Shown here in pieces: positions 1 through 64,000 of a DNA stretch of 64,000 nt. Numbering within the stretch: the stretch's first letter is position 1; each line of letters starts with the position of its first letter. A program made the translations under genes and the position numbers. The stretch lies in contig JABLYA010000001.1 of the NCBI GenBank assembly GCA_013177855.1, positions 2,064,983-2,128,982 of the forward strand, in the 5' to 3' direction. The notes under the pieces are model-generated. The model ran no database searches. It worked only from the letters and a program-made list of their open reading frames with translations, and was not told the DNA's origin. The stretch is from Ignavibacteria bacterium. Lineage in GTDB: Bacteria > Bacteroidota > Ignavibacteria > Ch128b.

Positions 1-907
1 TTCTTCCAGCTTCTTTAAAATCATCCAGATTGTTTAGAATAGATTCTTTTACTTCGTCAAGATACTGATGAACCTTTGGATAGTTAAACTTTTCTTTCAT
101 ATCAGTAATTACACCGGTCACAAGATTGTTAACCGCTTCTTGTTCAAGCTTTAACAATTTTTCCTGATATTCTCTTGAAAGCTGTAAACCTTTTTTGAAA
201 AGTTCTTGTAATTGAACAGTGTATTCCTGGTACTTTTGGTAAACTCTTTCTGCCTCTTCCGGACTGATAACATTATTATTTACAAATTCGGCTACCTGTT
301 GGATTGGAACAGGTTTACCATTAATTATTGGAAAAATTTCCGGACGGTAAAATTGACCCATCTGAACCTGACCGAGTGAGAAATTGTCTTTTTTGATTTC
401 GTTTTCAAATTCGAGCATTAATTTTTTTTCTTCTTCAGCATAATTTTCCATTATATTTTTTCTTTTCGCTGCATAAGCTTCATCTTCAAGAACGACAGGA
501 ATTTTTTCAATAAGAAAATCAATCATTGAATCCATCGCGTTAGCAAACATTTGTGCAACACCAACCGGAAAGACAAGCAGTCTTGGCATATCAGGATTTG
601 AGAAATTATTCACATATGCATAATCATTTAGGACAGGGCAATTTGGACTGATTCGTTCTAAAATTTTTTGAATTGTCGTTGCCTTTCCAGTTCCTGAAAG
701 TCCTGTGACAAAAATGTTATATCCAGGTGAGTAAAGATCAACTCCAAGTCGAAGGGCTTTTAATGCCCTTTCCTGTCCAATGATTCCTTCGATCGGTTCA
801 AGATTCTTGGTTGATTCAAATTCAAAAATTGATGGATCACAGGTCCAGGTAAGTTCAGATGGTGGTAATGGATTATATTTGGGAGCTGCTTTTAATTTCT
901 TTGCCAT
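1..907 (-). CDS. Lon-like AAA protease, N-terminal part (partial)
   Basis: The frame is open from an ATG at 907 down to the window edge, about 302 codons, so only the N-terminal part is visible. The protein begins MAKKLKAAPKYNPLPPSEL and continues with an AAA module containing GIIGQERALKAL and the P-loop-like GLSGTGKATTI. The Walker A threonine/serine position is alanine, a kind of divergence common in this family. This layout matches the Lon-related AAA_32/S16 family (LonB/LonC-like), in which a proteolytic domain with a Ser-Lys dyad follows at the C-terminus; that part lies outside the window. A Gln/Glu/Lys-rich helical insert occupies about residues 150-300. Family knowledge suggests ATP-dependent cytosolic protein quality control. 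It is divergent from the Mut7-C gene, with about 100 bp between them. Confidence 0.8.
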   Translation of the reverse strand, partial: MAKKLKAAPKYNPLPPSELTWTCDPSIFEFESTKNLEPIEGIIGQERALKALRLGVDLYSPGYNIFVTGLSGTGKATTIQKILERISPNCPVLNDYAYVNNFSNPDMPRLLVFPVGVAQMFANAMDSMIDFLIEKIPVVLEDEAYAAKRKNIMENYAEEEKKLMLEFENEIKKDNFSLGQVQMGQFYRPEIFPIINGKPVPIQQVAEFVNNNVISPEEAERVYQKYQEYTVQLQELFKKGLQLSREYQEKLLKLEQEAVNNLVTGVITDMKEKFNYPKVHQYLDEVKESILNNLDDFKEAGR

Positions 908-1007
908 GAAACATTCACCTTTTTTTGAAAATTACATAAAATGATATTTAGTTAAAAGATTATATTTTTAAGTGATAATGATTATAAATTAAATTTCATA
1001 CCCGAAA

Positions 1008-1763
1008 ATGAAATTGATTACAAAAAATGTTCACATAAAATTTTATGGAAGTTTAAAGGACTTTTTGCCTCAAAAGTTTAAGAAAGTAATTAATCATCAA
1101 TTTATAGATGTAACATCAGTAAAAGATCTAATCGAAGGAATTAATGTTCCGCATACAGAAGTTGATATAATTCTGGTTAATGGTAAATCAGTTAATTTTG
1201 ATTACATGATAAACGATGGTGATGAGATTAAAGTATATCCACCAGATAATAAATTAAAATCAAAAAATTTGAGACACCTTTACAAGCGCATTAGAGGAAA
1301 ACCAAAATTTATTTGTGATGTTAATCTCGGAGGGCTCGCAAAAAATCTTAGAAAACTTGGACTTGATATTTTTTACTCTAACTCGATATCTGATGATGAG
1401 ATTGTAAAAATTTCTATTCAATCGAAAAGAATAGTTTTAACAAAAGATATAGGAATTTTGAAACGAAAAGATGTTCAATACGGTTACTATGTTCGCAATG
1501 TTGATCCTCAAAAACAGACGATAGAAGTTTTAAAAGTTTTCTCTGTCGGTAAATACATTGAACCATTTTCAAGGTGCCTTGAGTGTGGGACAAAACTTAA
1601 AAGAATTTCAAGAGAAAAGGCAAAATCGAAATTGCCCGATCATTTTTTTGAGAAACAAATGAAATTTTATCATTGTCCTACTTGCGATAAAATTTACTGG
1701 CAGGGATCACACTTTGAAAGGATGAGTAGCCAGATAAATAAATTCCTCAGGGCGATAAAGTAG
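1008..1763 (+). CDS. Ubiquitin-like / Mut7-C RNase domain protein
   Basis: The 251-residue protein has two parts. Residues ~1-82 look like a ubiquitin/MoaD-type beta-grasp fold (VDIILVNGKSVNFDYMI, then DGDEIKVYPP), as in Ub-Mut7C domains. Residues ~95-245 match the Mut7-C PIN-like RNase domain: KFICDVNLGGLAKNLRKLG supplies the first acidic residue, LTKDIGIL a second, and CLECG and CPTCDKIYW form a zinc-ribbon pair. Family knowledge supports a metal-dependent RNase fold, but no substrate is established, so RNA processing or decay is an inference. It is divergent from the Lon-like gene, and its stop is followed at once by the palindromic repeats at 1777-1858. Confidence 0.85.
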   Translation: MKLITKNVHIKFYGSLKDFLPQKFKKVINHQFIDVTSVKDLIEGINVPHTEVDIILVNGKSVNFDYMINDGDEIKVYPPDNKLKSKNLRHLYKRIRGKPKFICDVNLGGLAKNLRKLGLDIFYSNSISDDEIVKISIQSKRIVLTKDIGILKRKDVQYGYYVRNVDPQKQTIEVLKVFSVGKYIEPFSRCLECGTKLKRISREKAKSKLPDHFFEKQMKFYHCPTCDKIYWQGSHFERMSSQINKFLRAIK

Positions 1764-1776
1764 AATTTTTCTCTCC

Positions 1777-1858
1777 AAACCGAAATTTCTTATAAGATTT
1801 TTCGGTTGAAACCGAAATTTCTTATAAAATTTTGCGGTTCAAACCGAAATTTTTTAAA
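1777..1858. repeat. Three tandem ~32-bp palindromic units
   Basis: The 19-mer AAACCGAAATTTCTTATAA occurs at 1777 and 1809, and a truncated third copy starts at 1841, so the period is exactly 32 bp. Within the first unit AACCGAAA pairs with TTTCGGTT across a ~14-nt loop; the second unit keeps a weaker AACCG/CGGTT pairing. The array fills nearly all the space between the Mut7-C stop and the start of the ATPase gene. It could form tandem hairpins acting as a terminator or mRNA-stability element for the upstream gene, or operator sites for the downstream gene. Confidence 0.75.
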
Positions 1859-1881
1859 TTTTGAAAAATCTTCACAGTAAA

Positions 1882-3012
1882 ATGATAAAAAGACAAATTT
1901 ATGATCAAATAAAAGCAAAGCTTTTTAAACAAAAAGCAATAATAATTAGCGGGGCAAGGCAAGTTGGTAAAACCACACTACTTAGAATGTTTATGGATGA
2001 ATTCAAAAATGAGGCTTTATATCTTAATTGTGATGAATTTGATGTTAGAGAAATTCTAAGAGATGCAAACTCCTCAAAATTAAAATCAATCTTTGGTGAA
2101 AAGAAATTAATACTCATTGATGAAGCTCAAAGAGTTGAAAACATTGGGCTGACGATTAAAATAATTGTTGATAACTTATCGCAATATCAGGTGATTGCAA
2201 CGAGTTCTTCTGCAATTGGTTTGATAGAAGAGGTAAGTGAACCATTAACAGGACGAAAATATGATTTTGTTTTATTCCCTATTTCATGGAAAGAATATGT
2301 TAATCATATAGGTTATTTGGAAGCTAATCGTGATCTTGAAAATCGGTTGATTTATGGAATGTATCCAGAAATAATTATGAAAAAAGATGAGCAGAGAGAA
2401 TTAATTAAAAGCATTACTCAGAGTTATTTATTTAAAGATATTTTTACATACAAAGATTTAAAGAAACCTGAAATTCTGGAAAAACTTGTTAAAGCATTGG
2501 CATTACAAATTGGTAATCTTGTCTCGTATTATGAAATTTCTCAGCTTTTGAAAGTTGATGCAGAAACTATTCAAAGATATATAGAGATTCTTGAAAAGTC
2601 GTTTGTAATTTTCCGTCTTCCATCTTTTCAGAAGAATATGAGAAATGAATTAAGTAAATCGAGGAAAATCTATTTTTATGATCTGGGAGTTCGAAACGCT
2701 GTTATAAATAATTTCCTTCCAATTAATCGTCGGACAGATTTTGGAGCGATGTGGGAAAACTTCTTAATCGTTGAAAGGATGAAAAACAATTTTAATTCAA
2801 ATATTACATTTAATGCTTTCTTCTGGAGAACTCATCAAAAACAGGAAATTGATTATATCGAAGAACAAGAAGGGGAATTGGTGGCTTTTGAATTTTCATT
2901 TACTCCAAATCCTAAGAAAAAAATACCAAAAACCTTTAAAGAGAATTATCCCGATGCTAAAACCTTAATAGTTGATAAATCAAACTTCGATATATTTCTG
3001 GATATAAGATAA
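1882..3012 (+). CDS. AAA ATPase with DUF4143 domain
   Basis: Walker A is GARQVGKTTLL near the N-terminus and Walker B is LILIDEAQ around residue 80. The C-terminal part carries the DUF4143 region, with KSRKIYFYDLGVRNA, the FWRTHQKQEIDYI stretch and a nuclease-like EFSF segment. This is the widespread AAA_14-DUF4143 family, whose physiological role is unknown and which often occurs as a lone accessory gene. The frame can be extended to a TTG at 1861, but the ATG at 1882 (MIKRQIYDQIK) fits the family start better; I use it, giving 376 residues. The 32-bp palindromic units end just upstream, where they could affect expression. Confidence 0.85.
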   Translation: MIKRQIYDQIKAKLFKQKAIIISGARQVGKTTLLRMFMDEFKNEALYLNCDEFDVREILRDANSSKLKSIFGEKKLILIDEAQRVENIGLTIKIIVDNLSQYQVIATSSSAIGLIEEVSEPLTGRKYDFVLFPISWKEYVNHIGYLEANRDLENRLIYGMYPEIIMKKDEQRELIKSITQSYLFKDIFTYKDLKKPEILEKLVKALALQIGNLVSYYEISQLLKVDAETIQRYIEILEKSFVIFRLPSFQKNMRNELSKSRKIYFYDLGVRNAVINNFLPINRRTDFGAMWENFLIVERMKNNFNSNITFNAFFWRTHQKQEIDYIEEQEGELVAFEFSFTPNPKKKIPKTFKENYPDAKTLIVDKSNFDIFLDIR

Positions 3013-3099
3013 AAATTGAAAATTATCACCCACTTCCCATCTATTGGAAATTAACCTTAAATAATCTTATTTTCACTTTGTAAAAGAAAGGAGAGAATT

Positions 3100-3726
3100 A
3101 TGGCAGAAGTTTTACACATCCATCCCAAAAATCCACAAATGCGCTTCATCAATAGAGCAGTTGAAATTTTAAGGAATGGAGGGGTTATAATTTATCCAAC
3201 CGATACAGTTTATGGACTTGGATGTGATATCTTTCAAAAAAAAGCAATTGAAAGAATTTATCAGATCAAGCCGTTTTTGAAGGACAAACCTTTAAGTTTT
3301 ATATGCGCTGATCTAAAAGATATTGCGAACTATGCAAAAGTATCTACTCAAGTATATCGCTTCTTAAAATATGCTTTTCCAGGACCATACACTTTCATTC
3401 TTCCTGCAGCAAGAGAAGTTCCAAAAAAATTATGGAGTAAAAGAAAAACTGTCGGAATTCGTGTCCCCGACAATTTGATCGCTCAATCTTTAGCAAAAGA
3501 ACTTGGTCATCCTATTGTTAGCACTAGTGTAACTGATGAAAATGGTGAAATCTTAAATGATGAAGAATCAATAGTAAAGCATTACGGTAAACTTGTTGAT
3601 TTGATTTTGTATTCAGGTCCACTTTCCACTCTGCCTTCGACAATAATTGATTTCAGCGGCGAAGAACCAGAAATTGTTCGAGAGGGTGCAGGAGAAATAG
3701 ATTTTCTGGAGATACGAGAGGAATAA
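3100..3726 (+). CDS. tsaC: L-threonylcarbamoyladenylate synthase (TsaC/Sua5/YwlC)
   Basis: This enzyme makes threonylcarbamoyl-AMP from threonine, bicarbonate and ATP, the first step of the tRNA t6A37 modification. The sequence shows the YrdC fold: GGVIIYPTDTVYGLGCD near residue 28, the K-x-K-P-L segment KPFLKDKPLSFICAD, FPGPYTFILPA, KRKTVGIRVPD and PIVSTSVTDENG. At 208 residues it has the short TsaC/YwlC architecture without the C-terminal Sua5 domain. A good ribosome binding site (AAGGAGAG) sits 6-7 nt before the ATG. A strong hairpin terminator follows at 3759, so it is probably transcribed alone or with the ATPase. Confidence 0.93.
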   Translation: MAEVLHIHPKNPQMRFINRAVEILRNGGVIIYPTDTVYGLGCDIFQKKAIERIYQIKPFLKDKPLSFICADLKDIANYAKVSTQVYRFLKYAFPGPYTFILPAAREVPKKLWSKRKTVGIRVPDNLIAQSLAKELGHPIVSTSVTDENGEILNDEESIVKHYGKLVDLILYSGPLSTLPSTIIDFSGEEPEIVREGAGEIDFLEIREE

Positions 3727-3758
3727 TCTGAAGCAATTTTTTCAGTAGCTAAAAGTCA

Positions 3759-3788
3759 AAGAAGGCACAATTTTGTGCCTTCTTTTTT
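3759..3788 (+). terminator. Rho-independent terminator after tsaC
   Basis: The arms AAGAAGGCACAA and TTGTGCCTTCTT are perfectly complementary, with only two bases between them, so the innermost pairs probably open to form the loop. The descending arm runs into a T tract. It lies about 30 bp after the tsaC stop. Confidence 0.9.
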
Positions 3789-3865
3789 GCAATTTTGCAC
3801 TGATTAAAAAATTAATTATGAGGATACAGAGTTTACTAAAAGTTTTAGATTAGTTAAATCAAATT

Positions 3866-5170
3866 ATGAAAAGAAAGAAAGTTTTGTTTGTTGTTTATAA
3901 TTTTCCGCCGGCTGCAGGTGCAGCGACACAAAGAGTTTTAAAGTTTCTGAAATATTTGAATAAATATTATTTTCAAACTTTTGTATTGACAGTTGATAAA
4001 GTTGATTATCCTGATCTTGATTTTACTTTAATTGAAAAAATCCCACCGGAAACAAAAGTAATTAAAACAAGATATTGGACACCATTTGGAATTTATCGAA
4101 AAATAACAGGACGAAAATCTGATGAAAAGATTCCAGTCGCATTTATTAAGGATAATCATAAATCAATAACAGAGAGAATATCTGTTTTTTTAAGATTGAA
4201 TGTTTTTCTTCCTGATGCAAAGATTGGATGGCTGCCTTTTGCGGTAAGAGCGGGAACTCAACTAATTAAAAATGAAGGTATTGATGTCATTATAAGTTCT
4301 GGTCCGCCGCATACAACGCATTTAATTGCAAAGTCATTAAAACGCAAAACAAAGATTAAATGGATCGCTGACTTTCGAGATCCCTGGACTGATATCGATT
4401 ACTACTCAGGTATGAAAAGAACAAAAATTGCTGAGTGGATTGATTCAAAACTTGAAAGAAGCGTTTTAAAAAATGCTGATTTTGTAGTCGCAGCAAGTGA
4501 AGGTTATCTGGATATTATTAAGTCTAAAGGAATAAAAAATAACTACGAAGTTCTAACAAATGGGTTTGACCCCGATGATTTCCAGAATATTGAACAAAAA
4601 TCAACATCAAAATTTATTATCACTTATACTGGTAATATGCCCTCAACACGAAATCCTGAAAAATTGTGGATTGCCCTCGAAGAACTTGTAGAAGAAAATT
4701 TAGAATTTGCTAACAATTTTGAATTTCACTTTGCGGGAGTGATGGATGATGAAATAAGACAGAAAATTAAATCAATGAAATTCTTTAAGAACTTTATTGA
4801 TCATGGTTATCTTAATCATAAAAATGTTCTTGAGCTGACTTTCAATTCTCATCTTTTGATAATGATTGTGAATCGAGTTGCAACAAGCAATGAAATTCTG
4901 CCGGGGAAGATATTTGAGTACATCGCTTCAGGGAATTTCATTTTAGTGATTGGACCAGAAAGTGGAGTTTCAGCCAGACTGATACATTATGTTAAACAGG
5001 GCAATGCGGTTGATTATGAAGAAAAGGATAAAATGAAAAGTTTGATTATCGAATTATTCAATAAATGGAAGCAGAATGATCTGAAAAAAATCGATTCACC
5101 ACAAAAGTATGAATTTACAAGAGAAAGAATTACACAGAAATTAATTCAAATAATTAATTCAATTACTTGA
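3866..5170 (+). CDS. GT4-family glycosyltransferase
   Basis: The 434-residue protein has the GT-B layout. The N-terminal Rossmann half starts KKVLFVVYNFPPAAGAATQR, an acceptor-side loop typical of GT4 enzymes. IISSGPPHTTHLIAK and WIADFRDPWTD are characteristic of the group-4 N-terminal domain. The C-terminal half has FIITYTGNMPSTRNPE and a donor-site region around ILPGKIFEYIASGNF, where the glutamate before YI is the expected nucleotide-sugar contact. It is soluble or peripheral, since no membrane helix is obvious. It precedes a YfhO-like membrane protein and a second GT4 gene, so a role in cell-surface glycan or lipid-linked glycan synthesis is inferred. Donor and acceptor cannot be told from sequence. 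Confidence 0.85.
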   Translation: MKRKKVLFVVYNFPPAAGAATQRVLKFLKYLNKYYFQTFVLTVDKVDYPDLDFTLIEKIPPETKVIKTRYWTPFGIYRKITGRKSDEKIPVAFIKDNHKSITERISVFLRLNVFLPDAKIGWLPFAVRAGTQLIKNEGIDVIISSGPPHTTHLIAKSLKRKTKIKWIADFRDPWTDIDYYSGMKRTKIAEWIDSKLERSVLKNADFVVAASEGYLDIIKSKGIKNNYEVLTNGFDPDDFQNIEQKSTSKFIITYTGNMPSTRNPEKLWIALEELVEENLEFANNFEFHFAGVMDDEIRQKIKSMKFFKNFIDHGYLNHKNVLELTFNSHLLIMIVNRVATSNEILPGKIFEYIASGNFILVIGPESGVSARLIHYVKQGNAVDYEEKDKMKSLIIELFNKWKQNDLKKIDSPQKYEFTRERITQKLIQIINSIT

Positions 5171-5238
5171 GTGAAAATAATTGGTGAGCTCACTAATTAT
5201 ATTTGTCTTTGAAAATCAATTTTTTGGAGAAAAAGTTT

Positions 5239-7770
5239 ATGGCTAAACAGAAGAAACAAGTTCGAAAAGAAAATAAAGAGAATTTCTTTATCAATTTTAA
5301 TCTCAACAGAATAATTCCAGAAAAATATCAGGATTATGTTTTAATAATTATTCCACTGGTTCTGCTTTACATTTTCTTTGGAGATGTCTTTTTCGGGAAT
5401 TTGACTTTCATCTCAGGTGATATTACTACTTCTATGGCGATGAAAAATTATCTGGCTTATGCAAGAGAAGTTGGAACTCAACCGTTGTGGGATCCTTATA
5501 TTTTTATGGGAATGCCGGCTTACATAACTTCAATAGATTTAAGAGCGTTCGATTTAATCCTTTACATTCTCCATTTTATCGAATCTATCTTTCGAGCAAT
5601 TACAAATGAACAATCTGCTGGACCAACTTTTTATTTTTATATTCTTGCAGTCACCACTTATGCATTTCTCCGATACAAAAAAATTGATAGATTAACTTCA
5701 CTCTTTGCAAGCATTGGGGTTACTTTCTCAACAGGAATGATAATTTTTATCCCAATTGGACATAATACTAAGATGATCACTCTTTGTATGATTCCATTTC
5801 TTTTCCTGGCTCTGGAAAGACTTCAGTATAAGATCACACTTTTCGATTTTCTATTTTTAATCGTTGTTCTCCATATACAACTATTATCAGCTCACATTCA
5901 AGAAATTTTTTATTCATACTTCGCAGTGTTGATTTATTTCGTTTATTTTATGATTAGACATCTAATCAATAAACATTCAAAAACAGCTTTTAATCTTTTA
6001 AAGGTTGGAATTATTCTTATCTTCGCAACTTTGTTTGCTGCCGGGATGTCTATCGACCAGTACTGGGCAATTTATGAATATAATCCAACTTCAATTCGTG
6101 GAACATCGAGCATTCTTGAGCAAGTGAATCCTTCAGCAAAAAAGACAACCGGCGGACTTGATTATGAATACGCAACCAACTGGTCTTTCAGTCCTGGTGA
6201 AATGTTAACCTGGATTATGCCGTCGTTTTATGGATATGGTAATTCGACTTATCAAGGTGAGCTCTCACAAAATCAACCAGTCGATGTGAACACATATTGG
6301 GGTCAGATGCCTTTTGTTGATGTTCCACAGTATATGGGAATTTTAATTTTTGTTTTTGGACTTCTGGGAATTTACTTTAACCGGAAAAATCCTTTTGTTC
6401 AATTCCTCGCGATATTGGTCATAATTTCTGTTTTGATTTCATTCGGAAGGACTTTCCCAATTGTTTATGATTTGATGTTTTACTATTTCCCATACTTCAA
6501 CAAGTTTCGTGTGCCGAGTATGATTTTGAATCTCGTGCAGATTTCTTTTCCAATCCTTGCAGCATTTGGAGTTTACTCGATTTATAAATTCAAGCAAGGG
6601 GAAGAGAAAATCAATACATCGATAATAAATTATTTTCTTTATTTCTTTGCCGGACTTTTCGTGATATTTATTGTTTTCAATTCACCGATTAAAGATTGGT
6701 ATATTGGACTGTTGCGAGATAGTCAGAAAGTTCATCCTCAACTTTATGATTATACTTTCAATATGTTTTATGAAGATTCATTAATTGCTTTTGCTGTCGC
6801 AATAGCTGGTCTTGGTTTGACTTTATTTTATCTTAAAGGAAATCTTAATTATCAAGTTCTGGTATTGGCTCTTGTAATTTTGACTGTGTTTGATCTGTTT
6901 AGAATTAGTTCGAGAGGAATGAGAAAATATGACGAGATGCAATTGCAAAAAGAATTTGAGACTCCAGAATGGGTGAAAGCTATAAAAAGAGATACATCAG
7001 TTTACAGAATTTTGAATTTGAAGAATGACGGTTCACTTGGAGCAATAAATCATCATTCTAATTATCATGTGACTTTTTTACTTCAAGATTTTTATGGATA
7101 CAGCGGAGCAAAACCGAGAGCTTATCAGGATCTTATTGATGTTGTTGGATTACCAAATCCAACTCTCTGGCGAATGTTTAATGTAAAGTACATTATTACC
7201 GAAAAACCAATTCCAAGTCCATATTTTGAAGTTATTTATCAGGATGAGTCTACGACTGTTCATCTAAACAAACTTGCACTTCCAAGAGCATATTTTGTGA
7301 ACAGATTTGAAAAAATGCCTCCCCTCGATTTCTTAAATAAAATAAAAGACAATGAAATCGAGCCAGCCGAAGTTGTTCAATTCTCTCCAGATACAAAGTT
7401 GGATTTTGAAAAGATTGATCCACCTGACTCAACTGCTTTTGTGAATATCACAAAATATGTTTTTGAAAATATTGAAATGGATGTAAATGCTTCTGGAAAT
7501 AATTTGCTCTTTCTTGGAGATACATATTACAACATTGGCTGGAAAGCTTTAATAGATGGAAAAGAGACAAAGATTTACAGAGCAAATCACAACGGAAGAG
7601 CCATACTTGTTCCACCTGGAAGGCATAAAATTGAATTTCGTTACGAACCTTTGAGTTATTATCTCGGGAAAAATATTTCTCTTGGATTAAACGCGATTGT
7701 ATTAGTCCTACTGGCGATAACAGGATATTTAAATTTTAGAAAGAATAAAGTAGACACATCTTCGAAATGA
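5239..7770 (+). CDS. YfhO-family multi-spanning membrane protein
   Basis: A long integral membrane protein of about 843 residues with a dozen or more hydrophobic segments. The first periplasmic loop contains the family-typical pattern around ISGDITTSMAMKNYLAYA and QPLWDPYIFMGMPAY. A soluble C-terminal beta-rich domain precedes a last helix. YfhO proteins are GT-C-like and have been linked to glycosylation of lipoteichoic acid or other surface glycans. The frame extends to a TTG at 5203, but GGAGA at 5226-5230 sits correctly before the ATG at 5239 (MAKQKKQVRKEN), which I use. The stop overlaps the next start in an ATGA, indicating translational coupling with the downstream glycosyltransferase. 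Confidence 0.85.
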   Translation: MAKQKKQVRKENKENFFINFNLNRIIPEKYQDYVLIIIPLVLLYIFFGDVFFGNLTFISGDITTSMAMKNYLAYAREVGTQPLWDPYIFMGMPAYITSIDLRAFDLILYILHFIESIFRAITNEQSAGPTFYFYILAVTTYAFLRYKKIDRLTSLFASIGVTFSTGMIIFIPIGHNTKMITLCMIPFLFLALERLQYKITLFDFLFLIVVLHIQLLSAHIQEIFYSYFAVLIYFVYFMIRHLINKHSKTAFNLLKVGIILIFATLFAAGMSIDQYWAIYEYNPTSIRGTSSILEQVNPSAKKTTGGLDYEYATNWSFSPGEMLTWIMPSFYGYGNSTYQGELSQNQPVDVNTYWGQMPFVDVPQYMGILIFVFGLLGIYFNRKNPFVQFLAILVIISVLISFGRTFPIVYDLMFYYFPYFNKFRVPSMILNLVQISFPILAAFGVYSIYKFKQGEEKINTSIINYFLYFFAGLFVIFIVFNSPIKDWYIGLLRDSQKVHPQLYDYTFNMFYEDSLIAFAVAIAGLGLTLFYLKGNLNYQVLVLALVILTVFDLFRISSRGMRKYDEMQLQKEFETPEWVKAIKRDTSVYRILNLKNDGSLGAINHHSNYHVTFLLQDFYGYSGAKPRAYQDLIDVVGLPNPTLWRMFNVKYIITEKPIPSPYFEVIYQDESTTVHLNKLALPRAYFVNRFEKMPPLDFLNKIKDNEIEPAEVVQFSPDTKLDFEKIDPPDSTAFVNITKYVFENIEMDVNASGNNLLFLGDTYYNIGWKALIDGKETKIYRANHNGRAILVPPGRHKIEFRYEPLSYYLGKNISLGLNAIVLVLLAITGYLNFRKNKVDTSSK

Positions 7771-9416
7771 AAGAGACTTATTCAAAACTTCTTGATTATT
7801 TAAAGAAGAGAAATATTAAGAACGTTCTATTAATTGCATTTGAAGATTCAGAAATCATCAAGTTAGTTCAAAAGAATTTTAATTTTAATCTAAAGATTTT
7901 ATCTAAATCAGATTTTGTTGGTTCTGATCTTTCAACGATTTCGAAAAAAATAAGAGAAAAGAGATACGATCTTGTCATAATCTCAAATGTTAATAGTCAG
8001 GTCAATAGATCGAGAACATCACTTAAGACACTTGCTTTAATTTCTAAATCCGCCAGTCAGTTCATTCTATTTGATGAAGAAGATTTTGCAGTCACAAATA
8101 AATTTGGACTTTTTTTTGATTTATTTCCGAAGCTTCTGTTGGGTTTAGTTTATGCAATTGTAATTTTAATTAAAACATATTTTTCATTTTATGTTTATTA
8201 TCCTTTAGTGATTAAGAAAAAAAGCAAATTCAAAACAGGCAACAAGACAATTCTTTTTTTACGAACTGATCTTGCAGGTAAAATTTTTGCTGGTGGTTCT
8301 GTAACCCACATTAAGGGATTTATCAATGGAGCAAAGCAGTTAGGCTTCGATACAATTTATGCTGGAGATTTCCCTTTAATAGATCATCATCTTTCAATCT
8401 TAATAAAACCAAATCTGTTGCTTGATTTTTTTGATGAGTTTCAATTGATGGACTATCATTTCCGGGTTATTAAAAAATTAAAGAAGTGTTTTAATGATAA
8501 TAATATCGGTTTAATTTATCAGAGGCATTCCATATTTAATGCGAGCGGTGTAATTCTTTCCTATTATTTAAATGTGCCCTTAATTTTAGAAGTTAATAAT
8601 TCCGAGGTATGGGCAAAGAAAAACTGGAGCAGGCTCGTATTTGAAAAACTTGCGAACAAAATTGAAAAGTTCGCTCTCAAAAATGCAGATGTAATCGGAG
8701 TAGTAAGTGAAGTTACAAAAGCTCAGATAAAACACCTGTGTAATGATGAAAATAAAATTGTAATTAATCCCAATGGAGTTGACCCAATAAAATTCTCACC
8801 AGAAATTGATGGCAACCAAATCAGAAAAGAATTAAATCTCGAAAATTTTTTTGTTGTGGGATTTATCGGGACATTTACTCGCTGGCATGGAGTGGAAACT
8901 CTTTTTGATGCAGCTGTAAAAGTAATTGAGAAAAATGGCAGAATAAAATTTCTGTTAATTGGAGATGGAAACTTAAAAGTAAATCTCGAGCTTAAAACCC
9001 ATCAACTGGGTTTAGATGACAAAATCATTTTTACTGGATTAATCCCGCATGATAAAGCTCCTGAATATCTTGCTGCCTGTGATGTGCTGGTTTCTCCTCA
9101 TCTCGGTTTTGAAGACGGAACAAGATTTTTTGGTTCCCCGACAAAACTTTTTGAATATATGGCAATGGGCAAACCAATTATTGCAAGTGATCTTGAACAA
9201 ATTGGTAAAATTATCATCGATGGTGAGAATGGCTTGAAATTTAAACCAGGTGATGTAGAAAAATTAACTGAGTTAATTTTAAAGCTGTACGATGACGAAT
9301 TTCTACGAACAAAATTGGGTAAAAAAGCTCGTGAAGATGTAATTAAGAATTACACCTGGAAACAAAACGCTTATCGTGTGCTTTCGAAAGTCTTTGATCA
9401 ATTATCAATTTCATGA
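7767..9416 (+). CDS. GT4 glycosyltransferase with N-terminal extension
   Basis: The 549-residue protein has a C-terminal GT4 unit from about residue 165 on: GGSVTHIKGFINGA in the acceptor half, then VGFIGTFTRWHGVETLFDA, FLLIGDGN and the donor motif SPTKLFEYMAMGKPIIASD. The first ~160 residues are unusual. They hold a small alpha/beta segment (NVLLIAFEDSEI, RYDLVIISN) and a hydrophobic stretch around residues 118-148 that probably anchors the enzyme in the inner membrane. The extension looks methyltransferase-like, but without a convincing SAM motif. The start ATG overlaps the YfhO stop by 4 bp. Role in surface glycan assembly is inferred from context. Confidence 0.83.
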   Translation: MKETYSKLLDYLKKRNIKNVLLIAFEDSEIIKLVQKNFNFNLKILSKSDFVGSDLSTISKKIREKRYDLVIISNVNSQVNRSRTSLKTLALISKSASQFILFDEEDFAVTNKFGLFFDLFPKLLLGLVYAIVILIKTYFSFYVYYPLVIKKKSKFKTGNKTILFLRTDLAGKIFAGGSVTHIKGFINGAKQLGFDTIYAGDFPLIDHHLSILIKPNLLLDFFDEFQLMDYHFRVIKKLKKCFNDNNIGLIYQRHSIFNASGVILSYYLNVPLILEVNNSEVWAKKNWSRLVFEKLANKIEKFALKNADVIGVVSEVTKAQIKHLCNDENKIVINPNGVDPIKFSPEIDGNQIRKELNLENFFVVGFIGTFTRWHGVETLFDAAVKVIEKNGRIKFLLIGDGNLKVNLELKTHQLGLDDKIIFTGLIPHDKAPEYLAACDVLVSPHLGFEDGTRFFGSPTKLFEYMAMGKPIIASDLEQIGKIIIDGENGLKFKPGDVEKLTELILKLYDDEFLRTKLGKKAREDVIKNYTWKQNAYRVLSKVFDQLSIS

Positions 9417-9643
9417 AAAGTTTCACAATAAGGTTTTTCTCCTTTCATAAAAGTCTAAAAGGTTTTTCCAACAAAAATTTCAAAAAAGCATTAGGTAAGA
9501 ATTAAACTATCAAAACATTAATGAGAGAGAACAATTCATTACCTTAGTTTCAAATAAGTCTGGATAATTTTCCAATTACCTCTTTAAGGTTAAAAATTGA
9601 AGATAAAAACACATTTATTTGTTTAGAAAAACCTTAAAATTTG
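9417..9643. other. AT-rich gap, no gene seen
   Basis: No plausible coding frame, tRNA or strong terminator was found between the glycosyltransferase stop and the start of the 21-bp array. The sequence is AT-rich with short A and T runs. Confidence 0.5.
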
Positions 9644-9895
9644 CTAAAAAAGCCATTTCTGGCTTAAAAATTACCAGTTTTGAGTAAAAAAGAGCCATCA
9701 ATGGGTCTAAAAGAGACATCGTTGAGTGAATTAGAGCCATCGATGAGTGATAAAGAGCCATCGTTGAATGAAAAAGAGGCAATTTTGACTGAAAAAGAGC
9801 CATCGATGAGTGAAAAAGACCCATCGTTGGGTGGAAAAGAGCCATCGTTTAATAAAAAAGAACCATCTTTGAGTTATAAAGCGCAACTGATGGGT
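9644..9895. repeat. Array of twelve degenerate 21-bp tandem units
   Basis: Twelve consecutive 21-bp units run from 9644 to 9895. The core is GAGCCATCGATGAGTGAA preceded by AAA, with the first two and the last unit most diverged. Because 21 is a multiple of three, one frame on each strand stays open. The plus strand reads heptapeptides of KEPSMSE/KEPSLNE type from a TTG at 9680 to a stop at 9922; the minus strand reads MALFHSS-type heptads. Neither frame has a convincing ribosome binding site or a sequence beyond the repeat, so I call this a repeat rather than a gene. The units lack a central inverted symmetry, so it is not an array of hairpins. Confidence 0.85.
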
Positions 9896-10004
9896 CTTTT
9901 AATAGAAAAGATTAACGAGTAGTTGAATTCAATATTGTTTCAATATTCTTTTGCCCTGTTACAATTTCACCTTCTAATCTAAATTTATAAAGCTCAACAA
10001 TTCC

Positions 10005-12716
10005 TTATTTAATTAAAGTAAATTTTTTGACCAAACTCTTATTGTTACTCTCAAGTCTGTAAAAATAAACTCCTGATGATAAATTAGAACCATCAAATTT
10101 TACTCGGTATATCTCTCCAGCTTTTAATTCTGAATTAACAAGCGTCACTATCTCTCGTCCAAGTATATCATACACTTTTAAAGTTACAGGATCATCTTGT
10201 TCAATTGTAAATGATATTGTTGTGCTTGGATTTGATGGATTCGGATAATTCTGATACAGGATTAATTCTTTTGGAACTTTAAGGTCGACTTCAATCTCGT
10301 TCGAGTATGAAAATGTTCCATCAATATCTATCTGTTTTAATCGATATTTAAATCTTCCACCTGAGACAGAATTATCTATGAAGGAATAATCTTTTGGTGA
10401 ATTTGAATTTCCATTACCTTTCACAAGACCAATCTTTTCCCACTTCTCTATGAAGCCAGAGGCTTCAATCACTTTTCTTTCGATTTCAAATCCATAATTA
10501 TTTATTTCTGTAGCTGTTGACCATTGCAGCATTACATTTTGTCCATTTGTTAATGATGCAGTAAAAGATGTTAGAGTTACTGGCAACGGATCTTCTGGAT
10601 TTGTTAGACCGACAAAATAATCACAAGGTAAATTATTGAGAGCAGCTGAGAACCCTCCTCCAGCATATATTTTTGCATTGACATTTGAAATGGCTAGTGA
10701 ATAAACCCAATCGTTTAAGTTTGGATTCCAGGTCGTAGCTTGTCCTGTAGATGGATTAAGAGAAGCTATACAATTTCTTGATTGTCCTCCAATAATTCCA
10801 AAACCCCCACCTACATAAACCGATGAACCTGAAACTGCAATTGCAACAACATAAGAACTTGCATTTGGATTCCAGCTTGTGGCTTTCCCAGTATTCTCAT
10901 CAATGGCTGCAATATAATTTCGTGTAGAGTCACCAATATTTGTAAACAGACCGCCAGCATAGACTGTTGAACCATTGAGAGCAATTGCACGAACCCAATT
11001 GTTTGAATTTGGATTCCATCCCTTGACCTTACTTGTAACTTTGTCAATTGCTGCGATATAATTTCTTATTGAATCACCAATAGTTGTAAAATTGCCCCCC
11101 GCATAAACTGTAGAATCTGAAACCGCAAGAGTTGTAACATAATTATTTGCATCAGCTTTCCATTCGGTCGCTTTACCAGTTGTTGAATTGAGTGCCGCAA
11201 TGTACCGCCTGATAGAATCGCCTATTGAAATAAAATAGCCGGCTGCATAGACCGTAGAACCAGAAACAGCTAATGCACGCACAAAATCAGAAGCATCTGG
11301 ATTCCAGCTTGTGGCTTGTCCAGATGGATTAATCGCTGCAATATAATTTCGAGCAGAATCACCAATATTCGTGAACGAACCACCAACGTATACAGTAGTC
11401 CCCGAAACTGCAAGTGCACGAACAACATCGTTTGCATTTGGATTCCAACTCGTAGCTTCTCCTGTACTAGCATCTAATTCTGCAATATACATTCTAGTTT
11501 TCCCGCCAACACTTCTAAAATATCCACCAGCATATACAGTAGAACCTGACACTGCAATAGCATTAACCCAACTATATGCATAAGGATTCCAACTTGTTGC
11601 AGTTCCAGTAGACACATTAATGGCCGCAATATTATTCCTGTGCTCTCCTCCAATACTCGTAAAAAATCCACCGACATACGCTATTGAACCGGATACAACA
11701 ATTGTATTCACACTTCCATTTGCGTTTGGATTCCAGCTAGTGGCATTTCCTGTAATCGCATCAAGAGCCGCAATATAATTTCTTGAAGAACCCCCGATAT
11801 TCTCAAACTCACCGCCAGCATATATTGTCGAACCAGAGACCGCAATTGTTTTAACTCTATAATCTGCACTTGGATTCCAACCAGTCACATTTCCGGTGGT
11901 TGCATCGATAGCTGCGATTTTATTTCTTGGTTGTCCACCCATATAAGTAAAATCACCTCCAGCATACACAACCGAACCTGATACAGCAAGAGTACGAACA
12001 ATATCATTTGCATTTGGATTCCAACTAGTGGCTTTTCCTGTGGATAAATCAATTGCAGCAATATTATTTCTTATTGAGTCTCCAATTATCCAAAAGCTCC
12101 CACCTGTATAAAGTAATGAACCAGATACAATAATTGTATACACACTCCCACCAATGTAAGGATTCCAGCTTGTCACATTTCCTGTGGATGCATCAAGCTC
12201 TGCAATACCTGATCTTGTTGAATCCCCCAAATGATAAAAATTTCCACCCACATAAATCTTTGAACCCGATACAGCAATTGCCAAAACATTACCATCTGCA
12301 TTAGGATCGAAACTGACGTCGACTGTCTTATCTGATTTTATATGAGCAATCCTATTTCTTGCAATACCACCTACATATGTAAACTCACCACCAATATACC
12401 AACCGCCCGAACCGTCTGGCACTACTGCCCAAATTCTACCATTTACTTTCGGCATTGATACATCAGGTTTCCCTGTTGTGATATCGATTGTTGCACCATA
12501 ACCTGTGTTTGGTCCAACGTATGTGAAATCACCACCTATATAAATTGAACTTCCATCAAAGCTTGGTTGTATTGCGTAAACTGGACCATTTGTTATCCAT
12601 AAGTTTTCCTGTATCTCCTGTGCAAGAAGGGGTTGATTGGTTATAAAGATCAAGCTTGTTAAAAAATAATTTAATATCAACACAATTAATATTTTGAATA
12701 GTAATTCTTTAATCAT
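10005..12716 (-). CDS. T9SS-secreted protein with 14 propeller-like repeats
   Basis: From the ATG at 12716, placed by GGAGGT at 12721-12726, the protein has about 903 residues. A hydrophobic signal peptide ends near LLAQ. Then come about fourteen repeats of 47-49 residues with the pattern V-x-x-I-A-V-S-G-S-x-[VI]-Y-A-G-G-x-F, RNYIAA[IL]D, TGxATSWNPNA. They resemble DUF5122/delta-60 beta-propeller repeats. The last repeat is degenerate. A short region with LPVTLTSFTA follows, then a C-terminal T9SS type A sorting domain beginning LYQNYPNPSNPSTTISF and ending SGVYFYRLES...KKFTLIK. The protein should be exported and attached to the cell surface; binding function is unknown. The near-identical repeats could change number by recombination. 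Confidence 0.88.
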   Translation of the reverse strand: MIKELLFKILIVLILNYFLTSLIFITNQPLLAQEIQENLWITNGPVYAIQPSFDGSSIYIGGDFTYVGPNTGYGATIDITTGKPDVSMPKVNGRIWAVVPDGSGGWYIGGEFTYVGGIARNRIAHIKSDKTVDVSFDPNADGNVLAIAVSGSKIYVGGNFYHLGDSTRSGIAELDASTGNVTSWNPYIGGSVYTIIVSGSLLYTGGSFWIIGDSIRNNIAAIDLSTGKATSWNPNANDIVRTLAVSGSVVYAGGDFTYMGGQPRNKIAAIDATTGNVTGWNPSADYRVKTIAVSGSTIYAGGEFENIGGSSRNYIAALDAITGNATSWNPNANGSVNTIVVSGSIAYVGGFFTSIGGEHRNNIAAINVSTGTATSWNPYAYSWVNAIAVSGSTVYAGGYFRSVGGKTRMYIAELDASTGEATSWNPNANDVVRALAVSGTTVYVGGSFTNIGDSARNYIAAINPSGQATSWNPDASDFVRALAVSGSTVYAAGYFISIGDSIRRYIAALNSTTGKATEWKADANNYVTTLAVSDSTVYAGGNFTTIGDSIRNYIAAIDKVTSKVKGWNPNSNNWVRAIALNGSTVYAGGLFTNIGDSTRNYIAAIDENTGKATSWNPNASSYVVAIAVSGSSVYVGGGFGIIGGQSRNCIASLNPSTGQATTWNPNLNDWVYSLAISNVNAKIYAGGGFSAALNNLPCDYFVGLTNPEDPLPVTLTSFTASLTNGQNVMLQWSTATEINNYGFEIERKVIEASGFIEKWEKIGLVKGNGNSNSPKDYSFIDNSVSGGRFKYRLKQIDIDGTFSYSNEIEVDLKVPKELILYQNYPNPSNPSTTISFTIEQDDPVTLKVYDILGREIVTLVNSELKAGEIYRVKFDGSNLSSGVYFYRLESNNKSLVKKFTLIK

Positions 12717-12831
12717 TTTGACCTCCATAAAATGAATTTATTTAATTGACTTTTTCTGGTTTTGTATTATCCATTGATTTTAATTTTGTTAATTCTAAAA
12801 TCTATTTATTCGATTTATCATTTCTGTCATC

Positions 12832-14958
12832 TTACTTGATAAATAACATTTTATTTGCCTTGACATACTTACCTACTGTGAGTTTATAGAAATAAACACC
12901 ACTTGTTAACTGATACTGGTCTGTGGATGACTGAAATTCAACCTCGTATATTCCTGCCGGTTTATATTCATCAATTAATGTATAAATTTCGTTTCCTAAA
13001 ATATCAAAGACTTTTAGGGTATGTCTGCCGCTTACTGGTGATTGCCATTTAATTTTTGTTCTCGGATTGAATGGATTAGGAAAATTCTGGTAAAGTATAA
13101 ACTCATCGGGGATTAAATTACTTTCCTTCACTTCTGTCTGTGAGTCTTGAAGTTTCCATACATGAATTAAATTATCACCTTCTTGTAAAGCATCTGCTTC
13201 TACTGCATAAAGAATTTTGTTAAAGGGATCGAATGATGCGCTTTTAATAATCTTTGACCTTCCATAAAAAATTAAAGTATCCAATCGTAGAGCAGCATAA
13301 GGTTGAGGTTCATAGCTATTAATTGATCCGGAAGCGACAGCAGCAAGTTGAACTGGATCGTAAAGAATTATCATAGGAGTATAATGATTCGCTCTATGTC
13401 CTTTGCCATCGGGATCAGTTGGATAAAAATCCGGGAATGGAATATTGAACTCAATCCAGGATAATGGAGTACTTTCGCCCTGAAATCCATACCAATGATC
13501 GCCGAGTCCCTTCCTGCCAATAATCATTACCGCTGATTTATTATTTATTGAAAGCCAATCAGCTCCTTTCCAGTCATCAGCAAGATTGTAATTAAGAATT
13601 GAATTTGGATATGTTGTATCTGTTGCATTATAAACTGAACCATATTCAAGTAATTTTGAAAAATTCAGCTCAGTAAAAATTGGTGGAGGATTACCTAAAT
13701 TCCAAGGAGAAATTGCATACAATGTAGGACCTAAACCACTTATTCCACCTTGTCTGGCTCTGCCAATAATTAACGCTCTCCCTGAAGTGAAGCTGTCTGC
13801 CCAGATTTGTGGAACTGAAAAAATATAATCATTTAATGCTGGATCGTAAGGAGGACTATTGCTCAACCCAATATACCAGGGACCTCCATAGGAATTTGTA
13901 TCTGCTAAATTTGAAGGATTGCACCAACAGAGCGATGCCGATTTTGATTCTCCAAGTTGAAAATGATATCCCCAGGAGTGATAAAGTTTCGGGGAAGGCT
14001 GTAATCCACGTGGTGAAAGATACGCTAACCCCAGTCTCCAAACATCTACATCGGTCCAATTATTTATGCTATTCGGTCTTATATTAGTAAATGGTTGAAG
14101 ATTTATTGCTGTGTTTAACTCGTCTGGATTATGTGTTGTTGATATAATCGGTGCGGGAATATTTATTTCTGCCACATAACAGAATGCAGGTTGATCAATA
14201 TTATTAGAAAATAAAGAACCGGGATATCCATCAATTGAGCCGCTACCACTCTGACCTCCATCTCCTTGTGGATTGTATGCTAATGCATCACCGCCAAATT
14301 CCCACCCACTTGGAAATTTGAATGCACCTAAATAGATAAAATCAGTTGGTCTTATTAAATCGTTTCTACCTTGAAATGGCAGTGTTGTAATAGTAACAGG
14401 GTCAGATTTTTGACTTTCATTTCTAATTTGATCTAAAGCTGTTATTGTAAAGGTATATTGCTTGGAAGGTTCTAAAAAAGATACAGTAAATGAATTTGTA
14501 CGTGAATAACCTTCAATCTTGTTATCTAAATAAATGAAATAATCGGTCACGCCAACATTATCAACACCTATATCCCAGTTTAGCTTAACTCGAGAATCAG
14601 ATAATAATTGATAGGTAAGATTTGTTGGTTTTTGAGGGGGCAGCGTATCGGCATCTGTCATTAATTCAATCTTATCACAAATCAAATATTGTTTTAGCTC
14701 ATTTTGTTCGCCCCATTCTATGTGAAGATTAATATTAACGAGAGAATGGTTCCCAGCAGCCGCGTTTATTCCTGTTCTGAATATATTAAAAACTGATTTA
14801 GCAGAAGATAAAGGTTCAATTGTTATCATTGCCCTTCTAAAATTTGTAAAGTCACGCATTGTAAACCAGGTTCCTGTAATTCCTGTATCTGGTTCATCTG
14901 GATCATTAAAACTTATTCTTGGAATAAATCTTATTTCTGGTTTGATGTGTTGTACCAT
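12832..14958 (-). CDS. T9SS-sorted protein, main part of a frameshifted gene
   Basis: This 708-codon frame lacks a signal peptide and starts mid-domain; its opening residues (EIRFIPRISFNDPDEPD) continue smoothly the frame that ends at 14931. Adding one A to the GAAATAAG run near 14940 would give TSNQKIRFIPRISFND and restore a single ~820-residue protein. An N-terminal beta-sandwich-like region comes first, then a fibronectin type III domain (~residues 106-195, PTNLTYQLLSDSRVKLNWD). A large domain with no family I recognise follows (FIYLGAFKFPSGWEFGGDALAY), and the protein ends in a T9SS sorting domain (LYQNFPNPFNPRTKI, then SGVYFYKLTVGKYVKANKMLFIK). It is most likely a secreted surface protein. 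The break could be a real mutation, an assembly error or a programmed -1 shift. Confidence 0.75.
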   Translation of the reverse strand: MVQHIKPEIRFIPRISFNDPDEPDTGITGTWFTMRDFTNFRRAMITIEPLSSAKSVFNIFRTGINAAAGNHSLVNINLHIEWGEQNELKQYLICDKIELMTDADTLPPQKPTNLTYQLLSDSRVKLNWDIGVDNVGVTDYFIYLDNKIEGYSRTNSFTVSFLEPSKQYTFTITALDQIRNESQKSDPVTITTLPFQGRNDLIRPTDFIYLGAFKFPSGWEFGGDALAYNPQGDGGQSGSGSIDGYPGSLFSNNIDQPAFCYVAEINIPAPIISTTHNPDELNTAINLQPFTNIRPNSINNWTDVDVWRLGLAYLSPRGLQPSPKLYHSWGYHFQLGESKSASLCWCNPSNLADTNSYGGPWYIGLSNSPPYDPALNDYIFSVPQIWADSFTSGRALIIGRARQGGISGLGPTLYAISPWNLGNPPPIFTELNFSKLLEYGSVYNATDTTYPNSILNYNLADDWKGADWLSINNKSAVMIIGRKGLGDHWYGFQGESTPLSWIEFNIPFPDFYPTDPDGKGHRANHYTPMIILYDPVQLAAVASGSINSYEPQPYAALRLDTLIFYGRSKIIKSASFDPFNKILYAVEADALQEGDNLIHVWKLQDSQTEVKESNLIPDEFILYQNFPNPFNPRTKIKWQSPVSGRHTLKVFDILGNEIYTLIDEYKPAGIYEVEFQSSTDQYQLTSGVYFYKLTVGKYVKANKMLFIK

Positions 14959-15266
14959 GTGACTACAATTCTTTCTCCATAACGAAAATTTCTACGCGAT
15001 CCACTAATACCTCGATAATCTGAGAATTCACTACAATTGGAATTAGTCTGAAGCCCTGCGGGACCTAAATTTGAATACACTTGATTGGAACTTTTTAAGA
15101 CCACATTCCATCCTTCTAAGCCGTAGATGTTTTCTGATGGAGAGGATCCATAATCAACAAGAATAACACTCTGAGCCAATGATGTTCTACCTGCCAGAGT
15201 GAAAATTGAAAAAGTCAAAGTAAAAACATACAATAAAAAAGTTGATTTTAATGTATAATGTTTCAT
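14931..15266 (-). CDS. Signal-peptide-bearing 5' fragment of the frameshifted T9SS gene
   Basis: An excellent Shine-Dalgarno (GGAGGTGAT, 15272-15280) points to the ATG at 15266, giving MKHYTLKSTFLLYVFTLTF and a signal peptide ending near SLAQ. The mature part (SVILVDYGSSPSENIYGLEG) and the last residues GERIVVTWYNTSNQK lead directly into the downstream frame at 14958-12832, which overlaps by 28 bp. The two together form one gene. On its own this 111-residue product would be a secreted fragment without a sorting domain. Confidence 0.7.
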   Translation of the reverse strand: MKHYTLKSTFLLYVFTLTFSIFTLAGRTSLAQSVILVDYGSSPSENIYGLEGWNVVLKSSNQVYSNLGPAGLQTNSNCSEFSDYRGISGSRRNFRYGERIVVTWYNTSNQK

Positions 15267-15280
15267 ATTAATCACCTCCA

Positions 15281-15499
15281 TTATGAAGCAATTACAATTA
15301 CAGTTATTATGGTTATCGTTATTAAGATTAAAACAAGTAACTGTTCTGATTTTCTAGTTATCTCCACAAGATTAATCCTGATAAATAAAATTGTAATTAT
15401 TAGAAATACTCCTAATATCCATGAGATACCACTCTGAAAAACTATGGCTAAAACGAAAATGATTATTAGACATAAAATTCCTACTAAATATGTTAGCAA
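15281..15499 (-). CDS. Small hydrophobic membrane protein, hypothetical
   Basis: A 72-residue frame made almost entirely of two or three hydrophobic helices (ILCLIIIFVLAIVF, ILGVFLIITILFI, LLVLILITITIITVIVI), separated by a short charged segment NLVEITRKSEQ. The start would be a TTG at 15499 with AAGGA only 1-2 nt away and AGGA farther upstream, so initiation is uncertain. It ends 14 bp before the ATG of the frameshifted T9SS gene and could be co-transcribed with it. No family is recognised. The AT-rich composition alone could produce such a frame, so I hold it loosely. Confidence 0.4.
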   Translation of the reverse strand: MLTYLVGILCLIIIFVLAIVFQSGISWILGVFLIITILFIRINLVEITRKSEQLLVLILITITIITVIVIAS

Positions 15500-15559
15500 T
15501 CCTTTTTCCTATTTTTTTGCAAAAATAAATTGGTGAAATTGGATGATGCATTTAAATGG

Positions 15560-15624
15560 ACGACAAAAACTTAAAAAGTAAAGAACTAAAACAGAACTGG
15601 TATTTTAGTTCATACTTTTGTCGT
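15560..15624 (-). terminator. Long inverted repeat overlapping the regulator's 3' end
   Basis: ACGACAAAA at 15560-15568 pairs with TTTTGTCGT at 15616-15624, and AAAGTA..GAACTAAAA at 15575-15591 pairs with TTTTAGTTCATACTTT starting at 15603, with a small bulge. The distal arm lies inside the last codons and stop of the AraC-type gene, so the stem would form in its mRNA around the stop codon. Read on the minus strand it is followed by T-rich sequence. A terminator or 3' stabilising hairpin is the likeliest role. Confidence 0.55.
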
Positions 15625-16978
15625 TTTTCTTCATAAATTCAGAGGGAGATATTCCAAAATGTTTGTGGAATTGTTTGGAAAAATAGGAAGGATTTGAAAA
15701 ACCGAATTCATAAGCCGCATCAGTGACATTACCGATTTTCTTTGAAAGATAATCTGCAGCAAGATTTAGCTTTATTATTGTAATAAAATTAGTAGGCGTA
15801 CAATTTAGTTCTTCTCTTACTAATCTCTGAAAAGTTCTCAATGAGATACCAATATTTTTCGCAACTTCTTCGGAAGTAACTTGTTTGTCTTTATTTAATA
15901 TTATAAAATCTTTAGCTTTTTGTAATATTTTTTGATTGAATGAAAGCTCTTTGTCGTAAACTCCAGTTGAAAAAATAAATGAACTTTGTAATATCTCGTC
16001 TTTTCGAGGCAGTCTTCTTAATTTATTGAACTTTATTAATAAGATTATTATAAATACAAGAGAAATAAGAAGTGTAATTGTATAAAGAATTAACCATTTT
16101 GAACTTAATCTTTGGTTTATTTCTTCTAAAAATCCTGGTTCACCAACAAGTTGACCATTTTTCCAATACTGGGGATAGCCGAAATCACTATACCCCGACC
16201 AACTAAATGGCCAGGTGTTAGTAGATGCATAATCATTTATAATTGCTTGGTTCAATGGAAAATCTACATCATTACAGCAGAGATCAAATTTCATTTTCAT
16301 GCCGGTTTTTGGTTCAATACCTAAGGATGTGAAAGGAATAACAACTTCGATAACATAATATTCATCAATGTCGGTTGAATCATTTATTGTCCCATAAACT
16401 TTAGAAAAATTTTTAATTAGAATATTCTGACCGTAGTCTTTTGGTACCGCAAAAGTATCTGATTGAAAAAATTTTCTTTCACCACGAAAAATATCAACAT
16501 TATTTAGTAGATCAATTATAAATTGATAATCATTAATATCCATTCTATTCTTGCTGTCATTTTTAGAATCAATATAAATTTCTATTCCATCATTAAAGTG
16601 ATGATGGGGCTTATTAGTTTCATTAATTGCTTGAGCATTAAGATGTTTATCATAGACAACAAATGCAAAACATAAATTAGTATAGTTCCAGAACCACTTA
16701 ATATAAACTCTGTTTTTTGAAAGTGGTGTCTTTATTAGTGAGAAATCAAAATTGGCTGGATAGACTTTTGAAATGTTTATTCCTGGAGGGGAGTGTAAAG
16801 ATTTTAGTGTATCTTCAAAAAAGAAATCAAATTTTTTATCCCATTCATCTAAAATTCCATCTAATTTCACTTCAATGTTTTTATATGGAATTTCAATAAA
16901 TGAAGGATCCTGCTGTGTAAAACATAATGAAGGTATTAGAATAGTAAAAAATATTAGACTGATAATAAATCTCATCAT
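15605..16978 (-). CDS. Membrane-anchored AraC-type regulator with CBM9-like sensor
   Basis: About 457 residues from the ATG at 16978. A TTG at 17008 extends the frame but has no ribosome binding site, and the ATG gives a normal signal sequence (MMRFIISLIFFTILIPSLCF). Residues ~30-290 look like a CBM9/DOMON-type beta-sandwich: VKLDGILDEW at the start, NDGIEIYIDSKND in the middle, and EYYVIEVVIPFTSLGIEP with MKFDLCCNDVD near the end. One transmembrane helix (LILYTITLLISLVFIIILLI) follows. The last ~105 residues are an AraC/XylS double HTH (TSEEVAKNIGISLRTFQRLV, AAYEFGFSNPSYFSKQF). Topology predicts a periplasmic carbohydrate-type sensor coupled directly to cytoplasmic DNA binding. The neighbouring T9SS genes are possible targets, by inference only. 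Confidence 0.82.
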   Translation of the reverse strand: MMRFIISLIFFTILIPSLCFTQQDPSFIEIPYKNIEVKLDGILDEWDKKFDFFFEDTLKSLHSPPGINISKVYPANFDFSLIKTPLSKNRVYIKWFWNYTNLCFAFVVYDKHLNAQAINETNKPHHHFNDGIEIYIDSKNDSKNRMDINDYQFIIDLLNNVDIFRGERKFFQSDTFAVPKDYGQNILIKNFSKVYGTINDSTDIDEYYVIEVVIPFTSLGIEPKTGMKMKFDLCCNDVDFPLNQAIINDYASTNTWPFSWSGYSDFGYPQYWKNGQLVGEPGFLEEINQRLSSKWLILYTITLLISLVFIIILLIKFNKLRRLPRKDEILQSSFIFSTGVYDKELSFNQKILQKAKDFIILNKDKQVTSEEVAKNIGISLRTFQRLVREELNCTPTNFITIIKLNLAADYLSKKIGNVTDAAYEFGFSNPSYFSKQFHKHFGISPSEFMKKNDKSMN

Positions 16979-17008
16979 TATTTTAAATAATTTTCCTTGA
17001 TGAGACAA

Positions 17009-17546
17009 ATTAATTTATAAATTTCGTCCAACTCTTAAATAAAGTGGTTGATCAAAAGTAAAAACTCAACCATCACTACTTTAGAAAATAGAATCATAAG
17101 AATTGTTTCTGGTGAATTATAAATCGCATAATGAAATAGATATTTTCACCGACTTTCGTTAAAGACAAATAGTAATTTTCTTACACTATATACGCAAGTT
17201 TTATTTTTCACCTAAATCTTAGCTTCTATCAGTTTTTAATGCACCCTTTTAAATTTTTAACAAATTAAATTTATGTAATTAAAATTTTTAATGTGTAATT
17301 ACTAATAAATATTTTAATTGTCAACAAGAGAATTTAGTAAAGTATCCTTTTTATAGTCTAATCATCAAAAACATTCTAATATCTTTAGCTATTAATAATT
17401 ACATACTCTACTTTTTTGATTTCACTCATTTCATCTTAAGTAATCAAAAAACTGAATGTTAACTTAGTTTTTCAAGAAAATTTAAAAGTTCAATTGTTTA
17501 AGTTTCAACCAAGTTTTAATCCATCTCTTATCCAAATTTTTCACTC
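17009..17546. other. AT-rich intergenic region, likely 5' region of the regulator
   Basis: About 540 bp without a supportable gene lie between the regulator start and the 3' end of the M14 peptidase gene. I see only a short imperfect stem (GGTTGA with TCAACC near 17046-17075) and many A/T runs. It should hold the promoter of the regulator gene, but I could not pick one out with confidence. Confidence 0.5.
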
Positions 17547-20126
17547 TTACTCCAGTCCAGCTGAATGAATTGCATTGAATAAAAATTTAAAGGTTCCAAA
17601 TGTTTGGTGTCTGTTTTGAACTTTGAAGCCAAGTAAAATTACATTTCCTTTTTTCTGTTTCACATTGACAATCGCAGCACGATTGTAGAGGTAATCTTCC
17701 CCAAGTAAGAAACCGGATTTGAAAATATCTTTTGTTGGATATCGGGCAACTATGCTTCTATCAAATTGTCCGAATGGTGTTGAAGTTGCAAAAGCTATGC
17801 TTTGACTAACATAACCGATTACTTCATCTTCAAAACCATAACCGATGGGATTTTTGTTGTCAACTAAAATTCTAAGAAGCGAACCAGGACAGAAAAACTC
17901 ATCACTCTTTATATTTTTCAAAACATTTGTAACTCTTAATCCTAAATCTTCAATAGCAAAGTTACACGCTTCACCAATCGTTATAACACAACCTCCATCT
18001 TTCTCAACGAATGTTTTTAGGTTTTCTACTCCAACTCTGCCAATTCCGCTATCATATTCTGGCGGTTTAGGCCGATTAAATCGAGCCATCTCACCAGTGA
18101 ATCTCCCTTCTTTAATTAAATCACCGCTCATATCTGGAATTATTATTACATCGAACCGATCTTTGAGTCTTTTTTGTTTGAAGTCTTTGTTTTCCATAGT
18201 TACAAAATCAAATTCAAAATTTTCTAAGAGCAATCTTGTCCAGCCTTCATCCATATTTGCAGTATAAGGTTTGTAAAGACCAACACGAACTTTTTTTAGT
18301 TGCTTCATTTTATTCTGATCAATGTTTTCAATTGCATCAATGGTGAGATGTAAATCCTCGGCAGTTTTTTTCGCAAGCGAAATTGACTTTGCATCAATTG
18401 GAAAAACGACGGAACCTTCACGATAAGTTTTATCATTTGCTTGAATTGATTCGATTAACCAGTAAACAGGAATTTTTTCTTTTTGAAGTTTATTAATTAA
18501 AGTTGAATTAACATTTGGTCCAGCTTGAGCGATAAAATATTTCCCATTTATACCAGTAACTTTGCCTACAGGATAATTTGGAGAAGAAAGTAATTTAGTT
18601 TCTAAATTAAATGGTTCATTGATTGTGTAAAATTTAACTCCCATCAGGTATGGTAAAGTCCAACCAGCAACATCATAAGGCTGAATTGGAGATTCTTTTT
18701 TAGATTTTCTTAAATCGGGATAAAATTGTTCTTCAAATAAATCCTTAACATAACGACCATTTGGTTGAGCTAAATAAATTACATAACTATTAGCAGGATA
18801 AATTACATTATCGATCTTAAATTCTTTGTCAATGAAATGAACTTCAACACCACCAAACTGAAGAACATCAATCATTTTCGAAACTGTTACAGGGTCATTT
18901 TGATCTCTTGGAATAATGAAGGCAAATGGATTTCCCTTCAAACCTTTTTCAACCGCGTCTTTGCCCATTAAGTAAAAATCATAAAGAATATCTTCTTTGA
19001 ATTGCGAAGCAATTTCAATCAGACTGTAAGTTAGAGCAAGTTCATAATTAACAATATCTCTTAATCTCCACCAGCCTCCTCGCCAGGGATTTGGATAATT
19101 TGTTCTGATATCATAAGTCGTAATTTCTGGGGTAGCTTTAATCTCTGAAGGATCAATGTAAACCGGGCTTGCAATGTTGCAGCTTGCCATTTCTGAGAGA
19201 AGTGAGATTTGATTATGCCATAAACCGCAATCACTTGCAGGTCCTTGCCACCAGGCTTCAAAGATTGCTTGATCAATAATTCCATTATAGCCTTGTTTTT
19301 CAAGTTCAAGTGCGGTAATTCCACCAATTACTTTCTGCCATCTCCACAAAAATGGATGAACATTCGGATTGATAGGATCTTTGTAAGGAACTAAAAATAA
19401 TCTTGCACCATTACTGCCCATTTGATGTTCATCGAGCCAGATTTGAGGAATCCATTTTCTGTATGCGATTTCAATTACATTTCTTGTTTCAGGAAGATTA
19501 AACATAAACCAGTCGCGGTTGTTATCGTGTCCCGCGTAAACATGATATAACCAGGGCATTGGACTTCCTTCATATTCGGTTCCTAAATATTTATTGTACC
19601 AGTCAACAACCATATCCAAACCGTCAGGGTTAATTGAAGGCATTAGTAGAAAGATTACATCGTTTAGTGCTTTGTTGGTTTTTTCTGATGCAGTTTTGGT
19701 TATGAGTTTATAAGCAAGTTCCATTGACATCTGAGCCGATGCAATTTCAGTTGAGTGAATATTGCAAGTTACGAGGACAACAATTTTACCTTCTTTTGCT
19801 AAAAGTCTGGCATCTTCATCAGTTAATTTTCTTGGATCGGCAAGTTTGCGTGAAATTTCTCTAAACTTTTCAAGATTTTTAATATTTTCTTCCGTGCTTA
19901 TGATTGCCATAAACATATCCCGCTTTTGAACTGTCTTACCGATCTCTTCATAGACAATCATATTTGAATTTTCAGCGAGATGTTTGAAATATTTTTGTAT
20001 TGTTTCATAGTTAGCGACTTTATAATCTGCCCCGACTTGAAATCCCAGAAATTCCTCTGGTGATTTTAGTTGTGAATATGAGGTTTGAAAGAAAAAAAGA
20101 GTGATAAGAAGTAAAAATTTTTTCAT
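17547..20126 (-). CDS. M14-family zinc carboxypeptidase-like protein, secreted
   Basis: The 859-residue protein has a signal peptide (MKKFLLLITLFFFQTSYS). Its M14 catalytic domain spans roughly residues 30-370. NIHSTEIAS supplies the H-x-x-E zinc ligands, LLMPSINPDGLD and HDNNRDWFMFNLPETRN match substrate-binding regions, and DEHQMGSNGARLF holds a conserved histidine. The long C-terminal part (~370-859) resembles the accessory region of large M14 proteins in this phylum, partly like a glutamine-amidotransferase fold (DVIIIPDMSG). The protein is probably periplasmic or extracellular and degrades peptides. GAGGTGA precedes the ATG. It lies 53 bp after aroK on the same strand and may be read through from the aro operon. 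Confidence 0.88.
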   Translation of the reverse strand: MKKFLLLITLFFFQTSYSQLKSPEEFLGFQVGADYKVANYETIQKYFKHLAENSNMIVYEEIGKTVQKRDMFMAIISTEENIKNLEKFREISRKLADPRKLTDEDARLLAKEGKIVVLVTCNIHSTEIASAQMSMELAYKLITKTASEKTNKALNDVIFLLMPSINPDGLDMVVDWYNKYLGTEYEGSPMPWLYHVYAGHDNNRDWFMFNLPETRNVIEIAYRKWIPQIWLDEHQMGSNGARLFLVPYKDPINPNVHPFLWRWQKVIGGITALELEKQGYNGIIDQAIFEAWWQGPASDCGLWHNQISLLSEMASCNIASPVYIDPSEIKATPEITTYDIRTNYPNPWRGGWWRLRDIVNYELALTYSLIEIASQFKEDILYDFYLMGKDAVEKGLKGNPFAFIIPRDQNDPVTVSKMIDVLQFGGVEVHFIDKEFKIDNVIYPANSYVIYLAQPNGRYVKDLFEEQFYPDLRKSKKESPIQPYDVAGWTLPYLMGVKFYTINEPFNLETKLLSSPNYPVGKVTGINGKYFIAQAGPNVNSTLINKLQKEKIPVYWLIESIQANDKTYREGSVVFPIDAKSISLAKKTAEDLHLTIDAIENIDQNKMKQLKKVRVGLYKPYTANMDEGWTRLLLENFEFDFVTMENKDFKQKRLKDRFDVIIIPDMSGDLIKEGRFTGEMARFNRPKPPEYDSGIGRVGVENLKTFVEKDGGCVITIGEACNFAIEDLGLRVTNVLKNIKSDEFFCPGSLLRILVDNKNPIGYGFEDEVIGYVSQSIAFATSTPFGQFDRSIVARYPTKDIFKSGFLLGEDYLYNRAAIVNVKQKKGNVILLGFKVQNRHQTFGTFKFLFNAIHSAGLE

Positions 20127-20179
20127 AAGTCACCTCGATTTAAGTTTTAAAATTTACCAGACTTTTAATTGTAAATTCA

Positions 20180-20686
20180 TTATAAGCCGAGATATTCAAT
20201 TATTTGATCAGCACATTTTTCAAGTGATGTAGTTGAAGAGTTAACTTTAAAGTCTGAATATTCTTCATAAAGAGGAATTCGGCGATTGTAAGTGACAGTT
20301 AGATCATCCTCTACATCTAAGGTAGGATTTAGCTTTGGTCTATCAGGATCATTGAGAATTCTTTGCTTAATATCTTTTAATGATGCCTGAACATAAATTA
20401 TGTAACCGTTTTTTTTGAGATTATCAATGTTGGTGGGATTTTCTACTACACCTCCGCCGGTATCAATAATTGAATTCTCTACATCTGCAAGTTGTTCAAT
20501 AATTTGAGTTTCCAATTCGCGGAAATATTGCCAGCCTTTTTCGGCAACAATTTCTCTGATGCGTTTACCTTCTTTTTCTTCAATCATCTTATCGATACTA
20601 AAAAGCTGCATATTTAATTTTTCTGATAAAATTTTTGCAAGGGCTGTTTTGCCAGCACCGCGAAATCCGATTAGAACAATATTCAT
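20180..20686 (-). CDS. aroK: Shikimate kinase
   Basis: It phosphorylates shikimate at the 3-OH with ATP, the fifth step of the shikimate pathway. From the ATG at 20686 the protein (168 residues) starts MNIVLIGFRGAGKTALAKIL, a Walker A at the extreme N-terminus as usual. It also has FSIDKMIEEKEG (the shikimate-binding Asp region), YFRELETQII, DTGGGVVENPTNI and the lid arginine in DPDRPKLNP. The open frame extends upstream to 20752, but that part overlaps aroA and is not conserved. The aroA stop and this start share an ATGA, indicating coupling. Confidence 0.93.
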   Translation of the reverse strand: MNIVLIGFRGAGKTALAKILSEKLNMQLFSIDKMIEEKEGKRIREIVAEKGWQYFRELETQIIEQLADVENSIIDTGGGVVENPTNIDNLKKNGYIIYVQASLKDIKQRILNDPDRPKLNPTLDVEDDLTVTYNRRIPLYEEYSDFKVNSSTTSLEKCADQIIEYLGL

Positions 20687-21921
20687 AGTTTGTAACTTAC
20701 TCTCATTTTGTTGAACTCTTTCCAGAAATTTGGGAATGATTTTTTTACACACTCAGGATTTTTGATTTGTATTTCAGGAATTTTCAGCTGAGCAATTGCA
20801 AAAGACATTGCAATTCGATGATCATTATAAGTTTTGATTACAGCAGGTTTATAGTTTTTGATTGGATTAATTTCTAAAAAATCGTCACCAGTTCTGACAA
20901 TCGCTCCAAGCTTTGATAACTCATTTGCAAGTGCTTGAATTCGATCAGATTCTTTGTATCTCAAATTTTCAATATTTCTTATTAAAGTTTTGCCTTCTGC
21001 AAATAGTGAGACAACTGCAAGAGCTGGAACTGAATCAGGTGCATCGTTCATATCAACTGAGATTCCTTTTAATTTTTTCCCAGAAAGCCTAACAAAGTTT
21101 TTTCCCCATTCAACTTTACAACCCATTTTCTGTAATACGTGAATAAATTTAATATCAGCTTGTGTGGATTTTTTATTAAGTCCATTTACTTTTATACTTT
21201 TTCTTAAAACTGCTGCAGAACCTAAAAAATATGTAGCTGATGATGCATCGCTTTCAATAATAATTTTTGCTGATTTCAGTTTCAAGTTTTCTTTGAGATA
21301 AAACCTTTGGAAATTTTCGTGATAGATTTTTGTGCCGAAGTCTTTCAATGTTTGAATTGTCATTTTTACATAAGGCAGTGAAGGAAGAACTCCTTCAAGA
21401 TTAATTATAAAATCTTTTCCCAAAACAGGCATAATTAACAAAAGAGCAGAAAGAAATTGGCTGCTTTTTTTTGCATTTATTTTGATTTGTGTTGACTTAA
21501 AACTGCCTCCATAAATTTTAACTGGAGGATAACCATTGTTCGATTCAACTTTTACATCAAGTTGCTTTAGAGCATCAACAAGATCACCGATTGGTCTTTC
21601 CAACATTCTTTTTGAACCAGTGAGAATTACTTCGCCATCATTGAAGATTGAAAGGGCAGTTAAAAATCGGAAGGTTGTTCCTGCATTTCCACAAAAGAGT
21701 GTAACTTTCTTTTTATTGAATTTTGCACCGGTTCCGTGAACAATTAATTCATTTTCTTTTTCTTCAAATTTTACACCGAGCTTTTTTAAGGCTCTAATCA
21801 TGTAAATAGTATCTTCGCAAACAGCGTGGTTTTTGATGATCGAGATCCCATCTGTCAGAGCGGCTAAAATTAATGCTCGATTAGTGTGACTTTTAGACGG
21901 CGGGGGAGTGAAAACAAACAT
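20683..21921 (-). CDS. aroA: 3-phosphoshikimate 1-carboxyvinyltransferase (EPSP synthase)
   Basis: It joins shikimate-3-phosphate and phosphoenolpyruvate. Family motifs are clear: PPSKSHTNRALILAAL at residues 7-22, LFCGNAGTTFRFLTAL, GSKRMLERPIGDLVDAL, SSQFLSALLLIMPVL, ESDASSATYFLGSAA, and the C-terminal LRYKESDRIQALANEL and TYNDHRIAMSFAIA. At 412 residues it is slightly shorter than usual because the N-terminus starts almost at the PSKS motif. No in-frame start farther upstream is available without entering aroDE, which stops 4 bp before. It is in the middle of the aro operon. Confidence 0.94.
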   Translation of the reverse strand: MFVFTPPPSKSHTNRALILAALTDGISIIKNHAVCEDTIYMIRALKKLGVKFEEKENELIVHGTGAKFNKKKVTLFCGNAGTTFRFLTALSIFNDGEVILTGSKRMLERPIGDLVDALKQLDVKVESNNGYPPVKIYGGSFKSTQIKINAKKSSQFLSALLLIMPVLGKDFIINLEGVLPSLPYVKMTIQTLKDFGTKIYHENFQRFYLKENLKLKSAKIIIESDASSATYFLGSAAVLRKSIKVNGLNKKSTQADIKFIHVLQKMGCKVEWGKNFVRLSGKKLKGISVDMNDAPDSVPALAVVSLFAEGKTLIRNIENLRYKESDRIQALANELSKLGAIVRTGDDFLEINPIKNYKPAVIKTYNDHRIAMSFAIAQLKIPEIQIKNPECVKKSFPNFWKEFNKMRVSYKL

Positions 21922-21924
21922 ATC

Positions 21925-23391
21925 CTAAAACTGCTTTTCGTAATTCTCCAAAACAAACTTTTTTACTTTTCTCAATGAAATACTTTTACCTGTAAAAATT
22001 TTGAATTGATGAATAGCCTGATTAATAAAAAATTCGAATCCATTTATTGTTTTTATTTTATTTGTTTTGCACATAGCTAATAATCTGGATTCTTTGAAAT
22101 TCAGATCAAGATCAACGACTAATTTTGGTTTTTTAATACTGGTGATCTTTTTGAAAAGATTTAAGAGAAATAGATTATTGCCAGGAGTTGTGTTTATTAA
22201 AACATCAAAATCTATATCAAACTTTTTTCGTGGATTAATTGCTGTAACTTCCATTTCGTTTGCCAGATTCTCTGCTCGATTAAATGTTCGGTTAACAACA
22301 AAAATTTCGTTTTTAAATTTCTTTAATGTATAAATTACAGTTCTTGCTGATCCGCCGGCACCAATTACCAAAATCTTTGAGTTCTGTAAAAGCTTTTCTT
22401 TTTTAACAATCTCTTTAAATCCGAGATAATCTGTATTAAATAAAATTGGTTTAGACTCTTTGAAGATAGCCGTGTTTGCTGAACCGATTTCTTTTATAAT
22501 CTTTGACGAAATGTTTGGAATATTTAAGATTTCTTCTTTATATGGAATTGTAATGCTCAGTCCTCGAATGTAAGTTTTGAAATAATGTATGAATTCATCT
22601 AAATCGGTTATTGGGAAATTAAGATAAATTGCATTTGAGCCTGTAAGATTGAAACCAAAATTATGAAACAACCAGCTTTTACTTTGTTTTAATGGATTCC
22701 CAATAATTCCATAAATCCTTGTGGAAGGATAAAGCTGTCTTATCTTAAAAATTTTATTCAAGTTTTCAAGAGGAATCTGTCCTTCAGCGGTTTGTTTATT
22801 TGAATTGAAGGATACATAAAAAAAGCTCGAACCATTTTTGTAAGCTAAAAATCTGCCTGCTTTCCCATATTCACCCATACAGTGTGAGATCAATCGAATA
22901 TTTTTTCTGTCTGCAATTTCAAGCAATTTTAGAATGAAATAGTTGTCGATGACAGAATTTGCAAATGTAACAATCTTGTAGTAATCAGCCGAGATTTTTC
23001 TCATATAATCAAAAATTTGAATCAAATACTTGAGCTTTGGAGTTTTCTCGTAATTGTGATAGGAGAGAATAAATTTAGTGTTTATAATTTCCTTTTTGAG
23101 TTTGTTAATGAATGATTTTCCTAAATTTATATCGACATCAATGAATTCAACATTTTGTTTTAGGGCAATACGATATTTTTTCGATGCGTCTTTAATTTTT
23201 GAGTAAGAGAATTGATTAATGCGATAAGTAAAAATTTTTGGAAGTGATTTATCGGATAAAATTTTATTCAATTCTTTTTCATTTAATTTCTCACCACGAA
23301 CCTCGATCAAGTCAGCTTTGTGCTCGAGACCATATTTCAATGCTTTTCTAAATTCACGATAAGTTTTTGGCTGGTAAGATAAGACTATCAT
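21925..23391 (-). CDS. aroDE: Fused 3-dehydroquinate dehydratase / shikimate dehydrogenase
   Basis: One 488-residue protein carries two consecutive steps. Residues ~1-215 are a type I dehydroquinase: ADLIEVRGEKL with the conserved E-x-R, the catalytic His in LSYHNYEKTP, the Schiff-base Lys in YYKIVTFANS, and the closing EGQIPLENL. Residues ~225-488 are shikimate dehydrogenase: YGIIGNPLKQSKS with the shikimate-binding serines, SITIPYKEEIL with the catalytic Lys, NTDYLGF with the catalytic Asp, and the NADP site VIGAGGSARTVIYTL. All key residues of both halves are present. Fused AroDE is known from plants and Chlamydiae. It starts a few bases after the aroB stop. Confidence 0.92.
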   Translation of the reverse strand: MIVLSYQPKTYREFRKALKYGLEHKADLIEVRGEKLNEKELNKILSDKSLPKIFTYRINQFSYSKIKDASKKYRIALKQNVEFIDVDINLGKSFINKLKKEIINTKFILSYHNYEKTPKLKYLIQIFDYMRKISADYYKIVTFANSVIDNYFILKLLEIADRKNIRLISHCMGEYGKAGRFLAYKNGSSFFYVSFNSNKQTAEGQIPLENLNKIFKIRQLYPSTRIYGIIGNPLKQSKSWLFHNFGFNLTGSNAIYLNFPITDLDEFIHYFKTYIRGLSITIPYKEEILNIPNISSKIIKEIGSANTAIFKESKPILFNTDYLGFKEIVKKEKLLQNSKILVIGAGGSARTVIYTLKKFKNEIFVVNRTFNRAENLANEMEVTAINPRKKFDIDFDVLINTTPGNNLFLLNLFKKITSIKKPKLVVDLDLNFKESRLLAMCKTNKIKTINGFEFFINQAIHQFKIFTGKSISLRKVKKFVLENYEKQF

Positions 23392-23394
23392 AAA

Positions 23395-24477
23395 TTAATG
23401 ATTATAAGCAAGTTCAACTAATTCTTCTTTGACAATAACATTGTAATCGCACTTTCCAATTTTGCTCAATAAAGAAAAAGTAATTTGATTATTTACTCTT
23501 TTTTTATCGTAGCTCATTTTCTCAAAAACTTTTTCGAAATTATACTTTCTTCTTTCGTATTTATCGAGCTTTAATTTATCGACAATATATTGAATTCTAA
23601 ATAAATCTACTTCACTTAATCCATTTACAAGGAATGAAAGATAACTCTCAACAATAATTCCTTCCACAACTGCAAATCCGTGTTTTAGTTTGTAACCGCT
23701 TAGAGATTCAATTGCGTGTCCAATAGTATGACCGAAGTTTAAAATTTTTCTTAAGTTTTTTTCGTCAGGATCTTTCTTCACGACATTTACTTTTACTTTT
23801 ATTGATTCTTCTATTAATCTTTTTATGACTTTTTCGTCTCTCAACATCAATTTGTCAAGATTATTTTCAAGGAATTCGAATCCCTCTTTTGAGGCAATTA
23901 GCATTGATTTTAAAATCTCGGCTACTCCATTGAAAAACTCTTCATCGGGCAGAGTTTTAAGAAATTCTATATCGACAAGAACCAAAGAAGGATGATGAAA
24001 TGTACCAATTAAATTTTTTGAGTGCTTAGTATTGATTCCTGTTTTACCACCAATTGCACTATCAACCTGTGCAATTACTGAAGTTGGAACCTGAACATAT
24101 CTTATTCCTCTTAAAATTATCGAAGCTAAAAATCCAGTTATATCTCCAACTACTCCACCGCCAATTGCAACAAGAACTGTTTCTCTCGATGGTTTAAGAC
24201 TTATGATTTCATTTTCAAGTTCATCACGAACTTTCTGTGATTTGCTTTCTTCTCCTGCGGGAATTTTAAGGATGTGGAAATTATTTGAATTAACGATTAA
24301 TTCAGCATTAATCTTTCGCTCGTAAAATTGAAAAACATTTTCATCGGTGATGATAATAATTTTATCTGGATGCAAATTCTTTTCAATAAAGTTTTTCAGG
24401 TTATTAAAAATTCCCTTACCTGTTCGAATTTCGTAAGAAAAGTTTTTTCTGATTTTGATTGGGAGAGTGATATTCAT
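23395..24477 (-). CDS. aroB: 3-dehydroquinate synthase
   Basis: It converts DAHP to 3-dehydroquinate with NAD and a divalent metal. Visible motifs: VAIGGGVVGDITGFLASI (NAD site), RYVQVPTSVIAQVDSAIGGKTGINT, HSKNLIGTFHHPSLVLVD, FFNGVAEILKSMLIAS with the metal-ligand Glu, and KILNFGHTIGHAIES with metal-binding histidines. The 360-residue length is normal. It is packed 3 bp from both neighbours in the aro operon. Confidence 0.95.
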   Translation of the reverse strand: MNITLPIKIRKNFSYEIRTGKGIFNNLKNFIEKNLHPDKIIIITDENVFQFYERKINAELIVNSNNFHILKIPAGEESKSQKVRDELENEIISLKPSRETVLVAIGGGVVGDITGFLASIILRGIRYVQVPTSVIAQVDSAIGGKTGINTKHSKNLIGTFHHPSLVLVDIEFLKTLPDEEFFNGVAEILKSMLIASKEGFEFLENNLDKLMLRDEKVIKRLIEESIKVKVNVVKKDPDEKNLRKILNFGHTIGHAIESLSGYKLKHGFAVVEGIIVESYLSFLVNGLSEVDLFRIQYIVDKLKLDKYERRKYNFEKVFEKMSYDKKRVNNQITFSLLSKIGKCDYNVIVKEELVELAYNH

Positions 24478-24480
24478 AAA

Positions 24481-25491
24481 CTACAATTTTCTTCCGACTG
24501 CTTCAGCAACCTTTTTAGCTCGATTTATTAGATCATTAAATTGTTCGAGGCGAATTGCCTGCTCTGAATCTGAGTAAGCAAGTTCCGGAGTGTGATGAAC
24601 TTCAATCATTAATCCATCTGCACCAGCTGCTATTGCCGCAAGACTGACGGGAATTATCAAATCTCTTTTACCAGTTGCATGACTTGGATCGACAATTACA
24701 GGCAGATGACTTCTTTGCTTGATTGCAGGAACAATGCTTATATCTAAAGTATTTCTTGTGTAATCAGAAAAAGTTCGAATTCCTCTTTCGCAGAGAATTA
24801 CATTTTTATTTCCGCCCATTAAAATGTATTCAGCACTGAATAAAAATTCTTTTAATGTTGCAGAGAAATTACGCTTGAGCAGAACAGGTTTATCAGATTC
24901 TCCAACAGCTTTTAACAAATTGATATTGTGCATATTCCTTGCACCAATTTGAAGGATATCAACAACTTTCTCAAATGCAGGTAAATCGTGGTGATCTAAA
25001 ATTTCTGAAATTATCAACAATCCAGTCTCTTCTTTTAATTCTCTTAAAAGTTCAAGCCCTTGATATCCCAAGCCTTGAAATGAGTAAGGACTCGTTCTAA
25101 ACTTAAAAGCTCCCGCACGAATTATTCTGACGCCCGAATTTTTCAAATGTAATGCAATCTTAAAAAGTTGTTCTTTTGATTCTATTGAGCAAGGTCCAGC
25201 AATCATTACCAATTCGTTACCGCCGATTAAAACATCGCCAACTTTGATTTTTGTCTCTAAATTGTTGATGTTTTTATAAACAAGTTTGTAATCTTCGTTT
25301 ACAGTAACAACATATTCTACTTTTGGAAGAGCTTTGAACAATTCTGAATTAATATCATAACTTGGCTGAGTAAGTATAACTGTGTTGTTTTCATTTTTAA
25401 GAATTGAGAACTCTAGTCCTAGTTTTTGAATGATCATCAAAACATTTTCAATCTCATTATGCTGAGCATCTTTAGTCATAACAATAATCAT
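24481..25491 (-). CDS. aroF: DAHP synthase, type I-beta with N-terminal ferredoxin-like domain
   Basis: It condenses phosphoenolpyruvate and erythrose-4-phosphate to DAHP, the entry to aromatic biosynthesis. The first ~75 residues (MIIVMTKDAQHNEIENVLM) form the ferredoxin-like regulatory domain, as in the Thermotoga-type enzyme that is feedback-inhibited by aromatic amino acids. The barrel then shows VMIAGPCSIESKEQL, IIRAGAFKFRTSPYSFQG, LQIGARNMHNINLL, PVLLKRNFSATLKEF, LCERGIRTFSDYTRNTLD and VIVDPSHATGKRDLI. It is the first gene of aroF-aroB-aroDE-aroA-aroK. The promoter must lie in the 126-bp gap shared with mqnD, which diverges from it. Confidence 0.95.
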   Translation of the reverse strand: MIIVMTKDAQHNEIENVLMIIQKLGLEFSILKNENNTVILTQPSYDINSELFKALPKVEYVVTVNEDYKLVYKNINNLETKIKVGDVLIGGNELVMIAGPCSIESKEQLFKIALHLKNSGVRIIRAGAFKFRTSPYSFQGLGYQGLELLRELKEETGLLIISEILDHHDLPAFEKVVDILQIGARNMHNINLLKAVGESDKPVLLKRNFSATLKEFLFSAEYILMGGNKNVILCERGIRTFSDYTRNTLDISIVPAIKQRSHLPVIVDPSHATGKRDLIIPVSLAAIAAGADGLMIEVHHTPELAYSDSEQAIRLEQFNDLINRAKKVAEAVGRKL

Positions 25492-25617
25492 ATCGTTTAC
25501 CTATTTAATTTCAATTACTTTTATATTTGTAAAGTTAATTGATTAAAAAATTAATCAATTCATTTTAGATTTTTCGAAAATTATTAAGATTAAATTCAAA
25601 ATTAAAGACAGGTTAAT

Positions 25618-26451
25618 ATGGAGAAAAAAATTTTACGAGTTGGTCACAGTCCTGATCCTGATGACGCATTTATGTTTTATGGATTAGCTTTCGACTATGT
25701 TCAAATTGATGATTATGAGATCGAACATATTCTTGAAGATATTCAATCACTAAATGTTCGAGCTATGAAAGGTGAGCTGGAAGTAACCGCTATTTCAGCT
25801 CATGTTTATCCGTATGTTCAGGATAAATATTACATTATGAGAACTGGTGCAAGTATGGGGATTGGTTATGGACCAATATTAATTAGTAAAGAAAATTATT
25901 CACTTCAGGATTTGAAAAATAAAAAAATAGCTCATCCTGGTGATTATACAACAGCTACCTTGCTTGCGAAAATTTATCTTGAAGATTTTTTGCCGGTTGC
26001 AATGCCATTTGATGAAATTATGAATGCTGTGGGAAATGGTGAGGTTGATGCTGGTGTAGTTATTCATGAAGGACAAATTACTTATGAACAGCTTGGTTTT
26101 AAGAAAATTTTAGATTTCGGTGAATTATGGCAGAAAGAAACTAATTTACCTCTTCCACTTGGACTTGATGTAGTTCGAAAAGATCTTGGACTTGAAATGG
26201 CTAAAAAGATTTCCCAAAAACTTAGAGAGTCAATTGAGTACGGATATAAAAATTTAAATGATGCCGTCAATTACGCACTTAGATTTGGCAGAGGTTTGAG
26301 TTTTGAACTTGGTGAGAAGTTTATAAGAATGTATGTGAATGAACTTACAATTGATATGGGACAAGATGGAGAAAAAGCTCTGCAATTACTTTTCTATAAA
26401 GCTTATCAGAAAAAATTAATTCCCGAAAAAGTTGAAGTGTTTCTTGTTTAG
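25618..26451 (+). CDS. mqnD: 1,4-dihydroxy-6-naphthoate synthase (futalosine pathway)
   Basis: MqnD turns cyclic dehypoxanthine futalosine into 1,4-dihydroxy-6-naphthoate for menaquinone synthesis. The 277-residue protein has a periplasmic-binding-protein-like fold and lacks a signal peptide, so it is cytosolic. Markers are GHSPDPDDAFMFYGL, ILEDIQSLNVRAM, ISAHVYPYVQDKYY, GIGYGPILIS, AHPGDYTTATLL, VDAGVVIHEGQITY with the catalytic His, and ETNLPLPLGLDVV. These fit MqnD rather than MqnA. No other mqn gene is in the window. It uses chorismate-derived material, so its place next to aroF makes metabolic sense. Confidence 0.87.
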   Translation: MEKKILRVGHSPDPDDAFMFYGLAFDYVQIDDYEIEHILEDIQSLNVRAMKGELEVTAISAHVYPYVQDKYYIMRTGASMGIGYGPILISKENYSLQDLKNKKIAHPGDYTTATLLAKIYLEDFLPVAMPFDEIMNAVGNGEVDAGVVIHEGQITYEQLGFKKILDFGELWQKETNLPLPLGLDVVRKDLGLEMAKKISQKLRESIEYGYKNLNDAVNYALRFGRGLSFELGEKFIRMYVNELTIDMGQDGEKALQLLFYKAYQKKLIPEKVEVFLV

Positions 26452-26518
26452 AACTTTCAATCTTTTTGCTGAATTTTTATATCAACCAAAAATATCAACA
26501 AACCAAATGGAGAGTAAA

Positions 26519-28669
26519 ATGAATAAGAGAAACTCTATCAATCTTCTTCTGATTCTTTTTGTCTCAATATCCATTCTCGCTGGTTGTTCAAGTTCAAAAG
26601 ATGCTTTATATCAAAAACAACCTGGTTATGAGAATGTGAAAGCTGGCACTTATGATAATGGTAAGATGTGGACATTCGATTTCCCGCCAATTAAATATTT
26701 CGAGAGTCAATATAATTTCAGTCCATCACAGGAATGGTTCGATAACGCAAGACTTGCTGCTTTGAGATTGCCGGGATGTTCTGCATCGTTCGTATCTGAA
26801 GATGGACTTGTGATGACAAATCATCACTGCGTAAGGGGCGCTCTTGATCAGGTTAATAGAGAAGGGGAAAATCTTCCTGAGAATGGTTTCTTTGCTCAAA
26901 CTCTCGAAGAGGAAAGAAAAGTCCCAAATCTTTACATTGATCAGCTGATGTTAATTGAAGATGTAACTGATCAAGTTAAGGCAGCATTTGAATCAGGAAA
27001 AACTGATGAAGAAAAAGTCCAAAAGAGACAAGAAAAGATTCGAGAGCTTGAAAAAGAATATTCAAATAAAACTGGTTTAATCTGCAATGTTGTTACTTTC
27101 TTTAATGGCGGTAAATATTCAATGTACGGATATAAAAGGTATACTGATGTTCGTTTAGTTTTTGCTCCAGAGACTCAAGTCGCTTATTACGGTGGTGACT
27201 ATGACAATTTCACTTATCCAAGATACGATGTCGATTTTGCTTTCTATCGAGTTTATGAAAATGGAAAGCCACTCAAAACAAAAAATTATTTCAAATGGAA
27301 CAAAGAAGGTGTGAAAGAAGGCGAATTGATTTTTGTGATTGGTAACCCAGGAAGAACAAACAGACTTTATACAATCTCACAATTAAATTTCTTAAGGGAT
27401 TATGCATATCCTTTTCAACTTGATCTATTAAAAGGTCTGGTTGACATTTATTCTAACTACTTGCAAAAACATCCTGATAAGAAATTACAATATCAATCAA
27501 TGCTTTTTGGTTTTTCAAATTCACTTAAGGCAATCACTGGCTATCATGGTGGATTGAAAGATCCTTACTTAATGTCAAAGAAAATTGATTTCGAACAAAA
27601 TTTCAGAAATACAATTAATTCAAATCCAGAATTGAAAAAGAAATATGGAAATATCTGGGATGAACTTGCTGAGTTTCAAAAAGAAAAAGCAAAATACATT
27701 CGAAAAGTTAATGCATTGAATTTAAGAGCGCGATCGGGAAAATCTTTGTATTTTCAAGTTGCTTCTGATCTAGTTGAGTTTGCTGAACAAGTAAAACTTC
27801 CAGATGAGAAAAGAGGAGCGAGATTTAAAGACTCTGTTCTGGCAAACACAAAAGCAAGATTTCTTCCCAAAGATATTGATCTCGAAATCCAACTTGCAAT
27901 GCTTGCATTCCAGTTAGATGATTTGAAAAAAGCATTTGGAAATGAACTCAAAGCATTAAACGATTTACTTGCAGGTCAATCTCCACAAGATGCAGCAAAT
28001 CGTCTTAACAATTCAACGATTGTTTTCAATAAAGACGAAGTCAATCGTTTGCTTGATAATCCTGATGAAATTCTTAAATCAAATGATCCGTTTATAAAAT
28101 TTGTTCTCGATACAAAGAAATTAGCCGATGATTTGACAAAGAAATATCAAGACATTCAGCAAAAAGAGCAGGCAAAGGTTCAGCTGCTCGGAAATGCAAT
28201 TTATGATGTTTATGGAACTTCACTTCCGCCAGATGCAACATTTACATTGAGAATTTCTGACGGTGTTGTAAAAGGTTATGAGTATAACGGAACAATTGCT
28301 CCACCGATTACAACTTATTATGGAATGTATGATAGATATTATTCATTCAAAGGCTATCAAGATTGGGATTTGCCAGAGAGATGGAAAAATCCACCAGCTG
28401 AATTTGATTTATCCACACCATTAAACTTTGTTTCAACTGCTGATATTATTGGCGGAAACTCTGGAAGCCCGCTTGTTAATAAAAATCTTGAAGTCGTTGG
28501 ACTTGCATTCGATGGAAACATTGAAAGCTTGCCAGGTAATTTCATTTTTGATGATACAAAGAATAGAACAGTTGCTGTTCACACTGCAGGAATTACAGAA
28601 GCACTTGAAGATATTTACAAAGCGACAAGAATTGTAAAAGAATTACTTAATGGTAAGATTGTAGAATAG
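26519..28669 (+). CDS. S46 dipeptidyl-peptidase (DPP7/DPP11 family), lipoprotein
   Basis: From the ATG at 26519 (GGAGAG just before) the protein has 716 residues and starts MNKRNSINLLLILFV with lipobox LAGC, so it should be a lipid-anchored periplasmic or outer-membrane protein. The chymotrypsin-fold triad is visible: TNHHC at residues 100-104 (His), PRYDVDFAF (Asp about residue 239) and GGNSGSP (Ser648). A helical insert around residues 400-520 matches the alpha-domain that makes these exopeptidases. The residue 18 positions after the serine is glycine, as in DPP7 (hydrophobic P1), not arginine as in DPP11 (acidic P1). The frame opens upstream to 26432 but that stretch overlaps mqnD. Confidence 0.9.
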   Translation: MNKRNSINLLLILFVSISILAGCSSSKDALYQKQPGYENVKAGTYDNGKMWTFDFPPIKYFESQYNFSPSQEWFDNARLAALRLPGCSASFVSEDGLVMTNHHCVRGALDQVNREGENLPENGFFAQTLEEERKVPNLYIDQLMLIEDVTDQVKAAFESGKTDEEKVQKRQEKIRELEKEYSNKTGLICNVVTFFNGGKYSMYGYKRYTDVRLVFAPETQVAYYGGDYDNFTYPRYDVDFAFYRVYENGKPLKTKNYFKWNKEGVKEGELIFVIGNPGRTNRLYTISQLNFLRDYAYPFQLDLLKGLVDIYSNYLQKHPDKKLQYQSMLFGFSNSLKAITGYHGGLKDPYLMSKKIDFEQNFRNTINSNPELKKKYGNIWDELAEFQKEKAKYIRKVNALNLRARSGKSLYFQVASDLVEFAEQVKLPDEKRGARFKDSVLANTKARFLPKDIDLEIQLAMLAFQLDDLKKAFGNELKALNDLLAGQSPQDAANRLNNSTIVFNKDEVNRLLDNPDEILKSNDPFIKFVLDTKKLADDLTKKYQDIQQKEQAKVQLLGNAIYDVYGTSLPPDATFTLRISDGVVKGYEYNGTIAPPITTYYGMYDRYYSFKGYQDWDLPERWKNPPAEFDLSTPLNFVSTADIIGGNSGSPLVNKNLEVVGLAFDGNIESLPGNFIFDDTKNRTVAVHTAGITEALEDIYKATRIVKELLNGKIVE

Positions 28670-28690
28670 TCATTTCGAAGTTTAAAACTT

Positions 28691-28728
28691 AAAAGGTCAT
28701 CCGAGGTTTTCCTCAGATGACCTTTTTT
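28691..28728. terminator. Bidirectional terminator between convergent peptidase genes
   Basis: The arms AAAAGGTCATC and GATGACCTTTT, with inner GAGG/CCTC pairing around a TTTT loop and a one-base offset, form a strong stem. T tracts follow on the plus strand, and the A run gives a T tract on the minus strand. It separates the S46 gene (+) from the M6 gene (-). Confidence 0.9.
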
Positions 28729-28773
28729 ATTTATAAAAAATTTTGAAAAATTTTTAGAGTGGAATCAACTCAC

Positions 28774-31455
28774 TTACTTCATCAGAATCATTTTCCTTGA
28801 TAAAATTTTATTCCCTGTTTCAAGAGAATAGATATAAACTCCACTTGATAAATTATTCGCTTCAAGTCTGACTATATGATTGCCAGCTTCGAGTTCATTA
28901 TTAAGAATTGTTTTCACCAATTCACCCAGAGAATTGTAAAGTTGAATTCTAACATTGGATTTTGATGGAAGATAGAAACTAATATTAGTCGTTGCATTAA
29001 ATGGATTTGGATAATTCTGATATAGCGCAAAATCTTTTGGATTTAATTCATTATCCAGCGGAGTTGAAGTTGTGCCCATAAACCAGTTATAAACTTTGGC
29101 GAATAATTGATTTCTTTTAATTGTCGAAAGACTATCATTTATACTTTCAAATCCAAATCCGAGATAAAATAATTTTGCACCTGATTGATAAGTTTTCCAT
29201 CCGCCAGTTGCATCACTGCCGTCTGTTTTAAAGGCAAGGGAAACATTAAAATCGCCGCGACTTTCAATTATATCTATACTTGTTTCATTTGCTGCGCCTT
29301 CTGTTCCATTAATTCTAAGTTGAGAGATATCTTTTCCAAACAAATCTCCTGATTTGCCATAAATCTTATTTGCAAAGATCGATGCATTTTTAATGTAGTT
29401 AATACCAAGATAATTGTGTAAGAAATCTTGATTAGCGGTATTGAGATATTCCGCAAAATTCTGTCCGCTGATAAACAATCTTCCGCCGTTGTTTAAGAAT
29501 GTCTTTAATGAATCAATAAATGAATTTTCAAACAAAGTATCTTTATTTTTTCCAGTATATACAATCATAATATCTCTGCCGTAAAAGTATCTGGGCGTGT
29601 CGTTTTCTACAAATTCAAATTTTTTGTTTAGAGAATTCAAGGCATCAAAGTAATATGAACTTAATGCTGGTTTCTCTGCTCTGGAGTAGATAAGAATTTT
29701 AGGAATTCCAATTAAAACTTTGATACTGTCGGAAAATTGATTCCCGCCTGAAACTACATTGTATTTGAGATAAATGTATCGACTTTCAAAATTTGGTGAG
29801 ACGAGTAATAAACTATCCAGAGAAATATTGACTTCTTCAAGACCGTTAAGAGAAATAGTTTTGGAGTTATTTAGAAATTGCAAGTCATTCGCATCGGCAA
29901 AAAGAGTGATTTGAGTTGAGTTTGAAGAAATTTGTTCGACATTTTTAAGTTTTAATGTTGCCGTAGCCAATTCTCCAGGTTCAAGTCGACCGTTTTTAAT
30001 TGGTGATGCTTCCAAAAGCGATACATCTTTTGCAATTACATAAGGTTGAGTACCAATATCAAGAGTTGCAATCATATCAAGTCCACTAACTCGAATATTT
30101 CTAACAGACACATAAGTTGCTTGATTGTTGTAATCGTTACTGTTTGGATTTGAAGCAGCATCGAAGCGAGTGTTGTTTGTTGAGCCTGGGTAAGGGTCAC
30201 CTGCATCGCCGCGATTTCTGCCGCGATTTAAGTCCCACAATCCATCAGCTTGAACTAATCCAACTTTATAATGATTTTCATCACGATTATTGGTTTTTGC
30301 ATCATCAACATGATAAATCAATAAGCCGCCGATGTAAAGATTTTTATCAAAGCCAATTTTTTGTCTATTTTCAACCAAGAAATATTCTTGACCAATTGGT
30401 CCCATTCTCCACATTCTATAAGCAATTGGGTTTTGTTCAACATTTGGAATTACCATATTTGGATTATATCCGCCAATATCAATCACATTAATCCAGCCAA
30501 GTTGTTTTTTACACCAAACGCTCATATGAACAGGTATCTCAGGCGTATTTCCGTTTCCACCCCAGCTTCCGCCCGCCATTAAACACCAATTACCCAATCC
30601 TTCTGAAGAATTGTCTGTATCATATAAATCAGGCAGACCAAAAATGTGACCAAATTCATGTGTAAAAACACCAATTTCTACTAAATCACCTATTTGATTA
30701 TTATTTCCTTCAAGCTCTGGCTGAATTGCATAATCACCATCAATTAAAACATATTTCCCTGAAACAGAATCAATATCATTTGTGCGATATGGCTGCCCAT
30801 TAGTTAGCATTCTGAAATTCCAGCGATGAGACCAGATATTTTGAGCACCTGCTTCAGCTCCTGCGCCTGTATGAACAACTGCAACAAACCCAATTCTAGG
30901 ATTACCTTGATTGTCGTAATATTGAATAAATTTAGAAAAGTCCAATGTTGAGTCGGCAGCTTTAATTAAATCTAGAGTAAATCTTGGACCACCATTGGCA
31001 GAAAGTCCATTATCACTGCCAACATAGGAAGCCATTGTACCAGGAACTTGGTACCAATTTGTACAATAACCTGAGAAATAAAGCTGTTGATAAGAAATTT
31101 CTCGGTAATAATCCGTGATTGTTCCAGTTGGATTTGGTCCATCAAAAAGTTTTTGTTGAAATTGCTCCCTTGAGTATCTCGGATTTGAATCAGCATATCT
31201 GCCGAGTAAAGTTAGAGCAAAAACAGTATCGGAAACTAAAGCAGATTTGGGAAGAAGTCCAGCATTTACTTTTTCTCTAAGAATTCTTCTCTCTTCAAAC
31301 TTTTTCGCGTAATACCCTTCACTATAACTCTTTTGAACTTCTTCAAAAAATCTCTTCACATGATCTGGCATTTTTAAGCCCGGTTTAGGTGATTCGACTG
31401 CTAAAAGATAAGAAGTGAAAAGAAAGAACAGAAAAATTTTTGTGAAATGTTTCAT
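28774..31455 (-). CDS. M6-family metalloprotease with T9SS sorting domain
   Basis: The 893-residue protein has a signal peptide (MKHFTKIFLFFLFTSYLLA), a short propeptide-like region and an M6 domain (~residues 60-430). The zinc motif is FTHEFGHIFGLPDLYD (HExxHxxGxxD), preceded by a YREISYQQLYFSGYC stretch typical of M6 proteases. The middle holds beta-sandwich regions and a GATase-like segment (LFISGQNFAEYL). The last ~80 residues are the T9SS sorting domain (LYQNYPNPFNATTNISF, SGVYIYSLETGNKIL). It should be a secreted endopeptidase of the immune-inhibitor-A type. GGAGA precedes the start. It is divergent from nadE, with a 54-bp gap that must contain both promoters. Confidence 0.9.
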   Translation of the reverse strand: MKHFTKIFLFFLFTSYLLAVESPKPGLKMPDHVKRFFEEVQKSYSEGYYAKKFEERRILREKVNAGLLPKSALVSDTVFALTLLGRYADSNPRYSREQFQQKLFDGPNPTGTITDYYREISYQQLYFSGYCTNWYQVPGTMASYVGSDNGLSANGGPRFTLDLIKAADSTLDFSKFIQYYDNQGNPRIGFVAVVHTGAGAEAGAQNIWSHRWNFRMLTNGQPYRTNDIDSVSGKYVLIDGDYAIQPELEGNNNQIGDLVEIGVFTHEFGHIFGLPDLYDTDNSSEGLGNWCLMAGGSWGGNGNTPEIPVHMSVWCKKQLGWINVIDIGGYNPNMVIPNVEQNPIAYRMWRMGPIGQEYFLVENRQKIGFDKNLYIGGLLIYHVDDAKTNNRDENHYKVGLVQADGLWDLNRGRNRGDAGDPYPGSTNNTRFDAASNPNSNDYNNQATYVSVRNIRVSGLDMIATLDIGTQPYVIAKDVSLLEASPIKNGRLEPGELATATLKLKNVEQISSNSTQITLFADANDLQFLNNSKTISLNGLEEVNISLDSLLLVSPNFESRYIYLKYNVVSGGNQFSDSIKVLIGIPKILIYSRAEKPALSSYYFDALNSLNKKFEFVENDTPRYFYGRDIMIVYTGKNKDTLFENSFIDSLKTFLNNGGRLFISGQNFAEYLNTANQDFLHNYLGINYIKNASIFANKIYGKSGDLFGKDISQLRINGTEGAANETSIDIIESRGDFNVSLAFKTDGSDATGGWKTYQSGAKLFYLGFGFESINDSLSTIKRNQLFAKVYNWFMGTTSTPLDNELNPKDFALYQNYPNPFNATTNISFYLPSKSNVRIQLYNSLGELVKTILNNELEAGNHIVRLEANNLSSGVYIYSLETGNKILSRKMILMK

Positions 31456-31509
31456 TATGAGTTCTCCATTTGTTTTTGATTAGCTTTTACCATTAAGTAT
31501 TTTTGAAAT

Positions 31510-33144
31510 ATGAAAATTACATTAGCAAGTATAAATCCTACAATTGGTTATCTAAAATTTAACTTTCAAAAAATTTTATTAAATATCAAGCAAGCAGAAG
31601 ATGCAGGTTCAGATCTGGTAATTTTTCCTGAGCTTGCATTAATTGGTTATCCGCCGCTTGATTTGCTTGATAAAAAATCATTTGTGGATGAAGTAATTTC
31701 TTATCATGAGAAAATCGCTGAACATTCAAAAAACATTGTTGTAATTTTTGGCAGCGTCACTCGATTTGAAGATGAAATCGGGACAAATCTTTTTAATTCT
31801 GCTGTTGTTTGTATTGATGGAAAAATTAAATCAATTCATAAAAAATCACTTCTGCCTAATTACGATGTGTTTGATGAAGTAAGATATTTTGAACCATCGA
31901 AAGATATTCACTTGCTTGAATACAAAGGGGAAAAGTTTGGAATAACAATTTGCGAAGATGCCTGGAATGATAAAGATTTCTGGATGCACAGATTGTATGA
32001 ATTTGATCCTGTGGAAGAAAATGTAAGATTAGGTGCTGATTTTATTATCAACATATCCGCAAGTCCATTCAGCATTGGAAAAGAAAAAATTCGAACGGAA
32101 ATGTTTTCTCAAATTGCTAGAAAACATAAAAAGACAGTTCTATATGTAAATCAAGTTGGTGCAAATACTGATTTAATTTTTGACGGCGGTGCAAAAGTCT
32201 TTGATAGAAACGGCAATTTAATTCTTGCATCTAATCGTTTTGAAGAAAGTTCTGTTCTTTTCGATACTGAAATTGAATATGAACCAATTCATTATAATTT
32301 CACTTCTGATGCAGAAGAAATTTATAATGCTTTAATTTTGGGAATCAAAGACTATTGTAATAAGACAGGTTTTCAGAAAGTGGTTTTGGGGTTAAGTGGT
32401 GGAATTGATTCAGCACTTGTAGCGGTTCTTGCAACAGAAGCTCTCGGACCTGAAAATGTTTTGTGTGTTATGATGCCTTCACAATATTCTTCGGAAGGAA
32501 GTATTACTCACTCGCAAAAGTTAATTCAAAATATTGGTGTAAAGAGTACAATTATCCCGATTCAAAATTTGTTTGAAGAATTCAAAAAAAGTCTTAAAAA
32601 AGAATTTGATGATTTGCCTGAGGATATTACAGAAGAAAATTTACAATCAAGAATTCGCGGTGTTTTATTAATGGCTTTGTCAAATAAATTTGGTTATTTA
32701 CTTCTTGCAACTGGTAATAAGTCCGAGCTCGCAACAGGTTATGCAACTCTTTATGGTGATATGTGCGGCGGACTTGCACCAATTTCGGATGTTTACAAGA
32801 CAAGAGTTTATGAAATTGCTCACTTTATAAATCGTGACAGAGAAATTATTCCAATTGAAATTATAAACAAAGTTCCTTCTGCCGAGCTTCGACCAAATCA
32901 AACTGATCAGGATACTTTACCTCCTTACGATGTTCTTGATAAAATTCTTTACTTATACATTGAAGAGGCAAAAGAAGAAGATGAGATTGTTGAAGCAGGT
33001 TTTGATCGAGAGCTCGTGAGAAGGGTTTTAAAAATGGTCGATCACGCAGAGTATAAAAGAAAACAAGCAGCTCCAGGACTAAAAGTGACCAACAAGGCAT
33101 TTGGTCCTGGAAGAAGATTTCCAATAGTTCAGAGGTGGAGATGA
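31510..33144 (+). CDS. nadE: NAD+ synthase, glutamine-hydrolysing
   Basis: It amidates deamido-NAD with glutamine nitrogen. The N-terminal ~250 residues form a nitrilase-fold glutaminase with the Glu-Lys-Cys triad in FPELALIGYPP, HKKSLLPNYDVFDE and ITICEDAWND. The C-terminal synthetase has the N-type ATP pyrophosphatase loop LGLSGGIDSALVA and later LLATGNKSELATGYATLYGDM. The 544-residue length is that of the two-domain bacterial enzyme. Its stop overlaps the dsbD start as ATGA. Confidence 0.94.
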   Translation: MKITLASINPTIGYLKFNFQKILLNIKQAEDAGSDLVIFPELALIGYPPLDLLDKKSFVDEVISYHEKIAEHSKNIVVIFGSVTRFEDEIGTNLFNSAVVCIDGKIKSIHKKSLLPNYDVFDEVRYFEPSKDIHLLEYKGEKFGITICEDAWNDKDFWMHRLYEFDPVEENVRLGADFIINISASPFSIGKEKIRTEMFSQIARKHKKTVLYVNQVGANTDLIFDGGAKVFDRNGNLILASNRFEESSVLFDTEIEYEPIHYNFTSDAEEIYNALILGIKDYCNKTGFQKVVLGLSGGIDSALVAVLATEALGPENVLCVMMPSQYSSEGSITHSQKLIQNIGVKSTIIPIQNLFEEFKKSLKKEFDDLPEDITEENLQSRIRGVLLMALSNKFGYLLLATGNKSELATGYATLYGDMCGGLAPISDVYKTRVYEIAHFINRDREIIPIEIINKVPSAELRPNQTDQDTLPPYDVLDKILYLYIEEAKEEDEIVEAGFDRELVRRVLKMVDHAEYKRKQAAPGLKVTNKAFGPGRRFPIVQRWR

Positions 33145-34862
33145 AAAAAATAATTTATTTAATTGTTTCGCTTTTACTAACAACTTCAGTTTACTCACAA
33201 AAAGTATTAACCATTGAAGCAAGCAAAAGTCACACAAAAATTAAATCGGGTGAAAATCTTTACTTGATACTCAAAGTTAAGATTGATCCTGAATGGCATA
33301 TTAACTCAAATAAGCCAAATGAAGATTATTTAATCCCAAGTGATGTTTCAATTAATTCCGCTGAAGGTTTTTTAATCTCACAGAAAATTTTCCCGAAAGC
33401 AAAGGAACTTAAATTTGATTTTTCCGATGTTCCTGTTTCAGTGTTCGAAGGAGAATTTGAAATTCCACTGATTATCCGAATTCCCGAGAATTTGAAAGAA
33501 GGAAATTACAAATTTGAAATTGAGTTTTCTTATCAAGCCTGTAATAATCAAACCTGTCTGCCGCCGGATAAAGAAAAAGTTTTAGTTGAAATTGGTGTAG
33601 TCTCCAATTCTTCTCAAGAAGCGAAAAATTCAAATTTCAACTTTGCAGCATTTGAAAAGAAAGCTGAAGATAAAAAAGAAAGTTCTTTGTTTGATGAAGG
33701 AAATCTTTTACTTTCATTTATATTGGTTTTTTTAGGTGGACTTGCACTTAACTTGACACCTTGTGTATATCCTTTAATCCCCATTACACTTGGTTATTTT
33801 GGAGGACAAAGCGAAAGTAAAACATCCAGATTGTTTGCTCTTGCTCTTGTCTATGTAACTGGAATGGCAATTACATACTCTATCATTGGAGTCGTTACAG
33901 CTTTAAGTGGAAGTTTGTTTGGTTCTTTACTTCAAAATCCATTTGTATTAATTGGAATTGCTTTGGTGTTGGTTGCTTTATCGTTGAGTATGTTTGGTTT
34001 ATATGAATTTCAATTGCCAGCATCGTGGATGGCTAAATTTGGTGAAGCTCGTTCAGGATATTTTGGTTCTTTATTTATGGGATTAACGATGGGAATTGTT
34101 GCAGCCCCTTGCATTGGACCTTTTGTTGTTGGATTGCTTACATTCGTTGGTGCAAAGGGTGATCCATTATTTGGTTTCTTTATTTTCTTTGTTTTAGCAC
34201 TCGGGCTCGGCTTCCCTTACATTTTCCTTGCTGTATTTTCAGGAAAGATTAAATCACTGCCAAGAAGCGGCGAATGGATGATCTCTGTAAAGAAAATTTT
34301 TGGATTTGTATTGATTGGAATGGCAATTTATTTCTTGCTTCCACTTTTGCCTGAAACTTTCAGAGGATACATTCTTCCATCTTTTATGATCTTAAGTTCA
34401 GTTTATCTTCTTGTATTTGATAAAACAGGGAATAATCTTAAAACATTTTCTTACATTAAAAGTGCAATTCTTGTGGTGATTGCTCTAATTGGTTTATGGC
34501 TCTTAATTCCATCTGAAAAAGAATCTATTGAATGGGAGAAAGTCAGGGTCGAACAAATTAATTTAGGAAACGGACAGCCAGTTATAATTGATTTTTATGC
34601 TGATTGGTGTGTACCATGCAAAGAGCTTGATGCAATGACTTTTACAGATAAAAATGTAATTGAAGAAGCAAAAAGATTTAGACGATACAAAGTTGATTTA
34701 ACTTCGACTGGAAGCGAACAAACTCAACTTGCAATGAAGAAATATTCTATTGTTGGTGTTCCCACTGTAATTTTATTTGATTCAAATGGCAACGAAGCAA
34801 AAAGAATTACTTCTTTTGTAAATGCTGAAGAATTCTTAAAAATTATGAAAGAAATAGAGTGA
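33141..34862 (+). CDS. dsbD: DsbD-family thiol:disulfide reductant transporter
   Basis: It passes electrons from cytosolic thioredoxin across the inner membrane to periplasmic thiol proteins. Domain order is full length: signal peptide (MKKIIYLIVSLLLTTSVYS), an N-terminal DsbD-alpha-like domain with QACNNQTCLPP, about eight membrane helices with the paired redox cysteines in LNLTPCVYPLIPIT and AAPCIGPFVVG, and a C-terminal thioredoxin domain with DFYADWCVPCKELD. A GTG at 33135 is possible, but GAGG at 33132-33135 serves the ATG at 33141. The gene is coupled to nadE, with no obvious functional link. Confidence 0.9.
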   Translation: MKKIIYLIVSLLLTTSVYSQKVLTIEASKSHTKIKSGENLYLILKVKIDPEWHINSNKPNEDYLIPSDVSINSAEGFLISQKIFPKAKELKFDFSDVPVSVFEGEFEIPLIIRIPENLKEGNYKFEIEFSYQACNNQTCLPPDKEKVLVEIGVVSNSSQEAKNSNFNFAAFEKKAEDKKESSLFDEGNLLLSFILVFLGGLALNLTPCVYPLIPITLGYFGGQSESKTSRLFALALVYVTGMAITYSIIGVVTALSGSLFGSLLQNPFVLIGIALVLVALSLSMFGLYEFQLPASWMAKFGEARSGYFGSLFMGLTMGIVAAPCIGPFVVGLLTFVGAKGDPLFGFFIFFVLALGLGFPYIFLAVFSGKIKSLPRSGEWMISVKKIFGFVLIGMAIYFLLPLLPETFRGYILPSFMILSSVYLLVFDKTGNNLKTFSYIKSAILVVIALIGLWLLIPSEKESIEWEKVRVEQINLGNGQPVIIDFYADWCVPCKELDAMTFTDKNVIEEAKRFRRYKVDLTSTGSEQTQLAMKKYSIVGVPTVILFDSNGNEAKRITSFVNAEEFLKIMKEIE

Positions 34863-34949
34863 AAAATTTTTACATGGAAAGAACTTACATTGAAAATACT
34901 TTATAATCTCGTTAGCTTTGTAAATGAAAAATGAAAGATTAGAGGAAAA

Positions 34950-36794
34950 ATGGAAAAGGAAATAAAAGAAATAACTCACGTAACCATTCGCTTTGCCGGT
35001 GATTCAGGCGATGGAATGCAATTAACCGGAAATATCTTCGGAGATACAACTGCTCTTGTCGGTAACGATTTAAGTACGCTACCAGATTATCCGTCAGAGA
35101 TTAGAGCACCAGCTGGAACTCTTTATGGTGTTAGTGGATTTCAGCTGCATTTTGGTTCGCAGGAAATTTACACACCAGGTGATCAACCAGATGTTTTGGT
35201 TGCAATGAATCCTGCAGCATTGAAAGTCAATCTAAAGGATTTGTATCCTGGTGCAATAATTATTGTTAATAGTGATGCTTTTGATCAGAAAAATCTTCAA
35301 CTTGCTCATTTCGAATCTAATCCGCTTGAAGACGGGTCATTATCACAATATCAGGTAATTTCAGTCCCCATCACCACATTGACATTAAATGCTTTAGAGG
35401 GTATGGGTCTTTCTATGAAAGAAATGACCCGTTGTAAAAACTTTTTTACACTTGGCTTAACTTATTGGATGTTTGATAGACCTCTTGAACCTACAATAAA
35501 ATGGATTCACGAAAAGTTTGCTAAAAATCCAAAGATTGCTGAAGCAAATGAGAAAGCTCTAAAAGCTGGTTATTACTTCGGCGATACAGCTGAGATTTTC
35601 ACAATGAGATTTTCGATAAAACCTGCTAAGCTTGAGCCAGGAGTTTATCGAAATATAATGGGTAATGAAGCTCTTGCACTTGGTTTTGTCGCTGCATCTA
35701 AAAAAGCTGGTATTCCACTCTTTCAAGGTTCTTATCCAATTACACCAGCCAGTGAGATTCTTCATGAGTTGAGTGCCTTAAGAAATTATGATGTTATAAC
35801 ATTCCAAGCCGAAGATGAGATCGCAGGAATTTGTACAGCAATTGGTGCTTCATTTGCTGGTGGATTAGGAATTACAACAACAAGTGGTCCGGGATTTTCA
35901 TTGAAGAGTGAAGCAATGGGACTTGCCGTGATGGCTGAGTTACCACTTGTGATCTGTGATATTCAAAGAGCTGGTCCGAGTACAGGAATGCCAACAAAAA
36001 CTGAACAGGGCGATTTACTTCAAGCAATGTTTGGAAGAAATGGAGAAGCACCTATTCCAATAATTGCTGCTAAGAGTCCTGCCGATTGCTTTAATGCAGC
36101 TTACGAAGCTTCTCGAATTGCTATTAAATATATGACACCTGTAATTGTAATGTCGGAAGGTTACATTGCTCAGGGCTCAGAACCATGGAAAATTCCTGAT
36201 CCCGACACACTGCCGGCAATTGAAGTTAAATTTGCTAAACCAGAAGAATATCAAGAACAAAAATTTCAGCCTTATCTTCGCAATGAATTAAATGTTCGCC
36301 CATGGGCAATTCCAGGAACTCCAGGACTTGAGCATAGAATTGGTGGACTTGAAAAGAGACACATTACTGGTGAAGTTACAAGTGATCCACAGAACCATGA
36401 ATTTATGGTTAAGTTAAGACAAGAAAAGATTGATAAAATTGCAGATGATATTCCTTTGCAGGATGTTTATGGAGATCCTGAAGGTGATTTGTTAGTTCTC
36501 GGATGGGGTGGAACATTTGGCGCAATTCGTGACGCGGTTAATCGTGTTCGTGAAAAAGGTTATAAAGTCTCTCAAGCTCATTTGTTCTATTTAAATCCAA
36601 TGCCCAAAAATCTTGGTGAGATTTTACATAACTTCAAAAAAGTATTGATACCGGAACTTAATCTTGGTCAACTCGCGTTTGTCATTAGAGCTAAGTATTT
36701 AGTTCCAGTTTATCAGCTGAATAAGATTCAAGGTCTTCCGTTTAGATCTTCTGAAATTGAAAAGAAAATTTATGAATTGTTAGGAGTAAATTAA
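34950..36794 (+). CDS. korA: 2-oxoacid:ferredoxin oxidoreductase alpha subunit (fused gamma-alpha)
   Basis: With KorB it oxidises a 2-oxoacid, most likely 2-oxoglutarate, to the acyl-CoA with reduction of ferredoxin, or runs in reverse. Residues ~8-190 are the gamma-type domain (IRFAGDSGDGMQLTGNIF). Residues ~215-610 are the alpha domain (QGSYPITPASEILHEL, FQAEDEIAGICTAIGASFAGG, TTTSGPGFSLKSEAMGLA, CDIQRAGPSTGMPTKTEQGD). This 614-residue fused form is the common KorA type. The 2-oxoglutarate assignment rests on overall type, not on a decisive residue. korB begins one base after its stop. Confidence 0.9.
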   Translation: MEKEIKEITHVTIRFAGDSGDGMQLTGNIFGDTTALVGNDLSTLPDYPSEIRAPAGTLYGVSGFQLHFGSQEIYTPGDQPDVLVAMNPAALKVNLKDLYPGAIIIVNSDAFDQKNLQLAHFESNPLEDGSLSQYQVISVPITTLTLNALEGMGLSMKEMTRCKNFFTLGLTYWMFDRPLEPTIKWIHEKFAKNPKIAEANEKALKAGYYFGDTAEIFTMRFSIKPAKLEPGVYRNIMGNEALALGFVAASKKAGIPLFQGSYPITPASEILHELSALRNYDVITFQAEDEIAGICTAIGASFAGGLGITTTSGPGFSLKSEAMGLAVMAELPLVICDIQRAGPSTGMPTKTEQGDLLQAMFGRNGEAPIPIIAAKSPADCFNAAYEASRIAIKYMTPVIVMSEGYIAQGSEPWKIPDPDTLPAIEVKFAKPEEYQEQKFQPYLRNELNVRPWAIPGTPGLEHRIGGLEKRHITGEVTSDPQNHEFMVKLRQEKIDKIADDIPLQDVYGDPEGDLLVLGWGGTFGAIRDAVNRVREKGYKVSQAHLFYLNPMPKNLGEILHNFKKVLIPELNLGQLAFVIRAKYLVPVYQLNKIQGLPFRSSEIEKKIYELLGVN

Positions 36795-36795
36795 T

Positions 36796-37824
36796 ATGAC
36801 AACAATAGCTCCAGAAGTAAAATATACACCGAAAGATTTTCAATCCGATCAGGATGTTAGATGGTGCCCGGGTTGTGGTGATTACAGTATTTTAGCTCAA
36901 GTTCAAAGAACTCTTCCGTTATTGAATATCAAAAAAGAAGACTATGTATTCGTTTCTGGAATTGGATGTTCAAGCCGTTTCCCTTATTATGTTGATCTCT
37001 ATGGGTTCCACGGAATTCACGGAAGAGCTCCAGCAATTGCAACAGGAATCAAATTAGTTAATCCTAAATTGTCTGTCTGGGTTGCAACAGGTGATGGTGA
37101 TTTACTCTCTATCGGTGGAAATCATTTTATTCATGCTTGCAGAAAAAATATTGATCTCAAAATTCTTCTTTTCAATAATAGAATTTATGGACTAACAAAA
37201 GGTCAATATTCACCAACATCTGAATTAAATAAGGTAACAAAGAGCTCGCCTTACGGAACAGTTGATTATCCTTTTAATCCTGTTGCTCTTGCAATTGGAA
37301 CTGAAGCTACATTTGTTGCTCGTTCAATGGATAGAGATCCAAAACATTTACAAGAAATGATTTTAAGAGCTGGTCAACACAAAGGTCTTGCATTTATTGA
37401 AATATATCAGAACTGCAATATTTTCAATGATGGTGCATTCTTACATCTAACAGAAAAAGAATATAAACCTGAAAATGTCGTTTATTTAAAGCATGGTGAA
37501 CCGTTGATTTTTGGTAAAGAAAATGACAAAGGAATTCGTATGGACGGAATGACGCCCGTTGTTGTCTCTTTGAAAGATGGTAAATGGTCAAAAGATGATT
37601 TGCTTGTCCATGATGAATTTAATCCCGATCCAGCTTATGCATCAATGCTTGCTCATATGAATGAAAAACCAGGTTTGCCAACTCCAGTTGGTGTGTTCCG
37701 TCAAATTTATAAACCAACCTATGATGAGATGCTGCATGATCAGATAAAGAAAGTTAAAGAGAAAAAAGGCGAAGGTGATTTACGAAAATTGTTCTTTAAT
37801 GCAACAACATGGGAAATTAAGTAA
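36796..37824 (+). CDS. korB: 2-oxoacid:ferredoxin oxidoreductase beta subunit
   Basis: This is the thiamine-diphosphate-binding subunit. The 342-residue protein has DVRWCPGCGDYSILAQV with cluster-type cysteines, SGIGCSSRFPYYVDLYGFHG, the TPP motif VATGDGDLLSIGGNHF and LLFNNRIYGLTKGQYSPTS. The second cysteine region is in EIYQNCNIFNDGAF. It pairs with korA and is closed by a clear terminator at 37855. No separate ferredoxin-like delta subunit is adjacent, consistent with a two-subunit enzyme. Confidence 0.93.
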   Translation: MTTIAPEVKYTPKDFQSDQDVRWCPGCGDYSILAQVQRTLPLLNIKKEDYVFVSGIGCSSRFPYYVDLYGFHGIHGRAPAIATGIKLVNPKLSVWVATGDGDLLSIGGNHFIHACRKNIDLKILLFNNRIYGLTKGQYSPTSELNKVTKSSPYGTVDYPFNPVALAIGTEATFVARSMDRDPKHLQEMILRAGQHKGLAFIEIYQNCNIFNDGAFLHLTEKEYKPENVVYLKHGEPLIFGKENDKGIRMDGMTPVVVSLKDGKWSKDDLLVHDEFNPDPAYASMLAHMNEKPGLPTPVGVFRQIYKPTYDEMLHDQIKKVKEKKGEGDLRKLFFNATTWEIK

Positions 37825-37854
37825 ACAATTTTGGTGTAATTGATATCAAGATTG

Positions 37855-37883
37855 AAAGTCACCCTTTGTGGTGACTTTTTTAT
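37855..37883 (+). terminator. Rho-independent terminator after korAB
   Basis: A perfect 9-bp stem (AAAGTCACC / GGTGACTTT) with a 6-nt loop CTTTGT is followed by a T run. It lies 30 bp after the korB stop. Confidence 0.92.
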
Positions 37884-38011
37884 TTTAGTTCAGTTGCTTA
37901 ATTGAATTTGAAGGCAACCCTACAACTTCTAAAAATTCAAGAACGCATACTTATCTTTTCAACTTAATTTTATAAATTAGAAAACAATTAGAAATTCAAA
38001 CAGGAATAAAA

Positions 38012-39019
38012 ATGATAGATTATAACAGAATAATTGAAATTTTAAAATCAAATAATAGTTTTGTTATAACAACTCATGTAAATCCCGATGGTGATGCAAT
38101 CGGAAGTGAACTTGCCCTTGCATACTTTTTACAAAAACTTGGGAAAAAAGTCTGGATAATAAATCATAGTCCAACACCAGAAAATTTCGTCTTTCTTGAT
38201 GAAGAGAATCTAATTCAAAAATATGATGCAAAGCTTGATGACTATATTTTAAATGCCGATGTTTTGCTGGCGGTTGATTTTAACTCTCTTGGTCGTGCAC
38301 GTTCTATGATGCAAGTTCTAGAGAAAAGTAAAGCTTATAAAGTCATAATTGATCATCATCGCAATCCACAAAATTTTGTGAATGAAATTTTCTACGATGT
38401 TGATGAACCTGCAACAGGCAATATTATTTACAAAATAATCAAAACTTATAATCCAGATTTGATTGATAAAAAAACTGCGGATGCACTTTACGCCGCAATT
38501 ATGACAGATACTGGCTCGTTTCGATTTGAAAGAATTACACCTGAGTTGCATTTGATTGTCGCTGATTTAATCTCTCGAGGAGCTAATCCTTCATACATTT
38601 ATAATAAGATTTATAATGAAATGAGTATTGAAAAACTAAAACTGCTTGGCAAGGCAATTACAAATATCAACCTGGAAGCTGATGGGAAAATTGCATTTAT
38701 GATTTTAGATCGACAATTAATTGAAAAATATGTTAAGACAGAAGAAGAATTCGATGTTGACGGCTTTGTGAATTATTGTTTAAGTTTAAAGTCAGTTATA
38801 GTTGGACTCTTATTTTTTGAATTGAAAAATGGTGTGAAAGTGAGTTTGAGGAGCAAAGAAAAATTCCCTGTAAACTTACTTGCAGAAAAATTTGGCGGCG
38901 GCGGACACTTGAATGCAGCAGGTATTCGTCTTGATGGAATGAAGCTGGATGAGGTTTTACCAAAAGTCATTCAACAAGCAATTGAAGATTTAAAACAATA
39001 TGAAGGAGAATTACAATGA
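38012..39019 (+). CDS. nrnA: DHH/DHHA1 phosphoesterase, NrnA-like
   Basis: Family members degrade nanoRNA and/or dephosphorylate pAp; some act on cyclic dinucleotides or linear pApA. The 335-residue protein shows the four DHH motifs: THVNPDGDAIGSELAL, LLAVDFNSLGR, VIIDHHRNP and AIMTDTGSFRF. The DHHA1 RNA-binding motif GGGGHLNAAGIRL follows near residue 295. All metal ligands are present. It lacks CBS or membrane domains, so it is the NrnA-type cytosolic form. The stop overlaps the pepA start by 4 bp. Confidence 0.88.
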   Translation: MIDYNRIIEILKSNNSFVITTHVNPDGDAIGSELALAYFLQKLGKKVWIINHSPTPENFVFLDEENLIQKYDAKLDDYILNADVLLAVDFNSLGRARSMMQVLEKSKAYKVIIDHHRNPQNFVNEIFYDVDEPATGNIIYKIIKTYNPDLIDKKTADALYAAIMTDTGSFRFERITPELHLIVADLISRGANPSYIYNKIYNEMSIEKLKLLGKAITNINLEADGKIAFMILDRQLIEKYVKTEEEFDVDGFVNYCLSLKSVIVGLLFFELKNGVKVSLRSKEKFPVNLLAEKFGGGGHLNAAGIRLDGMKLDEVLPKVIQQAIEDLKQYEGELQ

Positions 39020-40527
39020 TTAAATTTGAAACTTTATCAACAAAAGGGAAAAAATTATTCTCCCGCTTCGAAACAATTGAAAGTTTTTCGCTCTTTTCTT
39101 TTTCAGAAAAAGAATCAATTGAAGAAACATTGACAAAATTTTCAACGCTCACAAATGAAAAGTTGCCAAAAAAACTTCAATCAATAATTGAAAGCACGGA
39201 CGAAAATCCTTTTCAGTTTAATCTGAAAGATGGAAGGTTAGTTATTCTTCAAAAGGTTTGCGAAAGAAAAAAATTGAACTCCGATACTTTTCGAAGGGCT
39301 TCTGCAAGTCTTGCTAAGAAATTATCTTCTTTGAAAGTCACTGAGACTTTAGTCATTCCAGTTGATTTAAGTGATGAAGAGATTACACAAAACTTTAAAA
39401 CTCATGATTATTACATTCAGACTTATCTTGAGGGCTTTAAATTAGGAGCTTACAAATATCAAGATTATCTGCAAAAGAAAAACAAATCTGAGATATCCAT
39501 TAAAATTTATTATCCCGAAATAAGCGAAGACAGACTAAAAGAAATTTACACAAACACTGAAACCTTGATGAAATATGTTTATCTCGCAAGAGACCTTCAA
39601 AATAAACCTTCAAATGAATTGACACCGAAAAAATTTGTTGAAATTGTTAAAGAGTTCACCAGAACAAATAGAAATGTGAAATTAAAAGTTTTTGATTTTG
39701 AACAGATAAAGAAAATGAAAATGGGTGGACTTGAAGCTGTAGGCAAAGGCAGCGATAATCCACCATACTTTTTAATTCTTGAATATAATGGAAACTCACA
39801 GTCAAAAGATAAAACTGTTCTTGTTGGTAAAGGAATTACTTTTGATTCTGGAGGAATTAGTTTAAAACCTGCTTCTGGAATGTGGGAGATGAAAGGAGAT
39901 ATGTCAGGCGCTGCTGCTGTTGTTTCATCGATCTTTGCTGCAGCTGAATTGAATTTAAAGACAAATTTAATTGGACTAGTCCCGCTTGCTGAGAATATGC
40001 CGTCAGGCAAATCAATGAAACCTGGTGATATAATTAAAACCGCATCTGGTAAAACTATTGAAATAGATAATACTGACGCTGAAGGCAGATTAATCCTTGC
40101 CGATGCGCTTGAGTATGCTTCGAAATTTAAACCAAAAGTCGTAATCGATTTGGCAACATTAACTGGTGCCTGCGTAGTTGCTTTGGGACAATTCGCTGCT
40201 GGTTTGTTCACTCGTTCAGATGAGCTTGCGTGCAAATTGACAGAAGCTGGAAATTTAACTTCAGAAAAAGTGTGGCGGCTTCCATTATGGGATGATTATC
40301 ATTCATTGATTAAAAGTAATTATGCAGATGTGAAAAATGTCGGCGGCAGATGGGCTGGTGCAATTACGGCTGCTTGTTTCCTTGAAAAATTTGTTGACCA
40401 GAATTATCAATGGGCTCATCTGGATATTGCCGGACCTGCATTTCAGGATGATACTATTCCATACAACTCTAAAACTATGACAGGTTATGGCGTAAGATTA
40501 TTAATTGAATATTTGAAACAGAATTAG
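39016..40527 (+). CDS. pepA: Leucyl aminopeptidase, M17 family
   Basis: A cytosolic dizinc aminopeptidase that frees N-terminal residues from peptides. The 503-residue protein has a divergent N-terminal domain and a canonical catalytic domain: VLVGKGITFDSGGISLKP with Lys and Asp ligands, MWEMKGDMSGAAAV, the signature NTDAEGRLILADAL, and VIDLATLTGACVVALG. It ends 34 bp before the convergent dnd cassette, which therefore abuts it without a recognisable terminator. Confidence 0.93.
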   Translation: MIKFETLSTKGKKLFSRFETIESFSLFSFSEKESIEETLTKFSTLTNEKLPKKLQSIIESTDENPFQFNLKDGRLVILQKVCERKKLNSDTFRRASASLAKKLSSLKVTETLVIPVDLSDEEITQNFKTHDYYIQTYLEGFKLGAYKYQDYLQKKNKSEISIKIYYPEISEDRLKEIYTNTETLMKYVYLARDLQNKPSNELTPKKFVEIVKEFTRTNRNVKLKVFDFEQIKKMKMGGLEAVGKGSDNPPYFLILEYNGNSQSKDKTVLVGKGITFDSGGISLKPASGMWEMKGDMSGAAAVVSSIFAAAELNLKTNLIGLVPLAENMPSGKSMKPGDIIKTASGKTIEIDNTDAEGRLILADALEYASKFKPKVVIDLATLTGACVVALGQFAAGLFTRSDELACKLTEAGNLTSEKVWRLPLWDDYHSLIKSNYADVKNVGGRWAGAITAACFLEKFVDQNYQWAHLDIAGPAFQDDTIPYNSKTMTGYGVRLLIEYLKQN

Positions 40528-40561
40528 CAAAAAAATGAAGGTAGAGAAGATTTGAAAGGTT

Positions 40562-42103
40562 TTATTTACATAAAATTACTTCTTTTATCTCTGAGCCTAT
40601 TTTAGTTAATGCTTCACCAACGTTTAGGTTGTTTACAATTTTTAAATAATATCTTGCTTGCTCTAATGAAAGTCCAAATTTTTGTTGAAGGAATTTTATT
40701 GATGAAGGGTTACAATTTAATATAAATACAAATTCTAATAATTCTAAGAAATTAAAGTCAGTATAATCAAAATCGTCAGGAGATTGCGAAAGCAATATAA
40801 CAGATGCACCCTTCGACCTTATTTCTCTTATTATATTTTCAAGGGTTCTAACTCTATTTTTGTTCTTTAAAAAGTGATGAGCCTCGTCAATAACTATAAT
40901 AATCTTTAATTCTCTAGAGCTAGTATATTTGTCTTCGTAGGCATCGTCTAAATTTAATAGTTCTTTATATAATTCTTCTAAGACCAAATAAACTACTAAT
41001 TCTTTTAAAGCCGGTAATTTATGGATATCAATAATTAAAGTTTTGTCGATTAATGAGTCCCAGTGATTTGCTTCTCTTGAAGCAAATAAATTGTGTTCAA
41101 CCAAAGGTCTTAGAATTGAAGTTAATGTATCTACTTTACTAGATATTTTTTCTAATTCTTCTTTGACTGTTAAAAAGTCAGGAAATGGATTTTCTTGATG
41201 CATTAATTTTTCGTAGGATTGTACAATAGCATTATATAGATTTTGCTCTTGTACTGTACCGATTGTTGCTTCTACTTCTTTAAAAAGATTAACTATCCTT
41301 TCAGCTGTAAATTTTATTTCTTTATAATTATTGTTTTTTAATTTAAATACATTAATAGGTAATGGTTGATCGATAATATCAAAAACAAGAGAATTTGTTT
41401 GTTTGACAAAATTTTCATCATTCGAAATATCACCTTTAGCATAATCAAAAATTATAAAGTTAGTTTTGAAATTAGTACTTTTTCTAATTTCTGTGAGTAA
41501 ATATTTAACAAAAAATGTCTTACCGCTACCAGGTTTGCCTATTATGCCAACATAATTATTGGGGTGTTCTATAAAATTATTAAAATTAATATAAATGGGT
41601 TGATTAATCTTCTTGTCTACTCCAACCCTAAGTTTAATTAAATCTTTAAAACCGTGATAAGTTGGACTCTCTGAACTTTTAATTTTTGATTGAGCTTTTT
41701 TAGAATAACTCCTAATTAAGTATGCTAAATAATCAAATCCATCTAAATTTTCTGATAAATCCTGATGAATGATATATAAACCATGCTCAATATGTTTAAC
41801 TAATAGATAAATATACTCATCATCATCTAATAATTTATTATAATACTGATTTAATAATGACTTTATTAATAATCCATTTTTTTGGACAAAAGTATCTATA
41901 TCAATTTCTTTTCTCTTACCGGTTTTATTAGCTTCTTTGATTTCATCGGAATTATCCACTAAAAATTTTTGACCCGTTTGAAGAGATCTAGCAAAAGCTA
42001 TTCTTAAAGTCCATAAATCATCTTCATTTTCTAACTTTAATTTTATTTTTACTTTATACATTAAATCTGTTGCTTGTGGATTTAATTTTAATCTTTTGCT
42101 CAT
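40562..42103 (-). CDS. DndE-like domain fused to HerA/FtsK-type ATPase
   Basis: The 513-residue protein has two parts. Residues 1-~125 resemble DndE, the small DNA-binding component of phosphorothioation: a start like RLKLNPQATDLMYKVK, a core DLWTLRIAFARSLQTG matching the DndE W-x-x-L-C-R-x-A-x-x-x-S-L pattern, and an ending LLVKHIEHGLYII matching its H-x-x-R-G stretch. Residues ~165-510 are a HerA/VirB4-like ATPase with Walker A GKPGSGKT at 189-196, Walker B IIVIDEAHH at 402-410 and a sensor LLSQSP at 437-442. HerA-like ATPases also occur as DptH/DndH in Dnd restriction modules. It is the last gene of dndC-dndD-this, 3 bp after dndD. It is very AT-rich, suggesting transfer. Confidence 0.8.
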   Translation of the reverse strand: MSKRLKLNPQATDLMYKVKIKLKLENEDDLWTLRIAFARSLQTGQKFLVDNSDEIKEANKTGKRKEIDIDTFVQKNGLLIKSLLNQYYNKLLDDDEYIYLLVKHIEHGLYIIHQDLSENLDGFDYLAYLIRSYSKKAQSKIKSSESPTYHGFKDLIKLRVGVDKKINQPIYINFNNFIEHPNNYVGIIGKPGSGKTFFVKYLLTEIRKSTNFKTNFIIFDYAKGDISNDENFVKQTNSLVFDIIDQPLPINVFKLKNNNYKEIKFTAERIVNLFKEVEATIGTVQEQNLYNAIVQSYEKLMHQENPFPDFLTVKEELEKISSKVDTLTSILRPLVEHNLFASREANHWDSLIDKTLIIDIHKLPALKELVVYLVLEELYKELLNLDDAYEDKYTSSRELKIIIVIDEAHHFLKNKNRVRTLENIIREIRSKGASVILLSQSPDDFDYTDFNFLELLEFVFILNCNPSSIKFLQQKFGLSLEQARYYLKIVNNLNVGEALTKIGSEIKEVILCK

Positions 42104-42106
42104 ATA

Positions 42107-44137
42107 CTATTCAAAATATCCTTCCTTAATTTGAGATCTAGTGCTTATTCTTTCTATATAAAACTTTTTTGAAATACATTCTTTTATTACTTCCAATTCT
42201 TTATTTACTATTTCAGTATTTGTAGATAGTAGAATTACTTGATGGCTAGCATTGGGAAAATAGAATCTTGAAATATTTTCTCGGTGGTATGTGTCAAGTC
42301 TGCCTAAAGGAGTATCTATAACAATAGGAAGTTCTCTGTCTGCAATTCTAGTTAATGAATAAATTAAAGATATCGCTAAAATTTCTTTTTCTCCTGCTGA
42401 TAATTTTGTTTTATCTATAAGATTATTGTTTTTATCATAAAGTTCAATTGTAAAATCTGTATTTGGATTAATAATGATTTTTTTTATTTGATCTTTTTTA
42501 ATAGCAAGTTTATTCCACATTTCAAGAGTATAATTTTGTAATTGACTTATTTTGGTTATTCTAAGTTCAATTATATAATCTTCAATTGTATGTTTTAGTC
42601 TTTTACAGTACTCAATCTGATCTTTCATTTTAGATGTATTTTCAACTTTATTTTCATATTCAGATAATTTTCTTCTTTTAGTTTCAACTTCTTTTTTAAG
42701 TTTTAGATTTTCAGTGCTTAAGCTATTTTTTTGCTCAATTAAGATATCTTTCTCTTTTTTTAGAGCCCCTTTTTCTTCTAATAGTTTTTTTATCTCATCG
42801 TCATTTGTATTTATTCTATTAGATTTAATTTTTTTTAGCTGATTTTCTAAAAAGTAAAAGTCATTTATGTTTTTCTGGAAATTTTCTACAAAATCATCAT
42901 TGTATATTTCATTGATTTGTTGTTCAATAACCATTGATTCAGATTTTGACAAATCATGTAAAATTAAAATATTTTCTTGTTGCGTTTCTAATAATTCATT
43001 TTTTAATATATTTATTAAAATATTCTTATACTTAATCTTTAAATCTTCCTGTATTTGATTAAATCTTTCAATTTCCTTGATAAATTTATCAGCAATAATT
43101 TCAATTTTATTCTTATTCTTTTCATTAATAATAATATTGTCTTTAAATTTATCCTCTTTTTTCAACTGTTCAAGAATTTCTAAACATAAATCGATATTTA
43201 ATACAAATGGTAACTTTTCCTTAAGGTCACGAAAAATTTTTTCTTCTAGACTAGCTTTCTTTTGTAAATATTCTTCTTTTGTTTTTTCATATTCTTCAAT
43301 CGAAGAATAATTAATGTTAGATATTCTTTTTGTTTCACTATCAATCCTTTCAATGTCTAAATCTATTTGATTTATTTGTTGATCTATTTCATCAATTTTT
43401 TCTTGATTAAGAGTTATAATTCTTTCAAGTTTTTCTATTTCACTCTCTATTTCTAAAATCTTTTCTTTTAATTCTGAATTTTCCTCATATTCTTTTGCTA
43501 TTTTTCTTCTTGTTATATCTAAGTCTTCCTGAAGTTTACGAAAAAGTGATATTCCTAAAACTTTTTCTAATGATTCTGCAAATTCCCTATCTTCATCTTT
43601 AACAAAATCTTGAATTTTTTCTCCATCAAAAAAGAAAAACTGTGATATATCGTAAGGTATTAATTCCTCGATAAAATCATCCCAATTTTCCTTTGTATAA
43701 AATTCAAACGGTTCTTTTACATTATTTATTAATAAAGATATTTCTAAATTTTCATCAAATTGGGAGTTGTTGTTGAATATCCAAGTTCTATTTACAGCAA
43801 TAGATTGTTTAACCCCACTTATTTCAATGTCTTTTAGTTCTATTTCAATAGACATTCGGGGGCGAAGACTATTTTTCTTTGCTTCCCTATTTAATACAGA
43901 TGAAATATAATTTTGATAATCCTCTCTTTTCGCCCCTTTAGATGGCCATAAGTTTTTATTTTTCTGACCATAAAGACATAATAATATTGCTTCAAAAATA
44001 GTTGTTTTACCAGCTCCGTTTAATCCGCCAATCAAAATGATATTTTTCTTATCACTCAAATCTTTTGCTAAATCGTTAATTACAATTGTGCCTTCAAAAC
44101 ATTTAAAGTTTGTAATTGAAATTTTATTAATAAACAT
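42107..44137 (-). CDS. dndD: DNA sulfur modification ATPase DndD (SMC/Rad50-like)
   Basis: DndD is the ATPase of the phosphorothioation machinery, thought to alter DNA structure or supply energy during sulfur insertion. The 676-residue protein has Walker A GLNGAGKT at 38-45, a Q-loop-like FFFDGEKIQDF near 170, and two long coiled-coil arms full of Lys, Glu and Ile. The ABC signature LSAGEKEILAIS begins at 579 and Walker B LPIVID is at 603-608, followed by TPLGRLD. The opening ITNFKCFEG and the FFFDGE motif favour DndD over RecF or SbcC. No zinc-hook CxxC is seen between the arms. Two bases separate it from dndC. Base composition is more AT-rich than the flanking housekeeping genes. Confidence 0.88.
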   Translation of the reverse strand: MFINKISITNFKCFEGTIVINDLAKDLSDKKNIILIGGLNGAGKTTIFEAILLCLYGQKNKNLWPSKGAKREDYQNYISSVLNREAKKNSLRPRMSIEIELKDIEISGVKQSIAVNRTWIFNNNSQFDENLEISLLINNVKEPFEFYTKENWDDFIEELIPYDISQFFFFDGEKIQDFVKDEDREFAESLEKVLGISLFRKLQEDLDITRRKIAKEYEENSELKEKILEIESEIEKLERIITLNQEKIDEIDQQINQIDLDIERIDSETKRISNINYSSIEEYEKTKEEYLQKKASLEEKIFRDLKEKLPFVLNIDLCLEILEQLKKEDKFKDNIIINEKNKNKIEIIADKFIKEIERFNQIQEDLKIKYKNILINILKNELLETQQENILILHDLSKSESMVIEQQINEIYNDDFVENFQKNINDFYFLENQLKKIKSNRINTNDDEIKKLLEEKGALKKEKDILIEQKNSLSTENLKLKKEVETKRRKLSEYENKVENTSKMKDQIEYCKRLKHTIEDYIIELRITKISQLQNYTLEMWNKLAIKKDQIKKIIINPNTDFTIELYDKNNNLIDKTKLSAGEKEILAISLIYSLTRIADRELPIVIDTPLGRLDTYHRENISRFYFPNASHQVILLSTNTEIVNKELEVIKECISKKFYIERISTRSQIKEGYFE

Positions 44138-44139
44138 TT

Positions 44140-45492
44140 CTAAGTATTAGAATTATTGATGAACTTGCTTATTTTACTTTGCATATCTTTATGAATTGAT
44201 GATCTTCTTAAAAATGTCAAATGTTTTTTTTCTAACTCCATTAATTCCTTTATGTGTTCAATCTTAACACTATGTTTTTCACATATTCTTTCTAAAATTT
44301 TTTCCTCCTCATGAAGTTTTTCTTCTTTAAATTTATTTTCCCCCATTAATTTTTCTCCTTTAATTTTATAATAAATATTAGCAACTGAATATTTATAATT
44401 CCCATCAAATCTCCATTGAGCTTCGATTGCCGAAATCTCAGTACGTGAAATTAAATTTAACCCTGTTTCTAACTCTATTTTTAATAATTTCTCAAGGATT
44501 TCTTTTCTTGTTTCAAAATTAAATGGCCCAAGGCCATCTTGACCATTTCTTCTCGTTTTATCTCGTCTGTTAGGTTCATTTCTTATAGTTTTTAACCATG
44601 TTCTGAATTCATACAATGGAAGCATCCAATCTTCACCGTTTTTAATCAAATTGTACATGGATTTATCTTCTTCAATAACTGTACAAACCCAGCATCCAAA
44701 TCTTGAATTACCACAACTAGGTGTTGTATCATCTATAACTAATGGACAATCCATTATGTCAGATGCATTTCGATATAAATTTAATAACTTTTCATTATCA
44801 ACCCCCCATGGGTTTTTATTATTTATTAAATAAGCCCAAACTTCTTGAGTAGATAAATCAGCGATTGGACTAAAAACAAATGCATTACCAAGTGAATGCT
44901 TTCTAAGGCGCATTCCAAATATTTCATATTTTTTCATAGTTTTATTTCTATTCGCTGATTCAGATTTCCGAGTTCCCAGAACTATGATTACTTTACCATT
45001 TTTATTAATTTCTTGCTTTATATATTCATTGGTAGGATTAATTTTCATTTTTTCTGTACACCATCTAAACCATCGAGTTGGTGATGGATAACCCTTCCCT
45101 ATAAGATTTAACCAAAAAGTATCAATTAATTTTGGTGTGACTTTAGCTACGTTAAATAATTGTGGATTATGTGCATATAATGAGTTTTTACCTGCAATTT
45201 CAATAAATTTTAATTGTTCATCAATAAAATTAGAGATATTAGGATTCTCTACCAAAGTATCATTTGCTAAAACATGAATTTCTTTATTCCTTTTGGTAAT
45301 TTCTAATTCTTTTATTGCATTAAATATTAATTGCAAAACAACAGTACTATCCTTGCCCCCTGAAAAACCAATTATCCAAGGAAAGTTATCTTCTAAATAC
45401 TGTTCTTTTATTTCTCGAATTATTTTTGTAATCTTTTTATTCAAAACTTCAAAAAACTCTGTGGTTTCATTTATTAATTTTTTATCTAGCAT
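44140..45492 (-). CDS. dndC: DNA phosphorothioation sulfurtransferase DndC
   Basis: DndC is the PAPS-reductase-like, Fe-S-dependent protein that activates DNA and passes sulfur to the backbone. The 450-residue protein has the PP-loop GFSGGKDSTVVL at residues 42-53, WFRWCTEKMKI (Cys145), LGTRKSES and a cysteine cluster CGNSRFGCWVC (260, 267, 270). These four cysteines fit the [4Fe-4S] site of the family. IADLSTQEVWAYL and FRTWLKTIRNEPNRRD are also DndC-like. The charged C-terminal helices (~390-450) extend it. It is the first gene of the cassette; a 28-bp perfect palindrome ends upstream at 45526. Sulfur must come from a cysteine desulfurase encoded elsewhere. Confidence 0.9.
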   Translation of the reverse strand: MLDKKLINETTEFFEVLNKKITKIIREIKEQYLEDNFPWIIGFSGGKDSTVVLQLIFNAIKELEITKRNKEIHVLANDTLVENPNISNFIDEQLKFIEIAGKNSLYAHNPQLFNVAKVTPKLIDTFWLNLIGKGYPSPTRWFRWCTEKMKINPTNEYIKQEINKNGKVIIVLGTRKSESANRNKTMKKYEIFGMRLRKHSLGNAFVFSPIADLSTQEVWAYLINNKNPWGVDNEKLLNLYRNASDIMDCPLVIDDTTPSCGNSRFGCWVCTVIEEDKSMYNLIKNGEDWMLPLYEFRTWLKTIRNEPNRRDKTRRNGQDGLGPFNFETRKEILEKLLKIELETGLNLISRTEISAIEAQWRFDGNYKYSVANIYYKIKGEKLMGENKFKEEKLHEEEKILERICEKHSVKIEHIKELMELEKKHLTFLRRSSIHKDMQSKISKFINNSNT

Positions 45493-45525
45493 AGTTTCTC
45501 TAATTATTTAATTATAAAAGAATAA

Positions 45526-45553
45526 AGTCACAGAATTAATTAATTCTGTGACT
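45526..45553. promoter_or_regulatory. Perfect 28-bp palindrome upstream of dndC
   Basis: Each arm is AGTCACAGAATTAA, joined without a spacer to its exact complement. It lies 33 bp upstream of the dndC ATG and 43 bp after the gdhA stop, both genes being on the minus strand. As an RNA hairpin it could terminate gdhA, but the following bases (TTATTCTTTTA) are only a weak T tract. The position is equally good for an operator of the dnd cassette. Confidence 0.7.
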
Positions 45554-45596
45554 AAAATATATCATTTCTAATAATTAATTAAAAGTATTTTTAAAT

Positions 45597-47377
<1,781 letters not shown>

Positions 47378-50300
47378 ATGGTAAAACTTATTCCCAAAAT
47401 TTATATCCGAAAAGATTTAAAAGACTTACTTCTGGACGAAAATGTAAAGGTTTTAGATGATGGAAGTATTTCAATTCCCGATAACTTCACATCAAGACTC
47501 CTTTCACTTAAAGTCAAGGAAGTTTATGGAAAAAATATCATGCCAGCGAGATTATACTCGCTCGCTTTACTCAATTCAATTTTTGATTATGTAATTGAAA
47601 AATATGATTCACAGGAAAATCCCAACTCGATTAGTGCAGCACTTGAAGAAGTACAGAAAAATTTTAAGACCGAAGATTTTGAAAACTTTATAGGTTATTT
47701 TAATTCAATCTTTCCTGATAAGAAGATTTTGCTGAAAGAAATCTCAATTTCTCAATTCATAGAAGCACTAAGTCAGAATAATGATTTCAAAAAAACGCAT
47801 ACAAAAAATCAGATATTAATTTATCTTTCAAACTTAAATCCTGCTGTTGACGATATAAAATTTCTCTTTGATCACTCTGAGATAAAAGAAAAAACTATTT
47901 ATGAAAAGTCAAACCAAATACTTGAAGAATTTTTCAGAAAACAAAAACCTCTCGAAAAAGTCAATAAACCTTTGCTTGATTTTCTAAAAGAACCAATCAA
48001 GTTCAATCCTTACGATCTTGAAGCACAGCTGCAATTTATAAAAGAACATTGGGCACCAATTCTACCAGAAGAATTTCTTATTCTAATTCTGAAAAGCATC
48101 GATTTTATAAAAGAGGATTCTAAAATTTTTCAATTTGGATTTGGCGGTCCAGGAGAAACAAAAGTTCCAACATTCTCAATTGAAGAATTATTGGGTTTTG
48201 GAGATAAGTTTTCAGGATTGTTAATTCCATTAAATCCACCAGAAATAGAAAAATTTACACCCGATATTGATTGGATGCCTAAAGTCGTTTTACTCGCTAA
48301 AAGCACTTATGTATGGCTGTATCAATTGTCAAAAAAATATAATCGAGAAATTAAAAGATTAGACCAAATTCCTGATGAAGAACTTGATTTGATTGCTTCA
48401 TATAATTTCAATGCATTATGGTTGATAGGAATCTGGGAAAGAAGTTCCGCTTCGAGAAAAATTAAAGTCCTTGCAGGAAATCCAGAAGCTTTGGCATCGG
48501 CTTATTCAATTTATGATTATGTCATAGCTCAAGATCTTGGCGGTGAAGAAGCTTATCAGATTTTGAATCAAAAATGTTTAAGCAGAGGAATTCGACTTGC
48601 CTGTGATATCGTTCCAAATCATATGGGAATTTATTCAAAATGGATAATTGAGCATACAGATTATTTCATTCAAACTGATAAAAGCCCATTTCCTTCTTAT
48701 TCTTTTACTGGTCCAGATTTGAGTGATCATCCAGATTATCAAATTCGAATCGAGGATAAATACTGGACAAGGCAGGATGCAGCTGTTGTTTTTCAGTTGA
48801 TCGAAAATAAAACAGGAAGGGTAAGATACATTTATCACGGCAATGATGGGACAAGTATGCCCTGGAACGATACTGCTCAATTAAATTTGCTTTTACCTGA
48901 AGTTCGTGAAGCACTTTACCAATTAATTCTTGATGTAAGTAAAAAATTTTCTATCATTCGTCTTGATGCAGCAATGACTTTGACACAAAAACATTATCAA
49001 AGATTATGGTTTCCTGTACCTGGAACAGGCGGATCAATTCCTTCTCGTTCCGACTTTTCGATGACAACAGATGAATTCTTAAAACATTATCCCAAAGAAT
49101 TCTGGCGTGAAGTGGTCGATAGAATTAATATTGACAAACCCGATACATTACTTTTAGCCGAGGCTTTCTGGTTAATGGAAGGTTATTTTGTCAGAACTCT
49201 TGGAATGCATCGTGTTTACAACAGCGCCTTTATGAATATGCTTAAGAATGAAGAAAATTATAAGTATAGAAAACTCGTAACAAATACTCTTGAATTTAAT
49301 CCTGAGATATTAAAACGATATGTTAATTTTCTAAGCAATCCCGATGAAGAAACAGCTATAAATCAATTTGGTGATGGAGATAAATATTTTGGTTGTGCTG
49401 TGATGATGGTAACAATGCCCGGACTTCCAATGTTTACTCATGGTCAGATTGAAGGATTAAGAGAAAAATATGGTCATGAGTATTCAAAAGCTTATTACGA
49501 TGAAAAACCGAACGAATATTTAATTGAAAGACATAAACGAGAAATCTTCCCCTTAATGAAGAAAAGATATTTGTTCAGTCAGGTCGAAAATTTTGAATTT
49601 TATGATTTTAAAAGTTTCGATGGCAGAGTAATAGAAGATGTTTTTGCCTATTCAAATCGATCGGGGAATGAGAGAGCGCTGGTTTTTTATAATAATTGTT
49701 TTAATACTTATGAGGGATACATTGACATAAGTTGTTCAAAAAATTATGGTTCAAGTGAAGATGTGTCGCAAAAAAAACTTGCAAGAAAAAATCTCGGTGA
49801 AGCTCTCGGTCTAATAAATTCGCATAAACATTTTTATATTTTTAGAGAAGCAAGAACAAATCTTGAATTTTTAAGAAGAGGCAGTGATTTCTTTGAAAAC
49901 AAATTCCAACTTAAAATAAAAGGTTATGAATATTTTGTTTTTATGGATTTCGTTGAAGTTTACGACTCAACAGGCGAACTTAATGAACTTTACTATGCAT
50001 TAAACTATAATGGCGTTCCTTCAATTCAAAAAGAGTTGATGTCTTTAAGATCAAATAAAATCGCACTTGAACTTACAGATCTATTCAATAGAAAAAAATT
50101 TGAAATCGTCCTAAAAGAATTTGAAAACGAAGAGACAATTCAATCATTTTTGGGAGATTTAAGAAATATAAATCGTGCTTCATCAAGTCTTAAGCTTGAT
50201 CACACCAGTTTTGAAATTAATTTTATTATAGAACTCAGAACGATTATAGAATTATTAAGAAATCTTAATAAGCTGGAAAAAAGAAAAGCTAAGCCCAAAT

Positions 50301-50896
50301 GGTTAGTAAATTTACTTGAAACTGGTTTGGCTTATGATAGAATTAAAGATTGGCTGTATCTATATTTTGTGGCTTTAATAATTAATTTGATTCAAAAAAG
50401 CTCGAATCTCGATAAAGCCTTTTTACAAATTCTTATTGATGCACTCAAAAAGATGATTTCAGAAAAATCGGAAATTCAAAACAAAATTGACTTGCTTTCA
50501 ATCATAATTCTTAGAAGCGAAAATTTTGAAATCATAGATTCAAAAAATTCAGGCTTCCAAAAATTAATTTTCAATGAATTAAAATCTCTACTTAATGAAG
50601 AAAGAGTTAAAGAATTTCTTGGATTGAATAAATATCAGAACGAAGTTTATTTCAGGAAGGAAAGTTTTGAAGAGTTAATCTACCATCTAAATTTAATTTA
50701 TCTTCTGGCAAAAATAAGGTATCATCAAAAATCCAGGATATCAAAAAAATCAAGCTTAAGGATTACAGAATTTATCAAAGAAATTAAGGAAATGAGTGCG
50801 GTTGGGAAAAAACTTGCAGAACTTTCAAATAAGTGCAATTACAAGTTCAATGCTTTGGTTGAAAAACTTACCTTTTTAACAGACACGACTAATTGA
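47378..50896 (+). CDS. Large GH13-family (alpha-amylase-like) protein
   Basis: The ~1172-residue protein has a central GH13 barrel, roughly residues 330-760. The conserved regions are DIVPNHMG at 410-417, IRLDAAMT with the nucleophile at Asp530, LLAEAFW with the acid/base at Glu595, and FLSNPDEE, where the expected N-H-D is N-P-D (Pro655, Asp656). The three catalytic acids are therefore present, but the usual transition-state histidine is proline. The N-terminal ~330 and C-terminal ~350 residues are mostly helical and match nothing I know. There is no signal peptide, so it is intracellular and may act on glycogen, maltodextrin or trehalose-type substrates. A TTG at 47372 precedes; I use the ATG at 47378. 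Confidence 0.82.
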   Translation: MVKLIPKIYIRKDLKDLLLDENVKVLDDGSISIPDNFTSRLLSLKVKEVYGKNIMPARLYSLALLNSIFDYVIEKYDSQENPNSISAALEEVQKNFKTEDFENFIGYFNSIFPDKKILLKEISISQFIEALSQNNDFKKTHTKNQILIYLSNLNPAVDDIKFLFDHSEIKEKTIYEKSNQILEEFFRKQKPLEKVNKPLLDFLKEPIKFNPYDLEAQLQFIKEHWAPILPEEFLILILKSIDFIKEDSKIFQFGFGGPGETKVPTFSIEELLGFGDKFSGLLIPLNPPEIEKFTPDIDWMPKVVLLAKSTYVWLYQLSKKYNREIKRLDQIPDEELDLIASYNFNALWLIGIWERSSASRKIKVLAGNPEALASAYSIYDYVIAQDLGGEEAYQILNQKCLSRGIRLACDIVPNHMGIYSKWIIEHTDYFIQTDKSPFPSYSFTGPDLSDHPDYQIRIEDKYWTRQDAAVVFQLIENKTGRVRYIYHGNDGTSMPWNDTAQLNLLLPEVREALYQLILDVSKKFSIIRLDAAMTLTQKHYQRLWFPVPGTGGSIPSRSDFSMTTDEFLKHYPKEFWREVVDRINIDKPDTLLLAEAFWLMEGYFVRTLGMHRVYNSAFMNMLKNEENYKYRKLVTNTLEFNPEILKRYVNFLSNPDEETAINQFGDGDKYFGCAVMMVTMPGLPMFTHGQIEGLREKYGHEYSKAYYDEKPNEYLIERHKREIFPLMKKRYLFSQVENFEFYDFKSFDGRVIEDVFAYSNRSGNERALVFYNNCFNTYEGYIDISCSKNYGSSEDVSQKKLARKNLGEALGLINSHKHFYIFREARTNLEFLRRGSDFFENKFQLKIKGYEYFVFMDFVEVYDSTGELNELYYALNYNGVPSIQKELMSLRSNKIALELTDLFNRKKFEIVLKEFENEETIQSFLGDLRNINRASSSLKLDHTSFEINFIIELRTIIELLRNLNKLEKRKAKPKWLVNLLETGLAYDRIKDWLYLYFVALIINLIQKSSNLDKAFLQILIDALKKMISEKSEIQNKIDLLSIIILRSENFEIIDSKNSGFQKLIFNELKSLLNEERVKEFLGLNKYQNEVYFRKESFEELIYHLNLIYLLAKIRYHQKSRISKKSSLRITEFIKEIKEMSAVGKKLAELSNKCNYKFNALVEKLTFLTDTTN

Positions 50897-50952
50897 TAAA
50901 ACTTTAATATTTATCTAATTTTGAAAAAATTAACAAAACAATGGAGAAATCA

Positions 50953-52119
50953 ATGAATAGATATTTCATTTTAGTTTTCGCAACACTTTTTATGTGGTTG
51001 ACATTCAGTGCCTATCAATGTGCCTCAACCGAAATCACAAGCGCCCGTCTTTATATTCAACAGAAAAACTACGATAAAGCTGAGGAAGTTTTGAAGAAAG
51101 AAGTCACAAAAAATCCTCAAAGTGAAGAAGGCTGGTATCTTACTGGTTTCGTAAAACATGAAAAGAGAGATTATAAAGGGATGCTTGAGGCATTTAATCA
51201 GGCATTAAAAATTGGAAAGAAGTATGAGAGAGAAATCAATCAACTGCTTAAAGCAAGCTGGGCTGAAAACTTTAATGATGGAGTAAATTACTTCAATGCA
51301 GCCAATAGAAGCCAAAGTCCCGATACAGTAAAAATCTTGCGACAAAAAGCGATTAACGCATTTGAAACTGCAATTATGATGCAGCCAGATAGTAACGATA
51401 CATATCGAAATCTTGTATTTGTTTATTTAAGCGCGGGTGATCTTGAAGGTTCATTAGAACCAACAAAAAGATGGGTTGACAAAGTAAAATCATTGGAAAG
51501 TTATCAGTTTATTACTGAACTCTACTACACAAAAGCTGAACAGCAATGGAATAAGTATTTAACTTCAAAAAATCCTGAAGATTCCGTTAAAGCAATTGAG
51601 TTATATCAAACTACTGAAAAGTATGCAACAGAAGGCTTGGATAAATATAAAAATGATGGAACACTAAATTCATTCTTGTTTAATACTTATATTTCACTCG
51701 GCAAAAAAGATCTTGCTCTTTCAAAAGCAAAAGCGGCAGTTGAAGCTAACCCAAATGATAAATTCGCTAACTATAATGCCGGCACTATGCTTCTTGAAGC
51801 TAAGGAATATGAAGAAGCTGTAAAATATTTCAAAAAAGCTCTGGAAATTGATCCCAATTATGAAAATGCAATTTATAACATAGCTGCTTGTTACATTAAT
51901 TGGGGAATTCAGGTCAGAGAAAAAGAGGAAGAGACTAACTCAACTGAAAGAACTTATAAGAAATATTTTGAAAACGCCAAAACATATCTTGAAAAATTAG
52001 TTGAGCTTGCACCTAATGATTACAAGACCTGGGAAAGGCTCGGTCAGGTTTATGCTGTTTTAGGAATGAAAGAGAAAGCAGAAGCAGCATTTAATAAGGC
52101 AGATGAACTTAGAAAATAA
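50953..52119 (+). CDS. TPR-repeat protein, membrane-targeted
   Basis: From the ATG at 50953 (GGAG 6-7 nt upstream; the ATG at 50941 has none) the protein has 388 residues. The N-terminus (MNRYFILVFATLFMWLTF) is a signal segment with a cysteine soon after (SAYQC), so it may be a lipoprotein with a poor lipobox. Several TPR units follow, for example KNYDKAEEVLKKEVTKNPQS, KEYEEAVKYFKKALEIDPNY and YEKTWERLG-like segments near the end. It is probably a periplasmic scaffold; partner unknown. DUF3467 follows after 11 bp. Confidence 0.82.
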   Translation: MNRYFILVFATLFMWLTFSAYQCASTEITSARLYIQQKNYDKAEEVLKKEVTKNPQSEEGWYLTGFVKHEKRDYKGMLEAFNQALKIGKKYEREINQLLKASWAENFNDGVNYFNAANRSQSPDTVKILRQKAINAFETAIMMQPDSNDTYRNLVFVYLSAGDLEGSLEPTKRWVDKVKSLESYQFITELYYTKAEQQWNKYLTSKNPEDSVKAIELYQTTEKYATEGLDKYKNDGTLNSFLFNTYISLGKKDLALSKAKAAVEANPNDKFANYNAGTMLLEAKEYEEAVKYFKKALEIDPNYENAIYNIAACYINWGIQVREKEEETNSTERTYKKYFENAKTYLEKLVELAPNDYKTWERLGQVYAVLGMKEKAEAAFNKADELRK

Positions 52120-52130
52120 AAGGTGAGATA

Positions 52131-52460
52131 ATGAGTGAAATTAATCAACAGCCGCCACAGCAATTGAGCATTGAACTTGGTGAGAAGGAAGCTGAAGGAA
52201 TTTATTCAAATCTCGCAATCATTACTCATTCACCTTCTGAATTTATTATAGATTTCACACGAGTAATGCCTGGAGTTCCCAAAGCAAAAGTTTATGCTCG
52301 AATTATTACGAATCCACAGCATGCAAAAATGTTTTTGATGGCTTTGAAAGAGAACATTGAAAAATATGAAAAGAAGTATGGTGTAATTAAAATAGAACCG
52401 CAACAGTCGGGTGGAACTTTTGGATTTACTCCTCCTGTTAAAGACGATAAAGTTAATTAA
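52131..52460 (+). CDS. DUF3467 domain protein
   Basis: A 109-residue protein whose core, EAEGIYSNLAIITHSPSEF, then IIDFTRVMPGVPKAKVYAR and ITNPQHAKMFLMALKENI, is typical of DUF3467. The family is small, cytosolic and of unknown function, and widespread in bacteria and archaea. GGTGAG precedes the ATG. Close spacing to the TPR gene suggests one operon. Confidence 0.9.
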   Translation: MSEINQQPPQQLSIELGEKEAEGIYSNLAIITHSPSEFIIDFTRVMPGVPKAKVYARIITNPQHAKMFLMALKENIEKYEKKYGVIKIEPQQSGGTFGFTPPVKDDKVN

Positions 52461-52462
52461 TC

Positions 52463-52487
52463 GAAAGGGGGGAATTTCCTCCCTTTC
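52463..52487 (+). terminator. Hairpin after the DUF3467 gene
   Basis: GAAAGGGGGGA pairs with TCCTCCCTTTC around an ATT loop, with one G-T wobble. No T tract follows, so termination is probable but not certain. Confidence 0.65.
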
Positions 52488-52594
52488 AATATATGGTTAA
52501 ATTTTGCCAAATTAAGTTTGTTCGGTTGGAGAGAGTTGTGTGGTTAACTTGATAAAAATAAAATTTTATAGTAAACGGGAAAATTCTTTAATTA

Positions 52595-53299
52595 ATGAAA
52601 ATACTGATCGAGATAATAAAAAGAATTTTGACCCTAGCGGTCATTATTTTAGCTTTACCAATTTTACTTCTTCTCTCATTCCTTTCATTTCTTGATACAG
52701 GTAAATTCCCAATTTTCGTTCAAGAGCGAGGATTAACATTAAATAAATACAGATTTAAACTTTTTAAAATCAGAACAATCAGAAATTTCCCACCAAAACA
52801 CTTTGTAAAATCTGAATCTATATTGAAAAAAAGAGATTTGATTAATTATGTAAGTTCATACGGAAGTTTTTTAAGAAAAACTGGTTTAGATGAACTGCCT
52901 CAATTATTCAACATCCTATTAGGACAAATGAATTTCTTCGGACCTCGTGCATTAAGCATTGATGATCTTCAATTAATCAAAAAGAATTTTCCTGAGCTTT
53001 ATGAAAGAAGAGAAAAAATAAATTCAAAACCTGGATTACTCGGTTTGTGGCAGGTGAATAAGGACATTCAATGCTCAATTCCTCACTTAATTGAACTCGA
53101 TGAAGAATTCGATCGCACCAATTCGCTTAAAATGAAATTTAAAATTTTATCAAGAGCAATTGTAATAATTCTTTTTGGATATCATATTGATTCAATTGTC
53201 AATGGTGATCGACTTAAAGTATATCCACTGATTATTTACGCAACAATAATTTCAAGTCTGCTGCTGATTTTCTTTGTTATTATAAAAATAGGAGGTTGA
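52595..53299 (+). CDS. Sugar-phosphate transferase (polyprenyl phosphoglycosyl transferase)
   Basis: This family moves a sugar-1-phosphate from a nucleotide sugar to undecaprenyl phosphate, starting glycan assembly at the inner membrane. The 234-residue protein starts with a hydrophobic helix (IKRILTLAVIILALPILLLL). It shows PIFVQERGLTLNKYRFKLFK, FLRKTGLDELPQLFNILLG (catalytic D-E pair), NFFGPRALSIDD and KPGLLGLWQVN. A second helix at the C-terminus (LIIYATIISSLLLIFFVII) is not standard for small PglC/WbaP-like members. It may cooperate with the glycosyltransferases at 3.9-9.4 kb, by inference. Confidence 0.85.
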   Translation: MKILIEIIKRILTLAVIILALPILLLLSFLSFLDTGKFPIFVQERGLTLNKYRFKLFKIRTIRNFPPKHFVKSESILKKRDLINYVSSYGSFLRKTGLDELPQLFNILLGQMNFFGPRALSIDDLQLIKKNFPELYERREKINSKPGLLGLWQVNKDIQCSIPHLIELDEEFDRTNSLKMKFKILSRAIVIILFGYHIDSIVNGDRLKVYPLIIYATIISSLLLIFFVIIKIGG

Positions 53300-53302
53300 A
53301 AA

Positions 53303-53725
53303 TTGGGCATTTCACAAACCATTCACTCAATTAAAAATAATATAATACAGGTATCAAATAATACTTTTATAACAAGTGTAGAATTACCAGAAAATTATTG
53401 GAGCTTAACCTTGAGTCAAAAAGAAATAAGAAATGTAGAGGAAAGTGATTTAGATAGTGAAATGCAAAATTCTAATCAAAACAATTTATATTTTTTTAGT
53501 TTGGATAATCCAGTTTCTAGAAAAAGCGAAGCAAAGGATAATTTTTTGCGACCAAGAAGTGATTGGGACATTAAACAGGGAGATTACATTGTAAAACCGA
53601 AAAAAATAAAACGAAAACTTATCAAAAAACAGGAATTAAAAAGTTTTATATCTGGGTTTTGGTACATAATTTTTTCACTATTCGTTACCTACATCATAAT
53701 GAATTTTTTGACTAAAATAGATTAA
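53303..53725 (+). CDS. Orphan protein with C-terminal membrane helix
   Basis: A 140-residue protein starting at a TTG at 53303, well supported by GGAGG at 53291-53295 with 7-nt spacing. The ribosome binding site spans the end of the preceding transferase gene, so the two are probably translated together. The body is polar (SIKNNIIQVSNNTFITSVEL), with a Lys-rich stretch KPKKIKRKLIKKQELK before one C-terminal helix (FWYIIFSLFVTYIIMNFL). This is a tail-anchored topology. I recognise no family. Confidence 0.6.
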   Translation: MGISQTIHSIKNNIIQVSNNTFITSVELPENYWSLTLSQKEIRNVEESDLDSEMQNSNQNNLYFFSLDNPVSRKSEAKDNFLRPRSDWDIKQGDYIVKPKKIKRKLIKKQELKSFISGFWYIIFSLFVTYIIMNFLTKID

Positions 53726-53734
53726 GCGGCTCTC

Positions 53735-53756
53735 ACACAAGCTTGAGCTTATGTGC
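53735..53756 (+). terminator. Short hairpin after the orphan gene
   Basis: CACACAAGCT and AGCTTATGTG can pair with one mismatch around a TG loop, ten bases after the stop. There is no T tract; weak support only. Confidence 0.35.
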
Positions 53757-53842
53757 GAAAAGACCTTCACAAACTTTAATTGATATTCTTTAATTAAATA
53801 TTTAACTTTAATTAGAAATAAAAAATAATAGTGAGGGTCGCC

Positions 53843-54748
53843 ATGAAAAAATTAGTTTTATCCTTCCTGATACTTTTTGCTTTAAGTTATATCTCGAAAG
53901 CCCAGACTCAAGATACAATCACTGTAAGATTATACGTTGTTCAGGGCTTACAGAATATTATTGAAGTTGCAAGTGGAACAGTAGTAGAAGGACAGGAATA
54001 CATAATTCCAGCCGCAACTCTAAGTCCTCCATTTAATTCTTACCAATATTATTATGATGCGATTGTAGGTTCAAAATTTTACATTGAGGACGGGGGTATC
54101 GATCATAATATATTAATAAGAATTTTATTGGAATTTCCACCTCAAATTCCATGGATAATTGATGGAAAGCGTGTCTGGTTTTTCGCAACTTTTGAGGTTG
54201 ATGGAGTGGTTGGACAGGATTTCTATTTCCTGAATGATAAAGCAGCTGTACTTGAGATACCAAGAACTCCTACGTTTGATCAAATGATTCAGCAACTTGG
54301 TTTTACTCCAGGTTCACATTGGTTGTTTACTTATTACAAACAGGGTGTTGGATTTGTAAATCTGGATATTTCTACAATAAATCAAAATGATAAAGTAATT
54401 TGTAAGTTAAGACATTTTTCAGAAGTTGCTGGAAGTACTCAATCTGAATTAAGTGTTGATGAATTTGTTTCGAATGTAGTTCCATCGGTATTTGAATTAA
54501 AGCAGAACTATCCAAATCCATTTAATCCAACTACCACCATCGAATATTCAGTTCCGCAGAAGAGTTATATTAAACTGAATGTTTATAATTTATTGGGCAA
54601 GAAAGTCGCAACTTTGGTTGATGGTATTAGAGAGAAGGGATTATATCGTTATCATTTCGATGCTTCAAATCTACCTGGTGGAGTTTATTTTTATAGACTT
54701 GAGACTGAACAAACTGTCTTAACGAAAAAAATGGTTTTGATTAAGTAA
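53843..54748 (+). CDS. Small T9SS-sorted secreted protein
   Basis: From the ATG at 53843 (GAGGG just upstream; a GTG at 53831 is the alternative) the protein has 301 residues. It has a signal peptide (MKKLVLSFLILFALSYISKAQ), a central beta-rich region of ~190 residues that I do not recognise (FTPGSHWLFTYYKQGVGF), and a complete T9SS type A sorting domain (LKQNYPNPFNPTTTIEY, then PGGVYFYRLETEQTVL...KKMVLIK). It should be exported across the outer membrane and attached or released. It lies just ahead of the lipoprotein/barrel operon and may or may not belong with it. Confidence 0.85.
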   Translation: MKKLVLSFLILFALSYISKAQTQDTITVRLYVVQGLQNIIEVASGTVVEGQEYIIPAATLSPPFNSYQYYYDAIVGSKFYIEDGGIDHNILIRILLEFPPQIPWIIDGKRVWFFATFEVDGVVGQDFYFLNDKAAVLEIPRTPTFDQMIQQLGFTPGSHWLFTYYKQGVGFVNLDISTINQNDKVICKLRHFSEVAGSTQSELSVDEFVSNVVPSVFELKQNYPNPFNPTTTIEYSVPQKSYIKLNVYNLLGKKVATLVDGIREKGLYRYHFDASNLPGGVYFYRLETEQTVLTKKMVLIK

Positions 54749-54802
54749 TTAGTTTTGTATTCTTAAAGTAAATTAAGGTACGATTGAAAGGAAAATATTT
54801 TT

Positions 54803-56365
54803 ATGAAGAAATTATTTATAACTTTCGTTGTAATTCTTCCCTTTACCATTATCGCTTGTATTGACCAGATTAAAGAACCAGTAATGCCGAGCTGGGATGT
54901 TGAGCTCAATTTACCAATTGGTTCAAAGAAATTTACAATTGAAGATATTGCAAAAAGACAGGAACAAATTGAAATTAGCCCAGCTCGGACTTTAAAATTT
55001 TTAACCGATCCAGTCGAAGCCGATACTTCTCTTTCTTTTCTTTTTAGTAATACATTTGATATGCAGGCAGATACTTCTTTCCCCGTGATTGGGACATCTA
55101 TTCAATTTAATATGATTGCAGGAAGAGACTCCGTTAGAATGGATAGCGCAGAAATTCAGGATGGTGAAGTTAAATATAGGATGAAAAACAACAATTCTTT
55201 CCCTGTCTCAGTTAGTTTTACTTTTCCGGGATTTACTAGAGTAACTGGCGGAACAATTGACACTTTCAAAATTCAAGCTGATCTTGCTGCAAATCAATCC
55301 GTTGAAGTTACAACACCGATTTCCAATTACAAATACAAGCAGCCGCCAAATCAACCATTTGGTTCTACAAGACCGGGCGTTTGGATAATTGGTAAATTAT
55401 CATCATCAGTTATTGGATTTGGACAAACTGTCGAAATTAATTTTCAACTGGAAAATTTAAAGTTCAGAAGTTTTTCGGGCAGAGTTAAACCTTTCGATCT
55501 TGGTTCAAGAGCTCAGCAACTTGAGAACGCTTTGAGTGGTGAACTTAAAGATTTCATTAAAGCTGTAACTTTTAATCAAGCTTTTCTTAAGCTTACAACT
55601 TCTACAACATTTCGAGGTTTTGATGTTTTATTGAAAGATTTACAAATCGTTGGAAGATACAAAGATGGATCTCCACCTGTTTATTTGCTCTTCGATGGAA
55701 GCAACAGCAAAAATATTTTAATTCCAGCAGGACAAACTCAAACCGAAATACTTTCTACTTTAAATACAAACATTAATCAATTTATTAAAGCCACACCTGA
55801 TTCTATTGAAGTAAAAGCAAAGTTGATTATGAATCCTGAATACAAACAGGGCTCGGTTAATACAGCTGATAAAATTTCATTTAAGGCAGAATTTGAAGCT
55901 TATTCGCAAATGAAAGTTGAAAATGCAGTTGTAACAGATACTTCCGAATTAGATTGGGACCAAGAAACAAAGGATAAAATTAGTCAAAGCAATGAAGCAA
56001 GTCTAAATATTGAGTTTTCAAATGCTTTGCCTTTTGATATTCAATTCGTTGGATATTTTATGGACAGGAACAAGAACAAGCTCTTTTACTTTACAAGACA
56101 GCTTGGAACAGGTGCAGCAAACGATACAGTGATTAATCTCCAAAGTGCAGCTGTAAACACATATGGTGAAGTCTCTGCACCAACGAAATCAACAATTAAT
56201 ATTACTTTGAATAAGACAGATTTTGAAAAATTTAAGAATGCAGCGTATATGGTTCAAAGATTTCGAATAAATTCTGCACAGAATCAATCCGTTATTCTCA
56301 AAGCGGATGATTATGTAAACGTTAAAGTTTTTGGAAGAATTAACTACAGAGTGAAAGAACAATAG
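54803..56365 (+). CDS. Lipoprotein of the paralogous trio, member 1
   Basis: The 520-residue protein has a lipoprotein signal (MKKLFITFVVILPFTIIAC). It is beta-rich with no domain I recognise. Shared features with the genes at 57807 and 59377 are an N-terminal VMPSWDVELNLPI, a central FPGFTRVTGG-T-IDTFKIQ followed by YKQPPNQPFGSTRPGVW, and a C-terminal stretch FEKFKNAAYMV. The three are thus paralogues. The position with an outer-membrane barrel gene suggests an envelope assembly or transport role, which is inference. The next gene starts 11 bp after its stop. Confidence 0.75.
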   Translation: MKKLFITFVVILPFTIIACIDQIKEPVMPSWDVELNLPIGSKKFTIEDIAKRQEQIEISPARTLKFLTDPVEADTSLSFLFSNTFDMQADTSFPVIGTSIQFNMIAGRDSVRMDSAEIQDGEVKYRMKNNNSFPVSVSFTFPGFTRVTGGTIDTFKIQADLAANQSVEVTTPISNYKYKQPPNQPFGSTRPGVWIIGKLSSSVIGFGQTVEINFQLENLKFRSFSGRVKPFDLGSRAQQLENALSGELKDFIKAVTFNQAFLKLTTSTTFRGFDVLLKDLQIVGRYKDGSPPVYLLFDGSNSKNILIPAGQTQTEILSTLNTNINQFIKATPDSIEVKAKLIMNPEYKQGSVNTADKISFKAEFEAYSQMKVENAVVTDTSELDWDQETKDKISQSNEASLNIEFSNALPFDIQFVGYFMDRNKNKLFYFTRQLGTGAANDTVINLQSAAVNTYGEVSAPTKSTINITLNKTDFEKFKNAAYMVQRFRINSAQNQSVILKADDYVNVKVFGRINYRVKEQ

Positions 56366-56376
56366 GTGGTTTTAAA

Positions 56377-57819
56377 ATGAAAAAAATAATCTTTTTATCT
56401 ATTCTGATTTTTATTTCTCACACGATTTTTGCTCAGTCTTCAGGTTCTTTTGGTTATACTGATGCTAAAAGTGCTGGACTAGCTCTAACTTATGCTTCAA
56501 ATGCTCTGGGTGTAGATGCGATTGGAATAAATCCAGCAAATCTTGCATTAAATGATATTTCAAAATTTTCAATGAAGACACTTTTCCCGCTTCCTCCGAT
56601 TTCACTTAGTCTAACGACTCCGCTTTCAGTTGAAAAATACAATTACTTTTTCGGAGGAGTGGATGATGGAACTGGAAATACTGTCGGAAGATACCTGACG
56701 CAATCAGATAAAGATGAATTAAATCAACTTCTGGGCGAAAGCGATTTAGTCTTTAATACACAAATCAATTATCTATCTTTTGCAATTAATGTAAATGAAA
56801 AAGTAGGTGGATTCGGTTTCGCTTTTGTGGATCGAATGGGAAGTAATCTTCGTCTTTCCAAGGTTTTTACAGATTTAATTTTTTCAGGTCTTTATCCAAT
56901 GAAAATTTATTCTTTCAGCGATATGGATATAAAGCTTAGTTATACAAGGGAAATATCTTTGAGCTATGGCAGAAAAATTCTGGAATTTGATAATAAATTT
57001 ATTCAAAGTCTTTATGGTGGAGTAGCAATTAAATTTGTTAGAGGTTATTATTACTTGAACACTGCAAAAAATAATTCTTATTTCAAGCTTGATAATGATA
57101 ATGTAATTCGCGGGAAATGGGACTATGAGATTTATCACGCTCTATCACCATCATTTGCAAAAAATTATGGAAAGGATAGTATCGTCTCGGTAGATAATTA
57201 TTCTTTTTCACCTTTCCCTGATCCAGCTGGAAGCGGAACCGGATTTGATCTCGGTTTAACAGCAATCTTAAATAATCAAATGCGCGTTTCTCTTGCGATA
57301 ACTGATATTGGAAGTATAACCTGGGATCAAAATCAAGCAATTATTAAAGGCAGTGGTGATTTTACTTTTGAAGGTTATTCAACAAAAGAACAGATTGATT
57401 CACTTAAAGATAAGTTCAAACAGGTTACATCAGATTTAAGAACATCATTTACAACAAGTTTACCAACAGCTTTACGACTTGGAGTTTCCTACAGATTGGA
57501 TCAAGCTCCGTTTATCAATAAATTTCCAGGTCGAATGCTCATAAGTTTTGATTACAATCAAGGTTTTAATAATGAAATAGGTAATACAACAAAACCGAGA
57601 TTTTCTCTTGGAATAGATTGGAAGCCTGGAAATTGGATACCAACACTACGAACTGGTATCTCGCTTGGAGGGAAATTCGGTTTTCGCTGGGGATTTGGAT
57701 TAGGAATTATGGCTGGTCCGTTTGATTTTAATTTTGCAACCTCCAATTTTGAGTCTATTTTAAGTCAGAACACTGCAACAAAACTTAATCTATTTTTTGA
57801 TACGAAATGGAGATTTTAA
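56377..57819 (+). CDS. DUF5723-like outer-membrane beta-barrel protein
   Basis: The 480-residue protein has a signal peptide (MKKIIFLSILIFISHTIFAQ) and then alternating amphipathic strands. An N-terminal plug-like start (DAKSAGLALTYASNALGVDAIGINPANLAL) is typical of PorV/FadL-type and DUF5723 barrels of this phylum. It ends in an aromatic residue (FFDTKWRF), as outer-membrane barrels do. Glycine- and aromatic-rich strands (FRWGFGLGIMAGPFDFNF) support insertion in the outer membrane. The downstream lipoprotein gene overlaps it by 13 bp. Confidence 0.8.
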   Translation: MKKIIFLSILIFISHTIFAQSSGSFGYTDAKSAGLALTYASNALGVDAIGINPANLALNDISKFSMKTLFPLPPISLSLTTPLSVEKYNYFFGGVDDGTGNTVGRYLTQSDKDELNQLLGESDLVFNTQINYLSFAINVNEKVGGFGFAFVDRMGSNLRLSKVFTDLIFSGLYPMKIYSFSDMDIKLSYTREISLSYGRKILEFDNKFIQSLYGGVAIKFVRGYYYLNTAKNNSYFKLDNDNVIRGKWDYEIYHALSPSFAKNYGKDSIVSVDNYSFSPFPDPAGSGTGFDLGLTAILNNQMRVSLAITDIGSITWDQNQAIIKGSGDFTFEGYSTKEQIDSLKDKFKQVTSDLRTSFTTSLPTALRLGVSYRLDQAPFINKFPGRMLISFDYNQGFNNEIGNTTKPRFSLGIDWKPGNWIPTLRTGISLGGKFGFRWGFGLGIMAGPFDFNFATSNFESILSQNTATKLNLFFDTKWRF

Positions 57820-59387
57820 AATTTAATAAGAGGTTTCTATTATTAGCGATTAATCTTTCCTTAATATTTATTGCTTGCTCAGAGAAAGCAAAGGATATAT
57901 TTAACCCAACTTTTCAAAATCAGATTGAGTTTAGTTTATCCGATAAAATTTACAAAATGGAAGAGGTTGTTAAAAGACAATCTCAAATTAAAGTTGATTC
58001 AGGTAAATATTTACTTAAATTTTCTACTGATGAAATAAGAAAAGATACGACAATAGATGCTTTTAATGCCGATTTCTTTGAAATGGATGTCGATACAATG
58101 TTTTATGTTTTAATAAGCGATACAATTGACACTCAGATGATTATTAGAAGAGATTCAGTAGGTGTTCAGGAAGCTGATTTAGCTTCGGGATATCTTCAAC
58201 TTAGATTTATTAATTATACAAATAAGCCTGCCTTCTTTGAATTAACACTACCAGGTTTCACAAAGACTACCGGGCAAACTATTGATACATTAAAAATTGG
58301 TGGACTAATATCAGCTAATACAACTGAAAATTTTGAAAGGGATTTGAGCGGTTTTCAATACAAACAACCAGCAAATCAACCTTTTGGAACAACAAGGCCG
58401 GGGTTCTGGCTTAAAGGTAAAATATTTTTGCAAGGCGGTACTTTTGGTGATAGTGTCAGAGTTTATTCTCATGTACAGGATATCAAATTCAATCGAATAA
58501 AAGGTAGATTTAAACCTTTTTCTCTGGGAGTTAAAGATCAAACTTTGAAAAATGCATTAAGCTCAGATATTTCGGAGTTTATTTCAAAAGTAACTTTTGA
58601 TTCGATTCGAGTGAAGATGGTTGGAATGACAACTTTAAATTTCCCAGTCAGACTCACTGATTTTAGAGTGAAAGGAATTTTTTCTTCTGGCAAACCGCCA
58701 ATCTCTCTCAAATTTGGAAATAGAGATTATCTTGATACGACAATTTTCAGTAATGGTCAGATTGTATTGAACTTTGATAATACCAATACTAATATAAACA
58801 CATTTCTTTCAGCGGTCCCAGACTCAATTAATATTAGTAGTGTAATGATTCTGAATCCAAATTATGAAAGCGGGGAAGTCTATGCTAATGATTCAATCTC
58901 TTTTTCATTCCAGGTAGATGCGTGGTCAAGATTTGCAGTGAATCAAGCTGAGTGGACAGATACTTTTGATATCGATATAAGCAATGATGCGCGAGAAAAA
59001 ATGAAAAAAGCGGAAGAAGGCAGAATTGTGATTTACTCTACCAATGAGGTTCCTTTTGAAACAAATCTTGTTGGTCTTGTTACGGACTCGCTTTTTAATC
59101 CGCTTTTTTATTTAACCAAAGATGAAGTTACGCATAATGATACGATGGTGACTTTAAATGGTGCAATTACAAATCCTCAAGGGGAAGTAATTTCACCAGC
59201 CTATCAAACAGTAGTTATAAATTTATCGAAAGATGAAATTGAAAAACTTAGTCGAGGATATAAATTATTGCAACGTTTTTCTCTGTCTACAACGGAGGGC
59301 AGAATTGCAGAAGTAAGTGCAAAATCCAAAATGTCTCTAAGAATTTCGGGAAGAATAAAAATTCAATTAACAAGCGATGATTTCTAA
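57807..59387 (+). CDS. Lipoprotein of the paralogous trio, member 2
   Basis: The 526-residue protein begins MEILKFNKRFLLLAINL and has a lipobox-like LIFIAC near residue 24. Conserved blocks with its paralogues are KMEEVVKRQSQIKVDSGKY, LPGFTKTTGQTIDTLKI and YKQPANQPFGTTRPGFWLK. The ATG lies inside the barrel gene's last codons (13-bp overlap) and no clear Shine-Dalgarno is visible, so translation is probably coupled. It is closest to member 1, with which it shares the YKQPxNQPFG block. Function unknown. Confidence 0.75.
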   Translation: MEILKFNKRFLLLAINLSLIFIACSEKAKDIFNPTFQNQIEFSLSDKIYKMEEVVKRQSQIKVDSGKYLLKFSTDEIRKDTTIDAFNADFFEMDVDTMFYVLISDTIDTQMIIRRDSVGVQEADLASGYLQLRFINYTNKPAFFELTLPGFTKTTGQTIDTLKIGGLISANTTENFERDLSGFQYKQPANQPFGTTRPGFWLKGKIFLQGGTFGDSVRVYSHVQDIKFNRIKGRFKPFSLGVKDQTLKNALSSDISEFISKVTFDSIRVKMVGMTTLNFPVRLTDFRVKGIFSSGKPPISLKFGNRDYLDTTIFSNGQIVLNFDNTNTNINTFLSAVPDSINISSVMILNPNYESGEVYANDSISFSFQVDAWSRFAVNQAEWTDTFDIDISNDAREKMKKAEEGRIVIYSTNEVPFETNLVGLVTDSLFNPLFYLTKDEVTHNDTMVTLNGAITNPQGEVISPAYQTVVINLSKDEIEKLSRGYKLLQRFSLSTTEGRIAEVSAKSKMSLRISGRIKIQLTSDDF

Positions 59388-60942
59388 AATCAGATTTTTA
59401 ATTGTAATCTTATTCACTTTTTTAATTTTTGGTTGTATTGAAAAAATTAAATCCCCAGTGATGCCTATTTGGGATATATCCTATCATATTCCAGTTGTAA
59501 ACAGGACTGAGACGGTAATTGATCGGATTAAAGGTGAGAAAGGAATTTTTGTTGATTCAACACAAAATCTTGTATTGAAATTTGATTCTTCTGATGTAGA
59601 AACAAAATCATTAGATGAAATTTTTTCTGACAATATCAAGTACGATGATGAATTTTCTATCTATCCACAAAATGTTGACACTTTAATATTTGAATCATTT
59701 GTGTATGATGACTCAGTTTCGCTTGATGAATTTCATCTTTACAAAGGCACCTTAAAATATAAGGTCGAGAATAGACTAGATAAAAAAGTTAATCTCAATA
59801 TTACAATACCTGGTTTTACAAAAACTGTTTCTGGCTCAATCGACACTTTAAAGTTTGAAATGGTCGTTAATCCGAAAAGTTCGAATGAGAAAACGATCGA
59901 TTTGAAAAATTATCATTATAAATTTATTCAAAGTCCGTTGGGTGGATCAAACTATGGATTTTATATCAAAGGCTATGCAAAAATTGACGCTGGTTATTCG
60001 GGAGACTCAATAAAAACCAGAGTTCAAATTGATAATCTCGGCTTTAATTATCTCAAGGGAAAGGTTAAACCTTACAAAGATACAATTAAACCCAAAACAG
60101 AATATCTCGATATAGATCAGGATGTAAAAGATATTCTGCCTAAAATTCAAATCTATGGAGCAAAAATTATTTTAACTCCAAATACTACAACACGTAATCT
60201 TGAAGTTCGACTGAAAAATTTTCAAGTTATTGGGACATTCAAAACTTCATCACAGAAAAAATATCTAAAAATTAAAAATCAATCTGTCATCGATACAATA
60301 ATTTCACTTGATCAGCCATCAATTGAATTTAATATTGATGACATTGCAATTAACGAATTTTTAAGTCCGCAGGTACCTGATTCAATCTCTTACAGCGGAG
60401 AAATTATTGTCAACCCAAATTATAAAACGATTGATATCAATTTACCAGATTCTATAAAATTTGATGTGAGAATGGTTGGTTATTCAATTTTTAGAATTGA
60501 TAATGCAAGCAGAATTGATACAGTAGATATCGATCTAAAAGATGAGGATAAAGATCAATTAGATAAAATTAAAGGTGCAAGCCTTGTGCTTGATATCGAT
60601 AATGGATTACCCATCGGTTTTAAGTTAACTGGATACTTACTTGACTCGCTTAATAATAAGTTGCTTTATTTTACAAGAGAAAAAGGGACAGGAGAAATTT
60701 CAGATACAGTTTTTTCAATTACTCCCGCTTTAATCGATAACGAAGGAAAGGTTATTCAATCAGTTTCTCAAAAGAAAGTTCTCTCATTAAATAAAGATGA
60801 AATTGAGAAGCTTAAGAAGATGAAGAAAGCAGTCATCAATGTGCTTGTCTCAACTACGAATGGTCAGAGGGTTATGCTTCGTGCAAGTGATAAAATTAGA
60901 TTGAAATTAACTTCAAGTTTGAGTTACAGAGTTGGTGAATAA
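59377..60942 (+). CDS. Lipoprotein of the paralogous trio, member 3
   Basis: The 521-residue protein has a lipoprotein signal (MISKIRFLIVILFTFLIFGC). It shares VMPIWDISYHIPV with member 1 and IPGFTKTVSGSIDTLKF with both; the YKQPxNQPFG block is replaced by YHYKFIQSPLGGSNYGF, so it is the most diverged. It overlaps member 2 by 11 bp. Its stop is 3 bp from the convergent LptG-like gene, without a terminator visible. Confidence 0.75.
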   Translation: MISKIRFLIVILFTFLIFGCIEKIKSPVMPIWDISYHIPVVNRTETVIDRIKGEKGIFVDSTQNLVLKFDSSDVETKSLDEIFSDNIKYDDEFSIYPQNVDTLIFESFVYDDSVSLDEFHLYKGTLKYKVENRLDKKVNLNITIPGFTKTVSGSIDTLKFEMVVNPKSSNEKTIDLKNYHYKFIQSPLGGSNYGFYIKGYAKIDAGYSGDSIKTRVQIDNLGFNYLKGKVKPYKDTIKPKTEYLDIDQDVKDILPKIQIYGAKIILTPNTTTRNLEVRLKNFQVIGTFKTSSQKKYLKIKNQSVIDTIISLDQPSIEFNIDDIAINEFLSPQVPDSISYSGEIIVNPNYKTIDINLPDSIKFDVRMVGYSIFRIDNASRIDTVDIDLKDEDKDQLDKIKGASLVLDIDNGLPIGFKLTGYLLDSLNNKLLYFTREKGTGEISDTVFSITPALIDNEGKVIQSVSQKKVLSLNKDEIEKLKKMKKAVINVLVSTTNGQRVMLRASDKIRLKLTSSLSYRVGE

Positions 60943-60945
60943 TTT

Positions 60946-62037
60946 TTACTTTCTCACTCTTACAATATTTACAATTGCAAAAATTGAAAATACAATATTT
61001 GCGAACCACGCTGTAAGAATTGGATTCATCAATCCATTTTTCCCAAAAGATTGACTTATTTTCATAAATGCGAGATAAATAAAAGTAAAGAACAAGTTCA
61101 TTCCAAATTGAAAAGCTACCGTTCCGCTTCTTTTATCAGCTGAAAAAGGTAATCCGAAAAGAATTACTATTAAATTAGCAAACGCAAATGCAATTAAGGA
61201 ATGAAAATCAATCTCGAGTTTTGTAGTATCATTTCCGCTTCTTCTTTGAGCGTCTATAACCTGTCTGATTTCAGTCAAAGTCATTTCTTCGATTCTTTTT
61301 TGCTTAATTAAGATGTCCTCAGGCCTGAACTGTAAATTATTAAATTCAAGGTTAGTGTGATAAACAATCTTATTTGTTGTATCTGAGGTAAAATGGTTTT
61401 CAATTACATCAATTCCAATCCATTTTTGTTTTGTTGAATCCCATTGCAGTTTTTCGCATTTATATCTTCTAATCAGTCGAGTTGGATTGTTATCATCCGT
61501 TAAAACAATTCCTGCTCTTGAGATGATCTGTGAAGATTGATCATAAAAACCAATGTTTACAAATCTGTTTTCTCCATCTTGAAAAAAGATATTTGCCCCT
61601 ATGTAAGTCAGGTTCTTCTTCATGTATTTTTGTTCGATTTCCAATTTTTTGGCATTTGATTGCGGCACTACCCAGCCAGAGAAATAAATTGCAAAGAGCG
61701 AGATTACGAAACCGATTACTATAAATGGATACATAAATCTGTAAAGACTTATCCCGCTGGCTTTAATTGCAGTTAATTCATTGAAGTTGTTTAATTTACC
61801 AACTGTGAATAAGCAGGCAAGCAGTATAGACACAGGTAAAATCAAACGAATTATTTCAGGTAAGAAATAAAAATAATAAGCAATGATTATATTTTGAGGG
61901 ACTTGCTGATCGATGAAGTCATCAAGGTTTTCCATTAGATCAACGATAACAAAGATCAATACAAAGGTCATTACACCGAACAAGATAGATAGAATAAATT
62001 GTCGAAGTAAATAATTATCTAAAATTTTCACTTTCAT
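60946..62037 (-). CDS. lptG: LptF/LptG-family permease (LptG-like)
   Basis: A 363-residue inner-membrane subunit of the Lpt ABC exporter, which extracts LPS and passes it to the periplasmic bridge. Six hydrophobic helices (three N-terminal, three C-terminal) flank a periplasmic beta-jellyroll. ASGISLYRFMYPFIV is the coupling-helix region and VVPQSNAKKLEIEQ follows the third helix, both typical of the family. The LptG rather than LptF label follows from comparison of the pair and is uncertain. It overlaps the upstream permease gene by 4 bp. Confidence 0.82.
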   Translation of the reverse strand: MKVKILDNYLLRQFILSILFGVMTFVLIFVIVDLMENLDDFIDQQVPQNIIIAYYFYFLPEIIRLILPVSILLACLFTVGKLNNFNELTAIKASGISLYRFMYPFIVIGFVISLFAIYFSGWVVPQSNAKKLEIEQKYMKKNLTYIGANIFFQDGENRFVNIGFYDQSSQIISRAGIVLTDDNNPTRLIRRYKCEKLQWDSTKQKWIGIDVIENHFTSDTTNKIVYHTNLEFNNLQFRPEDILIKQKRIEEMTLTEIRQVIDAQRRSGNDTTKLEIDFHSLIAFAFANLIVILFGLPFSADKRSGTVAFQFGMNLFFTFIYLAFMKISQSFGKNGLMNPILTAWFANIVFSIFAIVNIVRVRK

Positions 62038-63410
62038 TGATAAACATTCTCTTCAGTTGGCGGGAAGAATGACTTTGGTAAGTATTTTTTCAGGAATGAA
62101 AAGTCAATCATAATTTGTTCTTTGTTCATTCTGTAAGTCAGGAAAATCCCAAGTGCTCCAATAATAAAATTTGCCATCCACATTCCTAAAAAAGGATTTA
62201 AGAGGCGTCTATCTGCTAATTTTTCACCTCCAATTAAACAAATCCAATAAACTAAAAAGAAAAATAAACTTATACTTGCAGCAACACCAAAACTTCCTTT
62301 TCTTGTTAAAACACCAAGAGGCGCACCAACAAGAACGAAAACAATACAAGCGAAGGGAATAGCGTATTTCTTATGAATCTCAACTTCATATTTATAAATT
62401 TCTGACTCAAAATATTCTATTCTGCTGTCAAAGTTCATTACATTAGTTAAGAATGATCTTGCAGAATTCAAAGCAAAATAGTTTGGATTTCGAGATGGAG
62501 AAGCAGTAGCAGGATTTGATGTCGTTTCAAAGTCTCCAAAAATATTTTGATTAAAACTTTTGATATTGGTTCTAAATTCATTAATCACTTCAGTTTTCAA
62601 TACACTTAGACTATCAACAATTTTTTGCATATCTCCAGCACTGAGTTCACGATCCCCTCTCGGAAGTCCAGGACCGCTCTGTTCAAATGTGAATTGAGAT
62701 GCATCGAGGGCAATTTTGTGTTTTCTGAAGTAAATTCTTCTGTAAGATTGATTTGTCCCACTCACTTCTTGATGAATAACGCCGTCCTCCATATCGAACA
62801 GCATTTTTTTGTTGTCGGGAGTGAAATAAATGTTAGCTTTTTTAGCCGTAATGATATTTATATTAAATGGATTAGTGTAATCATAAATCAGAACATCGTA
62901 AATCTCATTAGTAGTTTTACTCACTCTCCTTGCCATAATTGAATAATTTGGAATTTGATTTGAAAATACATTTGCTTCGAGTTTCAAGGTTGGTTTAGTT
63001 CTGCTTATATCATACATCAAAGTTTTTGCTTTGTAATTTGTCTCAGGAAGCACTGCATTGTTAAACCAGATAAGAAAAACACAAAGTAAAGTTCCAACAA
63101 TAAATGCTGGAACCATTAATCGAATAAGACTTACACCGGAAGATTTTAAGATTGTAAATTCATTATCCTGGGTTAGTGAGCCATAAGCCATTAATACCAT
63201 TCCGAGAGCACCCATTGGAATTGCAAGCACGAGCATCCAGGCAAGATTGTAAACAATTAATTTAATAATAATGTCTGCACTAAGTCCCTTACCAATTAGA
63301 TTGTCAGCTGTTTTCATCAAAAACTGTAACAGGAAAACAAACATTATTGTAAATGACCCAAATGCAAATGGGCCAATCAACTTTCTAATTATGTAACGAT
63401 CTATAATCAT
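62034..63410 (-). CDS. lptF: LptF/LptG-family permease (LptF-like)
   Basis: The 458-residue partner permease starts MIIDRYIIRKLIGPFAFGSF, with the family motif FTILKSSGVSLIRLMVPAF and NNAVLPETNYKAKTLM before the periplasmic part. The periplasmic domain is enlarged by about 90 residues (helical, around NEFRTNIKSFNQNIFGDF) compared with its neighbour. FVLVGAPLGVLTRKGSFGVA and the last helices close it. It forms a pair with the downstream gene; an LptB ATPase must be encoded elsewhere. Confidence 0.82.
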   Translation of the reverse strand: MIIDRYIIRKLIGPFAFGSFTIMFVFLLQFLMKTADNLIGKGLSADIIIKLIVYNLAWMLVLAIPMGALGMVLMAYGSLTQDNEFTILKSSGVSLIRLMVPAFIVGTLLCVFLIWFNNAVLPETNYKAKTLMYDISRTKPTLKLEANVFSNQIPNYSIMARRVSKTTNEIYDVLIYDYTNPFNINIITAKKANIYFTPDNKKMLFDMEDGVIHQEVSGTNQSYRRIYFRKHKIALDASQFTFEQSGPGLPRGDRELSAGDMQKIVDSLSVLKTEVINEFRTNIKSFNQNIFGDFETTSNPATASPSRNPNYFALNSARSFLTNVMNFDSRIEYFESEIYKYEVEIHKKYAIPFACIVFVLVGAPLGVLTRKGSFGVAASISLFFFLVYWICLIGGEKLADRRLLNPFLGMWMANFIIGALGIFLTYRMNKEQIMIDFSFLKKYLPKSFFPPTEENVYQ

Positions 63411-63464
63411 AATTCAAAATAAAGAATGATTGATAATCTCACAAAGAAAGAATATATAGAATAT

Positions 63465-63495
63465 AAAAAATTAGCCAGAATGTTCTGGCTAATTT
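63465..63495 (-). terminator. Rho-independent terminator after the acyl-CoA synthetase gene
   Basis: AAATTAGCCAGAA and TTCTGGCTAATTT form a perfect 13-bp stem, with a 2-nt gap that implies a slightly larger real loop. On the minus strand a T6 tract follows. It lies between the synthetase stop (63522) and the lptF start. Confidence 0.9.
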
Positions 63496-63521
63496 ATGTC
63501 GGTTGAGATAGTTTGGTAAAG

Positions 63522-64000
63522 TTAATGAACACTATCTTCCTGTTTTATCAGGTATCGTTTAATTTTTTGTGTTGTGGTTTTCTCGAATTCTTGTTCTTGA
63601 ATTCTAATCACACGAACTTGTTTGTAGATTGGAAGTTCTTTGTTTAATTCTCTTACTTCCTTGTTTAGAATTTCTTCAATTAGTTCCTTTGTAACTTCTT
63701 TACCAGTTTTCTGTGAATATTCAATGAATTCTTCTGCGTTTGGAACAAGAATGGCTCCAATTGTCTCGTCACCATTAATATCTTTTGCAGCGTAGACAAC
63801 ACATTCAAGAATAAAAGGACTTCGTTTCAAATGATCTTCAATTTCTTCAGGGAAAATATTTTTCCCGGTTTTCGTTACGATCACATTCTTTTTCCTTCCA
63901 GTGATGTGTAAAAATCCGTCTTTATCGAAGTAACCATAATCACCAGTGTAGAACCAGCCGTCTTTCAGAACTTCTTCAGTTGCTTTTGGATTTTTATAAT
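63522..64000 (-). CDS. AMP-binding acyl-CoA synthetase, C-terminal part (partial)
   Basis: Reading in from the window edge the frame gives KNPKATEEVLKDGWFYTGDY, GYFDKDGFLHITGRKKN, then VTKTGKNIFPEEIEDHLK and a C-terminal lid domain ending near TTTQKIKRYLIKQ. This is the hinge and C-terminal domain of the ANL superfamily, of the long-chain fatty-acid-CoA ligase type. GDxG and GRKKN-x-I are the expected A8-region motifs, and KIKR near the end contains the usual catalytic lysine region. The N-terminal adenylation domain is outside the window. Chain-length preference cannot be judged. Confidence 0.88.
   Translation of the reverse strand, partial: YKNPKATEEVLKDGWFYTGDYGYFDKDGFLHITGRKKNVIVTKTGKNIFPEEIEDHLKRSPFILECVVYAAKDINGDETIGAILVPNAEEFIEYSQKTGKEVTKELIEEILNKEVRELNKELPIYKQVRVIRIQEQEFEKTTTQKIKRYLIKQEDSVH

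What the first reader, a model, noticed from the sequence alone, without database searches (positions are those of the whole stretch)
40562..42103. DndE-like domain fused to a HerA/FtsK-type ATPase in a phosphorothioation cassette
Canonical DndE is a small (~100-130 aa) stand-alone DNA-binding protein, and the HerA-like ATPase DptH/DndH belongs to the separate restriction module. Here a DndE-like N-terminus (DLWTLRIAFARSLQTG, ending LLVKHIEHGLYII) is joined to a complete P-loop ATPase (Walker A 189-196, Walker B 402-410) and sits as the third gene behind dndC and dndD. One protein would couple sensing of modified or nicked DNA to translocation, so modification and effector functions may be merged. 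I vaguely recall helicase-fused DndE variants being mentioned, so the domain order may not be wholly new, but its biochemistry appears little described.
Basis: partly seen in the sequence, partly recalled or inferred. Interest (0 to 1): 0.8.

Follow-up and report, generated by a model that had tools for sequence, protein, structure and literature searches.

The report
Phosphorothioation cassette with motorised DndE
Three bacterial genes that probably put sulfur into DNA end in a protein joining a DNA-binding clamp part (DndE) to a DNA-pumping motor (HerA/DndH type); the joining itself has been published in passing, but the survey made here suggests the motor core can swap the kind of DNA mark it works with.

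Summary
ORF 40562..42103 is on the minus strand (513 aa) and is the last gene of a tight operon dndC-dndD-dndE::herA. Residues 4-117 match Pfam DndE above cut-off, and the modelled N-terminus matches DndE structures (4LRV, 5WTU) first. Residues 157-511 are a complete HerA/FtsK ATPase closest to the C-terminal domain of DndH (7ES4), not to conjugation ATPases. The fusion is already described: NAR 2024 (PMC10853773) reports HerA/FtsK domains fused to DndE beside a DndD-related ATPase. This is therefore a new member of a known kind. It belongs to one fusion lineage (35 of 35 sampled, support 99/97) found in many phyla. The ~5 kb, low-GC cassette is absent from two congeners. The genome has no DndB or DndH, so the cassette stands alone, as in four other genomes. 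Best reading, inferred: DndE::HerA is the translocating subunit of a modification-guided complex. No activity has been tested.

The parts
44140..45492 (-). dndC, 450 aa, PP-loop/4Fe-4S sulfurtransferase
   Evidence: TIGR03183 427 bits; PADLOC DndC 7.7e-146; SGGKD loop and cysteines 145, 260, 267, 270 (RWC; SCGNSRFGCWVC) present
45058..45093 (-). DndC specificity loop GYPSPTRWFRWC (residues 134-145)
   Evidence: nearest published pattern Thr-Arg-Ser of GAAC/GTTC modifiers (PMC12193691), third residue Trp instead of Ser
44152..44310 (-). DndC C-terminal tail (residues 395-447), homologous to small protein Sp-DndD/PbeB
   Evidence: PADLOC PbeB E=7.7e-8; tail HMM finds the Sp ORFs of relatives, 20 shuffled controls do not
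42107..44137 (-). dndD, 676 aa, Rad50-like coiled-coil ABC ATPase
   Evidence: TIGR03185 366 bits over cut-off, only copy over cut-off in the genome; no CxC motif
40562..42103 (-). dndE::herA fusion gene, 513 aa
41753..42103 (-). DndE domain (residues 1-117): two strand-helix-helix units
   Evidence: PF08870 4-117; model E4-6 H9-21 H29-43 / E66-68 H69-87 H94-116; top 14 PDB folds are DndE
41636..41752 (-). C-terminal DndE helix (122-143) and weakly modelled linker (138-147) up to residue 156
40571..41635 (-). HerA/FtsK ATPase domain of DndH type (residues 157-511)
   Evidence: PADLOC DndH 7.7e-36; 7ES4 by sequence and fold; tree
41516..41539 (-). Walker A GKPGSGKT (189-196)
   Evidence: sequence; G189, G192, G194, K195, T196 invariant in 40 relatives
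40874..40900 (-). Walker B region (402-410, D406 E407)
   Evidence: D406 E407 invariant
40784..40828 (-). conserved R426/R429 (arginine-finger position) and sensor Q440
   Evidence: invariant; assignment follows the HerA/FtsK description in PMC10853773
40528..45525 (.). accessory islet (whole cassette), absent from two congeners
   Evidence: aminopeptidase and gdhA 196 bp (G001) and 444 bp (G002) apart, 5.08 kb here; GC 22-29% against 32-39% in flanks

Best explanation
The locus is a self-contained three-gene DNA phosphorothioation cassette, DndC-DndD-DndE::HerA, acquired as an islet. Identity is shown by sequence and fold; everything about action is inferred. DndC transfers the sulfur, supplied by a housekeeping cysteine desulfurase, and is held on DndD by its C-terminal tail. 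DndD is the Rad50-like clamp. The DndE domain docks on DndD's coiled coil and contacts double-stranded DNA. The HerA domain tethered to DndE is a ring-type, ATP-driven double-strand DNA motor of the DndH kind, so recognition and pulling of DNA sit in one complex. As in DndFGH, whose ATPase and translocation are repressed by phosphorothioate (PMC11662687), the motor would run on unmodified DNA and pause at modified sites. It would thus serve as the effector, with nucleases present in some relatives and none here.
For: DndE domain. ATPase closest to DndH, catalytic residues intact. Single fusion lineage, support 99/97. Tight operon with intact DndC motifs. Genome has no DGQHR/DndB, no DndH other than this gene, no DUF262-type SspE/DndI; eleven PF00266 proteins can include an IscS. 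The islet is absent from congeners. The bare three-gene cassette recurs among housekeeping genes in L110, L119, L121 and, beside small HTH-like neighbours, L114. In relatives the same DndD-DndE::HerA core is joined to a methylase that bears a nuclease domain with conserved ExK, i.e. the motor sits where HsdR's motor would be.
Against: No nuclease is encoded in the cassette, so a restriction role for this copy would need a trans nuclease or a block without cutting. No phosphorothioate, ATPase, translocation or phage data exist for any member that could be found. In the tree the fused HerA domains are not nested among the DndH rows sampled here. Unlinked nucleases elsewhere in the genome were not surveyed beyond the families named.
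Confidence: 0.5

Rival explanations
1. The motor serves modification only. HerA moves the DndCD-DndE complex along newly replicated DNA so that it scans and modifies sites processively; there is no restriction and the mark is purely epigenetic.
For: No nuclease in the cassette, and no DndB, DndH or DUF262 match in the genome; bare three-gene cassettes recur; PMC10853773 finds modification modules commonly decoupled from DndFGH.
Against: Canonical DndCDE modifies DNA without any HerA motor, so a motor is not needed for the chemistry; in the methylase-linked relatives the neighbourhood includes a nuclease-like domain; a self-contained accessory islet more often carries a defence benefit (general knowledge).
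Confidence: 0.33
2. The ATPase is a conjugation or pilus-type ATPase and the N-terminus is an unrelated helical domain.
For: VirB4 profiles hit the ATPase (TIGR00929 5.5e-12; PF12846); VirB4 4AG5 is the second structural match.
Against: DndH profile 7.7e-36 and 7ES4 rank first; the NCBIfam VirB4/TraC scores are far below their cut-offs; N-terminus is DndE by profile and fold; no conjugation genes adjacent; beside dndD in relatives.
Confidence: 0.03
3. The fused ATPase is a regulatory or docking subunit that hydrolyses ATP but does not translocate DNA, for instance switching DndD open and closed.
For: HerA-family proteins form large assemblies with partner enzymes in other defence systems (SIR2-HerA and DUF4297-HerA complexes among the matches).
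Against: Complete catalytic set is conserved across phyla, as in translocating HerA/FtsK; the DndFGH complex that holds the nearest homologue, DndH, translocates (PMC11662687).
Confidence: 0.14

Closest known systems
DndE fused to clade-3 HerA/FtsK beside a DndD-related ABC ATPase (PMC10853773, section on HerA-FtsK capture)
   Same: Same two domains in one polypeptide, next to DndD
   Different: Described there in one sentence; this copy is a bare dndC-dndD-dndE::herA islet without DndB or nuclease. Whether it falls in their clade 3 was not tested with their data set
Canonical DndABCDE phosphorothioation system (E. coli B7A, Salmonella Cerro 87)
   Same: DndC, DndD and DndE domain, with catalytic motifs
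   Different: DndE is a stand-alone ~110 aa protein there; no motor; DndB usually present
DndFGH restriction system (DndH/DptH C-terminal ATPase, PDB 7ES4)
   Same: HerA/FtsK ATPase domain is the closest solved homologue
   Different: No multidomain DndH partner; the motor here is fused to DndE, not to a nuclease-bearing DndH
Pbe / CxC ABC-ATPase systems (PbeABCD)
   Same: ABC ATPase plus DndE-like protein; the DndC tail here resembles PbeB
   Different: DndD lacks the CxC motif; no HKD-nuclease/SF2 helicase (PbeA) in the cassette
Type I restriction-modification (HsdMS + HsdR)
   Same: In dndC-less relatives, HsdS and an N6-methylase with HSDR_N domain stand beside the core
   Different: The translocase would be HerA/FtsK with DndD instead of the SF2 motor of HsdR; not the arrangement in the window

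Membership tests
DndE (PF08870) | profile match over the curated cut-off | tested here: met
   28.0 vs 25 bits, residues 4-117; 40 of 40 relatives match at E<=1e-3. TIGR03184 equivalog cut-off not reached
DndE (PF08870) | two tandem ribbon-helix-helix units, DndE fold | tested here: met
   model of residues 1-135, pLDDT 86; best 14 PDB matches all DndE 4LRV/5WTU, probability 1.00, E from 3e-3
DndE (PF08870) | small stand-alone protein | tested here: not met
   single 513 aa ORF with ATPase; same in the complete relatives. Hence a DndE domain in a fusion, not a canonical DndE protein
DndE (PF08870) | encoded next to DndD | tested here: met
   3 nt downstream of dndD; dndD found in nearly all relatives with enough upstream sequence
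HerA/FtsK ATPase, DndH type | Walker A, Walker B DE, arginine finger, sensor Gln | tested here: met
   K195, T196, D406, E407, R426, R429, Q440 conserved
HerA/FtsK ATPase, DndH type | nearest to DndH C-domain rather than VirB4/conjugation ATPases | tested here: met
   In the tree, fusions form one clade beside several DndH groups, not inside them; one DndH group stands with a TraC-like ATPase
HerA/FtsK ATPase, DndH type | oligomeric ring that translocates double-stranded DNA | not testable with these tools
   only monomers could be modelled
Dnd phosphorothioation system | DndC, DndD and DndE present together | tested here: met
Dnd phosphorothioation system | cysteine desulfurase (DndA or IscS) | tested here: inconclusive
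   none in the cassette; eleven PF00266 matches elsewhere in the genome, not resolved to IscS
Dnd phosphorothioation system | phosphorothioate in genomic DNA | not testable with these tools
   needs LC-MS of genomic DNA
DndFGH restriction module | full-length DndH (with DndF, DndG) | tested here: not met
   DndH profile hits only the fused ATPase in the whole genome; DndF and DndG not searched separately
Pbe / CxC system | CxC (zinc hook) motif in the ABC ATPase | tested here: not met
   no CxC in the window DndD, nor in any of 61 DndD ORFs over 600 aa of relatives

The most novel reading that the evidence does not exclude
DndD-DndE::HerA is a chemistry-neutral DNA-scanning and pumping core of a class of modification-guided defence systems. 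It is paired with either DndC (phosphorothioation) or a nuclease-N6-methylase plus HsdS, in which HerA replaces the HsdR motor. The 'disordered small regulator' Sp-DndD/PbeB is really the detached DndD-docking tail of DndC, kept because the clamp needs it.
Probability: 0.45. Interest if true: 0.75.

Novelty: new member of a known kind. Interest (0 to 1): 0.48.

Why it matters
Canonical phosphorothioation keeps the modifying complex and the pumping restriction complex apart. A three-gene cassette with the motor built into DndE is a compact system in which one could ask directly whether modification and interception of DNA are done by one machine. The exclusive pairing of the core with DndC or with a methylase gives a concrete answer to test for an open question raised in the literature: what DndD-DndE cores without DndC modify. 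It also offers a specific role for the Sp/PbeB small proteins.

Tried and rejected
Conjugation/pilus ATPase identity: rejected. Recombinase-borne island with flanking repeats: no convincing repeats at the edges and no recombinase next to the cassette. phmmer of the N-terminus alone against PDB finds nothing significant; only profile and fold show DndE. TIGR03184 is below its cut-off. Pbe/CxC membership: no CxC motif. Plasmid and phage collections hold no full-length fusion. PF26340 was not in the library. The 2020 ABC-ATPase paper that I take to be ref. 24 of PMC10853773, to which the fusion is credited, is not held, so the full extent of prior description could not be read. The DndC loop (T-R-W) does not fit a published class exactly, so no target motif is claimed.

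Full report
What is there. The ORF is real and lies on the minus strand, 42103 to 40562, 513 aa. It is the third gene of an operon with 2-3 nt between genes: dndC (45492-44140), dndD (44137-42107), dndE::herA. DndC and DndD exceed the curated NCBIfam cut-offs. DndC keeps the SGGKD ATP loop and the cysteines published as Fe-S ligands; its specificity loop is GYPSPTRWFRWC.

The N-terminus is a DndE domain. Pfam DndE matches residues 4-117 above its gathering score, and all 40 aligned relatives match it too. The AlphaFold2 model (pLDDT 89, pTM 0.70) shows strand-helix-helix twice, the two ribbon-helix-helix units that PMC10853773 gives as the mark of DndE. A separate model of residues 1-135 finds DndE crystal structures 4LRV and 5WTU as its first 14 PDB matches (probability 1.00; E 3e-3 to 4e-2; TM by target 0.62-0.76), followed by a component of the F-plasmid relaxosome; that paper named relaxosome protein TraY as a structural match of DndE.

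The C-terminus is a HerA/FtsK ATPase of the DndH kind. DndH is the best PADLOC family (7.7e-36), 7ES4 the best PDB sequence (1.2e-10) and the best fold (1e-21, TM 0.86 of the target), with VirB4 second. Catalytic residues are conserved in 40 relatives. In a careful tree the ATPase domains of 35 DndE fusions form one clade (99/97), apart from several DndH groups. The data therefore point to a single fusion lineage.

Setting. In two species of the same genus the flanking aminopeptidase and glutamate dehydrogenase genes are neighbours (196 and 444 bp apart); here they are 5.08 kb apart. GC falls to 22-29% in the cassette against 32-39% around it. The cassette is therefore an accessory islet, gained here or lost in the others. 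The genome (rated 100% complete) has no DGQHR/DndB match, no DndH apart from this gene, no DUF262 (SspE/DndI-type) match, and one DndD over the cut-off. Other nucleases elsewhere in the genome were not excluded.

Relatives. A scan of GTDB genomes found 210 relatives, of which 80 were read. With profiles made from the cassette genes, three settings appear. (A) dndC-dndD-dndE::herA, often followed by a small GIY-YIG-like nuclease and dndB; bare three-gene cassettes occur in L110, L114, L119 and L121 as in the window. (B) No dndC: a methylase of ~910 aa (HSDR_N_2 plus N6_Mtase, Pfam; ExK and NPPF motifs conserved), an HsdS-like protein, often a ~210 aa protein of unknown family, a ~62 aa protein, dndD and dndE::herA, across many phyla. 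(C) A protein with a sigma-70 region 4 match, dndD and dndE::herA; two further loci have that protein together with dndC.

An unexpected link. The ~62 aa protein is Pfam Sp-DndD (PF20306). An HMM of 21 DndC tails finds, among 4,298 ORFs, the complete DndCs and one small ORF upstream of dndD in 39 loci without dndC (E 4.5e-11 to 3e-3); the next hit has E=1.3. Twenty column-shuffled versions and the reversed one give no hit under 0.01. PADLOC's own DndC model hits the Sp of L095 at 403-458 of 481 (4e-9), and PADLOC PbeB hits the window DndC tail (7.7e-8). Of 49 loci with at least 6 kb upstream, 13 have dndC and none of these has Sp or the methylase; 36 lack dndC, of which 32 have Sp and 26 have methylase plus HsdS. 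These counts are of related loci, not independent events: setting B is one clade in the tree. PMC12193691 places DndC's DndD-binding surface in its residues 433-482 and its C-terminal helix. Sp is thus plausibly that docking piece on its own; PMC10853773 had viewed it as a disordered negative regulator. The statement that the link is new rests only on the papers that could be searched.

How it most likely works. Shown: domains, motifs, operon, islet, single fusion lineage. Inferred: DndC, DndD and DndE::HerA form one complex; DndE positions it on DNA; HerA pumps DNA; the mark controls the pump. The inference leans on DndFGH, where PT represses ATP hydrolysis and translocation (PMC11662687), and on setting B, where the same core stands with a nuclease-bearing methylase. 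The main rival is that the motor only helps modification.

What is known. [quoted passage not shown] The window locus is therefore a new member of a known kind. The pairing with N6-methylase/HsdS and the DndC-tail origin of Sp were not found in the text searched, but the 2020 source paper could not be read.

Noticed in passing
44152-44310 (minus); L095:7822-8010 and 38 other small ORFs upstream of dndD: The DndC C-terminal tail is homologous to the stand-alone small protein Sp-DndD/PbeB, found only where dndC is absent.
   Followed up: yes
L067, L068, L073, L079, L086, L095 and about 20 more loci: DndD-DndE::HerA without DndC, next to an HSDR_N-N6-methylase fusion, an HsdS and often an unknown ~210 aa protein.
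   Followed up: partly
L043:3687-5687, L044:4749-6953, L104, L105, L106; also L109, L113: A 510-870 aa protein with a sigma-70 region 4 match and weak RNA polymerase alpha-CTD similarity stands before the core, with or without dndC.
   Followed up: partly
L107, L112, L115, L123 downstream of dndE::herA: A recurrent gene pair: a protein similar to PADLOC PD-Lambda-5_A (4.8e-26) and a ~320 aa protein without any family.
   Followed up: partly
L042:11533-12027 (minus); L111, L118, L122, L126: Small GIY-YIG-like protein just before dndB in DndE::HerA cassettes; only a weak Pfam match (E=0.018).
   Followed up: partly
L050:292-2235: One ORF holds the end of DndD, DndE and HerA in one frame, near a contig end: possible triple fusion or sequencing error.
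   Followed up: no
L046:8766-10496 and L047: Stand-alone ~580 aa HerA-like ATPases of Kapaibacteria, nearest outgroup of the fusions in the tree, with an N-terminus of unknown kind.
   Followed up: no
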